Positions 1 through 64,000 of a stretch of DNA of 64,000 nucleotides are shown piece after piece. This DNA is from Sarcomyxa edulis. Its lineage: Eukaryota; Basidiomycota; Agaricomycetes; Agaricales; Mycenaceae. The translations under genes were made by a program, and so were the position numbers. The DNA is taken from contig QUOL01000002.1 of the NCBI GenBank assembly GCA_009761415.1, forward strand, positions 2,604,001 through 2,668,000. Reading direction: 5' to 3'. Each line of letters starts with the position of its first letter. Within the stretch, counting starts at the first letter, position 1. The notes below the pieces were generated by a model. That model saw only the letters and a program-made list of their open reading frames with translations, made no database searches and was not told the DNA's origin.

Positions 1-218
1 CTGGACTGACTCGCACATTGCACCCGCTCTTCAAATTGTTCACTGACTATAGTATCGCAGGAGATTCATCGATACGTACGGAACTACGCGTACGGAATAC
101 TAAAAGGATCTTTTCACAAAGGAGAACCTCTCAGCGTTAAGCACTTGCGCGCGGTTCATCACAGTCGGGGTAGCCCAAAATATTGGATTGGTCGTCCCCA
201 TCGATCCTGGCGCTGAAC

Positions 219-3125
219 ATGAGTCGAACACCCTCCTCCTTCAAGTATGACCCTCCAACGTCGCCTCCTTCCTCCGCCTACGTCGCGACTCCGATGTATC
301 CGCTCTCGCCATCCTTTTCAATTTCATCTGCCAAAACTCTGTTCGACCCTTACCGCGACTATCAGCACTCATACACAAAAGTCGCCGGCGGCGGCGCTCT
401 CGACGAAGTACCATCTAACGACCGTGCAGAAACCCTCGTATTGAACCGTTTTCCAGAGAGACCGTCGCGTCTCCAGAGATGGTGGAACTCTCTAAAAAGA
501 TCCATCCCATCGACGTCGACCTACCCGCGGAAACACCCTTTCGCCGAAGAAATTCTCGAGTCACCGCGTTGGGCACTTTTCATCACTCACCTCGTGCTGC
601 TCGGTTCGCTATATCCTCTCAAGCTCCTATTTGTTGAGATACTACACCACGTAAACCGAAGTATATTCTGGACGCGGTTTGTTATCGCTGTTGGTACTGG
701 GCTTGTTGGTCTGGCACTGGGCGCGATCCTCACATCCTATGGTCGACATTATATGGAAGCAGCCAGTACGTTGTCATCTTACTCTCCAAACCATTCATTC
801 TGACGAATCGAAAAATAGCATGGGGAACCCTGATTCAACAAAGTGCGATGATGGCTGGTGGCCTCCGAAATTCGAGGCAGGAGGAGTACAGAATGAGATT
901 TAACGACTTTGCTGCCGTCTCTGACTCTTCCAGCCTCGGACTACATCTTCTCTACCTCCGTCTCGTCAAAGGATTTGGACAGAGGAGACGAATCCGTAGG
1001 GTGTTTGAGTAAGTTACGAGATAATCACTTTCGACATCCTGAAACTATCACTCATATCTTTCTACAGTCGATATTCCGTGTCCCTTGTGTTTTTCTTTGT
1101 CCTTCTAGTAGCAGCTTCATCGATCTCGTTCGTCCTAGGTCGACTCATCGATATCAAGATCAATATCGAGGTATGAGGCTCTCTTAATCTACCGTCGTAC
1201 ATCGCATATCTGACATAAAGGACCACAGCATCAAAACGGCACTTACGTAGAAGTCCCCATTGCAGGTACATTGTCCGAAAACGATCTCGCCACTGCAACA
1301 AGCCTCGTACCCGTATTCGAGGTACGTATTCCTTTCCTACGTCGTCGTTGCCAACCCCTCTAACAAAAACTAAATCCACCTTACCAGGACAAGCTTTCGA
1401 CATGGACACTAACATCCTTTGGACGCGAGAACATGCCCTCTGTCGTCTCATTCAATTGGGAAAACGATACAGTCTACTTTGCCGAGCCCACTCAGTCGCA
1501 GCTACTCCCTAATGGAAGCGGTTTTGGCACGTTCGAGTCGAACGCCACGTCGTTCTGGAAACCTTCAGGATCGACTGCACAGATATTACTAGATGACCAG
1601 TATTCCTCCGAGTCTACCAATCCGGGGTCGATACTCAGGTGCGTAAACACGATACTAGTCATCGTCGTCCGTTTCTGACGGTCTGTTCAACGCCTTTGCA
1701 GATATCCTCGTTGGGGTATCAGGATTCATTGCGAGAAACTTCCTGACGCCACAACTAACATGTAAGCATGTTAACTTGAAGTTCTCGAACGATACTTGCC
1801 GTTCTTAACTCTGCTTTTTTCATTGTAGTTACCCGAGATCTGCGAGCGGTATAACCTATGTATTCACGCCCAAAGACACGCTGGAAAGCCTGTTCTCGTC
1901 GTTTGACATGGACCTCCCCAGTCAGTTTGACAGCATGAACATCAGTAAGGTGTTACAAGGGAACGACACATTGGTCAATAGTACTCTTGATACCGATACG
2001 ATTGGAATGGGAGGTGAGACTGATTTAGGTCATCGGATCTACAGTATCACATTGGACTGACGTATCTCTGAATAGTGGGATTTACTGACAACGGCGTTTG
2101 TCTTAGCTATTACAGCAAACCCATCAGCATGTGTAAGTGTACATTGGCCGAAGTTTATGCACACGCTCGTGTGTATTTATCATTCTATATGTTCCTTTAC
2201 AGACGACAGCAACGGATACGTTACAGTCGAGCTCGTCCTGGTCAGACTCCTGGAAAGCTACGCTCCGAACGGCACATTCCCCCAATCGAGCGAACTGACG
2301 ACCCCTGATGTGTACAATGTCACGACACACATCGGATACGACTCGGCTGTCTGCGTAGAGCTCTACGAGCCGTGGGTGCTGGAGACTTTCAATACAACGA
2401 CTGCCCTCCCGAGTACGACTAGGATTGTCAGTAAATCGAACGAAGCTACGAATATCACAAGTAATGAGAAGATAGATGGCCCGTCGCTGGAGGGAATAAC
2501 TCGACAACTTACTTCGACTAATGCTTCGGATGCGTACATTGTTGCGCATCAGAGTTCGGTCAATACGTTGGTCAAGGCAAGTCCGGTTTTGCTCTCTTGA
2601 TGAAGGACGGTGTACTGACTGTGACAATGACTACCTAGGATAACGGCAGGGATGCATATTATGTCCCATCGCCGATTGTAAGTTTCAGTCTGTCGCGTTC
2701 TCTCTTTCTAAACGATCGACGTTAATCTTCACTAGGTTGTCTCTCTCGCCGGTAGTTCAGGCCCGCATAGTTACACCACACTTTCACCGGACTACGTCGC
2801 TTCTGTCCGCGCCGCCGCCGACGCGGCCAATGTTCTCCCCTACTTCGCTGGGACGGGTCAAATCGTCGCTCGATCGTATCCAGATACCATCCTCGTCATC
2901 GTGACATTCAATAACTTGGGGCTGGCAATGTTCATGCTCGTAGCGCTTGTCTTAGGGATTCTAGGTGCATTCTTTGTCCCGAAATTGCCCAATTCTGTCC
3001 CTCGACGGAACTTTGATGCGTACTCGTGGCTCGCTATGTTGGACGGCCTCGGGAATGTTAGAAAGATGGAGTTGTATGAATTGGAGGAGTCGTTGAAGGA
3101 TTATCACTTGAATTATCCTTTATAG
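219..3125 (+). CDS. Multi-pass membrane protein with large extracellular domain, function unknown
   Basis: I do not recognise a named family. The spliced product has a Ser/Pro-rich cytosolic N-terminus, two hydrophobic segments around residues 120-180 (WALFITHLVLLGSLYPLKLL, then a Gly-rich FVIAVGTGLVGLALGAIL), and a third segment after an intron near 1,080 (VSLVFFFVLLVAASSISFVL). A long region with several N-glycosylation sequons (NGS, NAT, NVT, NTT, NIS, NAS) follows, and a last membrane segment near 2,925-2,990 (MFMLVALVLGILGAFFVPKL) precedes a short acidic tail. I chose the ATG at 219; the frame is open upstream to 183 but only from a TTG. At least eight introns are visible, for example GTACGT near 767, GTAAGT near 1,011 and GTATGA near 1,170. 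A plasma-membrane or secretory-pathway protein with a large lumenal domain is inferred. Confidence 0.7.
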
Positions 3126-3392
3126 TCGTCGATTGAGTGTGGCACTTCATTTATACTCCTGATCGTCTTGTTGGACACTCCCATTGTTATTCATGGACTA
3201 TCGGCTGTTCATGTTCATTGACCTTTGTATATATTCTACTCGCACACGTTACCTACTGTCTATCAGAAACCCTTGCATTTCGAGGAAAGGAATAAGTATC
3301 CTCTTCGTGAGCCAATTAATTTCGGACAACGCCCAGCCAATTGTGTCATCCTATTAGAACCTCACATAGACCAGGACCAGAGCACTCGGTTT

Positions 3393-3865
3393 CCAGAGGA
3401 TGACCAGGAGCCACGGAGGCTGGATGATGATTTGAGTGGCAGTGACCGCGGCCACTTGACCGAGATTCCCACAGAAGTTAGCCAGAGCGACCTTAAGTCA
3501 CTCTGGCCAAGTCCTAGCCAGCCAGACGACCTTAAGGAAAGTGTAGCTAACATGTGTATTTGTACCTTTGTTATGCATGTGCCATCATCAAACCATCAGA
3601 TCAGATTGATTATCGATGATCAATTTGCAATTGATGTTATCGGATCCTGATGGATTGGAAATTCATTTTTGGACATGCGGTGCTGCACCAAAGTCCCACG
3701 CAGGTTAGCTAGACTTTTCTTAACGTCGTCTGGCTGGCTAAGACTTGGCCAAAGTGACTTAAGGTCGCTCTGGCTAACTTCTGTGGGAATCTCGGTCAAG
3801 TGGCCCGCGGTCACTGCCACTCAAATCATCATTCAGCCTCTCCAGGCTTCATAGCATCCTCTGTA
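3393..3865. repeat. Fold-back (inverted-repeat) element, MITE-like
   Basis: A left arm at about 3,393-3,552 is repeated in reverse complement at about 3,697-3,865, with roughly 145 bp between. The shared core includes CCACTTGACCGAGATTCCCA and GTTAGCCAGAGCGACCTTAA. By eye the arms match at about nine bases in ten, with small indels near the outer ends (CAGAGGATG on one side, CATCCTCTG on the other). No open frame in it looks coding. A non-autonomous DNA transposon remnant is the simplest reading. I could not define a target-site duplication. Confidence 0.75.
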
Positions 3866-4982
3866 GGGTTTTGAGCAGCTAGTTTCCTTTGCACACCATC
3901 TATACTGTAGCCCTCTGTATCGTACCAACGGGGGTCCGGTGCGTGACACCTCCGAAATCCCCCAAATTAGCAACCTGGGTCAGGTGACGCGTTGTGAGGA
4001 TGCCAGCATCCCCAGCCAAGGAATCGACAACTATACAACAACCTACTCTTATGCGACTCCTCAGACATAGCTAACTACAGAGATACTGGTGGCATCACCA
4101 CAAACGACTTACTTTTCGAATGACCGGACACTGAAAGACACCAAGTACCCGCTACTTGACGGTTTCTCCCCGAAAGCGGCCTCTTCATCCACTCACCAAA
4201 CGCTAAACCGCCTTCGGTCACGTCTCAGAACGTTTCGGAATACTTGAAATCACACACGAACAACTTCTCCGAAGGAAATCTACCGCCAGAACCCAATTCC
4301 CTATCGTCGTTTCACCTGACCGAAGGCCCAATGTACTCGATCACCTCTCCGCAGCCCCCTAGATCCTTCGGACAGATCCCAAATCGTTTCAGCAGGTTCC
4401 CTTTCACCTCTAGAAGACCTCATCGAGAGATACTTCACCGACAAAACATTGCCACCAGTCGACATACCGCCAACGTGATGCTTGCTGCCCTGAGCTGTTC
4501 TACCTATCAAATCGGACATATTCCCTTTACATTGTGATCTCAATTCACACCTTTCCATGCATCTGGACACCTCGTTAAGACCTCCGTCCACCCTGACCAA
4601 GTGGTGCTACGGAATATTCTTCCCTCTGTGTTTATCACATGACACAGCACTTGTAAGCGAGGTATCGCCCGCTAACAAAGACACTACAGGTCTCCGCCTA
4701 GCAACCCACATCAAATTCACTCTTCTCGGACAACTTTGGCCGTCGTATCTTGGAAAAATCTATCGGAAGCTCCCCATCATCCTGCTCACTCGGACATGTT
4801 TCATCCCTTCACAAATTCACCTTGCAACGCTTTCAGAGAACACCTCAGGCCCTAACCTTTCACACTGAGCGAGGTTCGGACACATCAAAACCAATACCGG
4901 ATCTGTTTCATCATTGGAGATCTCGGGGACCTTGGGATGGCACTCGGGGTGAAGAATTAGGCAAGGACAGGGAAGGAATTCA

Positions 4983-4990
4983 TATATAAA
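4983..4990 (+). promoter_or_regulatory. Candidate LTR TATA box
   Basis: TATATAAA occurs at the same position in both LTRs (14,909-14,916 in the right copy), within ATTCATATATAAAGTAGG. It is the best TATA match in the LTR and faces the element's interior, so it is the likely start region for genomic RNA. Confidence 0.55.
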
Positions 4991-5199
4991 GTAGGATAGG
5001 ACATGGAGAAGGGTAGATAGAATCAGTGTGGACGAGAACCAGAGGAACACACCCGAATCGACCAACTACCCAGTCACTCTCTATAGGAATTCTATCTCTT
5101 TCTCATACTTCTGAAACCGAGACAAGGAAACGATTACAGGAGTCGGTCAAACAAAGAGAAAAGGACTTGATTCAGCCAGCAGTACCACCCCCGGAACAA

Positions 5200-5545
5200 A
5201 GGAAGCTCTCCGAAATCAGTCCAGAGCTGTCCGAAACCCTCGAAGCTCTCCGAAATCAGTTCAGAGCTGTCCGAAACCTTCGATAGCTCTCCGAAGACGT
5301 TTTATAGTTATACAAAGCATCGGTCAGCTCACCAAAAGCTGTCCGAGGTCCTCGTAGGTTCTCCAAGATCGAACTTATAGCTGTCCGAAGCCCTCGATAG
5401 CTCTCCGAAGACGTTTTATAAGCCGTCCGAAGCATCGATCAGCTCTCCGAAAGCTGTCCGAGGCCTTCGTAGGTTTTCCAAGAACGAACCTATAGCTGTC
5501 CGAAGCCTCTAAACGGCCTACCGAGAACGATCCTACAAGTCCGAA
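5200..5545 (+). repeat. TCCGAA-rich tandem array inside the 5' LTR
   Basis: The decamer GCT(C/G)TCCGAA and close variants recur many times. Larger units are also visible: a unit of about 60 bp near 5,205-5,275, then two units of about 115-125 bp starting near 5,264 and 5,382 that each run from AGCTGTCCGAA to a CAAGA(T/A)CGAAC. The same array is in the right LTR at about 15,125-15,470. It lies downstream of the putative TATA box, so it would be transcribed. Confidence 0.8.
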
Positions 5546-5742
5546 GCTTACCTTACACCTCATCATCTCATACCCACCTCACCACCGTTTTACGAACACA
5601 TTATCCAAACACAAGTCACTGGGCATTAGGATTTCTCGCTACGTAAAATCCCCTCCGAGAAAACGTCACCTTACCCCCTAGAGGCGAACTATAGTTAGGA
5701 GTCTAGCACATCTACTCCTAGCGCCGCAGTCCTCATCACAAC

Positions 5743-5760
5743 TGGAGCCCACCGCGAGGG
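5743..5760 (+). promoter_or_regulatory. Putative primer-binding site
   Basis: TGGAGCCCACCGCGAGGG starts 2 bp after the LTR. It has the TGG expected to pair with a tRNA 3' CCA and can be read as the complement of an acceptor stem plus T-stem. The tRNA cannot be identified from this window. Confidence 0.6.
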
Positions 5761-6094
5761 GGATTGAAAGCCTCTTCTTAGGCCTTCCAAAATACCGCGA
5801 TTATCCGTTAAAAATATCCATAAAACGACCTCTCCAAAGAAACTGCTCCGTTCACCGTTACCACCGTCAATAAATCACAGATGGGTCTCATCCCAGACGC
5901 TTCCTTCCAATCATAGACATCACGCATAAAAGGAACTACTTCTCTACCCTATCCACAGACATTACTTCCAACGACTATATTAAAACGAATATACGTCTCT
6001 CAGTCTCCGAAACTAAAAGAAACGGAATCGTGGATTATTTTCTTATAAAAATACATAGGAAACAAAAATATTACTTTCAATCCGAACTACTATC
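5761..6094. other. Untranslated leader of the element
   Basis: About 330 bp between the primer site and the end of the zinc-cluster gene. No open frame of note; the sequence is AT-richer than its surroundings. It would serve as plus-strand leader and as 3' flank of the antisense gene. Confidence 0.5.
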
Positions 6095-7829
6095 TTACGC
6101 GGTATCGGCCTCCTCCTCCTCAAAAATAAACCCGTACTGGTCCTCAACTTGCGATATTGCAGCGTCGATAACACCCGACAACTGATCACGGATGACCGGG
6201 GCGAGCTTACCAAAAACCTCGACACCAGCAGCGCCGTCAAGAATCCTGACCTTCAAGCCGTCAACCATTGACTTCCACTTTCCTCGGCGACCTGTGGCCT
6301 GTTGACCCTGGGAGACGGACGGGGGATTGACCGAGGAAGGTCCAGATGGCTCGACAATACCCGTATCATCGAAACCTTCGAAATGACTCGCGAACTCTCG
6401 CTGAAGAACGGTCTTGCGGGTTTCCGGAATACGCATCTCACCAAAAGAAATTGGAATCTCGGACAAGGTATCACTGGGTGCCGACTCCGCAGCATGGTGA
6501 CCACCAACGAGCTTGGGTACTACGAATAAAGAAAGCAGTAAATTTAAGGGAAACGCGATTCCTGGAACAAAACGCACCACGTATTTTCAAAGACGCAGAC
6601 TGGGATCCTTCGACAACAACCGGTGAAGTCTCGCGAGCCTTTCCTTTCCCTTTACCTTTCGAAGGCATTTCTTGGCGCTCGCTGATAGTCGAAGGGCCAG
6701 GGAGACTGTTGGAAGTTTCGAAGACGGGAGCGGTTTTCTTTGGGGCAATAACGATTTCCCCCAGTTGAATCGCTTGGGAAAGGTCAAGGAGGCCTTCGCC
6801 CTCGTGTATATCACAGCCGATCCTTCGAGCAAAACACCGGTCGCAGGCGTGGCTACGATGCCCGTTGCAGGTCACGTTGTTCTTAATGCACGCGCTACAA
6901 CGCCAGTCCTGTAAAGAAAGATATGGGGCTTAGAAAGAGTTAGAACAAAAGGGAGGAAACGTACTAGGTGACGGATGAAATAAGGCTGATGGGCCTTTAG
7001 GATACGACCTGCTCTCTTTGAAGAAATACCCGGGGGTTTCTTGATAGGAACTACGCGAATTTTGGAAGGACCTATAACTTCGACGCGAGGACGAACGATG
7101 TCGGTACTAAACTCCTCCCTTGGGCGCTTGACTCCGCGAGGATGCCTGACCCTCACTTCAGGAGACGATACGTCTCCCTCGGAACTCTCGGGGTTGACCG
7201 CGGAACCAATGGTTGCTGGGGGTGGATCTGTCGCGTGAACTGTGGCGACGCCGCTGGGACCGGAATCGGTATCATCGGCTGAAAAGAATAAATCGAAATC
7301 AGTCAAAGGAGGACGGGAAAGCGGGAACTGACTTACCAAGCTCATCGATCTCGTCCTCGGACAAGTTGGGAAACTCGGAAGTCCCCAGTATCTTTTCAAA
7401 GCTACCGTACCACGGAGCAGGAGTCTCTTCCTTAGCAGGAAGGAAGAGGGGAGTGCGACGAGCGGGGAGATTATATTCGAGCGCCTCTAAGAAAAAGTCG
7501 GGAATGACGACCAGCTGGCGAACAAAGCCAATGATATCGTCATCCAAGGCAGGGAAATCGTCGAAAGCTGGAGGAAACGGAGGCGTCCACCCAATGTGTA
7601 GGAAAGCCACACAAGCTGAGTGGAGCTCCTCGCGACTTCTCGCGGTAGCCGGACGGAGCGCCTCAATCAGACCATACTCGGCGCCTGAAATCCTCCGTGT
7701 CGACCTCATGGAGTCCGAAACCTGTGCTGGAACCTTGGTGGTAGGAAGGCCACCGGATAGCGCGAGGTTGAAGGCCTCAGAGAACGTAAAATCGGGAGCG
7801 ACTTGTGACGTAGACGACGATAGAGGCAT
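6095..7829 (-). CDS. Zn2Cys6-like zinc-cluster protein encoded antisense inside the LTR element
   Basis: Spliced from 7829-7337, 7278-6965, 6908-6578 and 6519-6095, all with GT...AG introns of 56-58 nt, giving 520 residues. Joining the second and third exons completes the motif at residues 273-301: C-SA-C-IKNNVT-C-NGHRSHA-C-DR-C-FARRIG-C. This is Cx2Cx6Cx7Cx2Cx6C, the spacing of fungal binuclear zinc clusters. Unlike classical regulators the cluster lies mid-protein. A basic stretch (KGKGKGKAR) follows and the C-terminus is very acidic (EEEEADTA). The ATG at 7,829 is safe, but an upstream exon at 8,071-7,945 (ending RNEIAE) splices in frame to an acceptor at 7,838, so the true start may be further 5'. 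DNA or nucleic-acid binding is inferred from the motif only. Confidence 0.65.
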
Positions 7830-8071
7830 GGGAATAGTCTTAGGAGGTAATGGGAGAGGTGATCGAGACGCGTTTGGTGCTGGAAAAATGGTGGGCAGAG
7901 GGCGATTGAGAATTGATCGATAAAGTTCGAAAGTGATTCCATACCTCGGCGATCTCGTTTCGGGTATCTCCAGGCACGTGTCGATCTAATCGCGCTTCGC
8001 ATCTCGCGGCGGCACCAAACAAAGGAGAGGCCGATGCCAAACACCCACTGGTAACCGAAGGATCGGACAGC

Positions 8072-8648
8072 CTAAAGGAGATCGGGCTCGATCACATCGA
8101 AAAACGAAGAAAGTCGAGACCGGAGAACAACAATCATGGAGATAAAAATCGTCGGAGCAAGCATATCCAGGCGAACAAGCACGATTGAAAATGAAATAAT
8201 GGAAGTCATCGAACATAAAAAGTTAAGGGTTAAACGGTACCCAGGAAGTCGATAAGAAGAACGAACGATTAAAGCAAGCACGAAACGGACAAGTTTGCGC
8301 CATGGGAGTCATAAACCCATAACGGATAGAGAGCGACGGCTCTCCTGTACACAGTGACGAAAATACTGCGAAAAGACACGGACGACAAACGATCAAAAGA
8401 AATTGGAAGAAAAACGACTATGCGGGGTTCGGAGACGATAGATCTGGCTGGCCAGCGGATCTACTGACGCAGACCGAACCCAATTATGCGCTGATATGAT
8501 TAAAAGTATGCGACTCACAACGTTTTACAGATTTACGAGGAGACCGAGACGCTGGATCTCACACTATGCAAAATTATGAACGAATTATGCGCCTGTTATC
8601 AGGCATTTATTTTACAAGAGACAAGGAATCGGAAACTCATCGGACGGT
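8072..8648. other. Intergenic stretch of the cassette
   Basis: About 580 bp between the zinc-cluster gene and the next antisense gene. It may contain a first exon of the zinc-cluster gene (an ATG lies near 8,303 on the minus strand, followed by a GTACCG), but I could not join it in phase. Nothing else is recognisable. Confidence 0.35.
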
Positions 8649-9584
8649 CTACAGAATGGTAGTATCAGGTACCGCTCCAGCTCCTCGACGATTAGCCCTT
8701 GCCCCTCCGCGACCTCTCCCACGCGTCGCAGCGTTCCGAGAATCTACCTGTCCGAAAGCTCCAGGGCCGAAATGAACTTGGTGGAGACCTCCGAGACGAG
8801 GATCGGGAACGTCTCCGTGAAGACGGACCTCTTCAAAGCCCTCTTTCACGGGAAACCTCGCGACGAAAGGGACAAGAGGATATTGAGGAGCAGGAAGAAT
8901 AGGATTGGGAACGAAAGCCGCCCGCAATCTGAGCAGGTCGTTAACTTGCTGCTGCTTCATTTCGGGAAGCACGCCGTACACGTTGTACGCATCGGACGAC
9001 TCAAATCCATCGAAATCCAGGGCGGTCCCGACGTATCCGACCTAGAAAAGGACGAAAAGAAATAAATCAACAAAGGATGAGAACCAAGAAATAAGTAAAA
9101 CGCGCCTGGGCAACCATCTCGCTCTTCACCGACGATAAAAGATACCCAACGTTCCTAACGTTGACCGCAACGTAGTCCCCCTCGAAACCAAAGTTCTTCA
9201 GAAAGAACTCGAGCATGGCGACGGTAGTGGTGGCTTGAGCAGGAATCGGAATGGTATCCCAAGAGCCTGATTTAATGGCCTCGGAGGCTCGGAGTTTCAT
9301 AGCTTGATGCTGGACGGACGATGTTGAAAGAGGAACGATGAAGGAAAAACAAGCGAGCCGCTTACTACGTAATTGACGATCCGGGTGAGGAGGGTCCTGA
9401 CCCAGAGCCTTTCCTCGAGAGGAACGTCCGTCGGACACCTCCCATTTACGGAGAGATGAACGATGCCTAGGAGGCTACGAATTGACCGAGACCAGATGGT
9501 GGTCGGAGACCTCTCATTTTCGAGGTCGGGATCCTGGGGTTTTTCGGGAAAGCGATTTGCAGACAAACGGAGAATAAAGGACAT
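8649..9584 (-). CDS. LTR-cassette paralogue E with RGG-like C-terminal tail
   Basis: Exon 1 runs 9584-9366 and exon 2 starts at 9309 (phase-0 GTAAGC...CCAG intron). A third exon at 9041-8649 follows an acceptor TTTTCTAG; its donor is unresolved (a weak GTGAAG near 9,130, or a GC-type site near 9,105). Exon 1 holds TIWSRSIRSLLGIVHLSV and ends RIVNYV; exon 2 holds PIPAQATTTVAMLEFFLKNF. These match the two modules of the four genes upstream. The last exon is unique to this copy: it is Pro-rich and ends in TRGRGRGGARANRRGAGA, an RGG-type tail typical of RNA- or DNA-binding proteins. TATA-like TTTATATAT sits at 9,636-9,644 about 50 bp before the ATG. Function unknown. Confidence 0.55.
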
Positions 9585-9819
9585 CGTTGATGGAACTTTA
9601 CTGACTTAAGGATCAGAGCAAACGATTCGGGGAGGTTTATATATGCAGACTACAATAAGTGGCATATGATTCTGGGAGCGTTACTTTACTCCGTCGTTTC
9701 CTCCTCCGACCCTGGCCAGTCCTCCGCGTCGCTATATCCTGCACCTTCGGACTCCCCCTCGACTACGACAACGCGCTTAGGTACGACCCTTTCGAGGAGA
9801 TCGAGACGGATCGATCTGG

Positions 9820-10403
9820 TCATCGCGCTTTCCAACGCGGCATCCCCGGCTTCTCGTACTCCGGCCAATCGAAGGCATCTTCAGCCGACGCGTAAGCTGC
9901 CAGGGCGCGTATGCTAAGCTCGGTAAGAGCTCGGACGGCTTCGACCTCCCAATGAATGGGGCTTGCTGGCTGAATTCGGACAGCCCGACAAATCAAGCGC
10001 AAATGGCTAATCGTTCTATTCATCTCGGACGGAATCATGTATAAACGCCTGTCCTGCTTGTTCAGCTCCTGCCACTGGCTGTGGAAATGGACCTGTTACC
10101 GATCAAGTGAAAACCCGTTAAACGATAAGATCGCTAAGGGTCGAGCTTAGACCAACGTACCGCGAGGAGCAACACGATTTGCGCATTGCAGTAGTAGGGA
10201 ACCCTCTCGCGACCAGTTAAAGCTACAAAGTAGCCATCGGGCCCGAGTTCACGGAATATAAAATCGGCAACGAGGCCGACAGCTGGGCGCAGGAGGCACC
10301 TGAGATAGTGAATCATTCCGTCACGATCAAGGATATCGAACGTTGCTGCCTCTTGGGCAAGAGTGTTCAAAAGGACTTGGTGTAGGGGTTCCATAATTTT
10401 CAT
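9820..10403 (-). CDS. LTR-cassette paralogue D
   Basis: Two exons, 10403-10161 and 10092-9820, joined by a GTACGT...AACAG intron of 68 nt in phase 0; 171 residues. Exon 1 contains MIHYLRCLLRPAVGLVADFI and ends NAQIVLLLA. Exon 2 contains MIPSEMNRTISHLRLICRAV. Both modules and the intron position match the neighbouring paralogues. A TATA element (TATAAAG on the minus strand, 10,444-10,450) lies about 45 bp before the ATG. The frame stops at 9,820, but the next frame continues with a coherent acidic stretch to 9,686 (ending GSEEETTE), so this copy may carry a frameshift that removed its tail. Unknown function. Confidence 0.6.
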
Positions 10404-10488
10404 GGGCTCTGTGGTGACCTGTACGGAGGAATTGATTCACCCTCTTTATACTAAAAATATCGCGCTATTCAGCTATCGGACACCCCTT

Positions 10489-11084
10489 CTACTTGCCCGT
10501 ACCCTCCCCTGCCAACCGTATCACGAACTCCGGGAATTCCACGGCAACTGCCTCTCGGTGCATTACAGGGACGATAGACCAAAGGAACTCCTTCGTTAAA
10601 TCCTTCCTCTTCACAAGTACATCTTCATCGTACCCGAGCTCAACTCCGTGATGGATAAGGAATAGCTGCACCATGCTTGCGAGGCGCAACGCTTCTGACG
10701 GAACCACGGCCTCGTCTCCTCGGCCAATTGCCGTCACTCTATCCCTAAACCGTAGAATGGCATCCTAGAAGACGTAAGGTTAACACTCCGAAGCTCACCG
10801 AGTGAACCACGGACACCTACCAAATGATCCAACACGATGCGGAACCAGCCTTTCGTCTCGCTCCATATGATTGGTTCGACGGTGTCTCTCGGGGAACTCG
10901 TTATGAGATAAGCCGCGTACCCCCGCTCGACGATCTCCATCATAGGGCGGAGGCGGAACCGAAGGAAATTTGTAAAGCCCTCGGTAGGAGCGAAATCCCC
11001 GGCAAGAACTTCAGGAGGATGGGCATACGACAAAAACTCGTCTCGGAGAGCTTGAGTAAACGATGAACTAACGACATGCGACAT
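10489..11084 (-). CDS. LTR-cassette paralogue C
   Basis: Exons 11084-10821 and 10764-10489 with a GTAGGT...TCTAG intron of 56 nt in phase 0; 179 residues. Exon 1 contains FTNFLRFRLRPMMEIVERGY and ends FRIVLDHL. Exon 2 begins DAILRFRDR and contains VVPSEALRLASMVQLFLIHH. I chose the ATG at 11,084 because it follows CCAAA and lies about 45 bp downstream of a TATAAAG at 11,126-11,132; the in-frame ATG at 11,138 would lie before that TATA box. No signal peptide or membrane segment. This is the cleanest of the five paralogues and the best guide to their structure. Unknown function. Confidence 0.65.
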
Positions 11085-11199
11085 TTTGGCGGAATATCGA
11101 TGGCTACCCTGCGCCAGCTGGCGTTCTTTATACCTCATCGGACTTAGGACTGACGTCTTGGACCGATAAGAGGTGTCCGAACGAATTCCGTGCAGCCAC

Positions 11200-12150
11200 T
11201 GTTAACCGTTGGATTCTCCGGACCGTGCCTTATCAGAAGCAGTAAAGACGCCTGTTCTTCGGTATAGATGCTCACGGAACGATTGCGAATGCCACATGCA
11301 AAAGAACACGAGCTGGCCGCCATGTCGCGCCGCTACCCTGGGACCATCTTTTCGACTATTGTCACAGGTCCTTGCCTCACCTGATACACTTCGCCGTGTC
11401 TCGTTCCTTCGCAAAGATTTCGCAAGATCGCGGTCACATCACCCGCACACGTATTAACCCGCACAGTCTCAACTGCGCCGTAAGAACAACGACGATCAGG
11501 ACGCAAGCCACCTCGATCTAAACGGCCATGACTTCATGAAGCCACTGGCGCTTGACGGCTGTCGGCTTTGAGCGCTGTAGAAATGCAACTGCATCATCTT
11601 GAAGAAGAAAACAGCATCTTGCGCCGGCCGAGTTATTGAACGGGACGAGAAGATCATCCTGACATCGATAAAGGCGAGGCTACGGAAGAACGAAATGATG
11701 ACCAGGCCACTGAGCGATATAGCGAAACTGTAAAGGAGAAAAGCTCTGAAAGCATTAATAACCTCTCTCCGTTCTCATCTCACTCGCCTTCCCCTCTGAA
11801 CTTTCCTCTCATCAAGAGCCGCTGACGGAGTTACGAACTGTCCGCGATTCAAATGTCTGCGCACAGCGGGTGGAATCATCGGACATGGTACCCTTTATAA
11901 AGGAGGTTGGGAGGCTGCCCGAGACCGTTGTGCCCTCCGGACTGACAGTGCATTCCATAAACTACAAGATCTCTGAACACGGCACGCGAAAGGAGTGTTT
12001 ACCCATTAAAGTACCAACGACGACAAAAACCCCCTCGGTCACATCCAGGAAAGCTTCCCCGCTACGCGTGCGTTCTGAAATGCGAATTTCCGACTATTAG
12101 TATCCCTCTGAGGGGCCCAAAGAACGAGACCGACGGCGCCTGCTTACCAG
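11200..12150. other. Decayed stretch of the cassette, with an orphan TATA element
   Basis: No intact gene in about 1 kb between paralogues B and C. A strong palindromic TATA (CTTTATAAAG, 11,893-11,902) stands where a sixth promoter would be expected, but the minus-strand frames after it are short. The short open frame at 11,414-11,202 on the minus strand may be a relic. A lost cassette gene is a reasonable inference. Confidence 0.35.
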
Positions 12151-12223
12151 AACACCAGGTCCTCAAATTCGGGATACTCCTTTGCCCCGCCAGTCAATGA
12201 AGCGTTAACGTCGGCCTCATCTT

Positions 12224-12778
12224 TTAGTGACTGAAGCATTTCCCTCCTCTGCCGACGCTGCTGAGGGCCCAGTCCCCATGAAATCCGACCTTGTCATAAA
12301 CGATAAGACTGAACTCCATCATACGGGATACCTCTGAAGGAATTTTAAATTCGGCGGCGTTGGCATCGGTCCTGGCCCGCTGACGGTATGCAACGATGAG
12401 TTCCTGCGCAGAAGGATTCTTTTAGTATCTCTGCGTTCCCCGCTGAAAAACGGTGGAAGCCCGTACAACGTTCTCGACGAAAAACCGCATAAGCCGCCTC
12501 GACAGCGTATACTGCCCGATAACGCTATCGGTGTCATCGGGAAATGCTGTCACCCTATGGGGAAGCGTCGCCTGGATGACACCGAACATCATACGAAGGC
12601 GTTTGCGGAAGAATCCATCGAAGCCCTCGTGCGGATAGAAACGGGTCGAATGAAGGACGGGACGTTCAGCGTCATGAAGTAGTCGCAGAGTCTCTCGCGA
12701 GCCATTTGCATACTGCGGGCAGGCATTTCGATTTTCAACACGAAAGGACTCGTCGTTTATATGTACATGAGACTGCAT
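12224..12778 (-). pseudogene. LTR-cassette paralogue B, probably frameshifted
   Basis: Exon 2 is recovered by splicing: an intron 12466-12404 (GTACGG...GCGCAG, 63 nt, phase 0) joins ...RFFVENV to ELIVAYRQRAR and on to KIPSEVSRMMEFSLIVYDKV, stopping at 12,224. Exon 1 holds FDGFFRKRLRMMFGVIQ. The open frame begins at an ATG at 12,778, giving 163 residues, but a TATA element lies downstream of that ATG at 12,756-12,762. The ATG that follows the TATA (12,726) opens another frame (MPARSMQMARERLCDYFMTL) that looks more like the N-termini of the other paralogues. The simplest reading is a one-base shift between the N-terminal part and the conserved module, so the copy is likely inactive or mis-sequenced. 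Confidence 0.55.
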
Positions 12779-12820
12779 GCCCTCGATCACCTCTCCGAAC
12801 CCTTCCCTCTTCTTGCCGCC

Positions 12821-13759
12821 TCATGCCCCCGACAAATTGTTTAGTCCCTGTTCAATAATCGCCGCCCCGCCAATCAAACCGTTCCTCTCCTCTTCGGATA
12901 ACGTCTCCAAAAGCAGGCGAAATGCCCCGTGTGTTGCCAAGCTTGCGAGTGGCTGGACTGTGCCTCTCCGATCAGCTCGTTGCCGCACCGCTAAAGTGTC
13001 AGAATTCTTACCGGACAAGGCCCTTTCTACCTCGGCCACCTCCATTTCTTCGTCCCCGTCGTCCGTTGCAATACTTATGACGGATATGCCTTCGTCTTCG
13101 TTGTTAGCCGGATTTTCTTCCCCCTCGAGGCTGTTGCCCCTGTCCGTACTAATCGTACCATCTCGATGTACCCTGGGACCGCTGTATGGATGCTTCTTCA
13201 ACACGGCATGCGCATGGAACCGACCACGCGGGTCCGCCTCGATGTAATCGAAAGCGACGCCGAATGTCGATCGGCGGGCGTATTCTTCTATGAAGTACAA
13301 GATAACGTCGATCTTATGTGCCTCGTCCTCGTCCTGATCCCCGGAAAACCCTACGACGTGGACGCATCGCTGCACCTGGTAAACGGCGGTCACTGCTTCC
13401 TTGGGAAACGGCTCTGTGGTATCGTCCATGCACCTCCCCTTCAGTACCCATCTAAGTCTGAGCATGAATACCTTGACCTTCGCAATTAGCACGGACCCCC
13501 TGAAAGGCGCACACGCACTCACCATGTGCTGGCACAAGATTTTAACGTGCTTTCTCAACGTATATACACCGTGACTCGAGAACTCCGGAAGGAGAACGTC
13601 CGCCACTGCATCCTGAAAAATGCAGCTAACAACTAGGTGAACCATGGGACGGATATTGTTACGCAGGTATCCGAGGAAAGTTGCCATCGTAATATCGCCA
13701 TCTATCCCGTCTAGATCGAGGCAGCGCGTAAAGAAGAGTTCTTTTGCTATGGGATCCAT
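12821..13759 (-). CDS. LTR-cassette paralogue A (longest copy)
   Basis: Exon 1 is 13759-13523 and exon 2 is 13477-12821. The intron is only 45 nt (GTGAGTGCG...GCTAATTGCGAAG, with a CTAAT branch-like site) and keeps the frame, so it is easily missed; it falls exactly where the other four paralogues have their intron. The product is about 297 residues. Exon 1 contains FLGYLRNNIRPMVHLVVSCI and ends KILCQHM; exon 2 contains PFPKEAVTAVYQVQRCVHVV. It has a long acidic C-terminal extension (NNEDEG, DDGDEEMEVAE) absent from the others. TATAAAT on the minus strand (13,805-13,812) lies about 50 bp before the ATG. Unknown function; it is the gene next to the right LTR. Confidence 0.65.
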   Translation of the reverse strand: MDPIAKELFFTRCLDLDGIDGDITMATFLGYLRNNIRPMVHLVVSCIFQDAVADVLLPEFSSHGVYTLRKHVKILCQHMVSACAPFRGSVLIAKVKVFMLRLRWVLKGRCMDDTTEPFPKEAVTAVYQVQRCVHVVGFSGDQDEDEAHKIDVILYFIEEYARRSTFGVAFDYIEADPRGRFHAHAVLKKHPYSGPRVHRDGTISTDRGNSLEGEENPANNEDEGISVISIATDDGDEEMEVAEVERALSGKNSDTLAVRQRADRRGTVQPLASLATHGAFRLLLETLSEEERNGLIGGAAIIEQGLNNLSGA

Positions 13760-13909
13760 TTGGCTTGTTGCTTTCAGGAAAGCTCTGGCTGTCTTAACCT
13801 TGGAATTTATAGGTCCTTGGCCGGTCGTCCTTGCCCTGTTTTGGTCACGGGCACGTTGTTGTGTTTGCCCTCCGGATGATCGACCGGGGACGGTCGATAT
13901 TTAAAAGTT

Positions 13910-13918
13910 AGGAGGAAG
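13910..13918 (+). promoter_or_regulatory. Polypurine tract
   Basis: AGGAGGAAG immediately precedes the TGTGAGG start of the right LTR, the usual place of the plus-strand primer in LTR retroelements. It confirms the orientation set by the putative primer-binding site. Confidence 0.65.
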
Positions 13919-15666
13919 TGTGAGGATGCCAGCATCCCCAGCCAAGGAATCGACAACTATACAACAACCTACTCTTATGCGACTCCCCAGACATAGCTAA
14001 CTACAGAGACACTGGTGGTATTACCACAAACGACTTACTTTTCGAATGACCGAACACTGAAAGACACCAAGTACCCGCTACTTGACGGTTCCTCCCCGAA
14101 AGCGGCCTCTTCATCCACTCACGAAACGCTAACCCGCCTTCGGTCACGTCTCAGAACGTTTTGGAATACCTGAAATCACACACGAACAACTTCTCCGAAG
14201 GAAATCTACCGCCAGAACCCAATTCCCTATCGTCGTTTCACCTGACCGAAGGCCCAATGTACTCGATCACCTCTCCGCAGCCCCCTAGATCCTTCGGACA
14301 GATCCCAAATCGTTTCAGTAGGCTCCCTTTCACCTCTAGAAGACCTCATCGAGAGATACTTCACCGATAAAACATTGCCACCAGTCGACATACCGCCAAC
14401 GTGATGCTTACTGCCCTGAGCTGTTCTTCCTATCAAATCGGACATATTCCCTTTACATTGTGATCTCAATTCACACCTTTCCATGCATCTGGACGCCTCG
14501 TTAAGACCTCCGTCCACCCTGACCAAGTGGTGCTACGGAATATTCTTCCCTCTGTGTTTATCACATGACACAGCACTTGTAAGCGAGGTATCGCCCGCTA
14601 ACAAAGACACTACAGGTCTCCGCCTAGCAACCCACATCAAATTCACTCTTCTCGGACAACTTTGGCCGTCGCATCTTGGAAAAATCTATCGGAAGCTCCC
14701 CATCATCCTGCTCACTCGGACATGTTTCATCCCTTCACAAATTCACCTTGCAACGCTTTCAGAAAACACCTCAGGCCCTAACCTTTCACACTGAGCGAGG
14801 TTCGGACACATCAAAACCAATACCGGATCTGTTTCATCATTGGAGATCTCGGGGACCTTGGGATGGCACTCGGGGTGAAGAATTAGGCAAGGACAGGGAA
14901 GGAATTCATATATAAAGTAGGATAGGACATGGAGAAGGGTAGATAGAACCAGTGTGGACGAGAACCAGAGGAACATACCCGAATCGACCAACTACTCAGT
15001 CACTCTCTATAGGAATTCTATCTCTTTCTCACACTTCTGAAACCGAGACAAGGAACGATTACAGGAGTCGGTCAAAACAAGAGAAAAAGGACTTGATTCA
15101 GTCGGCAGTACCACTCGCGGAACAAAGGAAGCTCTCCGAAATCAGTCCAGAGCTGTCCGAAACCCTCGAAGCTCTCCGAAATCAGTTCAGAGCTGTCCGA
15201 AACCTTCGATAGCTCTCCGAAGACGTTTTACAGCTATACAAAGCATCGGTCAGCTCACCAAAAGCTGTCCGAGGCCCTCGTAGGTTCTCCAAGAACGAAC
15301 TTATAGCTGTCCGAAGCCCTCGATAGCTCTCCGAAGACGTTTTATAAGCCGTCCAAAGCATCGATCAGCTCTCCGAAAGCTGTCCGAGGCCTTCGTAGGT
15401 TTTCCAAGAACGAACCTATAGCTGTCCGAAGCCTCAAAACGGCCTACCGAGAACGAACCTACGAGTCCGAAGCTTACCTTACGCCTAATCATCTCATACC
15501 CACCTCACCACCGTTTTACGAACACATTATCCAAACACAAGTCACTGGGCATTAGGATTTCTCACTACGTAAAATCCCCTCCGAGAAAACGTCACCTTAC
15601 CCCCTAGAGGCGAACTATAGTTAGGAGTCTAGCACATCTACTCCTAGCGCCGCAGTCCTCATCACA
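13919..15666 (+). repeat. 3' long terminal repeat, 1,748 bp
   Basis: Second copy of the LTR at 3,993-5,740, same orientation and length, about 98% alike by eye. It ends CCTCATCACA and is followed by GCGGCACAAAG, unlike the sequence before the left LTR. Confidence 0.93.
15125..15470 (+). repeat. TCCGAA-rich tandem array inside the 3' LTR
   Basis: Counterpart of the array at 5,200-5,545, with the same unit order and a few substitutions. Confidence 0.8.
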
Positions 15667-18600
15667 GCGGCACAAAGCTCGTCAGAAGTACGCTGAACAC
15701 GAACCACGTTATCAAGTATTTTGTAAGCGTAGCTTACTACACACGTTGTACTTGTTTGTCTACGACCTCCTACATACCGCGTCTCGCTTGTACTGTTCTT
15801 TACCTTTTAATACACGCTCCGTTCCATTTTAGCTTTCTCCGCTCTCAGTGTAGCTCACCTCGGGTAAGCTCACATATTTGTGGAATTAGTTTGCTAGTGC
15901 CACAATTGGATTTAGGCAGCTATACTGTATACAAAGAAGAAACTAAAGAAACTAAAGTGATAGAAAGGTGGTGTTGAGCAGGAGACAAGGAATATGATTG
16001 GAGACATGGGTGAAGTCATGTAACACCGTCGCGATCACTTTCAACTCAACACATCTTGCTCGTTCAACATCGTTCCTTGAACGATCCTCGTCGACTCTTT
16101 TGTAACACAAAATGGCAATATATACTTTTATATTCCAAGATTTATGGAGAAAATTTTATGGTTGAAAACTGAGCTGTCGACCATTTAAACAAGTTTCTGA
16201 CCTTTCTCCTGCCTGTGTCGTAGCACCCCACCACTCAATTCCCTGACATTGAACACAGATTCAACGCATCATATGTAGATGGTGGAAGCTCTTATGAGGG
16301 TTCTAGGAAGTTCCAGGGTATATAGATAAAGCTATGGTGAGTAACTTCCAGTTATACATTTGAACACTAAATATGCTCATACATCTTTCATAGCGCTGGA
16401 GGGCTACCGTACGGGTTCTGTGTAAGCTAGGTGTCTTCCATGGTGCTTATATATACCTACTCTAGAGCTCCTGGACACCTGAGAGTCTCCCTTTCTGCAA
16501 GATAAGTCTCCCACCTCCCCCTCCCACCCCTTCCAGGGACAAAACAAGTTGTTCCCCCATCCATATTACTACCCTATAGATGTTCTATAGAGGAATTCTA
16601 CATATGGATGGCTCGGAACACCCTGGTGGGTCACTTCATCTCCTCCTCCGCCAGAAAATTGAATTCACTCCGCACCACTAGTCCTATGCCCTTCCTCCTG
16701 AATAATACACCTCTATAAATAATTCTTGTACAACAAAGACACCTTTGTACATGTCTCCCCATCTCCAGACATTAATGGCAAGGAATATTGCCCCCATAAA
16801 TGGACATATGTCTGATTCCCCCCTCCCCCTGATATACAGGACCTCTACTCTTTAACCTTTCATGTCTATACCATACATCCCTACCTCTGTACCGCTTCAA
16901 ATCTCCTCCTACCCCCCCACAATCTCATGTATTACTCTATACTGAATATATCCATGTATATGCATGTAGTCACTCTCTCAGGCCCTTGGGAGGCGAAAAA
17001 AATGCACTATAATACAATATAAATATATACCAAGACATCCTGCAAAAGAAACCGAGGGAATAGGTGGAGGAATGAGTGGATATGCGTGCTCGCTGTCTCG
17101 AACAGTGAGCACGAAGGTTCGGAAAGTCGCCGAGATCACCGGAGATTTGCCATAAAGTGATTATTATGTAATAGGTATCAGCCGTAATTGATCGGAGACT
17201 TAACATTTTGTGTAAAAAATTAAATCCGAAATCAAAATCCTGCCTGATACACCTCGTGCACGGTATATATACCCCAGAGATATCCAGGCAAGGTATGAAG
17301 GAACAGATTGAGGAACTTCCTTATTCGGATTCACGTGACCCTTTCTAAGCGAGTTAGACCCATCGACCAGTCCCTCGGCCTTTCGTTGTCCCAAGGCCTG
17401 GACGTCAACGTTAAAAATTGACGAAACACGTTCATTAATGCACCGCGAATGGTGACGTCCAGCGGTGAACGCCAGCGTATCGACAACAGCCGTTCCAATA
17501 GGTCTCAACGTACAAGTGGCCTTGGCTGGCCGCTGGTGGTCCGTTCTCCCTGGATATATTGATGCGCAGTCGACGTGTACGCCGCGTCCGAGGCTTCAAA
17601 TATTCCGAGTGTTTGTTTTTGACGTCTATCACCTTTTCAAAAATGCACAGGATCGAGCGGATGGTGATGCTGTAGTGTTTCAAGCAAACCAGATCACTTT
17701 TTTTCTTTTTCGGCGGGTTTTCCGTTGAATGATCGCGTACGTCCTCCGACTCCGAGGGGCCTCAATTGTCGTTCCGTTAATAATAGGTGCGTATGACGGA
17801 ACTGGAGACGACGTTCTCTGTCCAGGCCTGCCCGAGGATTGGATCGGCGACCAAAGTGGATGACGGCAGTACGCTCTGATACGCTGGGCATCGGGTGTGT
17901 GGGGAAACGGAAGAAGAATGGCAAATGGCACGCGTACGAGGGCAATCTGGGCCCAAAGGCCTCTTCAACATTCCGTTTCGTCCGATTATTTGTATTTTGG
18001 GTCAAATTTCTTTCGATCTCACTTTTCGCAATTCGATTTTCGATGTCAGGTCTTGGGGCCATGGCCATCGATAACCATCGATGGCGAATGATTGGCTTTT
18101 GGGAAATTGCAGGAGGTACGCGGGAATTATCGTCTCATACCGTCTACCGTGGTCTGTGGATGACACGAAGCAGCAGTGCTGTGTACGCGCTTTTTAACCC
18201 GAGATGATGCCAGGAGGATTACATCCGCACCCGCATCAATTGCGCATCATTCGTGACCTTTGGACTCCCTGCCCTCCCTGGTGCACTGGTGAGTCGTGAC
18301 TCGCTTGTAGACTGGACGCCCGTCGACATGCATACGCATCAATCATTCTCCGAGTCGTACGTCCAAACCGGTGGGTCCAACGTGCGTGACCTCCCATAAC
18401 CTCCCATCCCCCTCCTAGTGGTCAGTGGACGTGGCAGTTGATTCATAGCATTACAGATTGCGGCGGCAGACATTCCCCGAGCTCAGAATCCGGAGCTTGC
18501 GCAATGTCCACGGCAATAACATCAATTTCGATTTCTCTCTTTGGCGGATTAATATGCGCTATCGACAATCCATCCATCAATCGCCCCTCCTAGTCGCTGC

Positions 18601-21354
18601 ACTGCATCCGATTGGCGCATTCGAGCTATCTTTTGGAAATACACGTCGACAAAAACGCATCCGTCGGTCGCGTTATTACTTATATGTATATGAATGTGCC
18701 TGAACTATTCGACTTGGAACTGGTATGTCAAATTCTCGGCCTTTATGGGGATATCTCGAGCAACTAAGTCAATAGCAGTGAGTCAGTTCAATCCGGTTTG
18801 GCTCCGTCGTAATCGATTCTGTCAATCACTCAGCATTCCACCATCCTTCTCCCTCTTGTCACGACATCCGCTGTTTCTGCTTGACCGGTGTATTGACACT
18901 TCCAAGGTCCCTGAAAATCCTGTGACAATGACATTCGATGTTTGTTCGTACCTACGGACGCCGTCCGACATGTTATCTTTGGTCCCCCCGAAGATATTTC
19001 GACATCAAACGGCGGCGCATCAAGCACTACTCCAATGCGCGGTGGCGTGGGCTGGAAGCTGGTCACCCTTTCTCTACCGACAGTCGCGGAACCGATATAA
19101 ATTAGGTATGTACGGTCCTCTAACCTTCCGACGTCTAACTTTGACACAGGTTACTGTCTAGTTCTCAGTCGACGCAGTCATCCTGAGGGCCTTCGCATGA
19201 CAACCTTGGCTTACACAGGCTGAGACCTAGGACCCATCAGATTATCGACCCGCGTTAGCCTTGGGTCCTTCCGTTTCGGACCCGAATCTGTAGGATTGGC
19301 TTTCTGATACATGTCTAAGACGCAACGCAACATATCTACGACTTTTGGTCTTTTCTAGGCTTTGCTCGTTCATCGGCCCAACCTTCTTCTCTATCTGAAT
19401 CAGGGTCTCTTCGCTTTTTGATCAAATATCGAGGTCTAGAAGACATACCATTCCTTACTGTTCATCTCGGAATTCGAACCATCAATTATCTTTATCAAGG
19501 AGCTATAGAGCCCGCCACCTCCTACATCATTTCTCAAGACTTTGCATCCAGAAAAAAGTCTGGACCGTGCGGCTTGCCCAATCCATTGGAGCCCTTTGCC
19601 TATCGGGTCTCAATCACATCCGTCCAGAATTTGACCTGTGGGATTTCTCGAAGAATGTATACCCACATCTGGTCCATCAATCGGCATATCCTTGAGGGCG
19701 CAATGTCTTACCACGTCCAGACAGCATGGATAGACTTTGTACCATCTAATCTTGAAAGATCACTGTTTTCTATCCCGGTAGGTATTGATGATTATTCTCA
19801 AGGATAGACACTAACAAGCACTTAGGACTTTATGGAAGGGTAGAATGACCGAGAGCGTTGGGCTCAGTGTGGCGTCGGTTTCTACTCGACTATATCCAAC
19901 TCACCTATTAGTTTAGACTCGTGGGCGTGATTGATTGTGGCGGGCAAGACTATATTCCCCCATCCGGGAAGTCTCGCTCAAATCTTCTATCTTGCTTAGG
20001 TGGACCCACGATACATGAGCACTCGTGACTTTAGCATCCTATTGCGAGCTGCAAGTCTGCGAGTATGGTTCTTCGGGTTCTTCTTGATAACCCACTGACG
20101 GATTCTGGGTGGGGCTATATCGATATCGCGGTCGTCCATCATCATATCCATGCTGGATCGAATTGGAACATCTATAATTATGGTAACACTGCCTGGTTCT
20201 GAAGATCCCTCAACTGCGTCGAACATCGAATCGGTCTCTAAAATCCTGCCACGAGTACTCGACGACTACCAGATCTTTGGACTCTCGTCTTCCCCGCGAC
20301 GCCCGAAGCAAGATATCTTGTTTTGTCATTGTACTCTGGGATTCGTGGTTGGCTTCCTTTCTCTTGGGCTTCTATTTCGTGCTATCGATCTTCTTGACGG
20401 ACTCGCACATTGGAAGCTCTACATCATCGGTGCATCATCTGCTCATCAATGAGTTCGAAGCTGCATGTCTTCGTTGCACGGTCTCTCGTCCGGGATGACC
20501 GCCGCATTCGTTGCCTTGCTTTATCGCTCCTGTTTACTGTGGATGACATTATGTTTTCAAGAAATCTCGAAATGTATCTTAGCAGATATGCCCTAATCCT
20601 CGATGTTGTTGTGTTTTGTAGATGCTTGGGCTCTGGACTACTTTTCTGTCAGCTTAGGCCTGACCTCGGTCCGTTATACACGCCACTGGTGCCATAGATA
20701 TCAAGCCGCCTTACCTCCCTCATCTAAATCTATGGCCGACGCCGACACTTCTCCTCTATACTTATTTCATGTAGTCATGGTGTCTTGGAGCGGTTTTCAC
20801 GGCTTGGTGGCCAGATTGCTTCGGCGTGTGTTCTGAGCTCTTCTGCAATAGTATCTGGCGCAAACCTCTTTCCAATGCCCATGGCAACGTTCAGCTGCTA
20901 GCATCTATCTTGCAAGTTGCAGGGTATCACTGTTTCCTGATGTGGCAGACGCGTTCTTTTTCTTGATGGCTGGTACTCGACTCGACTTGGTATAGCTGTT
21001 GCCTCACGCGTCGATGTGCCACTGCGGCGTGCACGCGGCTGCCTTACAACAAAGTTTTGTTGCAAACTCGCGTCCAACGAAGCGGATAGTCTTGTGGCTG
21101 CGGTTCTCGAGCGTCACCAAAGCACTTGTAGCAATAACCATCGAAACAAGTCTCAAATTTACCGATGTAAATTTATGATGATCATGATGTGTGTTGACCG
21201 GGACTCTAACTGCAATCACGAGAACGCGTTCTAGCTCTACTAGTTTGAGATCCCTTGAGAGCTACCCGACATTGACCTAGACCTCCCTGAAGGCCTCGTC
21301 AATGACAATAATCTCTAGAAATTGATTGTGATTATCATGTAGGACCATCAAACA
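15667..21354. other. Gene-poor region, probably decayed
   Basis: No gene I can support in 5.7 kb. 16,480-16,930 is rich in C/T tracts. Open frames near 17,465-18,200 and 18,694-20,850 are short, in several frames and full of candidate stops. One stretch near 18,928 (FDVCSYLRTPSDMLSLV on the plus strand) faintly resembles an F-box and may be the relic of a gene, but I cannot extend it. Confidence 0.5.
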
Positions 21355-22473
21355 TCACGATCTACGCCATCCCATCCATACCACAAATGGCATTCCGAGC
21401 GCCTCCATCGCCTCGCTACCAACTCTCCAGATATCCCAACCATCCCTAGCAATCCACAAACCCAAAAATTCCCGAATCACATCCTCAGATCGTAACTCCG
21501 CGACGACCAGGACGGCCGTCTTATCTGGTACCGCGAGGAAATCCAGGGTATCGACTAGAGAGGAGAGGAGAGACGGGTGGTATATACAATCACAGACGAG
21601 AATGAGATCAATTGGATCTGGGTCGTTTAAATTGTAATTGCGTTGACGCAGGGGTAGACTCGTCGATTGTAAAACTTGCCAGTCTAGTTCTTCGACAGAT
21701 ATGTTAGAACCGCGTGGCCAACCATCGAAATTGAGTGCGAGGTTCTTTCGTATCAAGGGAAGGAGGGCAGGTATATCTGTCACAGTGTAACGTGATACTA
21801 GAGGCGAGAGCACGATGCTCAATAACCCAGTCCCAGCGCTAGAATAGAGAGGTCAAGAAGGTAAATGGGAATGAAATGAAAAGGGTTGCAAGGCAAGCGG
21901 ACCCAAGCTCAAGAACATGCGCGGTACGGAGAGCAGAGACTTTGAGCAAAGAGGTCTCCAATTGAACGTGGTGCTGCTGGAGAACCAATTTTGCAAATTC
22001 GATGCTACCCCGCAGACTTTCCTGTCAGAAAAACTATCAAATGAAGAAGGTATGGAGTCTGACCTGGTTCTCCATAGTACACTGCCTGTGTCGCCTTTTC
22101 GGCTGTTTAATGCGGTCTTGTCCTGGGCCAGCTCAACCTCGATTGTTACGGGATCCTGAGCTCCCTTCGCATGTTTCTTGTGGCCTTTCAGTTTCCTAGT
22201 TGGTGCGATGGGCACACTAGTACTCGATTCTGGCTTCAACTCGAACTGTACGGTCAAAGTATCTTTATGTGAATCGACTTGGCCCAACCCAGTGCGCGAT
22301 GAAGACCCGGAGCTAGTTTGTAGGTTAGTATAGAGTAAGAAGACCTTCCGACGTGTGTTAGTACGAGATGATACATGTTCTATCAGAATACGCACCTCTT
22401 CTTCAGCATCTGTGATCAGAGTAGAGTCTGCGGGTAGTTGAACAATACATGCATCCGAAAGCCTGAGTGTCAT
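21355..22473 (-). CDS. Lysine methyltransferase, Methyltransf_16 family (RKM5-like)
   Basis: A SAM-dependent protein-lysine methyltransferase of the family that includes yeast Rkm5, which modifies a ribosomal protein. Three exons are needed. The first ends in the family's GSVLW motif (GDTGSVLWRT). A 47-nt intron (GTCAGAC...GGAAAG) joins it to SLRGSIEFAKLVLQQHH. A second intron splits the SAM-binding motif I, which becomes VLELGAGTGLLSIVL after splicing. An acidic residue follows (RYTVTD), and the post-I region DLILVCDCIYHPSLL carries the motif typical of this group. The C-terminus is WMGWRRS. The ATG at 22,473 starts a plausible MTLRLSDACIVQLP. It is divergent from RIB3, with 391 bp between the two start codons. 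The substrate cannot be told from sequence. Confidence 0.82.
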
Positions 22474-22864
22474 CTTTCTGATTTTCAGTGCTTTCTCCTC
22501 GACTCCTCTTACTCCTAGTGGCTGAACTTACATGTTAACCTCCCTTCTGGATTCCGATTCCTCGCCAGGCAGCGTCAGCTCCTCGTTGTCCGGTGGGTTT
22601 TCGAGCCGCGGTGAGGAGAAAAGCGCAATTAGTGAGCCCGAGATTTGAAGGCGAAACTCACAGGCCTGGAATTACGAATCTGACTTACGCATTTCTCGCA
22701 GCGATGCAAAGCCAGGCCTATGTAAGGGGCGTCTAAGAGGCTTTGACCAAATTTTACCCTGGGGGAATCTTATTTTACCCCCTTGACCTCCGATGCTTAT
22801 ATATCCTCACGTTCACTGATAATTTCCAACTACTCATCGAGTATTCATCCTGTTCTTAACGTCC

Positions 22865-23705
22865 ATGGCTCCCACTGCACTCTCCCCATCCCCTGCCCCT
22901 TTGAAACCTACCGCACCTGTTCCAGTGTGGCGACCTACAGAAATCCTAGATGCTCCAAAAAGAGAGGTCTTCTCGTTTGACCCTATAGAGGATGCATTGG
23001 CCGCGTTCTCCGCTGGAGAATTCTTGGTTGTGATGGACGATGAGAGTAGAGAGAATGAGGGCGATCTTATCCTTGCCGCGAGTCTATGTACAACAGAAAA
23101 GATGGCATGGATGATCAAGCATACCAGGTACGTTCGAATTATGTCCTGTAACGCAACTCCTTAACGTGCATTCAGTGGCTATATCTGCATTTCGTTACCC
23201 GGAAAACGCTTGGAGGAATTAGATATCCCTATGATGGTTCCACAGAACGAGGAACGGCATAAAACAGCGTACACCATCACCGTCGATTATAAGCATGGTG
23301 CGGATCATTATGGGTATTGTTGTTCAGACATTTACTGACGGAATTCCTCTCTTAGGAATCTCCACTGGAATCTCCGCATACGACCGCTGTCTTACAGCTC
23401 GGGCTCTGTCATCCCCATCATCAAAGCCCTCAGACTTCACCCGTCCAGGGCATATGGTACCACTCCGAGCACGCGAGGGCGGTGTACTCACCCGCAAGGG
23501 GCACACCGAGAGCGGAGTAGACCTCTGCCTCCTCACCAACCTTCCTCCAGCAGGGTTGCTCTGCGAACTCGTAAACGATGATCCTCAAGGTTCTATGGCT
23601 AGACGAGATGATTGCAGAGCGTTTGCAGATCGGTGGGGTATCAAGATGATCAGCGTGGAAATGCTTGCTGAGTGTAAGAGACAACATCCAGTACTGGGGC
23701 AGTAG
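22865..23705 (+). CDS. RIB3: 3,4-dihydroxy-2-butanone-4-phosphate synthase
   Basis: Makes the four-carbon precursor of riboflavin from ribulose-5-phosphate. Three exons: the first ends ...MIKHT and joins [13 protein letters not shown] across an intron at about 23,129-23,175; the second joins DYKHG to [17 protein letters not shown] across an intron ending CTCTTAG near 23,356. Family hallmarks are present in order: the metal-binding acidic loop [11 protein letters not shown], the T-GISA-DR segment, [20 protein letters not shown], and [11 protein letters not shown]. The C-terminus ([20 protein letters not shown]) is also standard. Length after splicing is about 245 residues, near the usual 210-240, with a Pro-rich leader. 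A TATATA element lies about 65 bp upstream (22,798-22,803). Confidence 0.95.
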
Positions 23706-24260
23706 GATGTCAGAAAAGGATCTAAAGGATTGTAATGAACTACGAAGACCGGAATATTTAACTTTTGCCATGTAATCATTGTAGATGCCACTAGTATTCT
23801 TCAAGTTACCTCTGATCTCGGAACTTCTTATCGGAACTGTCAAAAGTCGTGTTGCAAAATTCTGGACTTATGCAAGTGGCATCGTTCCCGCGCATGGGTC
23901 ATCGCAAAACAACAGGTTATAAGATGTTTCAGTGGAGATAAGTAGCGGGGGACGTCCTAGTCCTCGGACATCGGGGATTCCGGACATCAATAATGTTTGG
24001 CATTTCATGGTAAGCCAAATCTGCGTACTCAATGGGTCAACAACCGCCCGCAGTCCTAGTCTAATGATAGATTTCCATTGGATTTCCATTTCCTCCCTCT
24101 CTTTCACCAAGGCAACATATATATTCTCAAGGATGCACTGCATACAATCTTGAAGGTGTCATTAAGTAGCTAGAAAAACAAAATGGCATTGAATGGTTAG
24201 GGTCTCACCCTACGATGTTTTCGACGTGTAAGATCAAAATGAAATGATTCCAAAAACATA
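23706..24260. other. Intergenic, nothing recognised
   Basis: About 550 bp between RIB3 and the tRNA gene. No convincing frame or motif apart from the T-run that ends the tRNA gene at its right border. Confidence 0.5.
24251..24257 (-). terminator. RNA polymerase III terminator of the tRNA
   Basis: On the minus strand a run of five T (plus-strand CCAAAAAC) follows the tRNA 3' end by a few bases, as expected for Pol III termination. Confidence 0.65.
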
Positions 24261-24341
24261 GACCCCTGCCCGGATTGAACGGACGACCTTAGGGTGGTTC
24301 CTGATCTGGAATCCTACGTTCTACCACTGAACTAAGAGGTC
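24261..24341 (-). tRNA. tRNA-Trp (anticodon CCA) with a short intron
   Basis: The minus strand reads GACCTCT ... AGGGGTC, a seven-pair acceptor stem with one G:U. The D arm is GTTC-AGTGGTA-GAAC and the T arm is GTCCG-TTCAATC-CGGGC. The anticodon region TAGGATTCCAG places CCA at positions 34-36, followed by about 10 extra bases before CCCTA closes the stem. That fits a canonical intron after position 37. One A:C mismatch remains in the anticodon stem in this folding. Confidence 0.75.
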
Positions 24342-24369
24342 ATGGTGATGTGGCCGAGGCATCTGACTA

Positions 24370-24744
24370 TCAAAGGGTCCCACTCGATTCCCAAAACATA
24401 TGGCTTGTATTTCCTAGAACGGGTAATGACGCTTGTACCTGCAGAATACATGCATGGGATTCTACTTTGTTGTCTTCCCTGAAAGAAAGATGAGACGAGC
24501 CCGATTTAAAGCCTTCAACAGAGAATGAAAGGCAGCTGGCCCAGTAGTACAGGAACCAGTGATGTCTTCGTGGGGCATTCATTCGCAATCGGTTCGTTGC
24601 ATACTCACTTCCAAAGGAGGAGCCTCGTGATGCACCGTCGAGACTCTCGAAGAGTGGAAGGTCACCTCGACTATAGCCCTCGTACGGCAGGTAGACTGGC
24701 AGCAGGGCTGAGTCCGACAACGATCTGGATTTACTTTTAGACAT
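24370..24744 (-). CDS. Small ORF of unknown function
   Basis: The frame opens with a natural-looking Ser-rich start (MSKSKSRSLSDSALLPVYLP) at an ATG at 24,744 and can be read for 124 codons. A good donor (GTGAGTATG) occurs near 24,610, so only the first 46 residues or so may be real exon. The rest reads poorly. It lies just downstream of TUL1 on the same strand, 107 bp after its stop codon. I do not recognise it and it may be chance. Confidence 0.25.
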   Translation of the reverse strand: MSKSKSRSLSDSALLPVYLPYEGYSRGDLPLFESLDGASRGSSFGSEYATNRLRMNAPRRHHWFLYYWASCLSFSVEGFKSGSSHLSFREDNKVESHACILQVQASLPVLGNTSHMFWESSGTL

Positions 24745-24850
24745 TGCAGGAGGATATCAAACTGTTTGCCGTCGAACTGAACGTTTGGAGATGAGAAATA
24801 ATGAGATACAAGTAAGGTAGGTATAAAATACAAGGTACATAACCGATAGT

Positions 24851-27800
24851 TCATAATGGGGGCAGAGGCCTTCGACACTGCGGACAGATGTGCTAATCGA
24901 GATGTCAGAACAGGAGGCAACCTGAAGACTGAGAGATAAGGACAGACCTTGATAGCAAGCCACTGAATGTAGTTTCAACAACGGTGAGCGAGCATTCCGC
25001 GAAACAAGAAAAAAAAACTTGCTTACCCGTTCAAGACATTCTGTATGCTACATGAGAGGCGTCAGACAAGATCGACACTTGAATGATGGAATATACTTAC
25101 GAATAGATGATGACACGGCGCAAGACTGTAATTCTTCCGTCCAGAAACACCCATTTGCACCGCGTTCAACAACCCACCGCTGCTGCCTTTGTCTTTACTG
25201 CTATCCCACTCGCTGTGCTCATCAGTGGATTTATTGCGGCGCCGTAATGACGGGTCAACGAGGATAGCATCCATGCATATCGCACAGTCTCCCAAAGATT
25301 GCTCCGGAGATTCCGTGTCGGGGATGGGCATAGGGGGATGGTAGTCGTAAATGGGAACTGCAGCAAACTTTGAAGAAGAAACAGTCTGAGTAATGATAGA
25401 GAGCATGACAAGAAATTGATGCGCACGCGTCGAGGAAGGAAAAACGTAGGACTGATCTGCTCTTGTAATATGAGTATTGCGGTCTGCAGGATGACAAACG
25501 CTGTGAGGAGGAACGCCCAAGCTGAGATGAAGAAAACGTAAAAAATTGTAGTGCTTCAAGGTGAGATTGTCATTTATGCACGCACGTCGAGGTTCTACAT
25601 CGAGAACATTCTTCGGGTAAACCAGGAAATCTGTGGTTCAAATTGTCAGAATACGCTCAACAACAACATTATTAACTCCTTACAGAGTGCGAAACATAAA
25701 CGACATATCGTTGTGCCCACCACGTACTCGGCAGCTAATCCGCTGCTCCGGCCTCTACGTGCCGATCGAACAATCTGAGGCAGCCAGAAACACGAATAGG
25801 TAGTAGCCACGAAGAGCATAGCCAGAGTCGGGGATATGATGACGCGGACCATCAGCATGAGGAATAGGAATAACAAAACCCCTGAAATTATGATTAGCGC
25901 CACAATTTTGAGACTTCACAAGAAGGATTGCGTACAGAGCCTGGCTTGAGGATCTGATAGCAGATGCTGCAGGAAGAACGAGATTCTTGTTTGTCTGGGT
26001 GGTGGGGTAGTTTGAGCGGCTGGAAATGGTAACGTGTCTGCGCGGTCCTGGGTCGCAGCGACCGGTGCAATTTGAGTTGGGGTAGGAGCTGGAACTGGAG
26101 CTGGAGGTATGGTGACTACATTCTCTGGTAGCTGTATCTGATAGATGAGGACTGAGAATTGCTAGAAGAGAAAATGGTTCGAAGTCAGCGAAGGGATATA
26201 TTGTGGATGGTACAAAGTCACAAACAGCTTCATAGATAAACATCATGCATGCCAGGAAGGCTGGAGCGATGAGAGAGAGCGACGGCCGACCTTCTGCAAG
26301 AATGGCAAAAGTGATGTACCCAGCGAATGAAACAGAGTCCACGACGGCCTGCGAAAGGAAAGTCCACCGTGATACACGGGATATACCTGCCGGTGTTCTA
26401 CTTCGTTCCATCTGACGAGATAATAGGACGACGAGCATGAAGTAAGCAACCGCCGCCGTGCCCGCATCTAAGCTCAAATCGATTAGAATATCATGACATC
26501 CTTCTACATTTATCAGACTTACACGTAGTGACTTTGCGGAAGAACGTATGGGATCTGTAGACACATTGAGCGCTATACAAGATGACAAGAGAACTTGGTA
26601 TATACCTCAATCCTTCGGATTTTGTGATTTCATACAACAGTCCACATTCTTTGCTGATGAGTAAGCCGCGAATAGACATTAGTGGAGGATCCACGGTCTG
26701 TATACCCGTTGGTTTCTGTATTTCAGACTCCAGCTCCTGCATTCGTAGTAGAGGTATTTGGGAGGACTCGATTTGAGCGTAGAACGTGAACGGGCACGTT
26801 GATTTTGGGACTTCGTCTGTTAATCAAGGTTGTATTACAGAGTTTCGCACCCGGGACAAGACAAACTGACCACCAGTAGAAACGTCTTGGTCAATGACAC
26901 CAGCGTCGATGAGCGTCTTGAGCTTTGCGATACGCGCTGATAGTTCGGGTTCGATGATTCGAGCAGTCGAATTTTTGGCAGTATCGGGAACTATCGAAGG
27001 TAACATACGTATGTCGATGTGTCTTCTGAGTACAAAGTCAGTACAGAAGAACAAGAAAGGGAGTGAGGTTTCACTCACCCACTAGGCTCAGCGAGTCCAT
27101 AGATTGAACCGTTTCCTACGAAATGTACACCTTCAAATTCAAGCCTCAGATCCTCCGACGTGTTAGCATCCGTGAGTTCTATTCTTCCCTGTTCAACACA
27201 CCATATTGAATTCGGTGTTCGACAACTCCAACATGGAGCCTACATACATGAATTAAAGCGATCTTCTCTGATCCGTCTTCGGTCGCTGGACCTTTCTCCA
27301 CGACGCTTAGAGCAACTTTGTCAGAGGCAGTCCAATTCCAAGTCCCTATTCTGTCCAAGATCTCCGTCGCATTAGTGCCTCCCATATAGCCTTCCGCCCT
27401 GGACTTCCAAGGCAATGCTGTAGCAGAAATGTTGGCCAAATAAGCGGGAGTGATGTTATGAAATTGAACATCGCCTCGAATGAACCCAGTGATGTTGGAG
27501 TAGTATGATGCCCAGGCGCTGTCGAGACCTCCACCAAAGGTAACGAATGAAGTGAGCAGAGGCTCTACATACGGATCTTGGTCTGGCTGTGCACACTTCA
27601 TTGAGAAAGCTGAGGTTCCTCTATGGAAGAACGATGCTCACGACGGTCAGATTAGACTCCGTTCCATTCATCCACGCGGTATAATTCGAAAGCTGATAGT
27701 TCAAGGACTGTAGTGCGTCCTGATACTGATGTCTCGCCAAGAACTCGTCACCGTTGTGATTCGTGAGCAGGAAAAGCACAAAGCTGAGAATCAAGAAGGA

Positions 27801-27896
27801 GGGAATAGAGCCGCGTTGTCGTTGTGAGCGCATCTCCGGGGTTATTCCAGCCTCTTCATCGCGAGCAGCAGCAGGAGCAGTAGGAGGGGGATCCAT
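24851..27896 (-). CDS. TUL1: Transmembrane RING-H2 E3 ubiquitin ligase (Tul1/Dsc1)
   Basis: Catalytic subunit of the Dsc/Tul1 complex, which ubiquitinates membrane proteins in Golgi and endosomes. The N-terminus (MDPPPTAPAA, then a membrane segment SIPSFLILSFVLFLLTNH) is followed by family-typical FLARHQYQDALQSLNYQLSN. A large lumenal part with NIT, NIS, NAT and NWT sequons ends near FTFYAQIESS. Several membrane helices lie at about 25,800-26,450. The C-terminus is a RING-H2 domain: CAIC near 25,300, then CHHLF joined by splicing to HTECLERW, LAIK and HICPQCRRPLPPL, which is the stop at 24,851. Three very short exons build this end. The start at 27,896 is preferred over 28,001 because homologues begin just before the first membrane segment. 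It is divergent from NNF1. Confidence 0.9.
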
Positions 27897-27965
27897 GGGG
27901 GTACACTCTGAGCGAGAGTCGCCTGTACAGCCACAGGCGCGTCTTGCCTCCAACAACGACGAGCC
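27897..27965. promoter_or_regulatory. 69-bp divergent intergenic region between TUL1 and NNF1
   Basis: Only 69 bp separate the two start codons, so the two transcripts must share a promoter or overlap at their 5' ends. No TATA box is visible in the gap. Confidence 0.55.
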
Positions 27966-28780
27966 ATGCCCAATCAGCCAGGAAGCAAACGCTGGACTCA
28001 TTTTTATGATGCTCTCCAATTAGCAGTTCAACGCTCTGCGCATAAATGGACGTGCGTACTGTTGGAAGATCCGCGTGTCTATCTTGAATCTGACCGTCTT
28101 TAGATATGAAGATTTTGAGGGATGTTTCCCTCTTTACGTCGAAGAGGCAAAGGACGGTTCCAACGCCGTGTTTAATACTATATCCTCGCACATGGAGTCC
28201 CAAATGGCCGTAAGCTATGCTCCCTTCGAGTGGCTGTTTTCACGCTGAAACAGATCCTTCCAGGAAGACCTTAATGAACTCTTCAAGGAGTACAATGTAA
28301 AGGAAAACATCGATATATTACACGCCCTTATAAACGAAGCTGTTGCAAGGAAAGATTCTGGGAAGATTGGAAAGGACGTTTGGAACGAATCTCTACCACC
28401 ACGGGTAGCCGTTTGCGCAAGGACGGTACCGTTACTACAGCAGGAGGCTGCCGATCTGAAGGCGACGTTGGCTGCGGTATGTGATATTTATGTCTGACTG
28501 CCGCTTCTCTTACCCATGTCATCGTAGCTGGAAGAGGAGAACGCTCAAATGCAAACCCGCCTACAGGAAGATGTCAATGCGTGTGAAGAGGCCGATGGGC
28601 AGGCTTTGGAACTCCTTGCAAGAATAGACAAGGTCTGTTGCCCGTTTTTTCTCGTCGTTGCTGCGTTTTCAATGTATTACTTCGAAGATTCGGGACGCTT
28701 GGCTGAAACTACCTATGGAGGAGATTGAGGGCTGGACTATCCAGATGGCGGAATCTACAAAGCCAACTCGGCCTCTGTAG
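27966..28780 (+). CDS. NNF1: Kinetochore MIND/MIS12 complex subunit Nnf1
   Basis: The gene is broken into five small exons and is easily missed. Spliced reading: MPNQPGSKRWTHFYDALQLA ... SAHKWT, then YEDFEGCFPLYVEEA ... HMESQMA, then SFQEDLNELFKEYNVKENID, LHALINEAVARKD ... LPPRVAVCARTVPLL, a helical stretch LEEENAQMQTRLQED ... ARIDK, and finally IRDAWLKLPMEEIEGWTIQM to the stop at 28,780. Introns begin GTGCGT, GTAAGC, GTATGT and GTCTGT. The W-x-F/Y early helix, the F-LNELF-EYNV segment and the coiled-coil C-terminus fit the Nnf1/PMF1 family; length is about 200 residues as expected. The complex bridges centromere and microtubule-binding parts of the kinetochore. Identity rests on overall pattern, not on a catalytic motif. 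Confidence 0.75.
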
Positions 28781-28848
28781 ACTATCTGTATGTCTATCCT
28801 GATTTTGTATCTATCTATGCATTTGTTGTATTATCTCATCTATCTATC

Positions 28849-29682
28849 CTATACAAAGAAATCTGTCTCGCCTTTCTTGATCACAGCATCCAAACCCTCC
28901 CCGCCAAATCGATCGCCAATCTTGCCGCATCCTGCCGCATCCTCTCTATCTACGAGCGACGCCAAAGTCTTGGCCACGTCCTGTGCCTGCCGTGATACAT
29001 GAGGACCAACCCACTCCAACGACCGAGCGCGAGTCACATACCGAAATCGGGGAAGTGAGATCAGTCCTCCCCACACTCGCTTTACCCGTCCCAGGCCCAC
29101 TAGTAAACCAAGAAGGCCGCAAAACGGTCCATTTGAATGCAGTGCGTTGACTCGAATTCTTGTCCGCTTCATATTTCATTCTCTTGATATCCAAAGCTTT
29201 CGGCGAATTCCTTGGAATATGCTATGGCTGCGACGTTCTATATGCATGCATAGGCGCAGAATAATCACGCACGAAATGTATAGGAAACTCATTGAAGTCG
29301 GGGTTTCTGATGTCGATAGCGGAAACTAAAACTAGGCGAGGTTTCGTTCCTTCAGCAGCTTCGATCGCGTCAAATACTTTCAGAGCACCCAGGTAGTCTA
29401 CCGCATTCGTCTTGGCCTGTCCACGACCGCTGAAATAGACGACCTTTTGGCCTTGGTACGCAGCACTGAAGTCTTCCACGGACGAGTCCTCGAGTGAGAG
29501 CAAGAGGGGAGTTGCGGACACCGATTCAATGTCTGATTCATGGGCTTTGTTTCGGATAATGGCTGTTACAGAGTGGGTTCCATGAAGTCAGAGGTTTCTC
29601 GATTACTTGAACGCCAAACTTACTCACGTTTCCGTGTCCGCCAACGATGATTACTTTGTTGGACAATTCTGGGTTGTAAAAC
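28849..29682 (-). CDS. NAD(P)-binding Rossmann protein of the atypical SDR / YMR090W-like group (5' end unresolved)
   Basis: The N-terminal exon shows the dinucleotide loop NKVIIVGGHGN (29,636-29,682). The next exon has IIRNKAHESDIESVSATPLL, EDFSAAYQGQKVVYFSGRGQ and AVDYLGALKVFDAIEAAEGT, then PRLVLVSAIDIRNP. The third has KYEADKNSSQRTAFKWTVLR (the Y-x3-K-like segment) and GPGTGKASVGRT; the last is DVAKTLASLVDREDAAG, ending near 28,849. These are the successive blocks of fungal NAD(P)-binding-domain proteins related to NmrA/HSCARG. The substrate is unknown. I could not place the initiating ATG; one at 29,782 (MAAVHLSPFSPR) is possible but does not splice in phase with any donor I see. Its 3' end lies 68 bp from the NNF1 stop, tail to tail. 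Confidence 0.75.
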
Positions 29683-29846
29683 CTAAGTAAAACCGGGTGT
29701 ATCCTGAGATCTTTGAGGAATTAGGGTATCTTGTGATTAGTACTAGCCGGGGTGAGAATGGAGACAGATGCACAGCAGCCATTGCGTCGACATCAAGACT
29801 AAATTTTGAATTCGCTGCCGACTCTTTCACTCTTTCCATAACCACC

Positions 29847-31334
29847 ATGACCGACAAGGAAACATCTTCATCTCCTCCTGCTATTTCTACAGATAATCAC
29901 ATCGGATCCTCAGGAACGAATCCGAATCCATTTGAGTCCAATGAAGGGACACCGGTAGCAGCAGTAGTAACAACTCCGCAGTCATCGCCTCCACCTACAT
30001 CTACATCCCCTCCTCAGGCGAATGTAGTATCTACGCCGACTCCTTCGCTACCAGAAAGACCTCGAGAAGCCCCTGTAGATCCAAAGGTGGCCGCTCTTCG
30101 AGCCATGTTCCCAGATTTCGACGATGCAGTCCTGTACGCGTCAACTAAATGTCTCATAGTCATGCCACTGATAACTAACATTGCCTTGGACCTCAAGTCA
30201 ATCTGTTTTAGAGTCCGTTGGGGGCAACCAGGACCGTGCTATCGATTCCCTCTTGGGCATGAGTGATCCAGATTATAGATCAGAGGTCCCTGCTGCTCCT
30301 GTTCTGGTACGTGAATAATATCGTTGTGATCATATCCGCGATGTAGATATGAAATCATTCTCGCAGTCGCAAACCGATCTTGACGAGCAACTCGCTCGGA
30401 GATTGATGCTTGAAGATGAAGAGCGCGAGCATAGTTGGCAGGCTCAACGAGGAGCGGCTCCTCAACCTGATATCACCCAACGGTACAATCAGAGACAACA
30501 ACAATCTTCAGGGGACAAGGACATCGTAGCTGAATTTACAGAGCAGTTCAACAAGGTTGCAGAAAGTGCGTGCGTTGACCGTTCGTCCGAGTGCCATGCT
30601 CACCAATTGCCATTTAGCTGGCAAGAAGACTTTTGGGACATTGTTCAGTAAAGGCAAAGCGTTCGTAGCGAAAATGCAGGACTCTGATCAGAACAGGTCA
30701 GCCGTCTTCTCAGCGTCTGCTCACTTTCCATAAAGGCACGGCGTGAAATCTTAGTCTCATTCACAGATCTGGTTCCTCCTCTGGGACTGAGCCTCGATGG
30801 GGGTCAGGACCTGCTGGAACTGATTATCAGTACACCCCACAGCAAGCACAACAGCCCTATTATGCTTCTTCTGCCCCCGTCATAGGCTACGATACCACAA
30901 ATAGTTATGGAACAAATAGTATGACGACACCAGCACCTAGTTCGTAATTCTTCCGAGTTATATGTAGAGGCGCTGACAGATATATGGGCCTACCATCCAG
31001 AACCTCCTTCCCCTAACACTAATACACGCCCATCCACGGACTCTGCCCCAATTACCCTCGTTGACGCGTCAATACCCCGTTCTTCCCAGACCGGTTCAGG
31101 CACTCCCAATCCCATTGATGCCGGCAAGTTAATTCTGATTACAAAATCACTGACACTGACACTCTTATTCTGGTGTCCATCCTCATGCTTCTAGGTAAAC
31201 TAGGATTACTACCGAAAAAGCCTGTGTCTTTACTTCGAACACAATCCCCTCCTATCGAGCGCAAGCCTTCTTCCGACGACGAATTGGAATATGTGGAGAA
31301 TCCTTTCGAGGACAGCTCTAGTAGTCGCAAGTGA
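29847..31334 (+). CDS. CUE-domain ubiquitin-binding adaptor (Cue5-like)
   Basis: After a Pro/Ser/Thr-rich leader, residues about 80-120 form a CUE domain once exons are joined: VAALRAMFPDFDDAVL, then QSVLESVGGNQDRAIDSLLG and MSDPDY. The M-F-P motif and the di-leucine-like end are diagnostic. A helical Gln/Glu-rich middle follows (TDLDEQLARRLMLEDEERE), which in this family precedes the low-complexity tail. The C-terminus is disordered and ends YVENPFEDSSSSRK. Yeast Cue5 and animal Tollip link ubiquitinated aggregates to Atg8 for autophagy, and that role is inferred here. Introns start near 30,149, 30,307, 30,563 and downstream. It is divergent from the NAD(P)-binding gene, with about 160 bp or less between them. 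Confidence 0.8.
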
Positions 31335-31672
31335 TATCTGAGATGCGATCTGGATAGACGCCTCATCTTCACATATGTATACCTTTCTGTATGAGCGTGT
31401 TTTTGGCTGTCTGCGAAGTACTAAATGCTGTTTGTAGAAGGTTTTATTCTATTTATCTTTGTGCGGTATGGTCATAGTTAGAGTGGACATGCGAGTATTG
31501 GGGCGCTCTTCAAGCCTTTCAAGAGACATGCAACAGAGACTGGTCTTCTCAGATAACGCCACAAATAGTAACGCCACACAACTGTTGATGTTACAGATAC
31601 AGCTGCATCTTTCCACTTCATGTCAAATAATTACAGGTACTGTACAAATACGGTCTAAACCCGAACATGACA

Positions 31673-33324
31673 CTATCTCGTCTCAGACGCCTTTCCAATC
31701 GAATCGCCGACCTAAAGCAGACATGGTAATCAGTATCACTGATAGTTCGACTGAGATTGCATTGTTACCTTCACCATAGTCTCAATCGGCGTGATAGAAT
31801 TAGCAACAAGATCTTCGTCGAACCTTGCACGGAACAAGCGTATCAGTAACGAGTGGCATGAATCAAACAAGACATATACGCACTGTACGACTCCTTTGGG
31901 GAACAGAACAACAATGGTACTGCCACCGTAGGAGAAATACCTGTATCAATGTACGTTCCGTCAGTACACAAACACAAAGCCTTGATAGAGTCAGAAGCAT
32001 ACCCCAATTCCTCGCCCCTCTTGACTTCCTTTCCTTTCTCCCCTCCACCAGTCCAGTTGATACTCCCAACGAGGAGTGCACCTATAGCGACAAACGCTAC
32101 CGGCAAACCCGTCGCAGTGTGGGTCAAATACAAAACGGAACGCGTGTTGGCGGTAAAGACGTCGAAATCAGGCTCGTTCACCGCTTGCGGATTCACTATA
32201 GAGATAAACGAAACATGTCAGCGCAACTAGGATTGTTGATAGAGGTAAACATCACCAGTATAATACTGTCCAGGGACATGAGTCACGTCCCCAACGACAC
32301 CGTCGATGGGGCAATGAAATCGGTGGTAATCTGCAGGCGCGAGTCTGAATATGGCAAGGCTCGCTCCGTCAAATGCTTCCGCTAAGGAGGATGTTGGTGG
32401 GACACTGAGTAACTCTGGAACGGTAAAATTGCGTCCTTTGATCCTGTATAGCCAAGCTAGGTGAGGAGTACCGATATTTTGAGTTCGAATCTCTATTACC
32501 AGAATTCCTTTGCGATGTCAATGGTCTGAAAGACGGTGAGGCGACAGTCGGCTGCGCTGCAAACACCTGCAGGATCATCCAGGTTTTCGACGCGACGCGC
32601 ATCTGGCCGAAGCTTGCTGCAAGGGGTGGGGTTAATGCTATTCATTCGACAGGAACTTTATGACATGCTGCGCACCGGGAGAAGAAGTCGTTGAAGCATT
32701 TATACTTTGTAAGATCCGGCTCAAGCAATTCATCCGTCTTGAGGTCATAGGTCTTCACGAATGAAGGGATGGATTCAGCAGACTCGGGGCTGTCATATAT
32801 TTTCCCTTGCTACGAGTGTGGAGTTCTCAATTAAGTGCCTGAGTGTTGAGGGGAAAAGAGAATTTGTCGTACCTTGATGGACTGCTCCATCAACAGGTGT
32901 TCAACCGTTTGGGTCTCAACGAGCTTCAATTGCTCTTTCCCGTAAAACAGAATGTGCATTCCGATCCTCGACTTCCAGGTCAGTTCATATGCACACACAA
33001 GAAGAGGGCAAAAGGAAGACACCTTGCGTATATGGGCATCGACTCAAAAATCCTCTCATCGGTTCCTCTGACCATAACAAAATTTCCGACGTGCAACTTG
33101 GTCGTGAGACTCTCGATCTCTGGAACCAGAGTTTGTAGCCACGGAACTCCGGACATACTGAGGATGGATCCATGGATGTTCTGGGTGACGTCGGTATGTG
33201 TTGCGGAGTGATTTACGAGGGTCCTCAAGGCATCTGCGATGTGATGTCGATGGGCTAAAGCGGTGGGATGGTCCGTGGTATCGGCCTGGTCAAGCTCGAC
33301 AGCATGGGAATGGGAGGACTCCAT
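31673..33324 (-). CDS. PSD2: Phosphatidylserine decarboxylase, PSD2-type
   Basis: Converts phosphatidylserine to phosphatidylethanolamine. Spliced order: MESSHSHAVELDQADTTDHP..., then IGMHILFYGKEQLKLVETQT, then KTYDLKTDELLEPDLTKYKC and FNDFFSRKLRPDARRVENLD (family block), CSAADCRLTVFQTID, FAPADYHRFHCPIDG-like block near 32,330 (RLAPADYHRFHCPIDG), PGQYYTVNPQAVNEP, and AFVAIGALLVGSINWT. The autoprocessing site is GGST in YFSYGGSTIVVLFPKGVV near 31,905-31,945; the serine becomes the pyruvoyl group. GGST, rather than LGST, is what yeast Psd2 has. I see no mitochondrial presequence or C2 domain, so it is a short form. Stop at 31,673. Confidence 0.92.
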
Positions 33325-33834
33325 GTCTGAAGGAGGAGGTCTGGTGGTCTGGTGGTACTAAAATGAGGACGCGATGATAAGAACAAATCGTTTCTGGGAA
33401 GGAGATGAGATCTATTTCCAGACGCCGATGGGACAAATATATAAATAGCACATACGAGTAATTATAGAAGACACCTGGCGAGGTCGCGTTTGGGCTGCGT
33501 TACTCGAATTTGAGGACACAAGGAGGCATCAAGGCCACTCATTCAAGTCGCGACAATGAAAAAACCTGGGTCGTTTGCATAAAACTCAAAGAAGTAGAGA
33601 TCGTGATGTTATATTGATTCCGACAGTGTCTAAGAATCGTACACCTGGTACTAATACATAGGGAAGCAGTGGTCAACGTGAAGATTCTGGTTTCGCTTCC
33701 AGTTCCGCGTAAAAAGGAGTGGTAGTGTAAGATGTGTGGTGTGCGTTGTGCACGTAAACCAACCAAAGGGAAGACCAAGATAAAATAAGACCCAAATAAA
33801 TAAAGAAAATGAACGTCCAACTTACATCCTTGAC
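33325..33834. other. Intergenic, nothing recognised
   Basis: About 510 bp holding the PSD promoter side and the 3' flank of the kinase gene. A TATATAAAT-like sequence lies near 33,438-33,446. No coding signal. Confidence 0.45.
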
Positions 33835-35947
33835 TCAGGATGCCGCAAAGAGTTTCCCAGGAGAGAACCAGTGGCGTCGGGGAGCAGTTCGTGCGAAAGG
33901 CCGAGAGTTTTTTGGAATGGGTGTTTCCAGTGGCGTCGATTTCGGTGGCGACGAGGCAGGCTGGGAAAAGACTGGCCACTGGAACGGCGGCGGAGAAGGG
34001 GAGAGATGGTTGTGCGGCGGGGGGTACGACGACGACTCAGGCGAATCAACCAATGAGCGAGGAAAAAACTTGATGGAGTTGAAAAGATTGGATCCTTTTG
34101 GTATATTGTCGTCGTGATGGGGAGGAGAGATGGTCGAGGATAAGGGGGAATGGTCGACATTCATACGACGGCGATGGACGAGGATAGGGCGAGTGTGTCG
34201 CATTTCGGGCCAGACAAGAACCTCCGAGGACGATATACTGGAAGTTTTAGCCTGATATGAAGGAGAAATGTCAACAAGGGAGCTCCGTGTGCTGGTATGT
34301 ATGGAGGGGAAGGATATATCGGTCGGTGAGGTTGCCCATCCGGAAGAAGGTGAAGCCATCTCCTTGTCGTCATCGCGTGGGCCCTTGACTGGAGGCACAT
34401 CCTTGGAAGCAGGGCTGGCAAGGAAGAATGATGACGAGTATGCTGTGTCCTCCAATGCAGTCTGCATCATCGACGAACAGCCAGATGAGAAGGACCCGAC
34501 GCTGTTGTTGGTGTTGTTGTAATACAAGGGGGCGCAGAGATCGGTGGTGATCGTGAGGAGGGACTTGGGGTTCTTCACTGGATTACAACGGCCGCCAAAG
34601 GTCAGCTCGGTGTCGCCTGGAGTAGTGGGCAAGGAAGGGTTCGAGCTGGAACGGGGAGAAGGTGAGAACTGCGATCGAGTGAAGCCAGGGGTATCCGACC
34701 TGTCGTAATAAACGCTCATATCTTCAGAGCCAGAAGATGACGTCGAGGATGAGCGAGATGAATACTCCCTCCACTGAGGGGACATGGCTTGGTCTTCGTC
34801 CTCGTCGGCCGATTTAGGAGTAGCAAATACGATCTCGGAAGTGGAATCGTCAAGGTCGTAGTCGCTCCAGCGAGATTTGACGTCTGCACTCTCTTCCATG
34901 ACCTTGTCAACTGGAGAGCCACCCTTCGTCGACTCCTCGCTCTCCTCAAGATCAACATCAACCTCCATAGACTCCCAGGGGCAGCGAGCCATACTACCCT
35001 CGAACACGGCGTCTTCCGAATAGAAAGTCGTGACGTCCTCGATGGCCTCTCTGAGTTCTTTCAGATTCATGCGATGTCTCCAGTCGACCTCGAGCATCCT
35101 GACAAGAATGGCGTTGACTTCGGACGATATGGGAAGGACAGTGGGGAGAAAGCCGCGAGGGTTGCGAAGGTACGCCTGAAATGTGAGATCGTCGGGCGAG
35201 GCTGACTTCCAGGGATTACGACCCGTGGCGAGGTTCAGAAGAACGATTGCCAAGGACCATATGTCGTTGGCCATAGGAGAATAGGTGCCGTTCGGCGCGA
35301 ATTCTCCTCCTTGACATTCTGGAGAAGAGTGATCAGTGATGAACTAGGATGAGAGGAGACATGGTAGACGTACCAGGGCTCATATGATAGACACTGCCAG
35401 TCCGGAACTCCTCGCTGACCCTCTCTGTAGTAGCAAGGCCAAAGTCGGTGATAGCGACCCTCAGGCCGTTGTCGTAGCAGAGGACGTTTTCGGGCTTCAA
35501 GTCACGGTGGTAAATGCCTAGAGAATGGCAGTATTCGACAGCATCGATGAGCTGCAAGAAAACGTGCTTGATAAGGCGATCTTCTCCGAGGTACCGACAG
35601 TTGTTGAGGATCTGAGAAAAGAGGTCTCCGTCGGAGGCGTAATCCATGACGAGGAAGGTGTGGTTGTAGCCCTCGACGACACGGTGCAGTGTGACGACAC
35701 CTGGGTGGGCTGATGCGAGCTGGTGCAAAGCGATCTCGCGGATATGGAGGATACGTTGGCGGTGGGCAGCAGTGGAGGAATGGGCAAGGGATTTGACGGC
35801 ATAGGAGATTGGAGGGCGGGATCGAGTGTCGACTGCACGGTAGACAACACCGTATCCTCCTACACCGAGGACTTCGACGAGTTCGAGGGCGCCTCCATCA
35901 ATGAGAGTGCCGAGAGGTGGGTGAACGGGGACGGGCTTGGAAGGCAT
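33835..35947 (-). CDS. Serine/threonine kinase of the Ran1/Ksp1/Sks1 group
   Basis: The catalytic domain occupies the first 300 residues: glycine loop LGVGGYGVVYRA, lysine AVKSLAH, HRDLKPENVLC, DFGLATT, activation segment GSVYHMSPECQGGEF (completed by splicing over an intron at about 35,318-35,372), and DIWSLAIVLLNLATGRNPW. The MSPE and NDIWSLA blocks are those of Ran1/Pat1 and Ksp1-type kinases, which control meiosis entry or nutrient signalling. A long Ser-rich, acidic C-terminal region of over 300 residues follows without known domains and ends LFAAS. I use the ATG at 35,947; three bases upstream is only a GTG. The exact pathway in this fungus cannot be told. Confidence 0.9.
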
Positions 35948-38796
35948 CACAGAAGGTCGTTAATGCGTTAATGCACGGGCGCAAGCGTGAACTTGAAGAG
36001 GTGCAATAGTACTAGAGTTAAAGAAGGGAGTGAAGGAGATTATTTGTTCAGTAAGTACCCAAACGTGATTGGAGGTCCGTTTAGGCGTGGATAACATGAG
36101 GTATCAAAACAAATCACGTACGAGGGCGTGTAAATAGAAAGCAGCAGTTGCGCACGTTTCGATCGAAACAATCGAAACAAAGTACGTCTTGGAGCACGAG
36201 AAAGGAAATGAGAGGGTCGTAGAGAGAAGACGTTGGCGACAGAAGGCAAAGAATACCAGAATCGCACTACCTTTGGGTTATATAGCTAAAGGCACTTTGG
36301 CGTCGAGGGGTCAGCGCTGATCCCGCCTCTCTTTCGGCTTCTTGCTGAGTAGGGGTCAGGAGGAACGGGAAAAACTCAATTGCTAGATTAGCGTCTTCGG
36401 GATTGGGCATAACATTGATTTTCAAGCGGACGCAAATTTGGGGCACAACGCTGGGAAAGGGGGAAATGGACATCGAATCAGGATTTATTGGCAAAAGATC
36501 GTCGGTGGAATGGATATTTCGCAATGGAAAAGGACAAACGTGTTGACAATCTTCATTACAGAGCGGCTCCGAACATCCGCTCTGCTATCCGCTCTGTCCT
36601 TGGGCCCGACTACAGCACAACTTGGAAGAGGGAGGACCACGGGATATGCCGAATTCGAGGGATAGGGGGCTGATGGAAGTGATACATTGGTAGAAACTAC
36701 CAGAAGACGAAGTGAGACCTTAGACGAGATTTGCTTCCACGATGGTAGACAAAATTGAACTCACCGGGACCGCTAACGCTGAACATGGAGGACAATTGAA
36801 TTTGAATTTCGGGAGCGGAATAGGATGAGGGGCGTAGCGTCGTAGTCTAGGGGTCTTACCAAAAACCGCATGACGACTGAAGTCATGGTACACTCAACGT
36901 GTTTCCCTAGGGGTACCTGATGGCCTTCTAGACCAATCTACAGACTTGCAAGGAGTTGGAAAAGATCTGGACAGAGCCCCGTAGTTCGGGGTGGCAGAGC
37001 GCAATGGAAGTGAGACAGTCTTGATTCCGCTTTGGGGCGGATATCGACAAACTTGACTAGAAAATAGATTGTCCCGAGAGGCTAGAATGTTGACTATAAC
37101 CAGGAACGTAGAACGATGAGAGGAGGATTGTCATGCTCATTGTTGGCGGAGACTATCACCGGAGAATGCCGGCGTGCAAGTGACAAGGAAGGCGCTACCA
37201 AGCATCAACAAGCTTGCCAAGCACATACGACACAGCCACCTCACCAATAGTCCGTCGAGGTCAGCATAATCTGAATATTCAGCGTTTTCAGAGTTAAGAG
37301 CTAGACAGTGGTCAGAGAGCCATCAGAAATTGTGATTATTTGATAGGATGAAAAGCATACAGATCTACGGCGATTGTGCGGCTGGGCGAAGTATGCACCC
37401 AAGTGAAGCATTTGAGGAATGTCTGAAAAATATGCAGTGAACCACGAGTCAGTAATGGGTGAATTGCGACGGTAGTCAAATCGACCTTACTGGTTGTGCC
37501 TCTCGACTTCAGGTTATCAACAGGAAATATCAAAGCATTGGTACCTTTCACGCGGCAAGCAATCAGTGAAATACAAGGTCGTTTGACATTAGAACCTCGT
37601 TGCAGATAGGTCTTGTATCAACGTTGTGGCATCTCGCATAACCAAGAACTCCAGTGAAAGTGCGTGATAACGTTGCGTTGTAAGTGTGAACATGACAGTC
37701 AGACGACTGGATATCGCGTGTATAGCTACTGATGAGCAAGATACACGTACATAGACAACGCGATAATAGCCATACCCTGCATACACGCAGTCCCATACGT
37801 ACGAATGAGCGAAAAAGTGACATCGAGTGAGAGATTCACATACGTCGATTAATATAAGTGGAAAGGTTTTCTATCCAATCCACACTCGTTCAGAGTGTTT
37901 CACCCTCATGAGACACCGATACCTAGCAGAAGCGAAAAGTATGGCGATCGATCTACAGGGCTAATACCAACGTTGACCGCGAAAAGGGTATAGGCGACGC
38001 CATGCAGCCTCAGTTCGCAGAACGCAGAGCGCGGGGACCTAGTACAGGAGGGGAAGGGAGAGACGAAAAGGAGACTGGGCCGTATTCGTTCGAGAACACA
38101 CCGATACACAACATAATGTTTGGACGAGAAACATCTCAGAACAAAACTTGGACTGTGAAGGTAAGGTCAAGGTGCGTCAGGACAAAGGATTCAGGGATCG
38201 GGTACGAACGTTGAAAAATCCCGTTTACAAAAGTTTGTTTCTATCGATCATATCTTCATGTTCCGGCGCTGTGCACAAAACTCTATTCAGGGCCTCGAGG
38301 AGGCTCGGAAGTTGAGAAGTCTGCAAGTTGTTTCCGGGACCCAAGGAAACTTTTCAATCATTGTCATGACGTGGATCGATGTAATTCGAGGTCGAGTTTA
38401 CAGAGGACAGTGCTGCAGGCCTCGAAGGGAAAAAACGCCTACATAGAAACATTCAGAGAACACAAATGCACTCAAATTCTTGTTGGAACTGCCTTACCTT
38501 AGGATCTTGATTCTGTTATGCGTCTCCACGAAAAACAAGGTCTCCGATACGCAGCACATAACATTGTGACAGGGGTGCGACAATGGCAATGACCGTGAGA
38601 CAGAGGCCTGTCAAGCGATGCAGTCAGCGAGATCAACCAACAGAGCGAAGACACCTACAAGGAATCGATGGGAGAATGGCGAAGCCATCAGAAACTCAGG
38701 TTCAGGCAGGAAGGAGAGTGCGAGAAGGAATAAAATTACGGATGGTACAATAGAAATACAAGAGAACACAAGAAAGAAAGAAAAAGATGGACGACC
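35948..38796. other. Gene-poor region
   Basis: 2.8 kb between the kinase and histone H4 with no frame I can support. The minus-strand frame at 36,524-36,267 (86 codons) and several plus-strand frames near 38,000-38,900 lack any recognisable domain and overlap candidates in other frames. Confidence 0.5.
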
Positions 38797-39285
<489 letters not shown>

Positions 39286-39564
39286 TGTTTGATAAAGTGA
39301 TAAAGTGGTGTTGAAGTTGTGTGGTGGGTGTTTGGGGGCAAAAGTGCGATTCAGGAATCTCAAATCCGCGCCTGGCCTTATATAGTCGGCGGATGTGGCT
39401 GTGCTGAATTTCCTTCGTTGACTGTCCCAAAGAGCGCGACTGAGTCACGTGCCGATCGCGAGTCGCGTTTGTATAAATAGTCGGCCAAATTTCAAACTTT
39501 TCCTCTTAACCGTTGACCACTATCATCACCCAAACCACCGCACTTTTCTTCAACCTCATTTTCA
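39286..39564. promoter_or_regulatory. Bidirectional H4/H3 histone promoter
   Basis: A minus-strand TATATAAG (plus-strand CTTATATA, near 39,376) serves H4 and a plus-strand TATAAATA (near 39,471-39,478) serves H3. The core between contains GAGTCACGTG-like and GCGACTGAGTCACG sequences that could bind bZIP or E-box factors. Confidence 0.7.
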
Positions 39565-40100
<536 letters not shown>

Positions 40101-40379
40101 GCTGGCTTGTCTTTTCATCCTCTTCAACAGTACTCAATACTTTTTGTTCAGATCATGATTGTCCTTCATTTTTATCTTTTTTTTATTGTTTCGTTCTATG
40201 TAACTTAGTGTAATCCTATTATATATCTTTAGACCTCCAACTATTTCCTGTTAAGAAAGTCGTCCTCATCCATTTCTGCTAAGTTTCACCCAAGGTATGG
40301 TGGCAGTCACTGGAACTGTTTTCAGGGCTCAACCAATCTGAATCTGGAGTGCATTCTGCTGAGCGTTGCAGGTAAACTT

Positions 40380-41234
40380 CTACAGCTTCGCTATCAAAAA
40401 GTACCCGAGGAACGACGAAACTACTAGCAGCCCTACCATCAAGCCGACTCTAATGTTGGGACTGACAGCTACGAGGTAGGCATGTGAAGCGACGTATTCA
40501 TGTACACGACGCTCTTTTCCCAGCAACCAATCCTCCCCTCCATCAGCAGAAAACATCTCCCTCGAAGGAAACACCTCTAAAATCTCGCATTCGAAGCCTC
40601 GTACCTCCAATCTATATCTACGCCACAACTCCTCGTCTTTTCCCCGCGCCTGAGACACCATTCCATCTTCTTGTTTGCCTCGATGGCCTCCCGGACCAAA
40701 CCCAACAGCTAACAACTCGAAGTTCGGCACCCCTTGTTCCAATTTGCGGAATATCTGCCCTATCGCGTATTTCTCCCTCAAGAAATAATAAGCTGCTTGG
40801 GGCGAAGTGATTCGAACGGTCGACGTGGCAGTACAGACGATTTTGCCAGCACACTTTAGGTGGACCTGACGTATTTGGGTTATGGGAGAAGTGGCGGCAA
40901 TAGGAATTGGGTTCGTAAGGGAGAGCGGGGCATTGGCACCATTAGTGGTGTGTGAATAGACTGTCTCTATTGATATTGGGCGAGCGAAGAAGGCGCTGGA
41001 TTGGGCAGAGAGAGAGATTAGATGGGGTTTCGGCTGGAGGAAGACGAGATGCACCTCAATAGTCGTTGAAGATCTCCTTGTGCTGAAAGCATGATTCGCT
41101 CGAGGCCTGTTACCTCTGGGGGCCATGTGAACTGTTAAACGACGCCAGTTTAGCGGAAATCTTGTGCTCGGAGCTGAGATAGTACTCACGCTGATACTGG
41201 TGTTATTCGGGCTAAATGACTCGAAGGGAGCCAT
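40380..41234 (-). CDS. Tail-anchored protein of unknown function
   Basis: The locus can be read as one 284-codon frame, but two GT...AG introns (41189-41132, 58 nt, and 41054-40996, 59 nt; together a multiple of three) are better removed. The spliced N-terminus is MAPFESFSPNNTSIS-FTW, then PPEVTGLERIMLSAQGDLQR, LLSAFFARPISIETV. The middle part (QVHLKCAGKIVCTATSTVRI, REKYAIGQIFRKLE) looks like a compact mixed alpha/beta domain. A charged region follows and the last 25 residues form one hydrophobic helix (VGLMVGLLVVSSFLGYFLIA) before KL. That suggests a tail-anchored membrane protein facing the cytosol. About 245 residues. I do not recognise the family. It converges on H3, 279 bp away. Confidence 0.65.
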   Translation of the reverse strand: MAPFESFSPNNTSISVSTISAPSTRFPLNWRRLTVHMAPRGNRPRANHAFSTRRSSTTIEVHLVFLQPKPHLISLSAQSSAFFARPISIETVYSHTTNGANAPLSLTNPIPIAATSPITQIRQVHLKCAGKIVCTATSTVRITSPQAAYYFLREKYAIGQIFRKLEQGVPNFELLAVGFGPGGHRGKQEDGMVSQARGKDEELWRRYRLEVRGFECEILEVFPSREMFSADGGEDWLLGKERRVHEYVASHAYLVAVSPNIRVGLMVGLLVVSSFLGYFLIAKL

Positions 41235-44200
41235 CGCAGAGAAGTTGGCTTGACTTCAAAAGTCTGATGTTCGTCTATATGGTGGCAGTTCTAGTGGCAG
41301 TTCTAGTGATGTGGGTGTTCTCGGCCATGTAGTAGGCGTCTAAGGAGAGTTTTGAGATGGGGATCAGCCTATATTGGATCCAGATGATGGGTATTGTATA
41401 GTGATAGTGAACAGGTTTCGAGTAGCTGATGATTGGGCCCACGAATACGCAACGATCGTGCTTCCTATATACCAGAAGATACAATAAGCCTGCTTGTTTG
41501 TATGCTTGAGAAATAGAGGACAACTTGGAGCTATATTCTGATACCCTGGCCCCTCTTTTCCGGAGTTAGATGTTGGGGATAGATGGCATGCGGGTTTTTT
41601 GTGTAGCAGGTCTCGAAAGCCGCGTAGTATAACGAGCAATGCTCAACTGGCAGCAGGTGAGTGTGTTCCGAAAACTTCCAGGAGACTTGAGAGTCAATCA
41701 CGCAACCTAATCGGGCCAGAAAAATCGCGCGTGATCACGACGCGTCTTGACGCGACGATACGCCGGGTGGGTTTTGATAGATTGGAAATATATTGGTGTC
41801 TAGTCAGTCCATGGCATATTGAGTTTTCATGGAGCATAGTTGGCCTCATTGAACATCTACTCCCACTATCCATTTGTGCCACTTGATTGCTGCCACTGAT
41901 GTTCGCGTTGGCGTGGCCGTCAACAAGCTCCATTGAATAGTCACACTCTCATATCAATGGAACTCTACTTTGACGACGTATCGCAAGAAAGAATGCGAGT
42001 ACGGGTGTACAACGTGACCGCGTAAGCGCTCGACTTTGGACGGGTTCGAAATGTCTAAATATGAGGATTGGTCGAGAGGAAGACAAAAGTCATGACAGCT
42101 CACCCAATTGGACATAGCATTGATACCTATCTGATCTGGGCTCCGATTAGAAGACGGACCTTATTGGTAGATGCTATTTTGGTCATATTGTAAAGAGCCA
42201 ACACCGATGGCCACGGTCCATGGACATCGACTGTCGATATCACCGTCAAGAAATCGGTTCATGTGGAGCGGGGAGATGTCATCGATTTGAGTCACCAGTA
42301 GAAGGGTCATGATGAGCTCTGATCGGACCGTGCTATTGTTCAATTCGTCTAGCCATATTTCGTGCCACATCGTGGCGCTTGGGACATGCTAGACTTCGCT
42401 AGTCCAGTGGGCCACGGACACCGGTCTAGATCGATGTGAAGAGAATGCGGACCCTGATTACATCCCGAGGCGGCGAAGGCACCGTCAAATAGAAAAGTAT
42501 TTGAGATACAAGAGCAAGGAGCTCAAGCACGCACTTCTTTCCATTCGACCATACCAGTACGACAAATAGTTGTGCCTGAGAAATCTACAGAGTCAGTGGT
42601 CTCATCAAAGGTCCATCTGAGTAGGATCACCGAAGCTCCAAACAACGCCAGGTCGGCAATTCTGAAATTCGGGGTTTCTGACATGTATGGCTAGCCTCTC
42701 AAAAAGGATCAAAGATAAACCGTCAGACAGAAAAAGGGCAGCAATTTCATAGGTAGAAGGTATACCCAGCTTCAAATAATCTGAGCGCTGCGAGGCGATT
42801 TACCTAGAGCTGGTTCGAGGGTTCATATAATTATGAACCAACAACCAAAGGACGTCAAGATAGCGAGGAAGATGAGTTGAGAAGGCGCGGTATTTCTCCT
42901 CTAAAAAGCCGGAATAAGAAGGTCGCACATTGAGTCCGACAGAAGAGTAAGAAGGATGACCGCAATGGGAGGATCGTCGACGACCAATGTGCGCCACTAA
43001 CTAGTGAGACAGGCACTGGTGGACCACAAATAAAAGCAGGGTTCCAAACTGCGAAGCTTGATCTTGATATATGTTATCAGCAGATCTACGAGTGAACGGT
43101 CGTGAGACCACTGAGAAGGATAACACGGATGACAGAAGAACGGATTGGCTGGTGCGTGTCTGTATACCTATACGACTATAGCAAAAAGTCAGACAAGGCG
43201 CCGCCAATAGTATGATGTCTATTGAAGTGTACCTTCCTTCCAATTTGAGGTCTCGACACCTCGACTTGAAGCTTGAAGCCCGGGCTGAAGAGATACCGTC
43301 AGAATTATACCACTTGTGTTCTATTGACTTACGAAGTAAAATGCGTAGGGCTTCGATCAGCCAGCTGCGCCAGAGCAGGTCTCTAAGGTCAACGCAAGAA
43401 CGAACGTAGGGAAGACTCGGACCAGGATATTCAAAGTGAGCGACGATTTGATTTCTTTACATGCAGACAATTCACTGGTTCGGCATATAACGACACGTAT
43501 CACACTGCCCCAACACCGTATTCGTTACCATCGCTTGTTCAGGGAGCATCCTGTAATAAAGAATGTTCATTTAGAGGCAAAACGCGTACAAAAGCCAGAT
43601 ATTGTATCACCGGTGAATGCATGTTTTTACGCAGTCATGAGGGCCCTGCATATGCATCTGGCTCAACTCGCAGTTTTTAGTCAGACAATCGACCTGAAGA
43701 TGCAAGACTTCACATCAATATGGACAGGGTAAAGCCGTATTGGGCATACCTTCTGTCGTCTGGTGAGCGAGCGGTGACCGCAGCTATACGCTATGTAGGT
43801 CATCATAGGGAAACACATCGTAGCAGAGAGAGATGCTCCAAACTCGAGGCTACCTGATTTTAGTGGGGTGGAATGTCTTATGTCTCCCTTGGTGTCCGCA
43901 ATATATCGCATCCTCGCAAGTGCAAGACGGGGATTTCGACTCTGGACCGCGAAACCTTGTATTGCCTTCTGCATCTCAGATCGTCAAGAGACATCAGTAT
44001 TAAGGACGGACGCCAGCACCATGGCGTGGTTTTGGTTTGAAGGATGATCCGGCACCAGAAGCCTGGAAATCGCAAGAGAGATCTGCGCCGTCCGAATGAA
44101 GGGCGAGGGTCTAAAATACACATATGGTGATGTCCTATAGGAAAATTCAACGAATCAGCGAGACCTCTGGAAGGCAGATATAACGACCACCAACCTTTGG

Positions 44201-44564
44201 CCACCTAAATGTGGAGAACTTCGATGGAACGAGTTCAGTTGGCCGAGATTAAGGTGTGTAGAAGTAACATGAGGCTTTGGAGTCTATACATGAAAAGCAC
44301 ATACGCTTCAGAGTTGATGTCTCCTCGAGGGCAAAAGGTATGGCTAGAATTCGAGTGGGTTACAACAGAGATGATAAGACAAATAGGCGCTGGAAAGAGG
44401 TACACGACGTCGATGCGATGCAAACGTGGCCTAGAAGTGGATATAGGAGTCTCAAGCCAAAATTGGACTCATGAGAGCTATAAAAAACACTGATCATGAG
44501 CATCGAGATCAATAATCGCAAAAGATCATTCTACATCACGATAAGGACATACTGATTCACAAGG
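41235..44564. other. Gene-poor region
   Basis: 3.3 kb with only short frames on both strands. No domain, tRNA fold or clear repeat seen. Base composition is AT-richer than the flanking genes. Confidence 0.5.
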
Positions 44565-47262
44565 TTAGCCCCCAAGACCTATCACTGTGCACCTAGCAAA
44601 GTACCGCGCCAATGCTAAACGGACGATTTTCAAGCGTTCGAGGGCCTCTTTCTCTCCAGCACCTTTGATTGTCTTCATCAGAACACTCAAATAATCTTCT
44701 CCCCCTCCTTGAGATGTCCTGATGAAGATCTCTTCCAGTTTTCGCAGCAGGACACCAGCATCCGACATAGTGAATAACAGTGTAGAATCTGATAGAAGAT
44801 AAATGATTAGCAAAGGAGAAACATAGCCGGAATCTCGATATCACGTACCGAATTGCAAGAGATCAACCGCATCACACAAAAGTATTGCCCACCATGACTT
44901 GGGAGCTACATCCTCATGCAACATTGCCACAAGATCCGAAGCTGCATCCTGTAGTTCCAGCGACGCTCGGGACCGTTGAAATTGAGAATATCGGACGGCA
45001 AACATCAAACGATAGATAAATACTGCGTGGGGGCCTGACTGAGGCCCGAGGTCTTGCAATGAAGGGGCAATGTCCGCCGCATAATTTGCGAACTCCATGG
45101 GACCTTGAGGATTTTATTAACACAGAAGCTTCATATGATAACAATAATAACAACATACCACTGATGATATACTCGTCCAACACGCGATCAACAACGCGTC
45201 CAAGTCCGAGCCAATCTTCTGCGGATGTGCAATAAGAGACGGCTAAACCGTAATCTTTCTCTTGGACCAACGTTTGAGCAGCAATCTAAATAAATCGAAC
45301 AGGTCCCGCTTGAGCGAAACTTCAAAACACGAAGGAAAGGAGAGGTACACACCCTGCAGACAGCTCGTCTGACTTCTTCACGGCGATAGTCGAAACATGT
45401 TTTGTTGATGTCTTTTAATACGCCGACGATTTCACCGGCTCTGGTTTGTTCCTCCGCCTCGCCTTCCGTAGTTTGTTCATGTAGTCGCAATGGGACACGA
45501 ATGAGAACTTCGTCCGCTCGCTCGCGTCCTATGTCACTGCATGAGTACATATAGTCGACTGTGACTCGCCAAAGCGCTGGATCTGAATGCAGATAATCTG
45601 CGTAGGACAGGACATAATGATCTCGTATAGATAGTCCGGAACTTGCAATGTAGGTTAGTTGAGATACGTCAATCTTTTTTGGGAACTCACTCTTCATCAA
45701 TATCGAGGCTTATCAAAGCGAGTGGTATCATGAGATCGGCCAGGTGAGCAGCAAACCAGCGATCGATTTGAGATGCGTACGACAAAGCTTCTGACATCTC
45801 GCTGCGAAAGAGGGACACATGAAACATATCCTCCAGATTTGTTGGATCGGAAGGTAAGTCATCTAAAACTCGGTTTACGACTTTTCTGTGGGATTACAGG
45901 GACGATGAACGTCTAGAGAAAAGACAGCAAAAGATGATGGGATGCTTACGATAAGTCCTGCCTCCGTAGACGGGGGTCGACAAAAATGCCCCATGCACAA
46001 CATACCTCTTTCCAATCAGCTCCTAACTCTGCACAAACCCGTTGCACAACTTCACCGCGACCCTCGAGGATTCCTACAATATCGCTCAGGCGCTCCCACC
46101 AATTATCAAACCCGTCATGTCTGTCTTCTTCATGAACACGGTCTAATTGAAGGCGTAGTGCCTTGACTTTCTCTTTCCATCTGCGAGTGGCATGCACAAA
46201 GTCCCGTTCAGCGGAGAAATCTAGAAGGCGAGGCTGTGTCGCGAGTATAGGGGCGAGAGAGTGAGCCAGTTCTTGGAGGTCTTCGGAAGGATGGCGAGAT
46301 AAGACGCCTAGGAAAAACACGGATGCCTTGGAAAGACCTCGCAGGGTAGCTCTGGGTATACGGGAGAGTTTAGTCTAGTGGGGGGATAAAACGCACGGAG
46401 AACAAACCTGGTAAGATAAGGCCAAAATGTCTCGTCTTCCCACGGATCATCTAGAGAGCTAAGATGGTCACCCTCCTCTGTTGAGGGTTCAATGAAGTGT
46501 ACATTGAGCCATTCCATCAGGTCGTCGCCCACCGGTGCATTCTCATAACCAAACTCAGGTACATACAGCACCACAAACAACGAGAACGAGGTGTAGAGGC
46601 TTCGGTAGTGTTCGTCGTCAAACTGTAGGGGAGCTTCGGCTCTGAGAACCGCTTGCTGAAGATCGTATATTGGAATGAGAATTTCGAGTCGAAAGAGCAA
46701 GGCGTACTGATGTGTGGCCCCAACATTCTTTTATGAAATTGCAATAGTCTATGGCAAGTTTCCGTATAATTACCATGCTTTCTTCGGTGTTGATCCTATG
46801 TGTGACCTTGTGAGCAAGAAACGGCGAGAAGATCATCTAGGTTTCATACCATCCTGGTGCTTCTAATTCCTTCTTTCGTGCAGTTTCAAGGAACTCTTGG
46901 AACGTGGCAAATATGAGCAGCGTGTCTGTTATGAACTGCACAAGCCGAATAATTTTAATGAGTAATCCACCGTGAGATTTTTTGACGTACCAGGCGCCTT
47001 TCAGAAGAGGGTATCGCGTCCAGACTCGCAAAGTACACTGGTTGTGGTTCAGAATCACGTTGGGTTGGGTCAGGGACCGTCTGAGCTGCAAACTTGAGAT
47101 ATATTCCATGATACCAATGAAGATACGCACATCGTTAGTGATGAACGCTGCTAAAGAGTTGTCTAATGGAGATAGCGAGACAGACACGGTTTGTCCCAAT
47201 GCAATGAGTTCGTGCACATGTCCAAACTGCACCAGAGGCGGCACGAGGTCAAGGTTTTCCAT
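44565..47262 (-). CDS. NUP85: Nucleoporin Nup85 (Nup84/Nup107 Y-complex)
   Basis: A helical scaffold subunit of the nuclear pore outer ring. About eight exons. The C-terminal third carries the recognisable Nup85 pattern: RERADEVLIRVPLRL, EIVGVLKDINKTCFDYRREE, VRRAVCRIAAQTLVQEKDYG, AVSYCTSAEDWLGLGRVVDR, VLDEYIIS, GPHAVFIYRLMFAVRYSQFQ, and APKSWWAILLCDAVDLLQF before a final helix pair ending VIGLGG. The middle part includes DWKEVCCAWGIFVDPRLRRQ-DL, the block where metazoan proteins have their W-L-L segment. The N-terminus (MENLDLVPPLVQFGHVHELI) starts at the ATG at 47,262. I infer the identity from order and spacing of these blocks; a profile search would settle it. Confidence 0.78.
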
Positions 47263-48228
47263 ACGGCCTGACAAGGCAATCGTCGATAAGGCCAATTTGG
47301 ATGTTGTAGTCGATGGTTGATAGCGAGTTTGAGATATTTGTAGTTGGCAAACGCGCGTTGAGAGTAAGAAGACAAGCGAAAGTGTTGAAGTCCGTGAGGA
47401 CCGTGACTGCGTGAGCCGTGGCACAAGAGGATTTTCGGTCACGTCACGGAGGTCCGAGTCTTCCTCCTGCCTCCATCGGAGTCCACAGACGATCGCCCTC
47501 GATCGACAAATTGATACTCTGATACCATTCAAACCTACATTTCTTGACTTCTCTTTGGTCATCCAGGATCGATTTCAGACTCATAATCAAGCCAAAATTG
47601 TTGTAAAATTTGACTTTTATTGAAGCAGCACATCGTCACATGCCACAAAGAGCAAGTCACTATGTACCTATATAAATGACTCAAATAACGGTACTCGGCC
47701 GTACAGATTGCCCCGAGATTTCCATATCTTCCACCACTCCGGATCCCAGGGACGCGCCTTCTGTCCGTAGCCATTGACACAAGCTCAGACTAGCCTGCAA
47801 TCAATATAGTCCTGTTTCATTCTCTTTGCATTGAGAAGCTTCCGCTCGTTCAGGGTATGTCTCGTAAAACTCAGTAACGCATCTTCTATAAGCTTTTCAC
47901 CCTCATCTCAGCAGTCCTGATCTCAGTGCGGCTATGTCTGCATTTACAGAATTGGCAACATTCTTACTGTATCCGGACGTGAAATTACGGCACCTTTTCT
48001 TTCTGACTATACTCATGTGAAACGGTGATCCAAGTGTATTGTTATGGTTCAAACCTTCCTTTTCTCATTCTATAGGTCAAATTTCAATATCTCATTACCT
48101 CGCCGACACAATTTGAGCTCACCCGCTTCCATTAATGTTTTCAGAATCACATCTTCAGAAACATATAAGATGAGCCTTCAAGCCTGCTTCCCCCCCTCTC
48201 TATCCACCCACCACTGCCACTCGGAAAA
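47263..48228. other. Intergenic region with promoter of the H3 variant
   Basis: The minus-strand frame of NUP85 stays open upstream to 47,562 but reads as low-quality sequence and is probably 5' leader. A CATATAAG near 48,163-48,170 lies about 60 bp before the H3-variant ATG and is its likely TATA box. Confidence 0.45.
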
Positions 48229-48868
48229 ATGGCACGAACCAAAACACTTGCGAGAAAAACCACCGGTGGTATGTACACCTATTCTCTGTAATCTATATTA
48301 TATATCTGATCTCCTCTCATATTGATCACTTCCTCCGTCATACAGGAAAACCCCCTCGCAACCTCCTTCAAAAACCATCGGGACAATTTGGTAGAAAGTC
48401 AGTAGGCAAGGCTGACAGTACAAAGAAACTTAGGCCCCAAATTGGTTATAAAACGGCGAGTTCTGGCAAGGGCGGGAAAACAAAGAAACCCCACCGTTTC
48501 CGTCCCGGAACTGTCGCTCTCCGCGAGATTAGACGTTATCAGAAGTCGACTGAGCTCCTGATTCGCAAGCTCCCCTTCCAACGTCTTGTTCGCGAGATCG
48601 CGCAGGATTTCAAGGTCTGCCGCCATTTGCTGTTTCTTGTGCCTTCTTTTCTCTCTTGTTCCGTTTGTAGCTAACTGTATACAAATCTCTTCAGGCTGAT
48701 CTGCGTTTCCAAGTATCTGCCGTGACAGCCCTTCAAGAGGCCTCAGAGGCGTATCTTGTCTCTCTCTTCGAAGACGTCAATCTCGCTGCGCTTCACGCGA
48801 AACGCGTCACGATTCAACCAAAGGACCTTTTTTTCGCAAGGAAGCTTAGAGGAGAAAAGTGGCTCTGA
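48229..48868 (+). CDS. Divergent histone H3 variant with rebuilt N-terminal tail
   Basis: Exons 48229-48268, 48346-48614 and 48695-48868 give 160 residues, against 140 for the H3 at 39.6 kb. The fold from [20 protein letters not shown] to [19 protein letters not shown] is canonical. The rest of the fold differs modestly ([32 protein letters not shown]) and the end is [12 protein letters not shown], with a Trp-Leu instead of GERS. The tail begins [19 protein letters not shown] and then is new: it is Lys/Gly/Ser-rich, about 23 residues longer, and lacks the ARKS motif around K27. Loop 1 has normal H3 length, so it is not a CENP-A. The last intron matches canonical H3, showing duplication. The frame is intact across all exons, so it is probably expressed. 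Confidence 0.9.
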
Positions 48869-49428
48869 TTTCGTCGGGCATCGACGAGCTTGGGGTGAAG
48901 ATCTTTCATCGCTCTTCGAAGCTACTCCTTAGCATCCGTTTGACCTGATGTACTGCCTATCGTTTGTTTTGTTTGATGAGAATTCATTCTGGCTATGCTT
49001 CATCTGACATTCCATGCCGAAGTGTGAAGATCCAAGCTCCTTCTCTAAAATGATTTGAAAATGCAGATTATAAGATAGAAACTAGAAATGAATGTCTCGT
49101 AAGTAGGATAGGATAGGTATTGGAGGATCGAGGAAATATATATGATTGAGATGATTCGTCGAGATGAAAGAATTGGTATGAATACAGATGTTGTTTTAGA
49201 AAAAGAAAGAGATCGTGTGGAAAGCCGTCCGTCCATCTACCCTGAATGTTTGTATGGTTTTCCGTTGTCTGTACATGTAGTGATTTTCCTCTCGTGCCGT
49301 TAGATTTAGCCTGTCCCCCCGTCGGCCCACAACTCGACTCGCGCGCGTCTCCTCCGACCTCTGCCTTGATTTTTTGTCTTGTTTTCCTCGCGATATATAT
49401 TCTTCTCGCCCCCCGATTCGATAACCGA
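48869..49428. other. Intergenic, nothing recognised
   Basis: About 560 bp between two convergent genes. AT-rich; no coding signal. Confidence 0.45.
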
Positions 49429-51340
49429 TTACAACGCACATCCAGCAATGACGGTCGTAATGAGTACGGCCCCGACTGAGATGATGGTCGAGTACATAGA
49501 ATCCAAAGGACCAGCTGTAGCAGCGCTGGACACACGATCGCCACCTGTGCTTGTTGCCGAGATCGTCGCAGATACAGATCCGATAGTGGCGCTGGGTACG
49601 ACTCCAGAATTATCGTCGTTCATGCTCTCAGCATATGTGGATAGGGCTGCGAATCCGACAGAGGCTGGGTTGTATCGGAACACCGAGTATACGTTTTTCT
49701 ACGGTAGCAAGTTGTATCAGAATCTGATAAGAATATAGAAAGATGGAGACGCACCAAGAATGTATCTCCGACAATCCAAGATGGAGCGCTACTTCCTGTC
49801 GTGAGCTCGAAGAACGCCCCAAGACACTGAGTAGACGACAGCTTTGTAAGTTGGAAGTCTTCAGCACTGATGGGCCAATTCTGGCCACCGAATGCAATGG
49901 TGACGTTCACGGTTGTGTCGCATGCTATCATTTAATGAACGGGTCAAAATGCGTATCAATTACGAGGCTAGCATTATGTACGCACGGTAAATCCAGTATC
50001 CTTCATAATCACCTGTTCCGGCTTGAGAATCTGGAATCTGAGCGAACAGGTCTGCAATGAGATCTGAAGGACCGCCAACAAGAGTGGTTCCAGTGTCGAT
50101 GGCTGAATAGGAACTGGATCCGGAAGGGAGAGTGACCTCGGAACCTTGCACGGTAAGCGCTAGAAAGTGAGGACAGAACGTCAATCGAGGTTCGTATCAT
50201 GTTATAATGGAGAACAAACATGTCATGGGCAGTATCCAATAGGATGTCTCGCCAGTTGGAATATCAGTATACTCAATATCACCGGTGTATAGAGACGTAT
50301 TAGCGAATCCCATGGTGAAAGTGCCTCCGGGTTCGAGAGCTTCGGCTCGACTGTCATCGACATATCTAAACAGAGTTTGATACTTCGTCATGAGTGACGC
50401 TCAATCAGGAGGTAGAAAGTAGATTCACCGTGTCAATTGGAACGTCATGACAGGCTCATCCCAAGCACCATTGGCGACGAGAGTCTGCCATAGTGGTGTG
50501 GCGCCCGATGACGCGATGGTCTGCCATGCGAGACCGAGGAGGCCGGATACAGGGCTAGTCAGGAGTCCCGAGGAAACCGTATCGCAGACAGCTGTAAAAT
50601 GAGGTGAACAAAATGTACCGACAGTTTTGGGAAATGACACGCACCGAAGACCTGATTACTAACGGAAAACCCGGCCATCTGGATAGTATCTTCTCCGAGA
50701 ATCCCAGCAGCTTGCCCACTGCCATAGGTGATACTGAACGCTGTGCTCTCGTTCTTGAAAGTGGTGGAGGCGGAGGAGTCGAAAGTTGGTACACTTTCGC
50801 AACCGGTGATACAATTGGAATCAGCTACCCATAGGTCACTGGGAGGCACGTTCGTTTAGTATCATGGGAGTTAGATGGTGAAGGCTACTCACGCGGAACC
50901 GGTATCGAGAATAACATTATATGAGACTGGGGGTGTGCCGATGGCAAGCGAGCCAAAGAAACTATTAAGTTAAGGTCAACGTTAAGCATGGTCCATGGTG
51001 ATTGACAGGTCATGTCACATACCTTGAATCGGCGTTCTGGTTAGTAATTCTAGTGATCAAAGAAAGTCAGTATGAAATCAAGGGGCTAGAGACGATGTGC
51101 GCACAGATTCGTGCCAGAGCTTCGCTTGCGTGCTTGACCAGCTCCATATTTAGTCTGTAGCATTTCTCTATGATTCCGTGCCCATTGGCCCCAATCAGCA
51201 ACGGTACGACGGGTGTTTGGGCTTCTCCGAAGAGGTATAGACTGTCCAGCAGGTGTAGCGGGGCTTGGAACGGCGAAAGCATCAGAAGATACGGAGAGCA
51301 CGATGGTAGCTAGAGTGATGGGTAGCGAGGAGAGCAGCAT
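49429..51340 (-). CDS. Pepsin-type aspartic protease, secreted or surface-anchored
   Basis: A signal peptide (MLLSSLPITLATIVLSVSSD) and a propeptide with basic residues (RRSPNTRR, ARKR) precede the mature enzyme. The first catalytic motif is in SLAIGTPPVSYNVILDTGSA, the flap is TYGSG, and the second catalytic motif is AIDTGTTLVGGP. A disulfide-type CITGC loop follows DLWVADSN. At least nine exons; the first Asp motif is on its own small exon near 50,900-50,950. The C-terminus has a Ser/Thr-rich stretch and a final hydrophobic segment (TIISVGAVLITTVIAGCAL), which suggests a GPI anchor or membrane tail as in yapsins and CTSD-like basidiomycete enzymes. Stop at 49,429. Confidence 0.92.
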
Positions 51341-52937
51341 TGTTAGAAAACCAGGGAAATTTCGTAGAGCAAGTTGTAGATAGTAAGAAACAAAGAGAGA
51401 AGCACGACCGGCGAGAAAGAAAAGAGTTTAAGAGGGATAAATTGGAAAAGAAAGGAGCCGCCAGGAAGCTGCGGAAGGCCTAGCGATCGGAGGCACAGTT
51501 CTTGTACTTCCCAGTTCGAATACGGCCTGCCAGCTGCAGCCAAGCACCACACCACACCGACGACAGTCTTTTCAGTCAGCCGCTCACTGCTCAGATATAC
51601 CATCCTAGTAGCTCCTCATCGTCCTTCCCAGCATCCAGATACACCTTGGAAGTAGAGCTTGGCGTTTCGTTGGCACCCGGCATGTGTAACCGATTCTTTG
51701 TAAGAACTCTTGTCGAAACAGATCGACACATCCCGCACGACCCGGATTGTAATATTGTCAGGACGTCGACTTGGAGGCTTTCTAACATTTCAAGCTGTCT
51801 GTCTACTCAATGATGCTGACGACTTTCTGCCGTCAGCACCACTGCCACTGCTAGTCCGAATACCCTTTCCCAGCCTTGCTTTGTATCTTGTCGCCGAGGC
51901 ATTACTGCGCACGGAAGACATCGCGCATAGCCGTAAACTCTTGGGTTAGCTTGGGTTCCATACAACATTTCAAGGATACCGGTGGCTACAACTGACTACC
52001 AGCCACTATCAAGTACCACGGTCCACGGGTCAATATCTGGTGAACGACGTTTACTGCTTCTGGTTGACATAGCGATCACATGCGACAGGTCGTGTAGGAT
52101 TTGCTTCTTTCTCGAAATCATGGTGTGAGTTTGAAGCCATATTTGATTTATCAAATTCGCCTTTGCTGACTGCAAACAGCTCCCCCCCTAAATTATGTTA
52201 CTCTGATGCACTTACGAACGTGTTCATTATTTTAGGGGGTCATCCTGCATCCATTCTTAACGCTGTGCGGCGCAGCTTCATGTTTATCAGCTTGCATAGC
52301 CTCCAGCTCTCCACTGGGCTCTCCGAGAGTCCGAGTACTCTCAGTCATTCTCAGCCGACGGAACTTCAAATGAGTCTGTTGCAATCTCTAGAGCTCTGAT
52401 TACTGTTCCCTCGGCGGCCACCAATGCTTTACATTTGTTCGCATGCGATTTTGTATTTGTCTTCACGCTCATGTAGTTCAGGATGTGGTCCTCGTTCGAT
52501 GTACTCTAGTATGTGTGGCTTTCATGTTCAAGCATCATTCATCATGATCAATGTACAACGCTATGGACTCCGACATTGGATACAATCACCCCGACGTTCT
52601 ACGCCATCACCACAACCAAGCGGATTTCCCCTTGGCTGACTGACTTTTAACATCGAAGCTTGACGAAACTGAGAACAAGCAAGCCCAGGAGCACGTCGGT
52701 TCATAGGACGCGAATCACGCTGGAGATGGCGAGCTGGTCTGTGAAGACAGTTCGTTGTGCTGTAAGACCGACGTCTGGTCCTTACTGCTCAGAATTGAGC
52801 GTTAAGCGCCCACGATTTTTCATTCAATGAGCTTTTGTTTGAGTACGAAGTCAAGTGGCTGTGTGACCTTGATCCTCTATCTTGCTCTCCCACTCGAATT
52901 TCCGTACTCTTACTGCTTCGACTGCTTCTCATCCTGA
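51341..52937. other. Gene-poor region
   Basis: 1.6 kb between divergent genes with only short unrelated frames. No motif found. Confidence 0.45.
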
Positions 52938-55306
52938 ATGGACTCGTCTTCCTCGGAATCGTCAGAACCTGATGTCGATCCACAACCACAATCTATGGAT
53001 AACTTGACTAGGGATCAGGAACTCGAGGCCGTATTCAACTATAGACCACCGCGGCTCGAACCGCAATCGTTTGCTGATACATCGCCTATCAGCTCACCGC
53101 TATCGTTCTACGACAAGCATATCGATACAAGTCTCCTATTGAAACGCGTTCGAGTCCTGAGCACCCTTCTTCTCGATGTTCCAGACACCGTCAGCACAGC
53201 ATTTGCATCGATGAAGCAGCAAGGAATAGAACCTATTTTCCACAGGTTCAAATACGCTCAAGATCGCCTAGAAGATCGACGAAGGATTCGACCTATTCCT
53301 AACGCTGAAGTCCTAGCTGACCTCCTTGATAGGACAACGACAACATACGGTTGTAGTGTGGCGTGTACTATGTTTCTTGGTCCCTACAATCTTCCCAAAG
53401 CACATCGTCTCTTCAATTGGAACACAAGACGTGGAGAGGAGGAGTGGGCTCTCGATACCGTCAAGGGTTATCTGGAAGTCAACTATATGACTATACCTTC
53501 CCTTGAGGGTGACTTGAAGGAGTCTATTTCCCAGGTAGTGAGGAGATTTCCGGAGGTGGTGATTTGGATAATCAACACGGTCTCTAAAGAGGCAGAAAGT
53601 CTGTTGAGACTGATGGATACCTCATCGGGATCTTTTGGTTATCAAGTATGCCTGACTAAAGGCTACATCTCACACTCGTTTATCGACAGAGACATATTCG
53701 ATGGACGAAATGCACCTTGGAGACTGCCTAAATCTGTGCAGGCGTCCACTGATGGCCCATGGCGTAATACTCGTTGCCGTCTGTCTACCAGCATACCGAG
53801 CTCGAAGGACCGACGTGTTAAGAGCTCAGGTCGAAAGTCGCGTGCCACTGACAAGAACCAGCAGAAAGATCTCATTGACATCATATTTCCTGCGTCCGAA
53901 GCTCGGGCAAGAAGATGTCGAGAACAAGCTGATGGGGACGCTACCCCCGGGCGTCTGTTACAGCACGTAAGCTTCCTTTCTGTAACTGTAAATTTGAGAT
54001 CTTAATCATCAGTCCGACGTTAATCAGGCTTGGGCTGAAGCCGTTCGTGAAGACGCAACTGTCATTGTTTTCAGTTGCGGAAACTTCGAACGAATTGGCA
54101 TTAGGCATCGAAGGACACAGACACTGTATCTATCGCCACTCATCAAGACTTATCGATGCAAGGATCCTCCCTATGGAAAACTGCATGGCGGACTGTACGT
54201 GGCCGCGCTCGAGGATGCCATAGATCGTGCCATACAACAAAGTGAAGCTGAAGCGGCCAAAGGAGGTCCGTTTGAAGCTCATACTGATCATAGATCGTGG
54301 TTCCCTCCTTTGCCTAACGAAGGTCCGGTGCACAGGCCCCGAAAGCGCAGAAAGATGATAGTCTCCCAACCAGCTGGTATTAAGTCTAATCGTGACTCTA
54401 TCGTATGTGATCTTGCCTCATTCCTCATTACCGATAAAATATAAATTGCATCTATAGATCTTACAAGAGGCTCAGAAAAGACCGCTCGCGTTGATTCTTT
54501 TGCGTTATGGTGTTTACAATTCTCCCGCTCCCGCCTCATTCTTGCGTCACAATTCTTCTTCTACTCAGCGGTCCTACCGTCCCCACGAATATATGACCAT
54601 TCAACTTACTTCCCGCCTTGGGCGTGGGGCTACTGGGATCCTCCACGGTGGAAAAATGGAACTCGAGACTCCCGACGGTCAGCACCTCGTGTATCATGTT
54701 GCTGTCAAACTTGCTTTCACAGAAAAGCAGTGTACAAGACTCGAACGTGAATATGGGATCTATAGACACCTGGCAGCTGCTAATGTCACAGGAATTATGA
54801 GCGTCGTCGGTCTTTTTCAGGATATGGAGGGACATACCTTGGCTCTTGTCATGAGCTACGGTGGGATCTCGTTATGGGATAGAGAGGTCCGTGAGGGCAG
54901 AAAACCTCTAGTTACCAATATAATTAGCGGAATATCACCTTCTGAGCGGTCAGTTTACTCAATCGTATACATTCTGGTCAATCCTCGTATGAACTGACGG
55001 TACCATGTATTCAGTTCTGCCTTTCTTCTCGCTATGGAGAGTATCCACAGTGCTGGCATCAAACACCGTGATATTCGTCCAGCAAACCTCGTCGTCAGCG
55101 ATGACACCGGTGAGGTGGCCATTATAGACTTTGACAGAGCCCACATGGATATCTCAGAAGACGATGCTCGCAACGAGATCATCAAACTAACTGCTCTGCT
55201 GGACGGCAAATATTTTGACCTCGGTGTATCATCGTCTTCAGAAGGTCATTCTCATGCGAGCAGTGGATCTGAGAAGTCCAGCTCGGAGGATAGACATTCT
55301 TCGTAA
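52938..55306 (+). CDS. Kinase-like protein of a basidiomycete family (FunK1-like)
   Basis: The first exon runs from the ATG at 52,938 to about 53,967 and ends RLLQH; a phase-0 intron joins it to AWAEAVREDATVIVFSCGNF. The product has an N-terminal domain of unknown kind (EVFNYRPP-like, VIWIINTVSKEAESLL), a middle block ERIGIRHRRTQTLYLSPLIK that is common in this family, and a C-terminal kinase fold. The latter shows SRLGRGATGILHGG, the lysine in HVAVKLAF, HRDIRPANLVV and IDFDRAH. The DFG Gly is replaced by Asp (DFD), a change frequent in fungal kinase-like proteins. It ends in a Ser/Glu-rich tail. Whether it is catalytically active cannot be judged. Introns also lie near 54,402-54,456 and 54,948-55,014. 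Confidence 0.72.
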
Positions 55307-55552
55307 ATAGGAGTGTACACTGCGCAGGGCGATCGGGTGGTGGTGAGGTTTACGGCGCGGTCCCATTGGGTCTCTCGATTTTTATTATTAGTACCATGCC
55401 ACACACACAACATGTCTTAATGGTACGGCGCGAGATTATCGGGAGAGGGGCCATTCAGATAAGATCCTATATGCATGAGTACATGACAATGAGACATATG
55501 ACAAGACTATTATGAGTTTACATGGATGAAGAACGAGAAAGAATGAGACAGC

Positions 55553-56839
55553 TCAGATGAGCTTGATGAATTTGACATTCCTACCAAATCGGTTCAAGTT
55601 TTGCGTGTGGCGAAGCAATGCAAAGTCTCCTGGTTGCACGCGCGTCCCCGCGGCAAGCAGAGACGCGTACGTATCCCAGGTTAGAGTGTGGAACATTGGC
55701 AACTTAGCACGTAGATTCGCTGGTAAATCGTTGAGATGATCGTTCGCCTTCCATTCGTTGGATGTCGTTCTGGTAAACGTCCACATTTCGTTGGACTGGA
55801 AAACAGACATGGGTGATATCTGGAATAGACGTCTTTCGGTAGCAGCTAAATCTAGAGCATAGATGAGATCGTACAGTAAGCAGGAGGTTTAGAATGACAT
55901 TTACCGAGGAAGTAACAGTATTCTGCGCCGTGCTCCTTTGACAGAGCAACGACAGATACCTCGGCCAACTCGCGACCATGACCGCTGTCGAACATACTGA
56001 AGCTAGACTGGCCTACAAAGAGTCCGGCACCTCCAAAACCAATTACTCCACCAAAAAGTAGGGATTCGATCATATAGCCGGATTCTCCGAGTGCGTGAGG
56101 CCCGAAGTTAGAGCCGTAGAAGTTTGAAAACTGCATACTCCTGCCGGATCGTCTGTCAGGTGCGGCAAGGCCATGAGCCCAATGCCCGAGCTCGTGCATC
56201 ATAGTGGCAAAAAGGATGAACGCCAGACATTTCTTGTTGACTGAGCCTGGTGCTATAACAGTCAATAGATCAGAAATGCTGATACAAGAGGAAGGAAAGA
56301 AAGGACGTACGAGCGTCTTCATAAGCTTTGATGTAATTCATATTGAGGAAGATTCTGTCTGGATACCTATCCCGGATCACATAGCCAACTTCGCCTAGCA
56401 CAGGCATGGTCGACGACGACGACGAAGATGATGATGATGATGATGATGATGAACTCGGAGACGGCAGTGATTGTGATGAGGGAACGAAAGCGGTCATAAT
56501 CAGCGGGGCCTGAATAATTGATCTGCACATGTAGGCCCATACATCGCTTGCTTTAGTAGACGATTCCACTATACGCCCGAATGCTGCCGCACAGTGGGGA
56601 TCGTAGGCGAACTTATATCTGACGGTATTGTATAAGATGCGGAGATATGGGCAAGTCAGGGTTCCGTCGCCATCGCTTGCTGTGAACCAGCGGCTCCCAT
56701 CTTCACGCTTGTGTTCTGACCATAGAGGGATAGTCTCCTGAGTGGGTGTCAAAGTATGTTCCACGGAACCTCCATACAAGATGTTTGAGGGAGGTAAGGG
56801 ATTTGACAGAGAGGCTGCAGTGGACGGCGGATAGCTCAT
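55553..56839 (-). CDS. Metallopeptidase-like protein with HExxH motif and poly-Ser linker
   Basis: The start at 56,839 (MSYPPSTAASLSNPLPP) is the first ATG in frame. The N-terminal part (LWSEHKREDGSRWFTASDGD, YLRILYNTVRYKFAYDPHCA) leads to a run of about 15 serines. After an intron the motif MMHELGHWAHGLAAP appears, which is the zinc-binding HExxH of metalloproteases. The candidate third ligand is not certain; ESGYMIESLLFGG about 35 residues later offers glutamates as in gluzincins. The C-terminal exon ends GRNVKFIKLI. I do not see a signal peptide. The family is not one I can name, but similar HELGHW proteins are common in Agaricomycetes. Confidence 0.6.
56411..56452. repeat. Trinucleotide microsatellite coding for poly-serine
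   Basis: A run of CGA then TGA triplets on the plus strand, read on the minus strand as TCG and TCA serine codons. It lies within the metallopeptidase-like gene and is a likely site of length variation. Confidence 0.85.
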
Positions 56840-57508
56840 CGGCGTAGACAGTCGTATGCGAGGAGAGAGCACTCATCCTAGAGACTGCTGAGGCTTTTTA
56901 TGTACGGAGCCTTAGAGATGAGCATCAGCTGTGCGAAGCACTGTGTGAGTCCGGCAAGGAGACACGAGGTCTCTGCTTCACTCCTTCTAAGTCAAGATCT
57001 TATCGCGATCATCAGTGAGGGAATACATCTTCATATATAGGGGAATAACACATATGCTCGCCATGTTTTTTCAGTGGCCCTGCCTTCGTCCTGAATTCCA
57101 GAGACTAACAAATTGGGTATGATGCCGTTCAAGTTGTCAACGGATTCCAAGTCGTGGGCATCGATAGGGTACTTACTTGGGCTACAGTCAGATGGTATAC
57201 CGTGAGTAGAAGTATAGGCTTCTGAGTCATAGATAGTTGATGCAGTACCAATTCACGTAGGAGACTATGAGGATCGTCCCAGCGGACGTCGCAGGGACGC
57301 AGACCGCAACCAAGTTGAACTTGTCAAAAGGCCCGCGGGACGTCGTCACGCTACTCGTGACACAAAATTGCGGGGTCACGGTCCCTGGACCGTCTTCTCT
57401 TGCCCACTGCCCAACTGGCACGCCAGCATCTCTCGAGGACCGCCCTTCATTCGTGCTGTTATCATCCAGAAAGTGCGGAGCTGAGTTTCATCCAAGGCTC
57501 CAGCTTTC
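56840..57508. other. Divergent intergenic region
   Basis: About 670 bp between the metallopeptidase-like gene and the first F-box-like gene. No motif or convincing frame. Confidence 0.4.
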
Positions 57509-58888
57509 ATGTCATTCCCCCCAGAGCTCTACCGTCTCATTATACGCGAAGCAACATGTGCTCCAGGAGCGCTGGACACCTCGTACGATGCCATTCTTCA
57601 CGAAGATCGCGAAGCTATCCTCGGATCCATAAGACGCTCTTTGGACGTGAAGTGCGCTCTCTGTCTCGTATCAAAAGCATTCTACGACTTGACGGAGGAG
57701 TATCTCTACGAGATCATCATTTTTCGTCGATTTGACCACATATCTCGTGTGGTAAACACCCTCACTCATTGTAACGGAAGATCACCCGGTAGATGGTGTC
57801 GACGCTTGGACATATATCTCAGTCGATGTGGTGATGCTTATCAAGGAGTCGACTGGGATGGGAGCGCTATCCTATGGGGGCTTATTCCTTTGTGTCCCAA
57901 TGTCACCGCATTCTCTTTTCACGGTTGGTACGTGACCGAGTCCGTACGGAACTGCACAGCGCACGGTAACGATTGCCCTCTCGTTCCGTCAGCTGCGCTC
58001 TGGAAAATCATAGCTATGGCTTGGGCATCTTCACTTCGCCGCATCGAGATGTCCGGCATCTGGATGCGAGCAGATCGTTTCGAGTTGTTCATTCGTTACT
58101 TCCGAAATCTACAAGTCTGTCGCATCACCACTATCGAGCCTTTCTATCCTGAACTTCAGATCTTTGATGGAGATGAGAAGCCTATATATCGGTTAGCTAG
58201 GGGCTTTCGGCGTCGGATCCATAAAAGCATCCGGTTCATGAGTCCGGAGGCATTGGCCATGCTTCACCAGTACAAAACTACTGCAGCTTGGCCGTCTTAT
58301 GACGGGAATCGGCCCTATATGCTACCTTCGTTGCACACTCTGCATCTAGATCATTTCCCCCATCTACTCTCCCATTTCCGTCTCCCTAGTGTTCGTTTTC
58401 TGGGCGGTTATGACCTCATGTGTCTTAACAATCTGGTCAGAACTATGCCCTCAGAATTTCACCACATCTCCTCCACGTTCTCATCGTCACTCGCACGATT
58501 TACCTGGGGTTCAGAACACCCCGTCGATTTCGGTCACTTGTTCGACATGCTCCCGTACCTGAAACATCTCAAGATACTGGTACAGTGCGACTATGCACCT
58601 CAGTCTATGGTAGCGCCTCATCGTCCGCAAACGACCGTGACGCATATGGACATCATAGAGATGTCGAGGACGAATCTGAAAGGGATCTCGTCAATACTCT
58701 CCTTCGTGCAGTCGGCTTGGTTCCCCAATCTGAAGAGTATGTCAATCTCATGTCGTGATGAACAGCTTCAAGCTATCAAAGACATACTTCAGGACACTGG
58801 ACTCAGTGTCTCGGGGGTGTCTATCCAGATATCTGGCGGACTACAATCCATTACCGCGGTGCTTCCTCGTTCTCCTTTATACCCATGA
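57509..58888 (+). CDS. F-box-like protein, tandem paralogue 1
   Basis: A single uninterrupted frame of 459 residues, unusual here, where most genes have introns. The N-terminus FPPELYRLIIREAT and the following CLVSKAFYDLTEEYLYEIII fit an F-box-like helix bundle (P-E-L...L-V-S-K-x-F). The rest has spaced Leu/Ile patterns (LPSLHTLHLDHFPHLLSHFR, LPYLKHLKILVQC, FPNLKSMSISCR) that look like irregular leucine-rich repeats. That fits the large basidiomycete F-box/LRR-like family thought to select substrates for SCF ubiquitin ligases; the assignment is inference. The next gene at 59.2 kb is a clear duplicate. Confidence 0.62.
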   Translation: MSFPPELYRLIIREATCAPGALDTSYDAILHEDREAILGSIRRSLDVKCALCLVSKAFYDLTEEYLYEIIIFRRFDHISRVVNTLTHCNGRSPGRWCRRLDIYLSRCGDAYQGVDWDGSAILWGLIPLCPNVTAFSFHGWYVTESVRNCTAHGNDCPLVPSAALWKIIAMAWASSLRRIEMSGIWMRADRFELFIRYFRNLQVCRITTIEPFYPELQIFDGDEKPIYRLARGFRRRIHKSIRFMSPEALAMLHQYKTTAAWPSYDGNRPYMLPSLHTLHLDHFPHLLSHFRLPSVRFLGGYDLMCLNNLVRTMPSEFHHISSTFSSSLARFTWGSEHPVDFGHLFDMLPYLKHLKILVQCDYAPQSMVAPHRPQTTVTHMDIIEMSRTNLKGISSILSFVQSAWFPNLKSMSISCRDEQLQAIKDILQDTGLSVSGVSIQISGGLQSITAVLPRSPLYP

Positions 58889-59221
58889 TCCCTTACTATT
58901 GACCTGCCTGCAAGACATCATCTCATTACGACGGAACTTCCAATACAGACATCCCGAACTGTTTGCTTGGCTTTGGTTTAGATCCACTAAATGTCAACAT
59001 TTTTTCTATCTAGCATACAGTTTGCATATATAACTCGGTGAGGGAGACTCGGAGCTGAGCTCGAAGGTCTTACGGGGATATCAGCCACGTGCACCGTCCG
59101 GCTCAACTTTAGACACATTGACCTCTCTTGAACTCAATTGAGTTGCCAGAACTTCGAAGAGCCTAATAGCAACTGCAAAGACTACAGCCAGGCTTGCGGT
59201 GGCCGTTCTTAGGTTCTTGTT

Positions 59222-60622
59222 ATGCTGTTTCCCCCAGAACTCTATCGCCTGATCATTCGAGATGCAACGTGGGTTCCTGGAGCGCTAGACACTTCGCACG
59301 AAGCGATACTCTACGAGGATAGGGAAGCTATCCTGACTGCTATACGCAGCTCTATGGACGTCAAACGCTCCCTCTGTCTCGTATCCAAGGGCTTCTACGA
59401 CTTGACAGAGCAATACCTGTACGAGATAATCACTTTCTATCGCTACAAACACATTCCTCTGGTAGTCAAATCCCTTAGCAGTCCCACTTCGCATGGCAGA
59501 AAGCCTCCCGGCAGGTGGTGTCAACGTCTAAACATCTTTCTTGGCGATGCTGATGGTCGTGACTATCATGGAGAAGACTGGGATGGGAGTGACATCTTAT
59601 GGGGGCTTATACCTGCATGTCCCAACGTCGCCGTCTTCTCATTCCACGGCTGGTACATGACTCAATGGATACGAATGTGCACAATTCGTGGCCTCGACAG
59701 CCCTCTCGTTCCGTCCGTCAGATTGTGGCAAATCATGGCCATGAGCTGGGCATCTTCCCTTCGCCGCATCGAGATGTCCGGTATTTGGATGCGTGCAGAT
59801 CGTTTCGAGTTGTTCATTCGTTACTTCCGAAATCTACAAGCATGTCGCATCACCACTCTTGAACCTTTCTATCCTGAAACCCAAGTCTTCGATAAAGACG
59901 AAAAACCTACTTACCGGTTTGCTCAGCGTTTTCGACGTGACGGTCGGGTTCCAGTAGGGACCGAACATATGGGCCCAGACGCTGTGTCGAAGCTTCACCT
60001 ATACAGGAAGCTCGCAGCTTGGCCGTCTTACGATGGAGAACGACCCTACGCATTACCGTCGCTACACACACTGCATCTCGACCAATTCCCCTACCTACTC
60101 TCACACTTCCGTCTCCCTAATGTTCGCTTTCTGGGTGCTTACAATCTTATGCACCTGAGCGGTCGAAACGCCGACGTCTTCTATTCTGCATTTGCTCGCC
60201 TCTCCTCCACATTCTCATCGTCCCTCACACGTTTTACGTGGGGCTCAGAATTTCCTATCGATTTCGAACAATTATTTGACGCCATGCCTCATCTAACGGA
60301 TCTCAAAATCATCATGCATTGCGAATTCTATGGTGACCCTATCGTCGCACCTGTCCGCCCACAGACAACCTTGCTGCACTTGAGCATAATCGAAATGTCG
60401 AGGAATAACTGTTGGGGTATCCCCAAAATAGTATCTCTCGTCCAATCAGGACTGTTTCCCAGTCTAAAGACAATATCGATTACATGTCGCCAAGAGCAAC
60501 TGCAGTTTATCAAGGGTGTTGTGCGTGCGGCCGAACTCAGTGTCGTTGGACTATCTATCGAAGTATCGGGCACTGCAAAATACATCTTCCCGATTCTTCC
60601 TCCACCTCCTGCATACCCGTGA
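59222..60622 (+). CDS. F-box-like protein, tandem paralogue 2
   Basis: Intronless, 466 residues, colinear with the gene at 57,509-58,888 from end to end. Identical blocks include SSLRRIEMSGIWMRADRFEL, FIRYFRNLQ and SHFRLP; divergence is greater near residues 225-245 and at the C-terminus (SGTAKYIFPILPPPPAYP). The N-terminal MLFPPELYRLIIRDATWVPG has the same F-box-like pattern. The two start codons are 1.7 kb apart in the same orientation, so a tandem duplication is clear. Role as for paralogue 1. Confidence 0.62.
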   Translation: MLFPPELYRLIIRDATWVPGALDTSHEAILYEDREAILTAIRSSMDVKRSLCLVSKGFYDLTEQYLYEIITFYRYKHIPLVVKSLSSPTSHGRKPPGRWCQRLNIFLGDADGRDYHGEDWDGSDILWGLIPACPNVAVFSFHGWYMTQWIRMCTIRGLDSPLVPSVRLWQIMAMSWASSLRRIEMSGIWMRADRFELFIRYFRNLQACRITTLEPFYPETQVFDKDEKPTYRFAQRFRRDGRVPVGTEHMGPDAVSKLHLYRKLAAWPSYDGERPYALPSLHTLHLDQFPYLLSHFRLPNVRFLGAYNLMHLSGRNADVFYSAFARLSSTFSSSLTRFTWGSEFPIDFEQLFDAMPHLTDLKIIMHCEFYGDPIVAPVRPQTTLLHLSIIEMSRNNCWGIPKIVSLVQSGLFPSLKTISITCRQEQLQFIKGVVRAAELSVVGLSIEVSGTAKYIFPILPPPPAYP

Positions 60623-61003
60623 TTCATTCAAAACTTCGACGGTACGAAATTGACGTTTCAGTCTTCAGTAAATAATGTGCCACTTGCTTGTCTTGTTCTG
60701 CTAGTAGTATTAGAGTGTTCGTAGGGCTCGCCACTTCACTACGGGATATTTCCGAGTACTTGAGATACCTACTTAGAGCGAGATCGTCTGAATGCTTGAG
60801 TTTGCACAACTCGTAAGTTGAGAGGGCGTCCGCCCAGCTAATTCCTTGAATTGGGCTGGCCGGGCGGCTTGTTTGGCTAGAGCTTTAGAATTTAGGCCTG
60901 ACATCACCCAGAGGCTAAATTGGTCCTTAGCGCCCGGCCACACTCAACAGCCTGAGAATGCCACAGCCCATGAACGTTCATCTCCATTCCTCCATTCCTC
61001 ACA
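60623..61003. other. Intergenic, nothing recognised
   Basis: About 380 bp containing the promoter of APP1. No clear TATA box. Confidence 0.4.
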
Positions 61004-63609
61004 ATGTACACCGCAGATGAAGAAATGCCAAAGCCTTGGAAATCTACCACTTCTCGAGTTTCTGCGTTCTTGAGCCAGCGAGACCTCAAATCCGCCATAC
61101 CGACTCGTTTTGCCGCTATACAACGACGCCTACAAGAGACACAACTCGATGTAGGCGACCGACAGACGTGGAAGCAGTGGGCGGGACAGAAGATCAAAAT
61201 TCGGAGGAACTACGACTCCACAGTGTTGGTCGAGTCCGAAAGAGTATCGCTATTTCCTGGGTGGGCCGCCAGAAGGTACGAGAACGATGGCACGGCCATG
61301 GAAGGTGTGTATATACACTATGAAGATACAGTTCAATCTAATTCGTCTCCAGAAGCGTTTGCTGTCGACGTGTTTGTCTCTGGATTTGCTACTAGTTATC
61401 GTCCGCCAGAGCTAGCCAGCCGCTCCTATCGCGTCTTCATGCGGCTTGCGAAGGGTGAGTCAGCTCACATCTGTCTTGAAATCAGGAGGTATCTTATGCT
61501 ATAACATCAGGATTTGCTGCTCTTCCCAAGCTTGCGACTGAGTCCGACTCTGAACTCACCGACGCGCCGCTAACCCGTTCAACGGAGGAACTCCTCAAAT
61601 CCATAAAGCTACCCCCCAAACCAACAGAAATAACGGAAGATTACGATATAGAGGCTCTAGAACACCAATTTGAACGTGTCAAATCTGACAATGACTCGGA
61701 CACCTCTCCTACGTCGTCGCGTTCCTCGTCGTTTGATGAGATAGATTCTGCCACTCCTAGCAGCCCCCAGAAGACGACTATATCATCACTCCCTCCACCA
61801 CTTCCTCCACGACGTCTCGGATCGGGCGACATCCGTAGACTACACGCTAATCTTGAATCCCGCTTACTTCCGTTCTGGTCCTCGGTCCTCCCAGGTCGGA
61901 CAGTCCGCATCCATCTCTTCGCCTCGCCTCACCAACCCACCCTCCCGGATGAACCTCAGTACAAGGCCCATAAAGATGGCCTAGACCATGGTCCGATAGC
62001 CTCTATAGACGTTGCCACAGGCCCTGACGGATCCTTCCAAACGCGTTTCAAAGTCAAATGGGAAGATATGTGCCAGCATCCTGGTGCTCTTCATATTGCT
62101 TTTGGCGACCCCGTACAGGAACACGAATTGATGGTAGTCGCAGAGCTACTTCCTCCGCCACCGTCTCCTTCCACCGCATCGTCGAGATCGTCAAAGTCTA
62201 GTTCGTCGTCTGCTGCAAGCTCTCAAACAGATTTATCTCGCCCTTCTCCGAATTCAAATTTCGATTCTTCCAAGACATTCACCTACCCCCTTGGTACCTC
62301 GATTCCATCACCGCCCTCCCCGCCCGTCGTCGTTTCTCCTCCTACCGTCATACGCATTCCCATCACCCACTCCCCGATCCGCGTCATCTCAGATATAGAT
62401 GATACCATCAAGCTCTCTAATATTCTCAGCGGTGCCCGAATCGTATTCAACAACGTGTTTGTCAAGGATTTGAAAGATAGCGTTATTCCTGGCATGGGAC
62501 AGTGGTATACCGAAATGTGGAAAAAAGGTGTTAGGTTTCACTACGTCGTAAGTACTATCTCTGTTGTTCCTCCAGAGTCTAAACAAGGAGCTAACCTAAT
62601 AATCAGTCGAATGGGCCGTTCGAGTTGTTACCGGTGGTGAACGAATTCTTCAATCTCGCGCATCTCCCACCAGGTAAGCATGATCATTCTAGTTGCATTT
62701 CCCGATCATTGAATTCGCGATGTCTTTTCTACTGCAGGCTCTATCAAACTGAAATCGTACAGCGGGCGCTCCCTCTTCAATGGGCTTCTAACAGCTCCTG
62801 CCACACGTAAACGAGCAGGTATCCAAGACATTCTAGACGCCTTCCCCGAATCACGGTTCATGCTCATTGGAGACAGTGGTGAACAGGATCTCGAACTATA
62901 CGCAGAGTGAGTATCTCTCTTGTGTATCCTTTCGAGCGTCGATCACTTGCTGACTGTGCTATGTATATCCAGATTTGCTCGAGAGAGACCAGATCAGATT
63001 CTGGCTGTATTTATTCGCGACGTAGGTGATCCCAGCTCTGGACAACAAGATCTCGTTGACCCCACTGGCTGGAATGCTATCGGCGCTGCAGGGACGGGAC
63101 TTCCCTACAATGTCGTGACACCCGGTAGCGGTACCCCTAACAACCAGATTCCAACTCCTCGCCGCTCGTTCTCCAACCTCGTACTCAACAGACCTCCCAA
63201 GACTGGACGTACTCCACCGGCTCTAGATGTCACTATCCCAGAAAACAGTTATTTCACTTCGTCACCTCTGAGTGCAGAACCCCAACCGATGGCGATGGAA
63301 GAGGCTGAGGATCTCATCAAGACGCCACGACCGACACCTCAGTTCAATAATCCGTTTACCGGGAGATCCATTCCTTCGAGCACGTCGAATACGAGGACTT
63401 CCTCGCTGCTTTCTGGAACGTCGACGACGACGAGTTCGGCGTTTGCACAAAGGTTGTCAGATGCAGATAGGAAACGGCTGGATTTGCAAACGAGGGTGTA
63501 TAGAGCAAGGACACAGATGCCTGGGCATATACCGTTGAGGGTCTTTAGAGACCCTGGCGAGTGTGTGGAGGCGAGAGGGATTTTAGAGGGGCAGTCTAGG
63601 AAGGTCTGA
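61004..63609 (+). CDS. APP1: Phosphatidate phosphatase App1 (DUF2183)
   Basis: A Mg-dependent phosphatidate phosphatase that works at actin patches and endocytic sites in yeast. The catalytic loop is DIDDTIKLSNIL (DxDxT), followed by the family blocks IPGMGQWYTEMWKKGVRFHY, SNGPFELLPVVNEFFNLAHL, SIKLKSYSGRSLFNGLL, KRAGIQDILDAFPESRFMLI, GDSGEQDLELYAE and FARERPDQILAVFIRDV. The N-terminal half has PGWAARRYENDGTAMEGVYI and the LLPFWSSVLPGRTVRIHLFA block, with Ser/Pro-rich linkers between. Polyproline LPPPLPPRR near 61,790-61,815 may bind SH3 domains of actin-patch partners, as in yeast App1. Five introns are visible (near 61,455, 62,548, 62,673 and 62,906 among others). Stop at 63,609. Confidence 0.9.
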
Positions 63610-63776
63610 TTCCGATCCTTTCATCTGCATGCACTTAAAATATATGGATAATTTATGTAAAGGGTTGTATCTGGATGGAAATGTATTTGTACTGTGGAGA
63701 CTAGTGTGAAGTTTCACAGAAGACGAAACTGATATGTACTACAACAGATACGGCATAGACCAGATATACTGCTAGA

Positions 63777-64000
63777 TCAAGGGTAAGCAGGGGATTGAGG
63801 AAGAACGGGCATGACCCATTTTATGCCTCCAGATATTTGTATACGCATACCCAGAGGGGTAAGCGACTCCAGTCCAATAGCATCTTGTACAAGTTTTACG
63901 TTCTCATCGCGACATGATATCGAAATGTCAACTAAACTGGGAAACACCCCCGATCGCACGAGGGAGAGGATTTCATAAATCCCGTCAAGACAATTGTTGG
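63777..64000 (-). CDS. F-box-like protein, paralogue 3, partial at window edge
   Basis: Only the last 74 residues are inside the window. They match the C-termini of the two F-box-like genes upstream: LVRSGVFPSLVDISISCRDE, QISGGIKWVMPVLPQSPAYP before the stop at 63,777. Orientation is opposite to the tandem pair, with APP1 in between. Confidence 0.7.
   Translation of the reverse strand, partial: NNCLDGIYEILSLVRSGVFPSLVDISISCRDENVKLVQDAIGLESLTPLGMRIQISGGIKWVMPVLPQSPAYP

Follow-up and report, generated by a model that had tools for sequence, protein, structure and literature searches.

The element and its antisense genes

The window analyzed here, a stretch of 64,000 nucleotides from Sarcomyxa edulis (contig QUOL01000002.1), contains between positions 3993 and 15666 an LTR-bounded element that has a TGG-type site and a purine tract between LTRs of 1,748 bp, and no gag-pol. 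The initial annotation had described it in these terms, and both the coordinates and a search with 300-aa pieces bear it out. Six genes or gene remnants lie on the opposite strand. The features are as follows (window positions).

3993..5740, + strand: 5′ LTR, left flank GCGT, part of insertion E1
5743..5761, + strand: candidate primer-binding site (PBS) TGGAGCCCACCGCGAGGGG, TGG-type, beginning 2 nt past the 5′ LTR
5756..5911, + strand: possible gag-leader remnant where one would be expected, marginal (40% over 58 aa)
5771..8320, no strand: block specific to the short form, without alignment to the long copies read
6095..7829, − strand: gene A, four exons (7829-7337, 7278-6965, 6908-6581, 6519-6095), 519 aa
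8649..9584, − strand: gene B, three exons (9584-9366, 9309-9106, 9041-8649), 271 aa, second intron GC-AG
9636..9643, − strand: two overlapping TATA boxes of gene B, with first bases at 9643 and 9641
9820..10403, − strand: gene C, two exons
10489..11084, − strand: gene D, two exons (11084-10821, 10764-10489), 179 aa
12319..12726, − strand: gene F, decayed, D-like by eye
12821..13759, − strand: gene E, intronless, 312 aa
13811 (E), 12761 (F), 11132 (D), 10450 (C), − strand: TATA box starts of the other genes
13910..13918, + strand: purine tract (PPT) AGGAGGAAG, adjoining the 3′ LTR
13919..15666, + strand: 3′ LTR, right flank GCGG, part of insertion E2

Both LTRs are 1,748 bp long with termini TGTGAGG...CATCACA, and they differ from each other by 41 substitutions and two gap events. 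The purine tract is identical in the three long copies read (see following), and the PBS is nearly unchanged in them. No primer tRNA was found: a 14-base PBS pattern gives 51 sites, among which five loci (six sites, taken as lying outside known elements) have no tRNA, and a looser pattern gives one site, with no tRNA there, the backward control likewise giving one. Queried with 300-aa pieces of gag and pol from a long copy, the window interior has no credible pol match (best E = 0.05), and the same search gives strong matches on a long copy. The possible gag-leader remnant scores E = 0.001 when the interior is searched and 0.008 for the whole window, in which a place unrelated to it reaches 0.019.

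A TATAWA box lies 35–59 nt upstream of the ATG in genes B–F (five of the six), and gene A has none; the chance of such a box is about 4.5% per position, and the − strand of the interior has eight in total. In the window copy the C-terminal part of gene C lies out of frame, whereas it is open in the five other copies compared. Gene F is also out of frame here, and its frame varies among copies, being broken in most. The initial annotation is to be corrected on this point: in this copy neither C nor F stays in frame.

Zn2Cys6 zinc clusters have a consensus cysteine spacing, and the motif of the gene A protein (CX2CX6CX7CX2CX6C) resembles it. It is the spacing alone that fits the Zn2Cys6 fungal transcription factors, as gene A has no Pfam zinc-cluster match at E = 0.1; nor do A–E match any other Pfam family at that threshold. 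Among PDB structures, queried with A and E, gene A has no match and gene E no credible one (two at E = 0.4–0.9). Searches at the protein level give a single match for E (78%), a single one for B (63%), and none for A, and no relative of gene E was found in viral contigs. A search for 5.8S rRNA is negative at E = 0.001 among the best 39 of 1,290 candidates. Comparison of A–E with each other by BLASTP gives only weak matches (best E = 0.006), so the motif that C, D, E, and F appear to share is a reading by eye.

Long and short forms of one family

The element recurs far above chance. There are at least 40 LTR matches (the best 40 of 110 candidates), and two interior stretches have 33 and 38; the interior is found again in 15 left-side matches, including the side of gene A, and in 26 right-side matches at full length. 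Three of 16 long-form and eight of 15 short-form loci were read, some of them partly. The long form spans about 17.5 kb, in the order LTR, PBS, sense gag-pol, antisense A′, antisense B, C, D, F, and E, PPT, LTR. Its copies C7, C1, and C12:529k match the window over the LTR and PBS (to 5770) and over 8321–15669 at 97.5–98.7% identity. By bin, genes B–E, the LTRs, and the PBS are 95–100% identical between the two forms, and on the 5′ side the alignment extends just about 30 nt past the LTR.

The C7 copy has a gag frame of 878 aa and a pol frame of 1,280 aa, and C1 likewise. At least 13 matches, the query among them, have pol open over 1,240 aa or more at 98–100% identity (among the best 36 of 174 candidates). 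Among solved chains, the long-form pol matches Ty3-G best (E = 6e-34), and also retroviral RT chains and the PFV integrase core. Pfam identifies its protease, RNase H, and integrase zinc domains; at E = 0.1 it gives no match for RT or the integrase core, which were matched to solved chains instead. The order is RT, RNase H (536–664), integrase (809–1069). The family, through its long form, thus has the LTRs, PBS, gag, pol, PPT, and target duplications of a Ty3/Gypsy LTR retrotransposon, and the position of integrase after RT–RNase H and the Ty3 nearest chain point to Ty3/Gypsy rather than Ty1/Copia. The short form is a non-autonomous LTR element, lacking gag-pol and sharing its ends with a gag-pol-bearing partner.

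Gene A is seen only in short-form copies, as several divergent types. The A′ of the long form has the same domain order and cysteine spacing, with 29–45% identity across the matched parts. Among 109 gene-A matches and at least 43 pol matches (the best 36 of 174 pol candidates, with element limits taken from part of the loci), no element has both gag-pol and gene A.

The antisense genes had been taken for a captured cassette standing in place of gag-pol, which the evidence does not support: the long form has B–F and A′ downstream of pol, and a second family, with a pol about 79% identical to the first, has a collinear antisense set (A2, B2, C2, D2, and E2). The cassette has therefore long been resident in the lineage, and the short form is a sister lacking gag-pol. 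Identities with the second family are 50/45% for B2, 30% for C2, 34% for D2, and 38% for E2. A2 matches A marginally (pairwise E = 0.04) and A′ at E = 8e-4; position, cysteine motif, and this marginal match make it a putative homologue of A. The initial annotation had proposed looking for further copies that share the gene order and have target duplications, and for a gag-pol partner with the same LTR ends and primer site; both exist, the latter being C7, C1, and C12:529k. It would have yielded to a normal gag-pol between such LTRs together with a unique interior; gag-pol members with these LTRs were found, whereas the interior recurs in other copies.

Constraint on the antisense genes

The antisense genes are mostly intact, spliced, and under purifying selection. 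Gene A is intact in all seven copies read, its splice sites are conserved across five types, and its dN/dS is 0.12–0.17 at a dS of 0.23–0.93, which indicates that it is retained by selection within the short form. Gene B is open in nine of nine copies (dN/dS 0.10) and gene D in ten of ten (0.09). Gene E is open in seven of ten copies and broken in three (0.10), with 23 of 25 full-length matches free of stops; gene F has a dN/dS of 0.68, from two pairs. All copies compared have the introns (A 7/7, B 9/9, D 10/10), in keeping with the earlier suggestion of a retro-mobilized element whose introns are antisense to the genomic RNA.

The types differ most in the block of gene A (5741–8240), where they are 74–96% identical per 250-bp bin, the remainder of the element being 95–100% identical. 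Diversifying selection does not account for this block, since dN/dS over the whole gene is 0.12–0.17 and the 3′ flank is variable too. In the pairs compared for dN/dS, gene A has a dS higher than the divergence of introns and flank.

One could view the short form as merely a recent internal deletion of the long one, with the antisense genes passively kept. The 95–100% identity of B–E, LTRs, and PBS agrees with this, and the marginal gag-leader remnant past the PBS suggests that the short form may derive from a gag-pol ancestor. However, the short-form block does not align at the DNA level to the long copies read, and A has diverged widely from A′, from which it follows that the two forms did not split recently; the A types, moreover, have accumulated a substantial dS under constraint, with splice sites kept. 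We consider such a deletion unlikely. Less probable still is that the antisense transcripts act as RNA, through dsRNA or siRNA regulation, the frames being incidental: this role was proposed as possible for plant antisense ORFs (PMC7264820), but it fits poorly with the strong amino-acid constraint, the retained introns, and the protein-level conservation to the second family. An additional RNA role alongside the proteins may exist, being compatible with the constraint.

Insertion history, proposed mobilization, and related elements

Matching target duplications flank the copies C1, C7, C11, C6, and C12:529k and, after re-pairing, the two C38 and the two window/C3 insertions. They are 4 bp long and read NCGN at nine of nine sites, a pattern found in 6% of window 4-mers. 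At these sites the LTR pairs of both forms differ at zero to two positions per ~1,748, which, together with the duplications, indicates that both forms moved recently. The window copy is a recombinant with contig C3, which now has the 3′ LTR of E1 and the 5′ LTR of E2: the 5′ LTR of the window has one difference in 1,748 from the 3′ LTR on C3, and its 3′ LTR none from the 5′ LTR there. As a recombinant of two elements, it lacks a matching target duplication. Several of the short-form copies read, those of the window, C3, and C38, are recombinants. The mismatched flanking 4-mers and the 41 substitutions between the window LTRs might have suggested host DNA caught by recombination between two solo LTRs, with no mobile unit, but this is scarcely credible, being ruled out by the copies with matching duplications and near-identical LTR pairs and contradicted by the interior shared with other copies, and reciprocal exchange with C3 explains the flanks (window-left joined to C3-right matches C36 contiguously at 96%).

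We thus regard the element, with a probability of about 0.8, as the short non-autonomous form of a recently active Ty3/Gypsy family, devoid of gag-pol and with gene A replacing A′. The Gag-Pol of the long form would act in trans to package and copy the short-form genomic RNA, made by transcription from the LTR; the observations bearing on this proposed mobilization are the shared ends and recent insertion. The introns would survive because they are antisense to this RNA. The antisense genes, transcribed from their own promoters, would encode accessory, probably regulatory, proteins, the gene A product being a putative zinc-cluster nucleic-acid binder. Recombination between short and long RNAs after co-packaging could keep the LTRs and B–E uniform, while the A block would stay as separate long-diverged types.

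Tentatively, and with more doubt than confidence, one may go further and see the short form as a satellite retrotransposon, that is, a long-lived lineage without gag-pol that uses the long-form machinery, keeps by selection its own diversified regulator A (against the A′ of the helper), and has its LTRs and other antisense genes made uniform by recombination with the helper. If true, the relation would resemble that between phage satellites and their helpers. A gene for a trans-acting protein in an element without gag-pol is expected to decay unless the carrier copy benefits; gene A is instead strongly constrained, at dS up to 0.93. The family makes testable the role of antisense genes in LTR elements, a question left open by the 2020 review PMC7264820. 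It also provides a clear example of intron-bearing genes persisting through reverse transcription.

Among known systems, LARDs have long LTRs, no gag-pol, and a non-coding interior, and are presumed to be mobilized in trans. The short form resembles them in its long LTRs and missing gag-pol, but differs in having a coding interior whose genes are under purifying selection by dN/dS, and hence is not a LARD. Antisense extra ORFs are already known in Boty, Grande, and Retand; what is new here is the number of antisense genes and the selected gene in a form lacking gag-pol. Among the open-access papers searched, judged by title and start of abstract, we recognized none describing a basidiomycete Gypsy element with a cassette of several antisense genes.

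Like the present family, Boty/BcGypsy1 of Botrytis cinerea is a Gypsy element of a fungus with additional antisense coding, in its case the gene brtn (Zhao et al. 2011, cited by PMC7264820 and PMC8365987). As described there, it has one named antisense gene, against six genes or remnants here, mostly spliced, and a partner lacking gag-pol that retains antisense genes is a feature of the present family. Maize Grande (gene23) and rice RIRE2 have an antisense gene between pol and the 3′ LTR, gene23 having its own promoter and a nuclear protein product (PMC7264820); one antisense gene is described for Grande, and the word "intron" is absent from that review.

The plant Retand lineage (PMC11963269) has a long region between pol and the 3′ LTR with antisense ORFs, mainly the TRP28 ORF, tandem repeats in about half, recently active non-autonomous members, and a suggested DNA binding. 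The position of the ORFs, the recent activity of such members, and the suggested DNA binding are shared with the present family, whereas the latter is set apart by having several genes, with introns and TATA boxes, and by a distinct A gene in the form lacking gag-pol. The antisense TRP28 ORF that defines Retand was not found among A–E at Pfam E = 0.1. Among the giant non-autonomous DNA transposons of Ectocarpus, which have accessory genes (PMC12477816), there are families with non-transposase genes only, presumed to be moved in trans, and in one family a gene is oriented against the transposase; these are DNA transposons, whereas the present family is an LTR element.

Short and long forms of one Gypsy family

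The element at 3993-15666 belongs to a two-form Gypsy family, real and recently active, that carries an old cassette of antisense genes. The initial annotation had described two LTRs enclosing no gag-pol, and it read this short form (copies without gag-pol but with gene A) correctly. A search of the interior with gag and pol pieces of one long copy gave no credible pol and a single marginal match (E 0.001-0.008), at 5756-5911; it involves the gag leader, where the gag frame of the long form starts, and is perhaps a remnant of it. Directly left of the element there is an inverted repeat (3450-3805; arms of 108 nt, 94% complementary).

Features of the window element, and long copies (with sense gag-pol) elsewhere in the genome
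3993-5740, 5' LTR, confirmed as real
13919-15666, 3' LTR, confirmed as real
3989-3992 and 15667-15670, end 4-mers, matching crosswise with those of the C3 copy (G000:C3:470532-482210)
Gene A, minus strand, gene model of 519 aa, 4 exons
Gene B, minus strand, gene model of 271 aa, 3 exons
Gene C, minus strand, gene model of 171 aa, 2 exons; a frame shift shortens the window copy
Gene D, minus strand, gene model of 179 aa, 2 exons
Gene E, minus strand, gene model of 312 aa, 1 exon
C7:344164-361645, long copy, gag and pol frames intact
C1:2004806-2022287, long copy, gag and pol frames intact
C12:529176-553263, long copy, LTR spacing ~6.6 kb greater, pol open

In this genome (35.6 Mb, 40 contigs), where the window spans C12:2604001-2668000, at least 40 sites match the LTR (among 110 candidates, of which the best 40 were scored); the interior, too, is multicopy. 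Window 7000-9500 has 33 matches: 15 include the A side and were assigned to the short form, 16 start at 8313 or 8321 and were assigned to the long form, and the other two are a short piece on C2 and, on C11, a fragment of 78% identity. The three long copies listed provide the gag-pol partner with the same LTR ends and primer binding site that had been proposed as a check. Pol, whose best solved relative is Ty3-G, is open in at least 13 matches no shorter than 1,240 aa; when read stop to stop, the gag frame of C12:529176-553263 is interrupted at codon 8. With the window, these copies share the LTR and primer site to about 5770, and 8321-15669, at 97.5-98.7%, so the cassette is not a replacement unique to the short form.

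Divergence along the element is mosaic. In the 5741-8240 bins, identity to the window is 74-96% for short copies with three other A types; for these it is 96-100% from 8241 on, and for long copies it is 95-100% from 8321 on. A', the homologue of A in long copies, is also more divergent, at 93% identity between C7 and C1 over ~2.1 kb, than the right part held in common, where each of these copies is 97.5-98% identical to the window. The pattern was probably produced by recombination in the course of reverse transcription.

Antisense genes and a second family

The models of A-E translate without internal stops. Each gene had been credited with its own TATA box; this holds for B-F (TATAWA 35-59 nt before the ATG) and fails for A, which has none. 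Gene A is open with splice sites kept in 7/7 copies compared, which represent five types; in one of these copies intron 1 has a GC donor. B is open in 9/9 copies, D in 10/10, E in 7/10, and C in five of six, the exception being the window copy; F is decayed. As averages across the related copies read, reflecting both past and present selection, dN/dS values are 0.12-0.17 for A (10 pairs, dS 0.23-0.93), 0.10 for B, 0.21 for C (3 pairs), 0.09 for D, 0.10 for E (intact copies only) and 0.68 for F (2 pairs); pol (1 pair) and gag (3 pairs) each give 0.05. Synonymous divergence between A types (6095-7829) exceeds that of the introns (0.12-0.40) and of the upstream flank. The second intron of B (9042-9105) is GC-AG in all nine copies.

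Pfam gave no family match for A-E, and solved structures no credible match for E or A. A six-frame scan found the cysteine motif of A once each in the window interior and in two other loci (L009, L027). PMC7264820 and PMC11963269 discuss antisense genes in Grande, in Retand and in retroviruses; by comparison with these, the antisense genes here most likely encode regulators of the element.

Relatives of pol at 70-85% identity occur on several contigs, and six of eight matches to gene E (39%) have one on the same contig within ~32 kb, with E downstream and on the opposite strand, as contig neighbours that may belong to one element. At the one locus read for this second Gypsy family, C12:993000-1008000 (L027/L028), the minus strand carries counterparts A2, B2, C2, D2, an extra D-like frame, F2 and E2 in the order of the first family; A2 has a cysteine motif similar to that of A, and the extra frame and F2 were picked out by visual inspection. 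Beside this set lie frames resembling those of the first family's LTR.

Insertion sites and exchanged arms

The left end of the window element (4-mer GCGT, 5' LTR) matches the right end of the C3 copy (4-mer and 3' LTR; 1 difference), its right end (4-mer GCGG, 3' LTR) matches the C3 left end (0 differences), and the window-left and C3-right flanks, once joined, have a contiguous 96% match across the joint at C36:564433-564715. It follows that arms were exchanged between these two elements, through either translocation or assembly misjoin, and the sequence right of 15667 may belong elsewhere.

Copies with target duplications, which the initial annotation had suggested seeking, occur in both forms. 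Identical 4-mers flank the short copies on C11 and C6 (2 and 0 LTR-pair differences) and the long copies on C7, C1 and C12:529k (2, 0 and 1). Two C38 insertions and the two window/C3 insertions were re-paired by flank and LTR identity, giving 0 and 2, and 1 and 0 differences. All nine sites with matched 4-bp duplications read NCGN, as do 6% of window 4-mers, which suggests a CpG-centred target preference. The mismatched pair at C38:359989 (CCGT/ACGC, 25 substitutions between LTRs) looks like another recombinant. At G000:C38:1732928-1756314 one short element sits inside another at CCGT, and the two copies seem to be separated by an inversion; the ends re-pair as ACGG/ACGG (0 LTR differences) and CCGT/CCGT (2).
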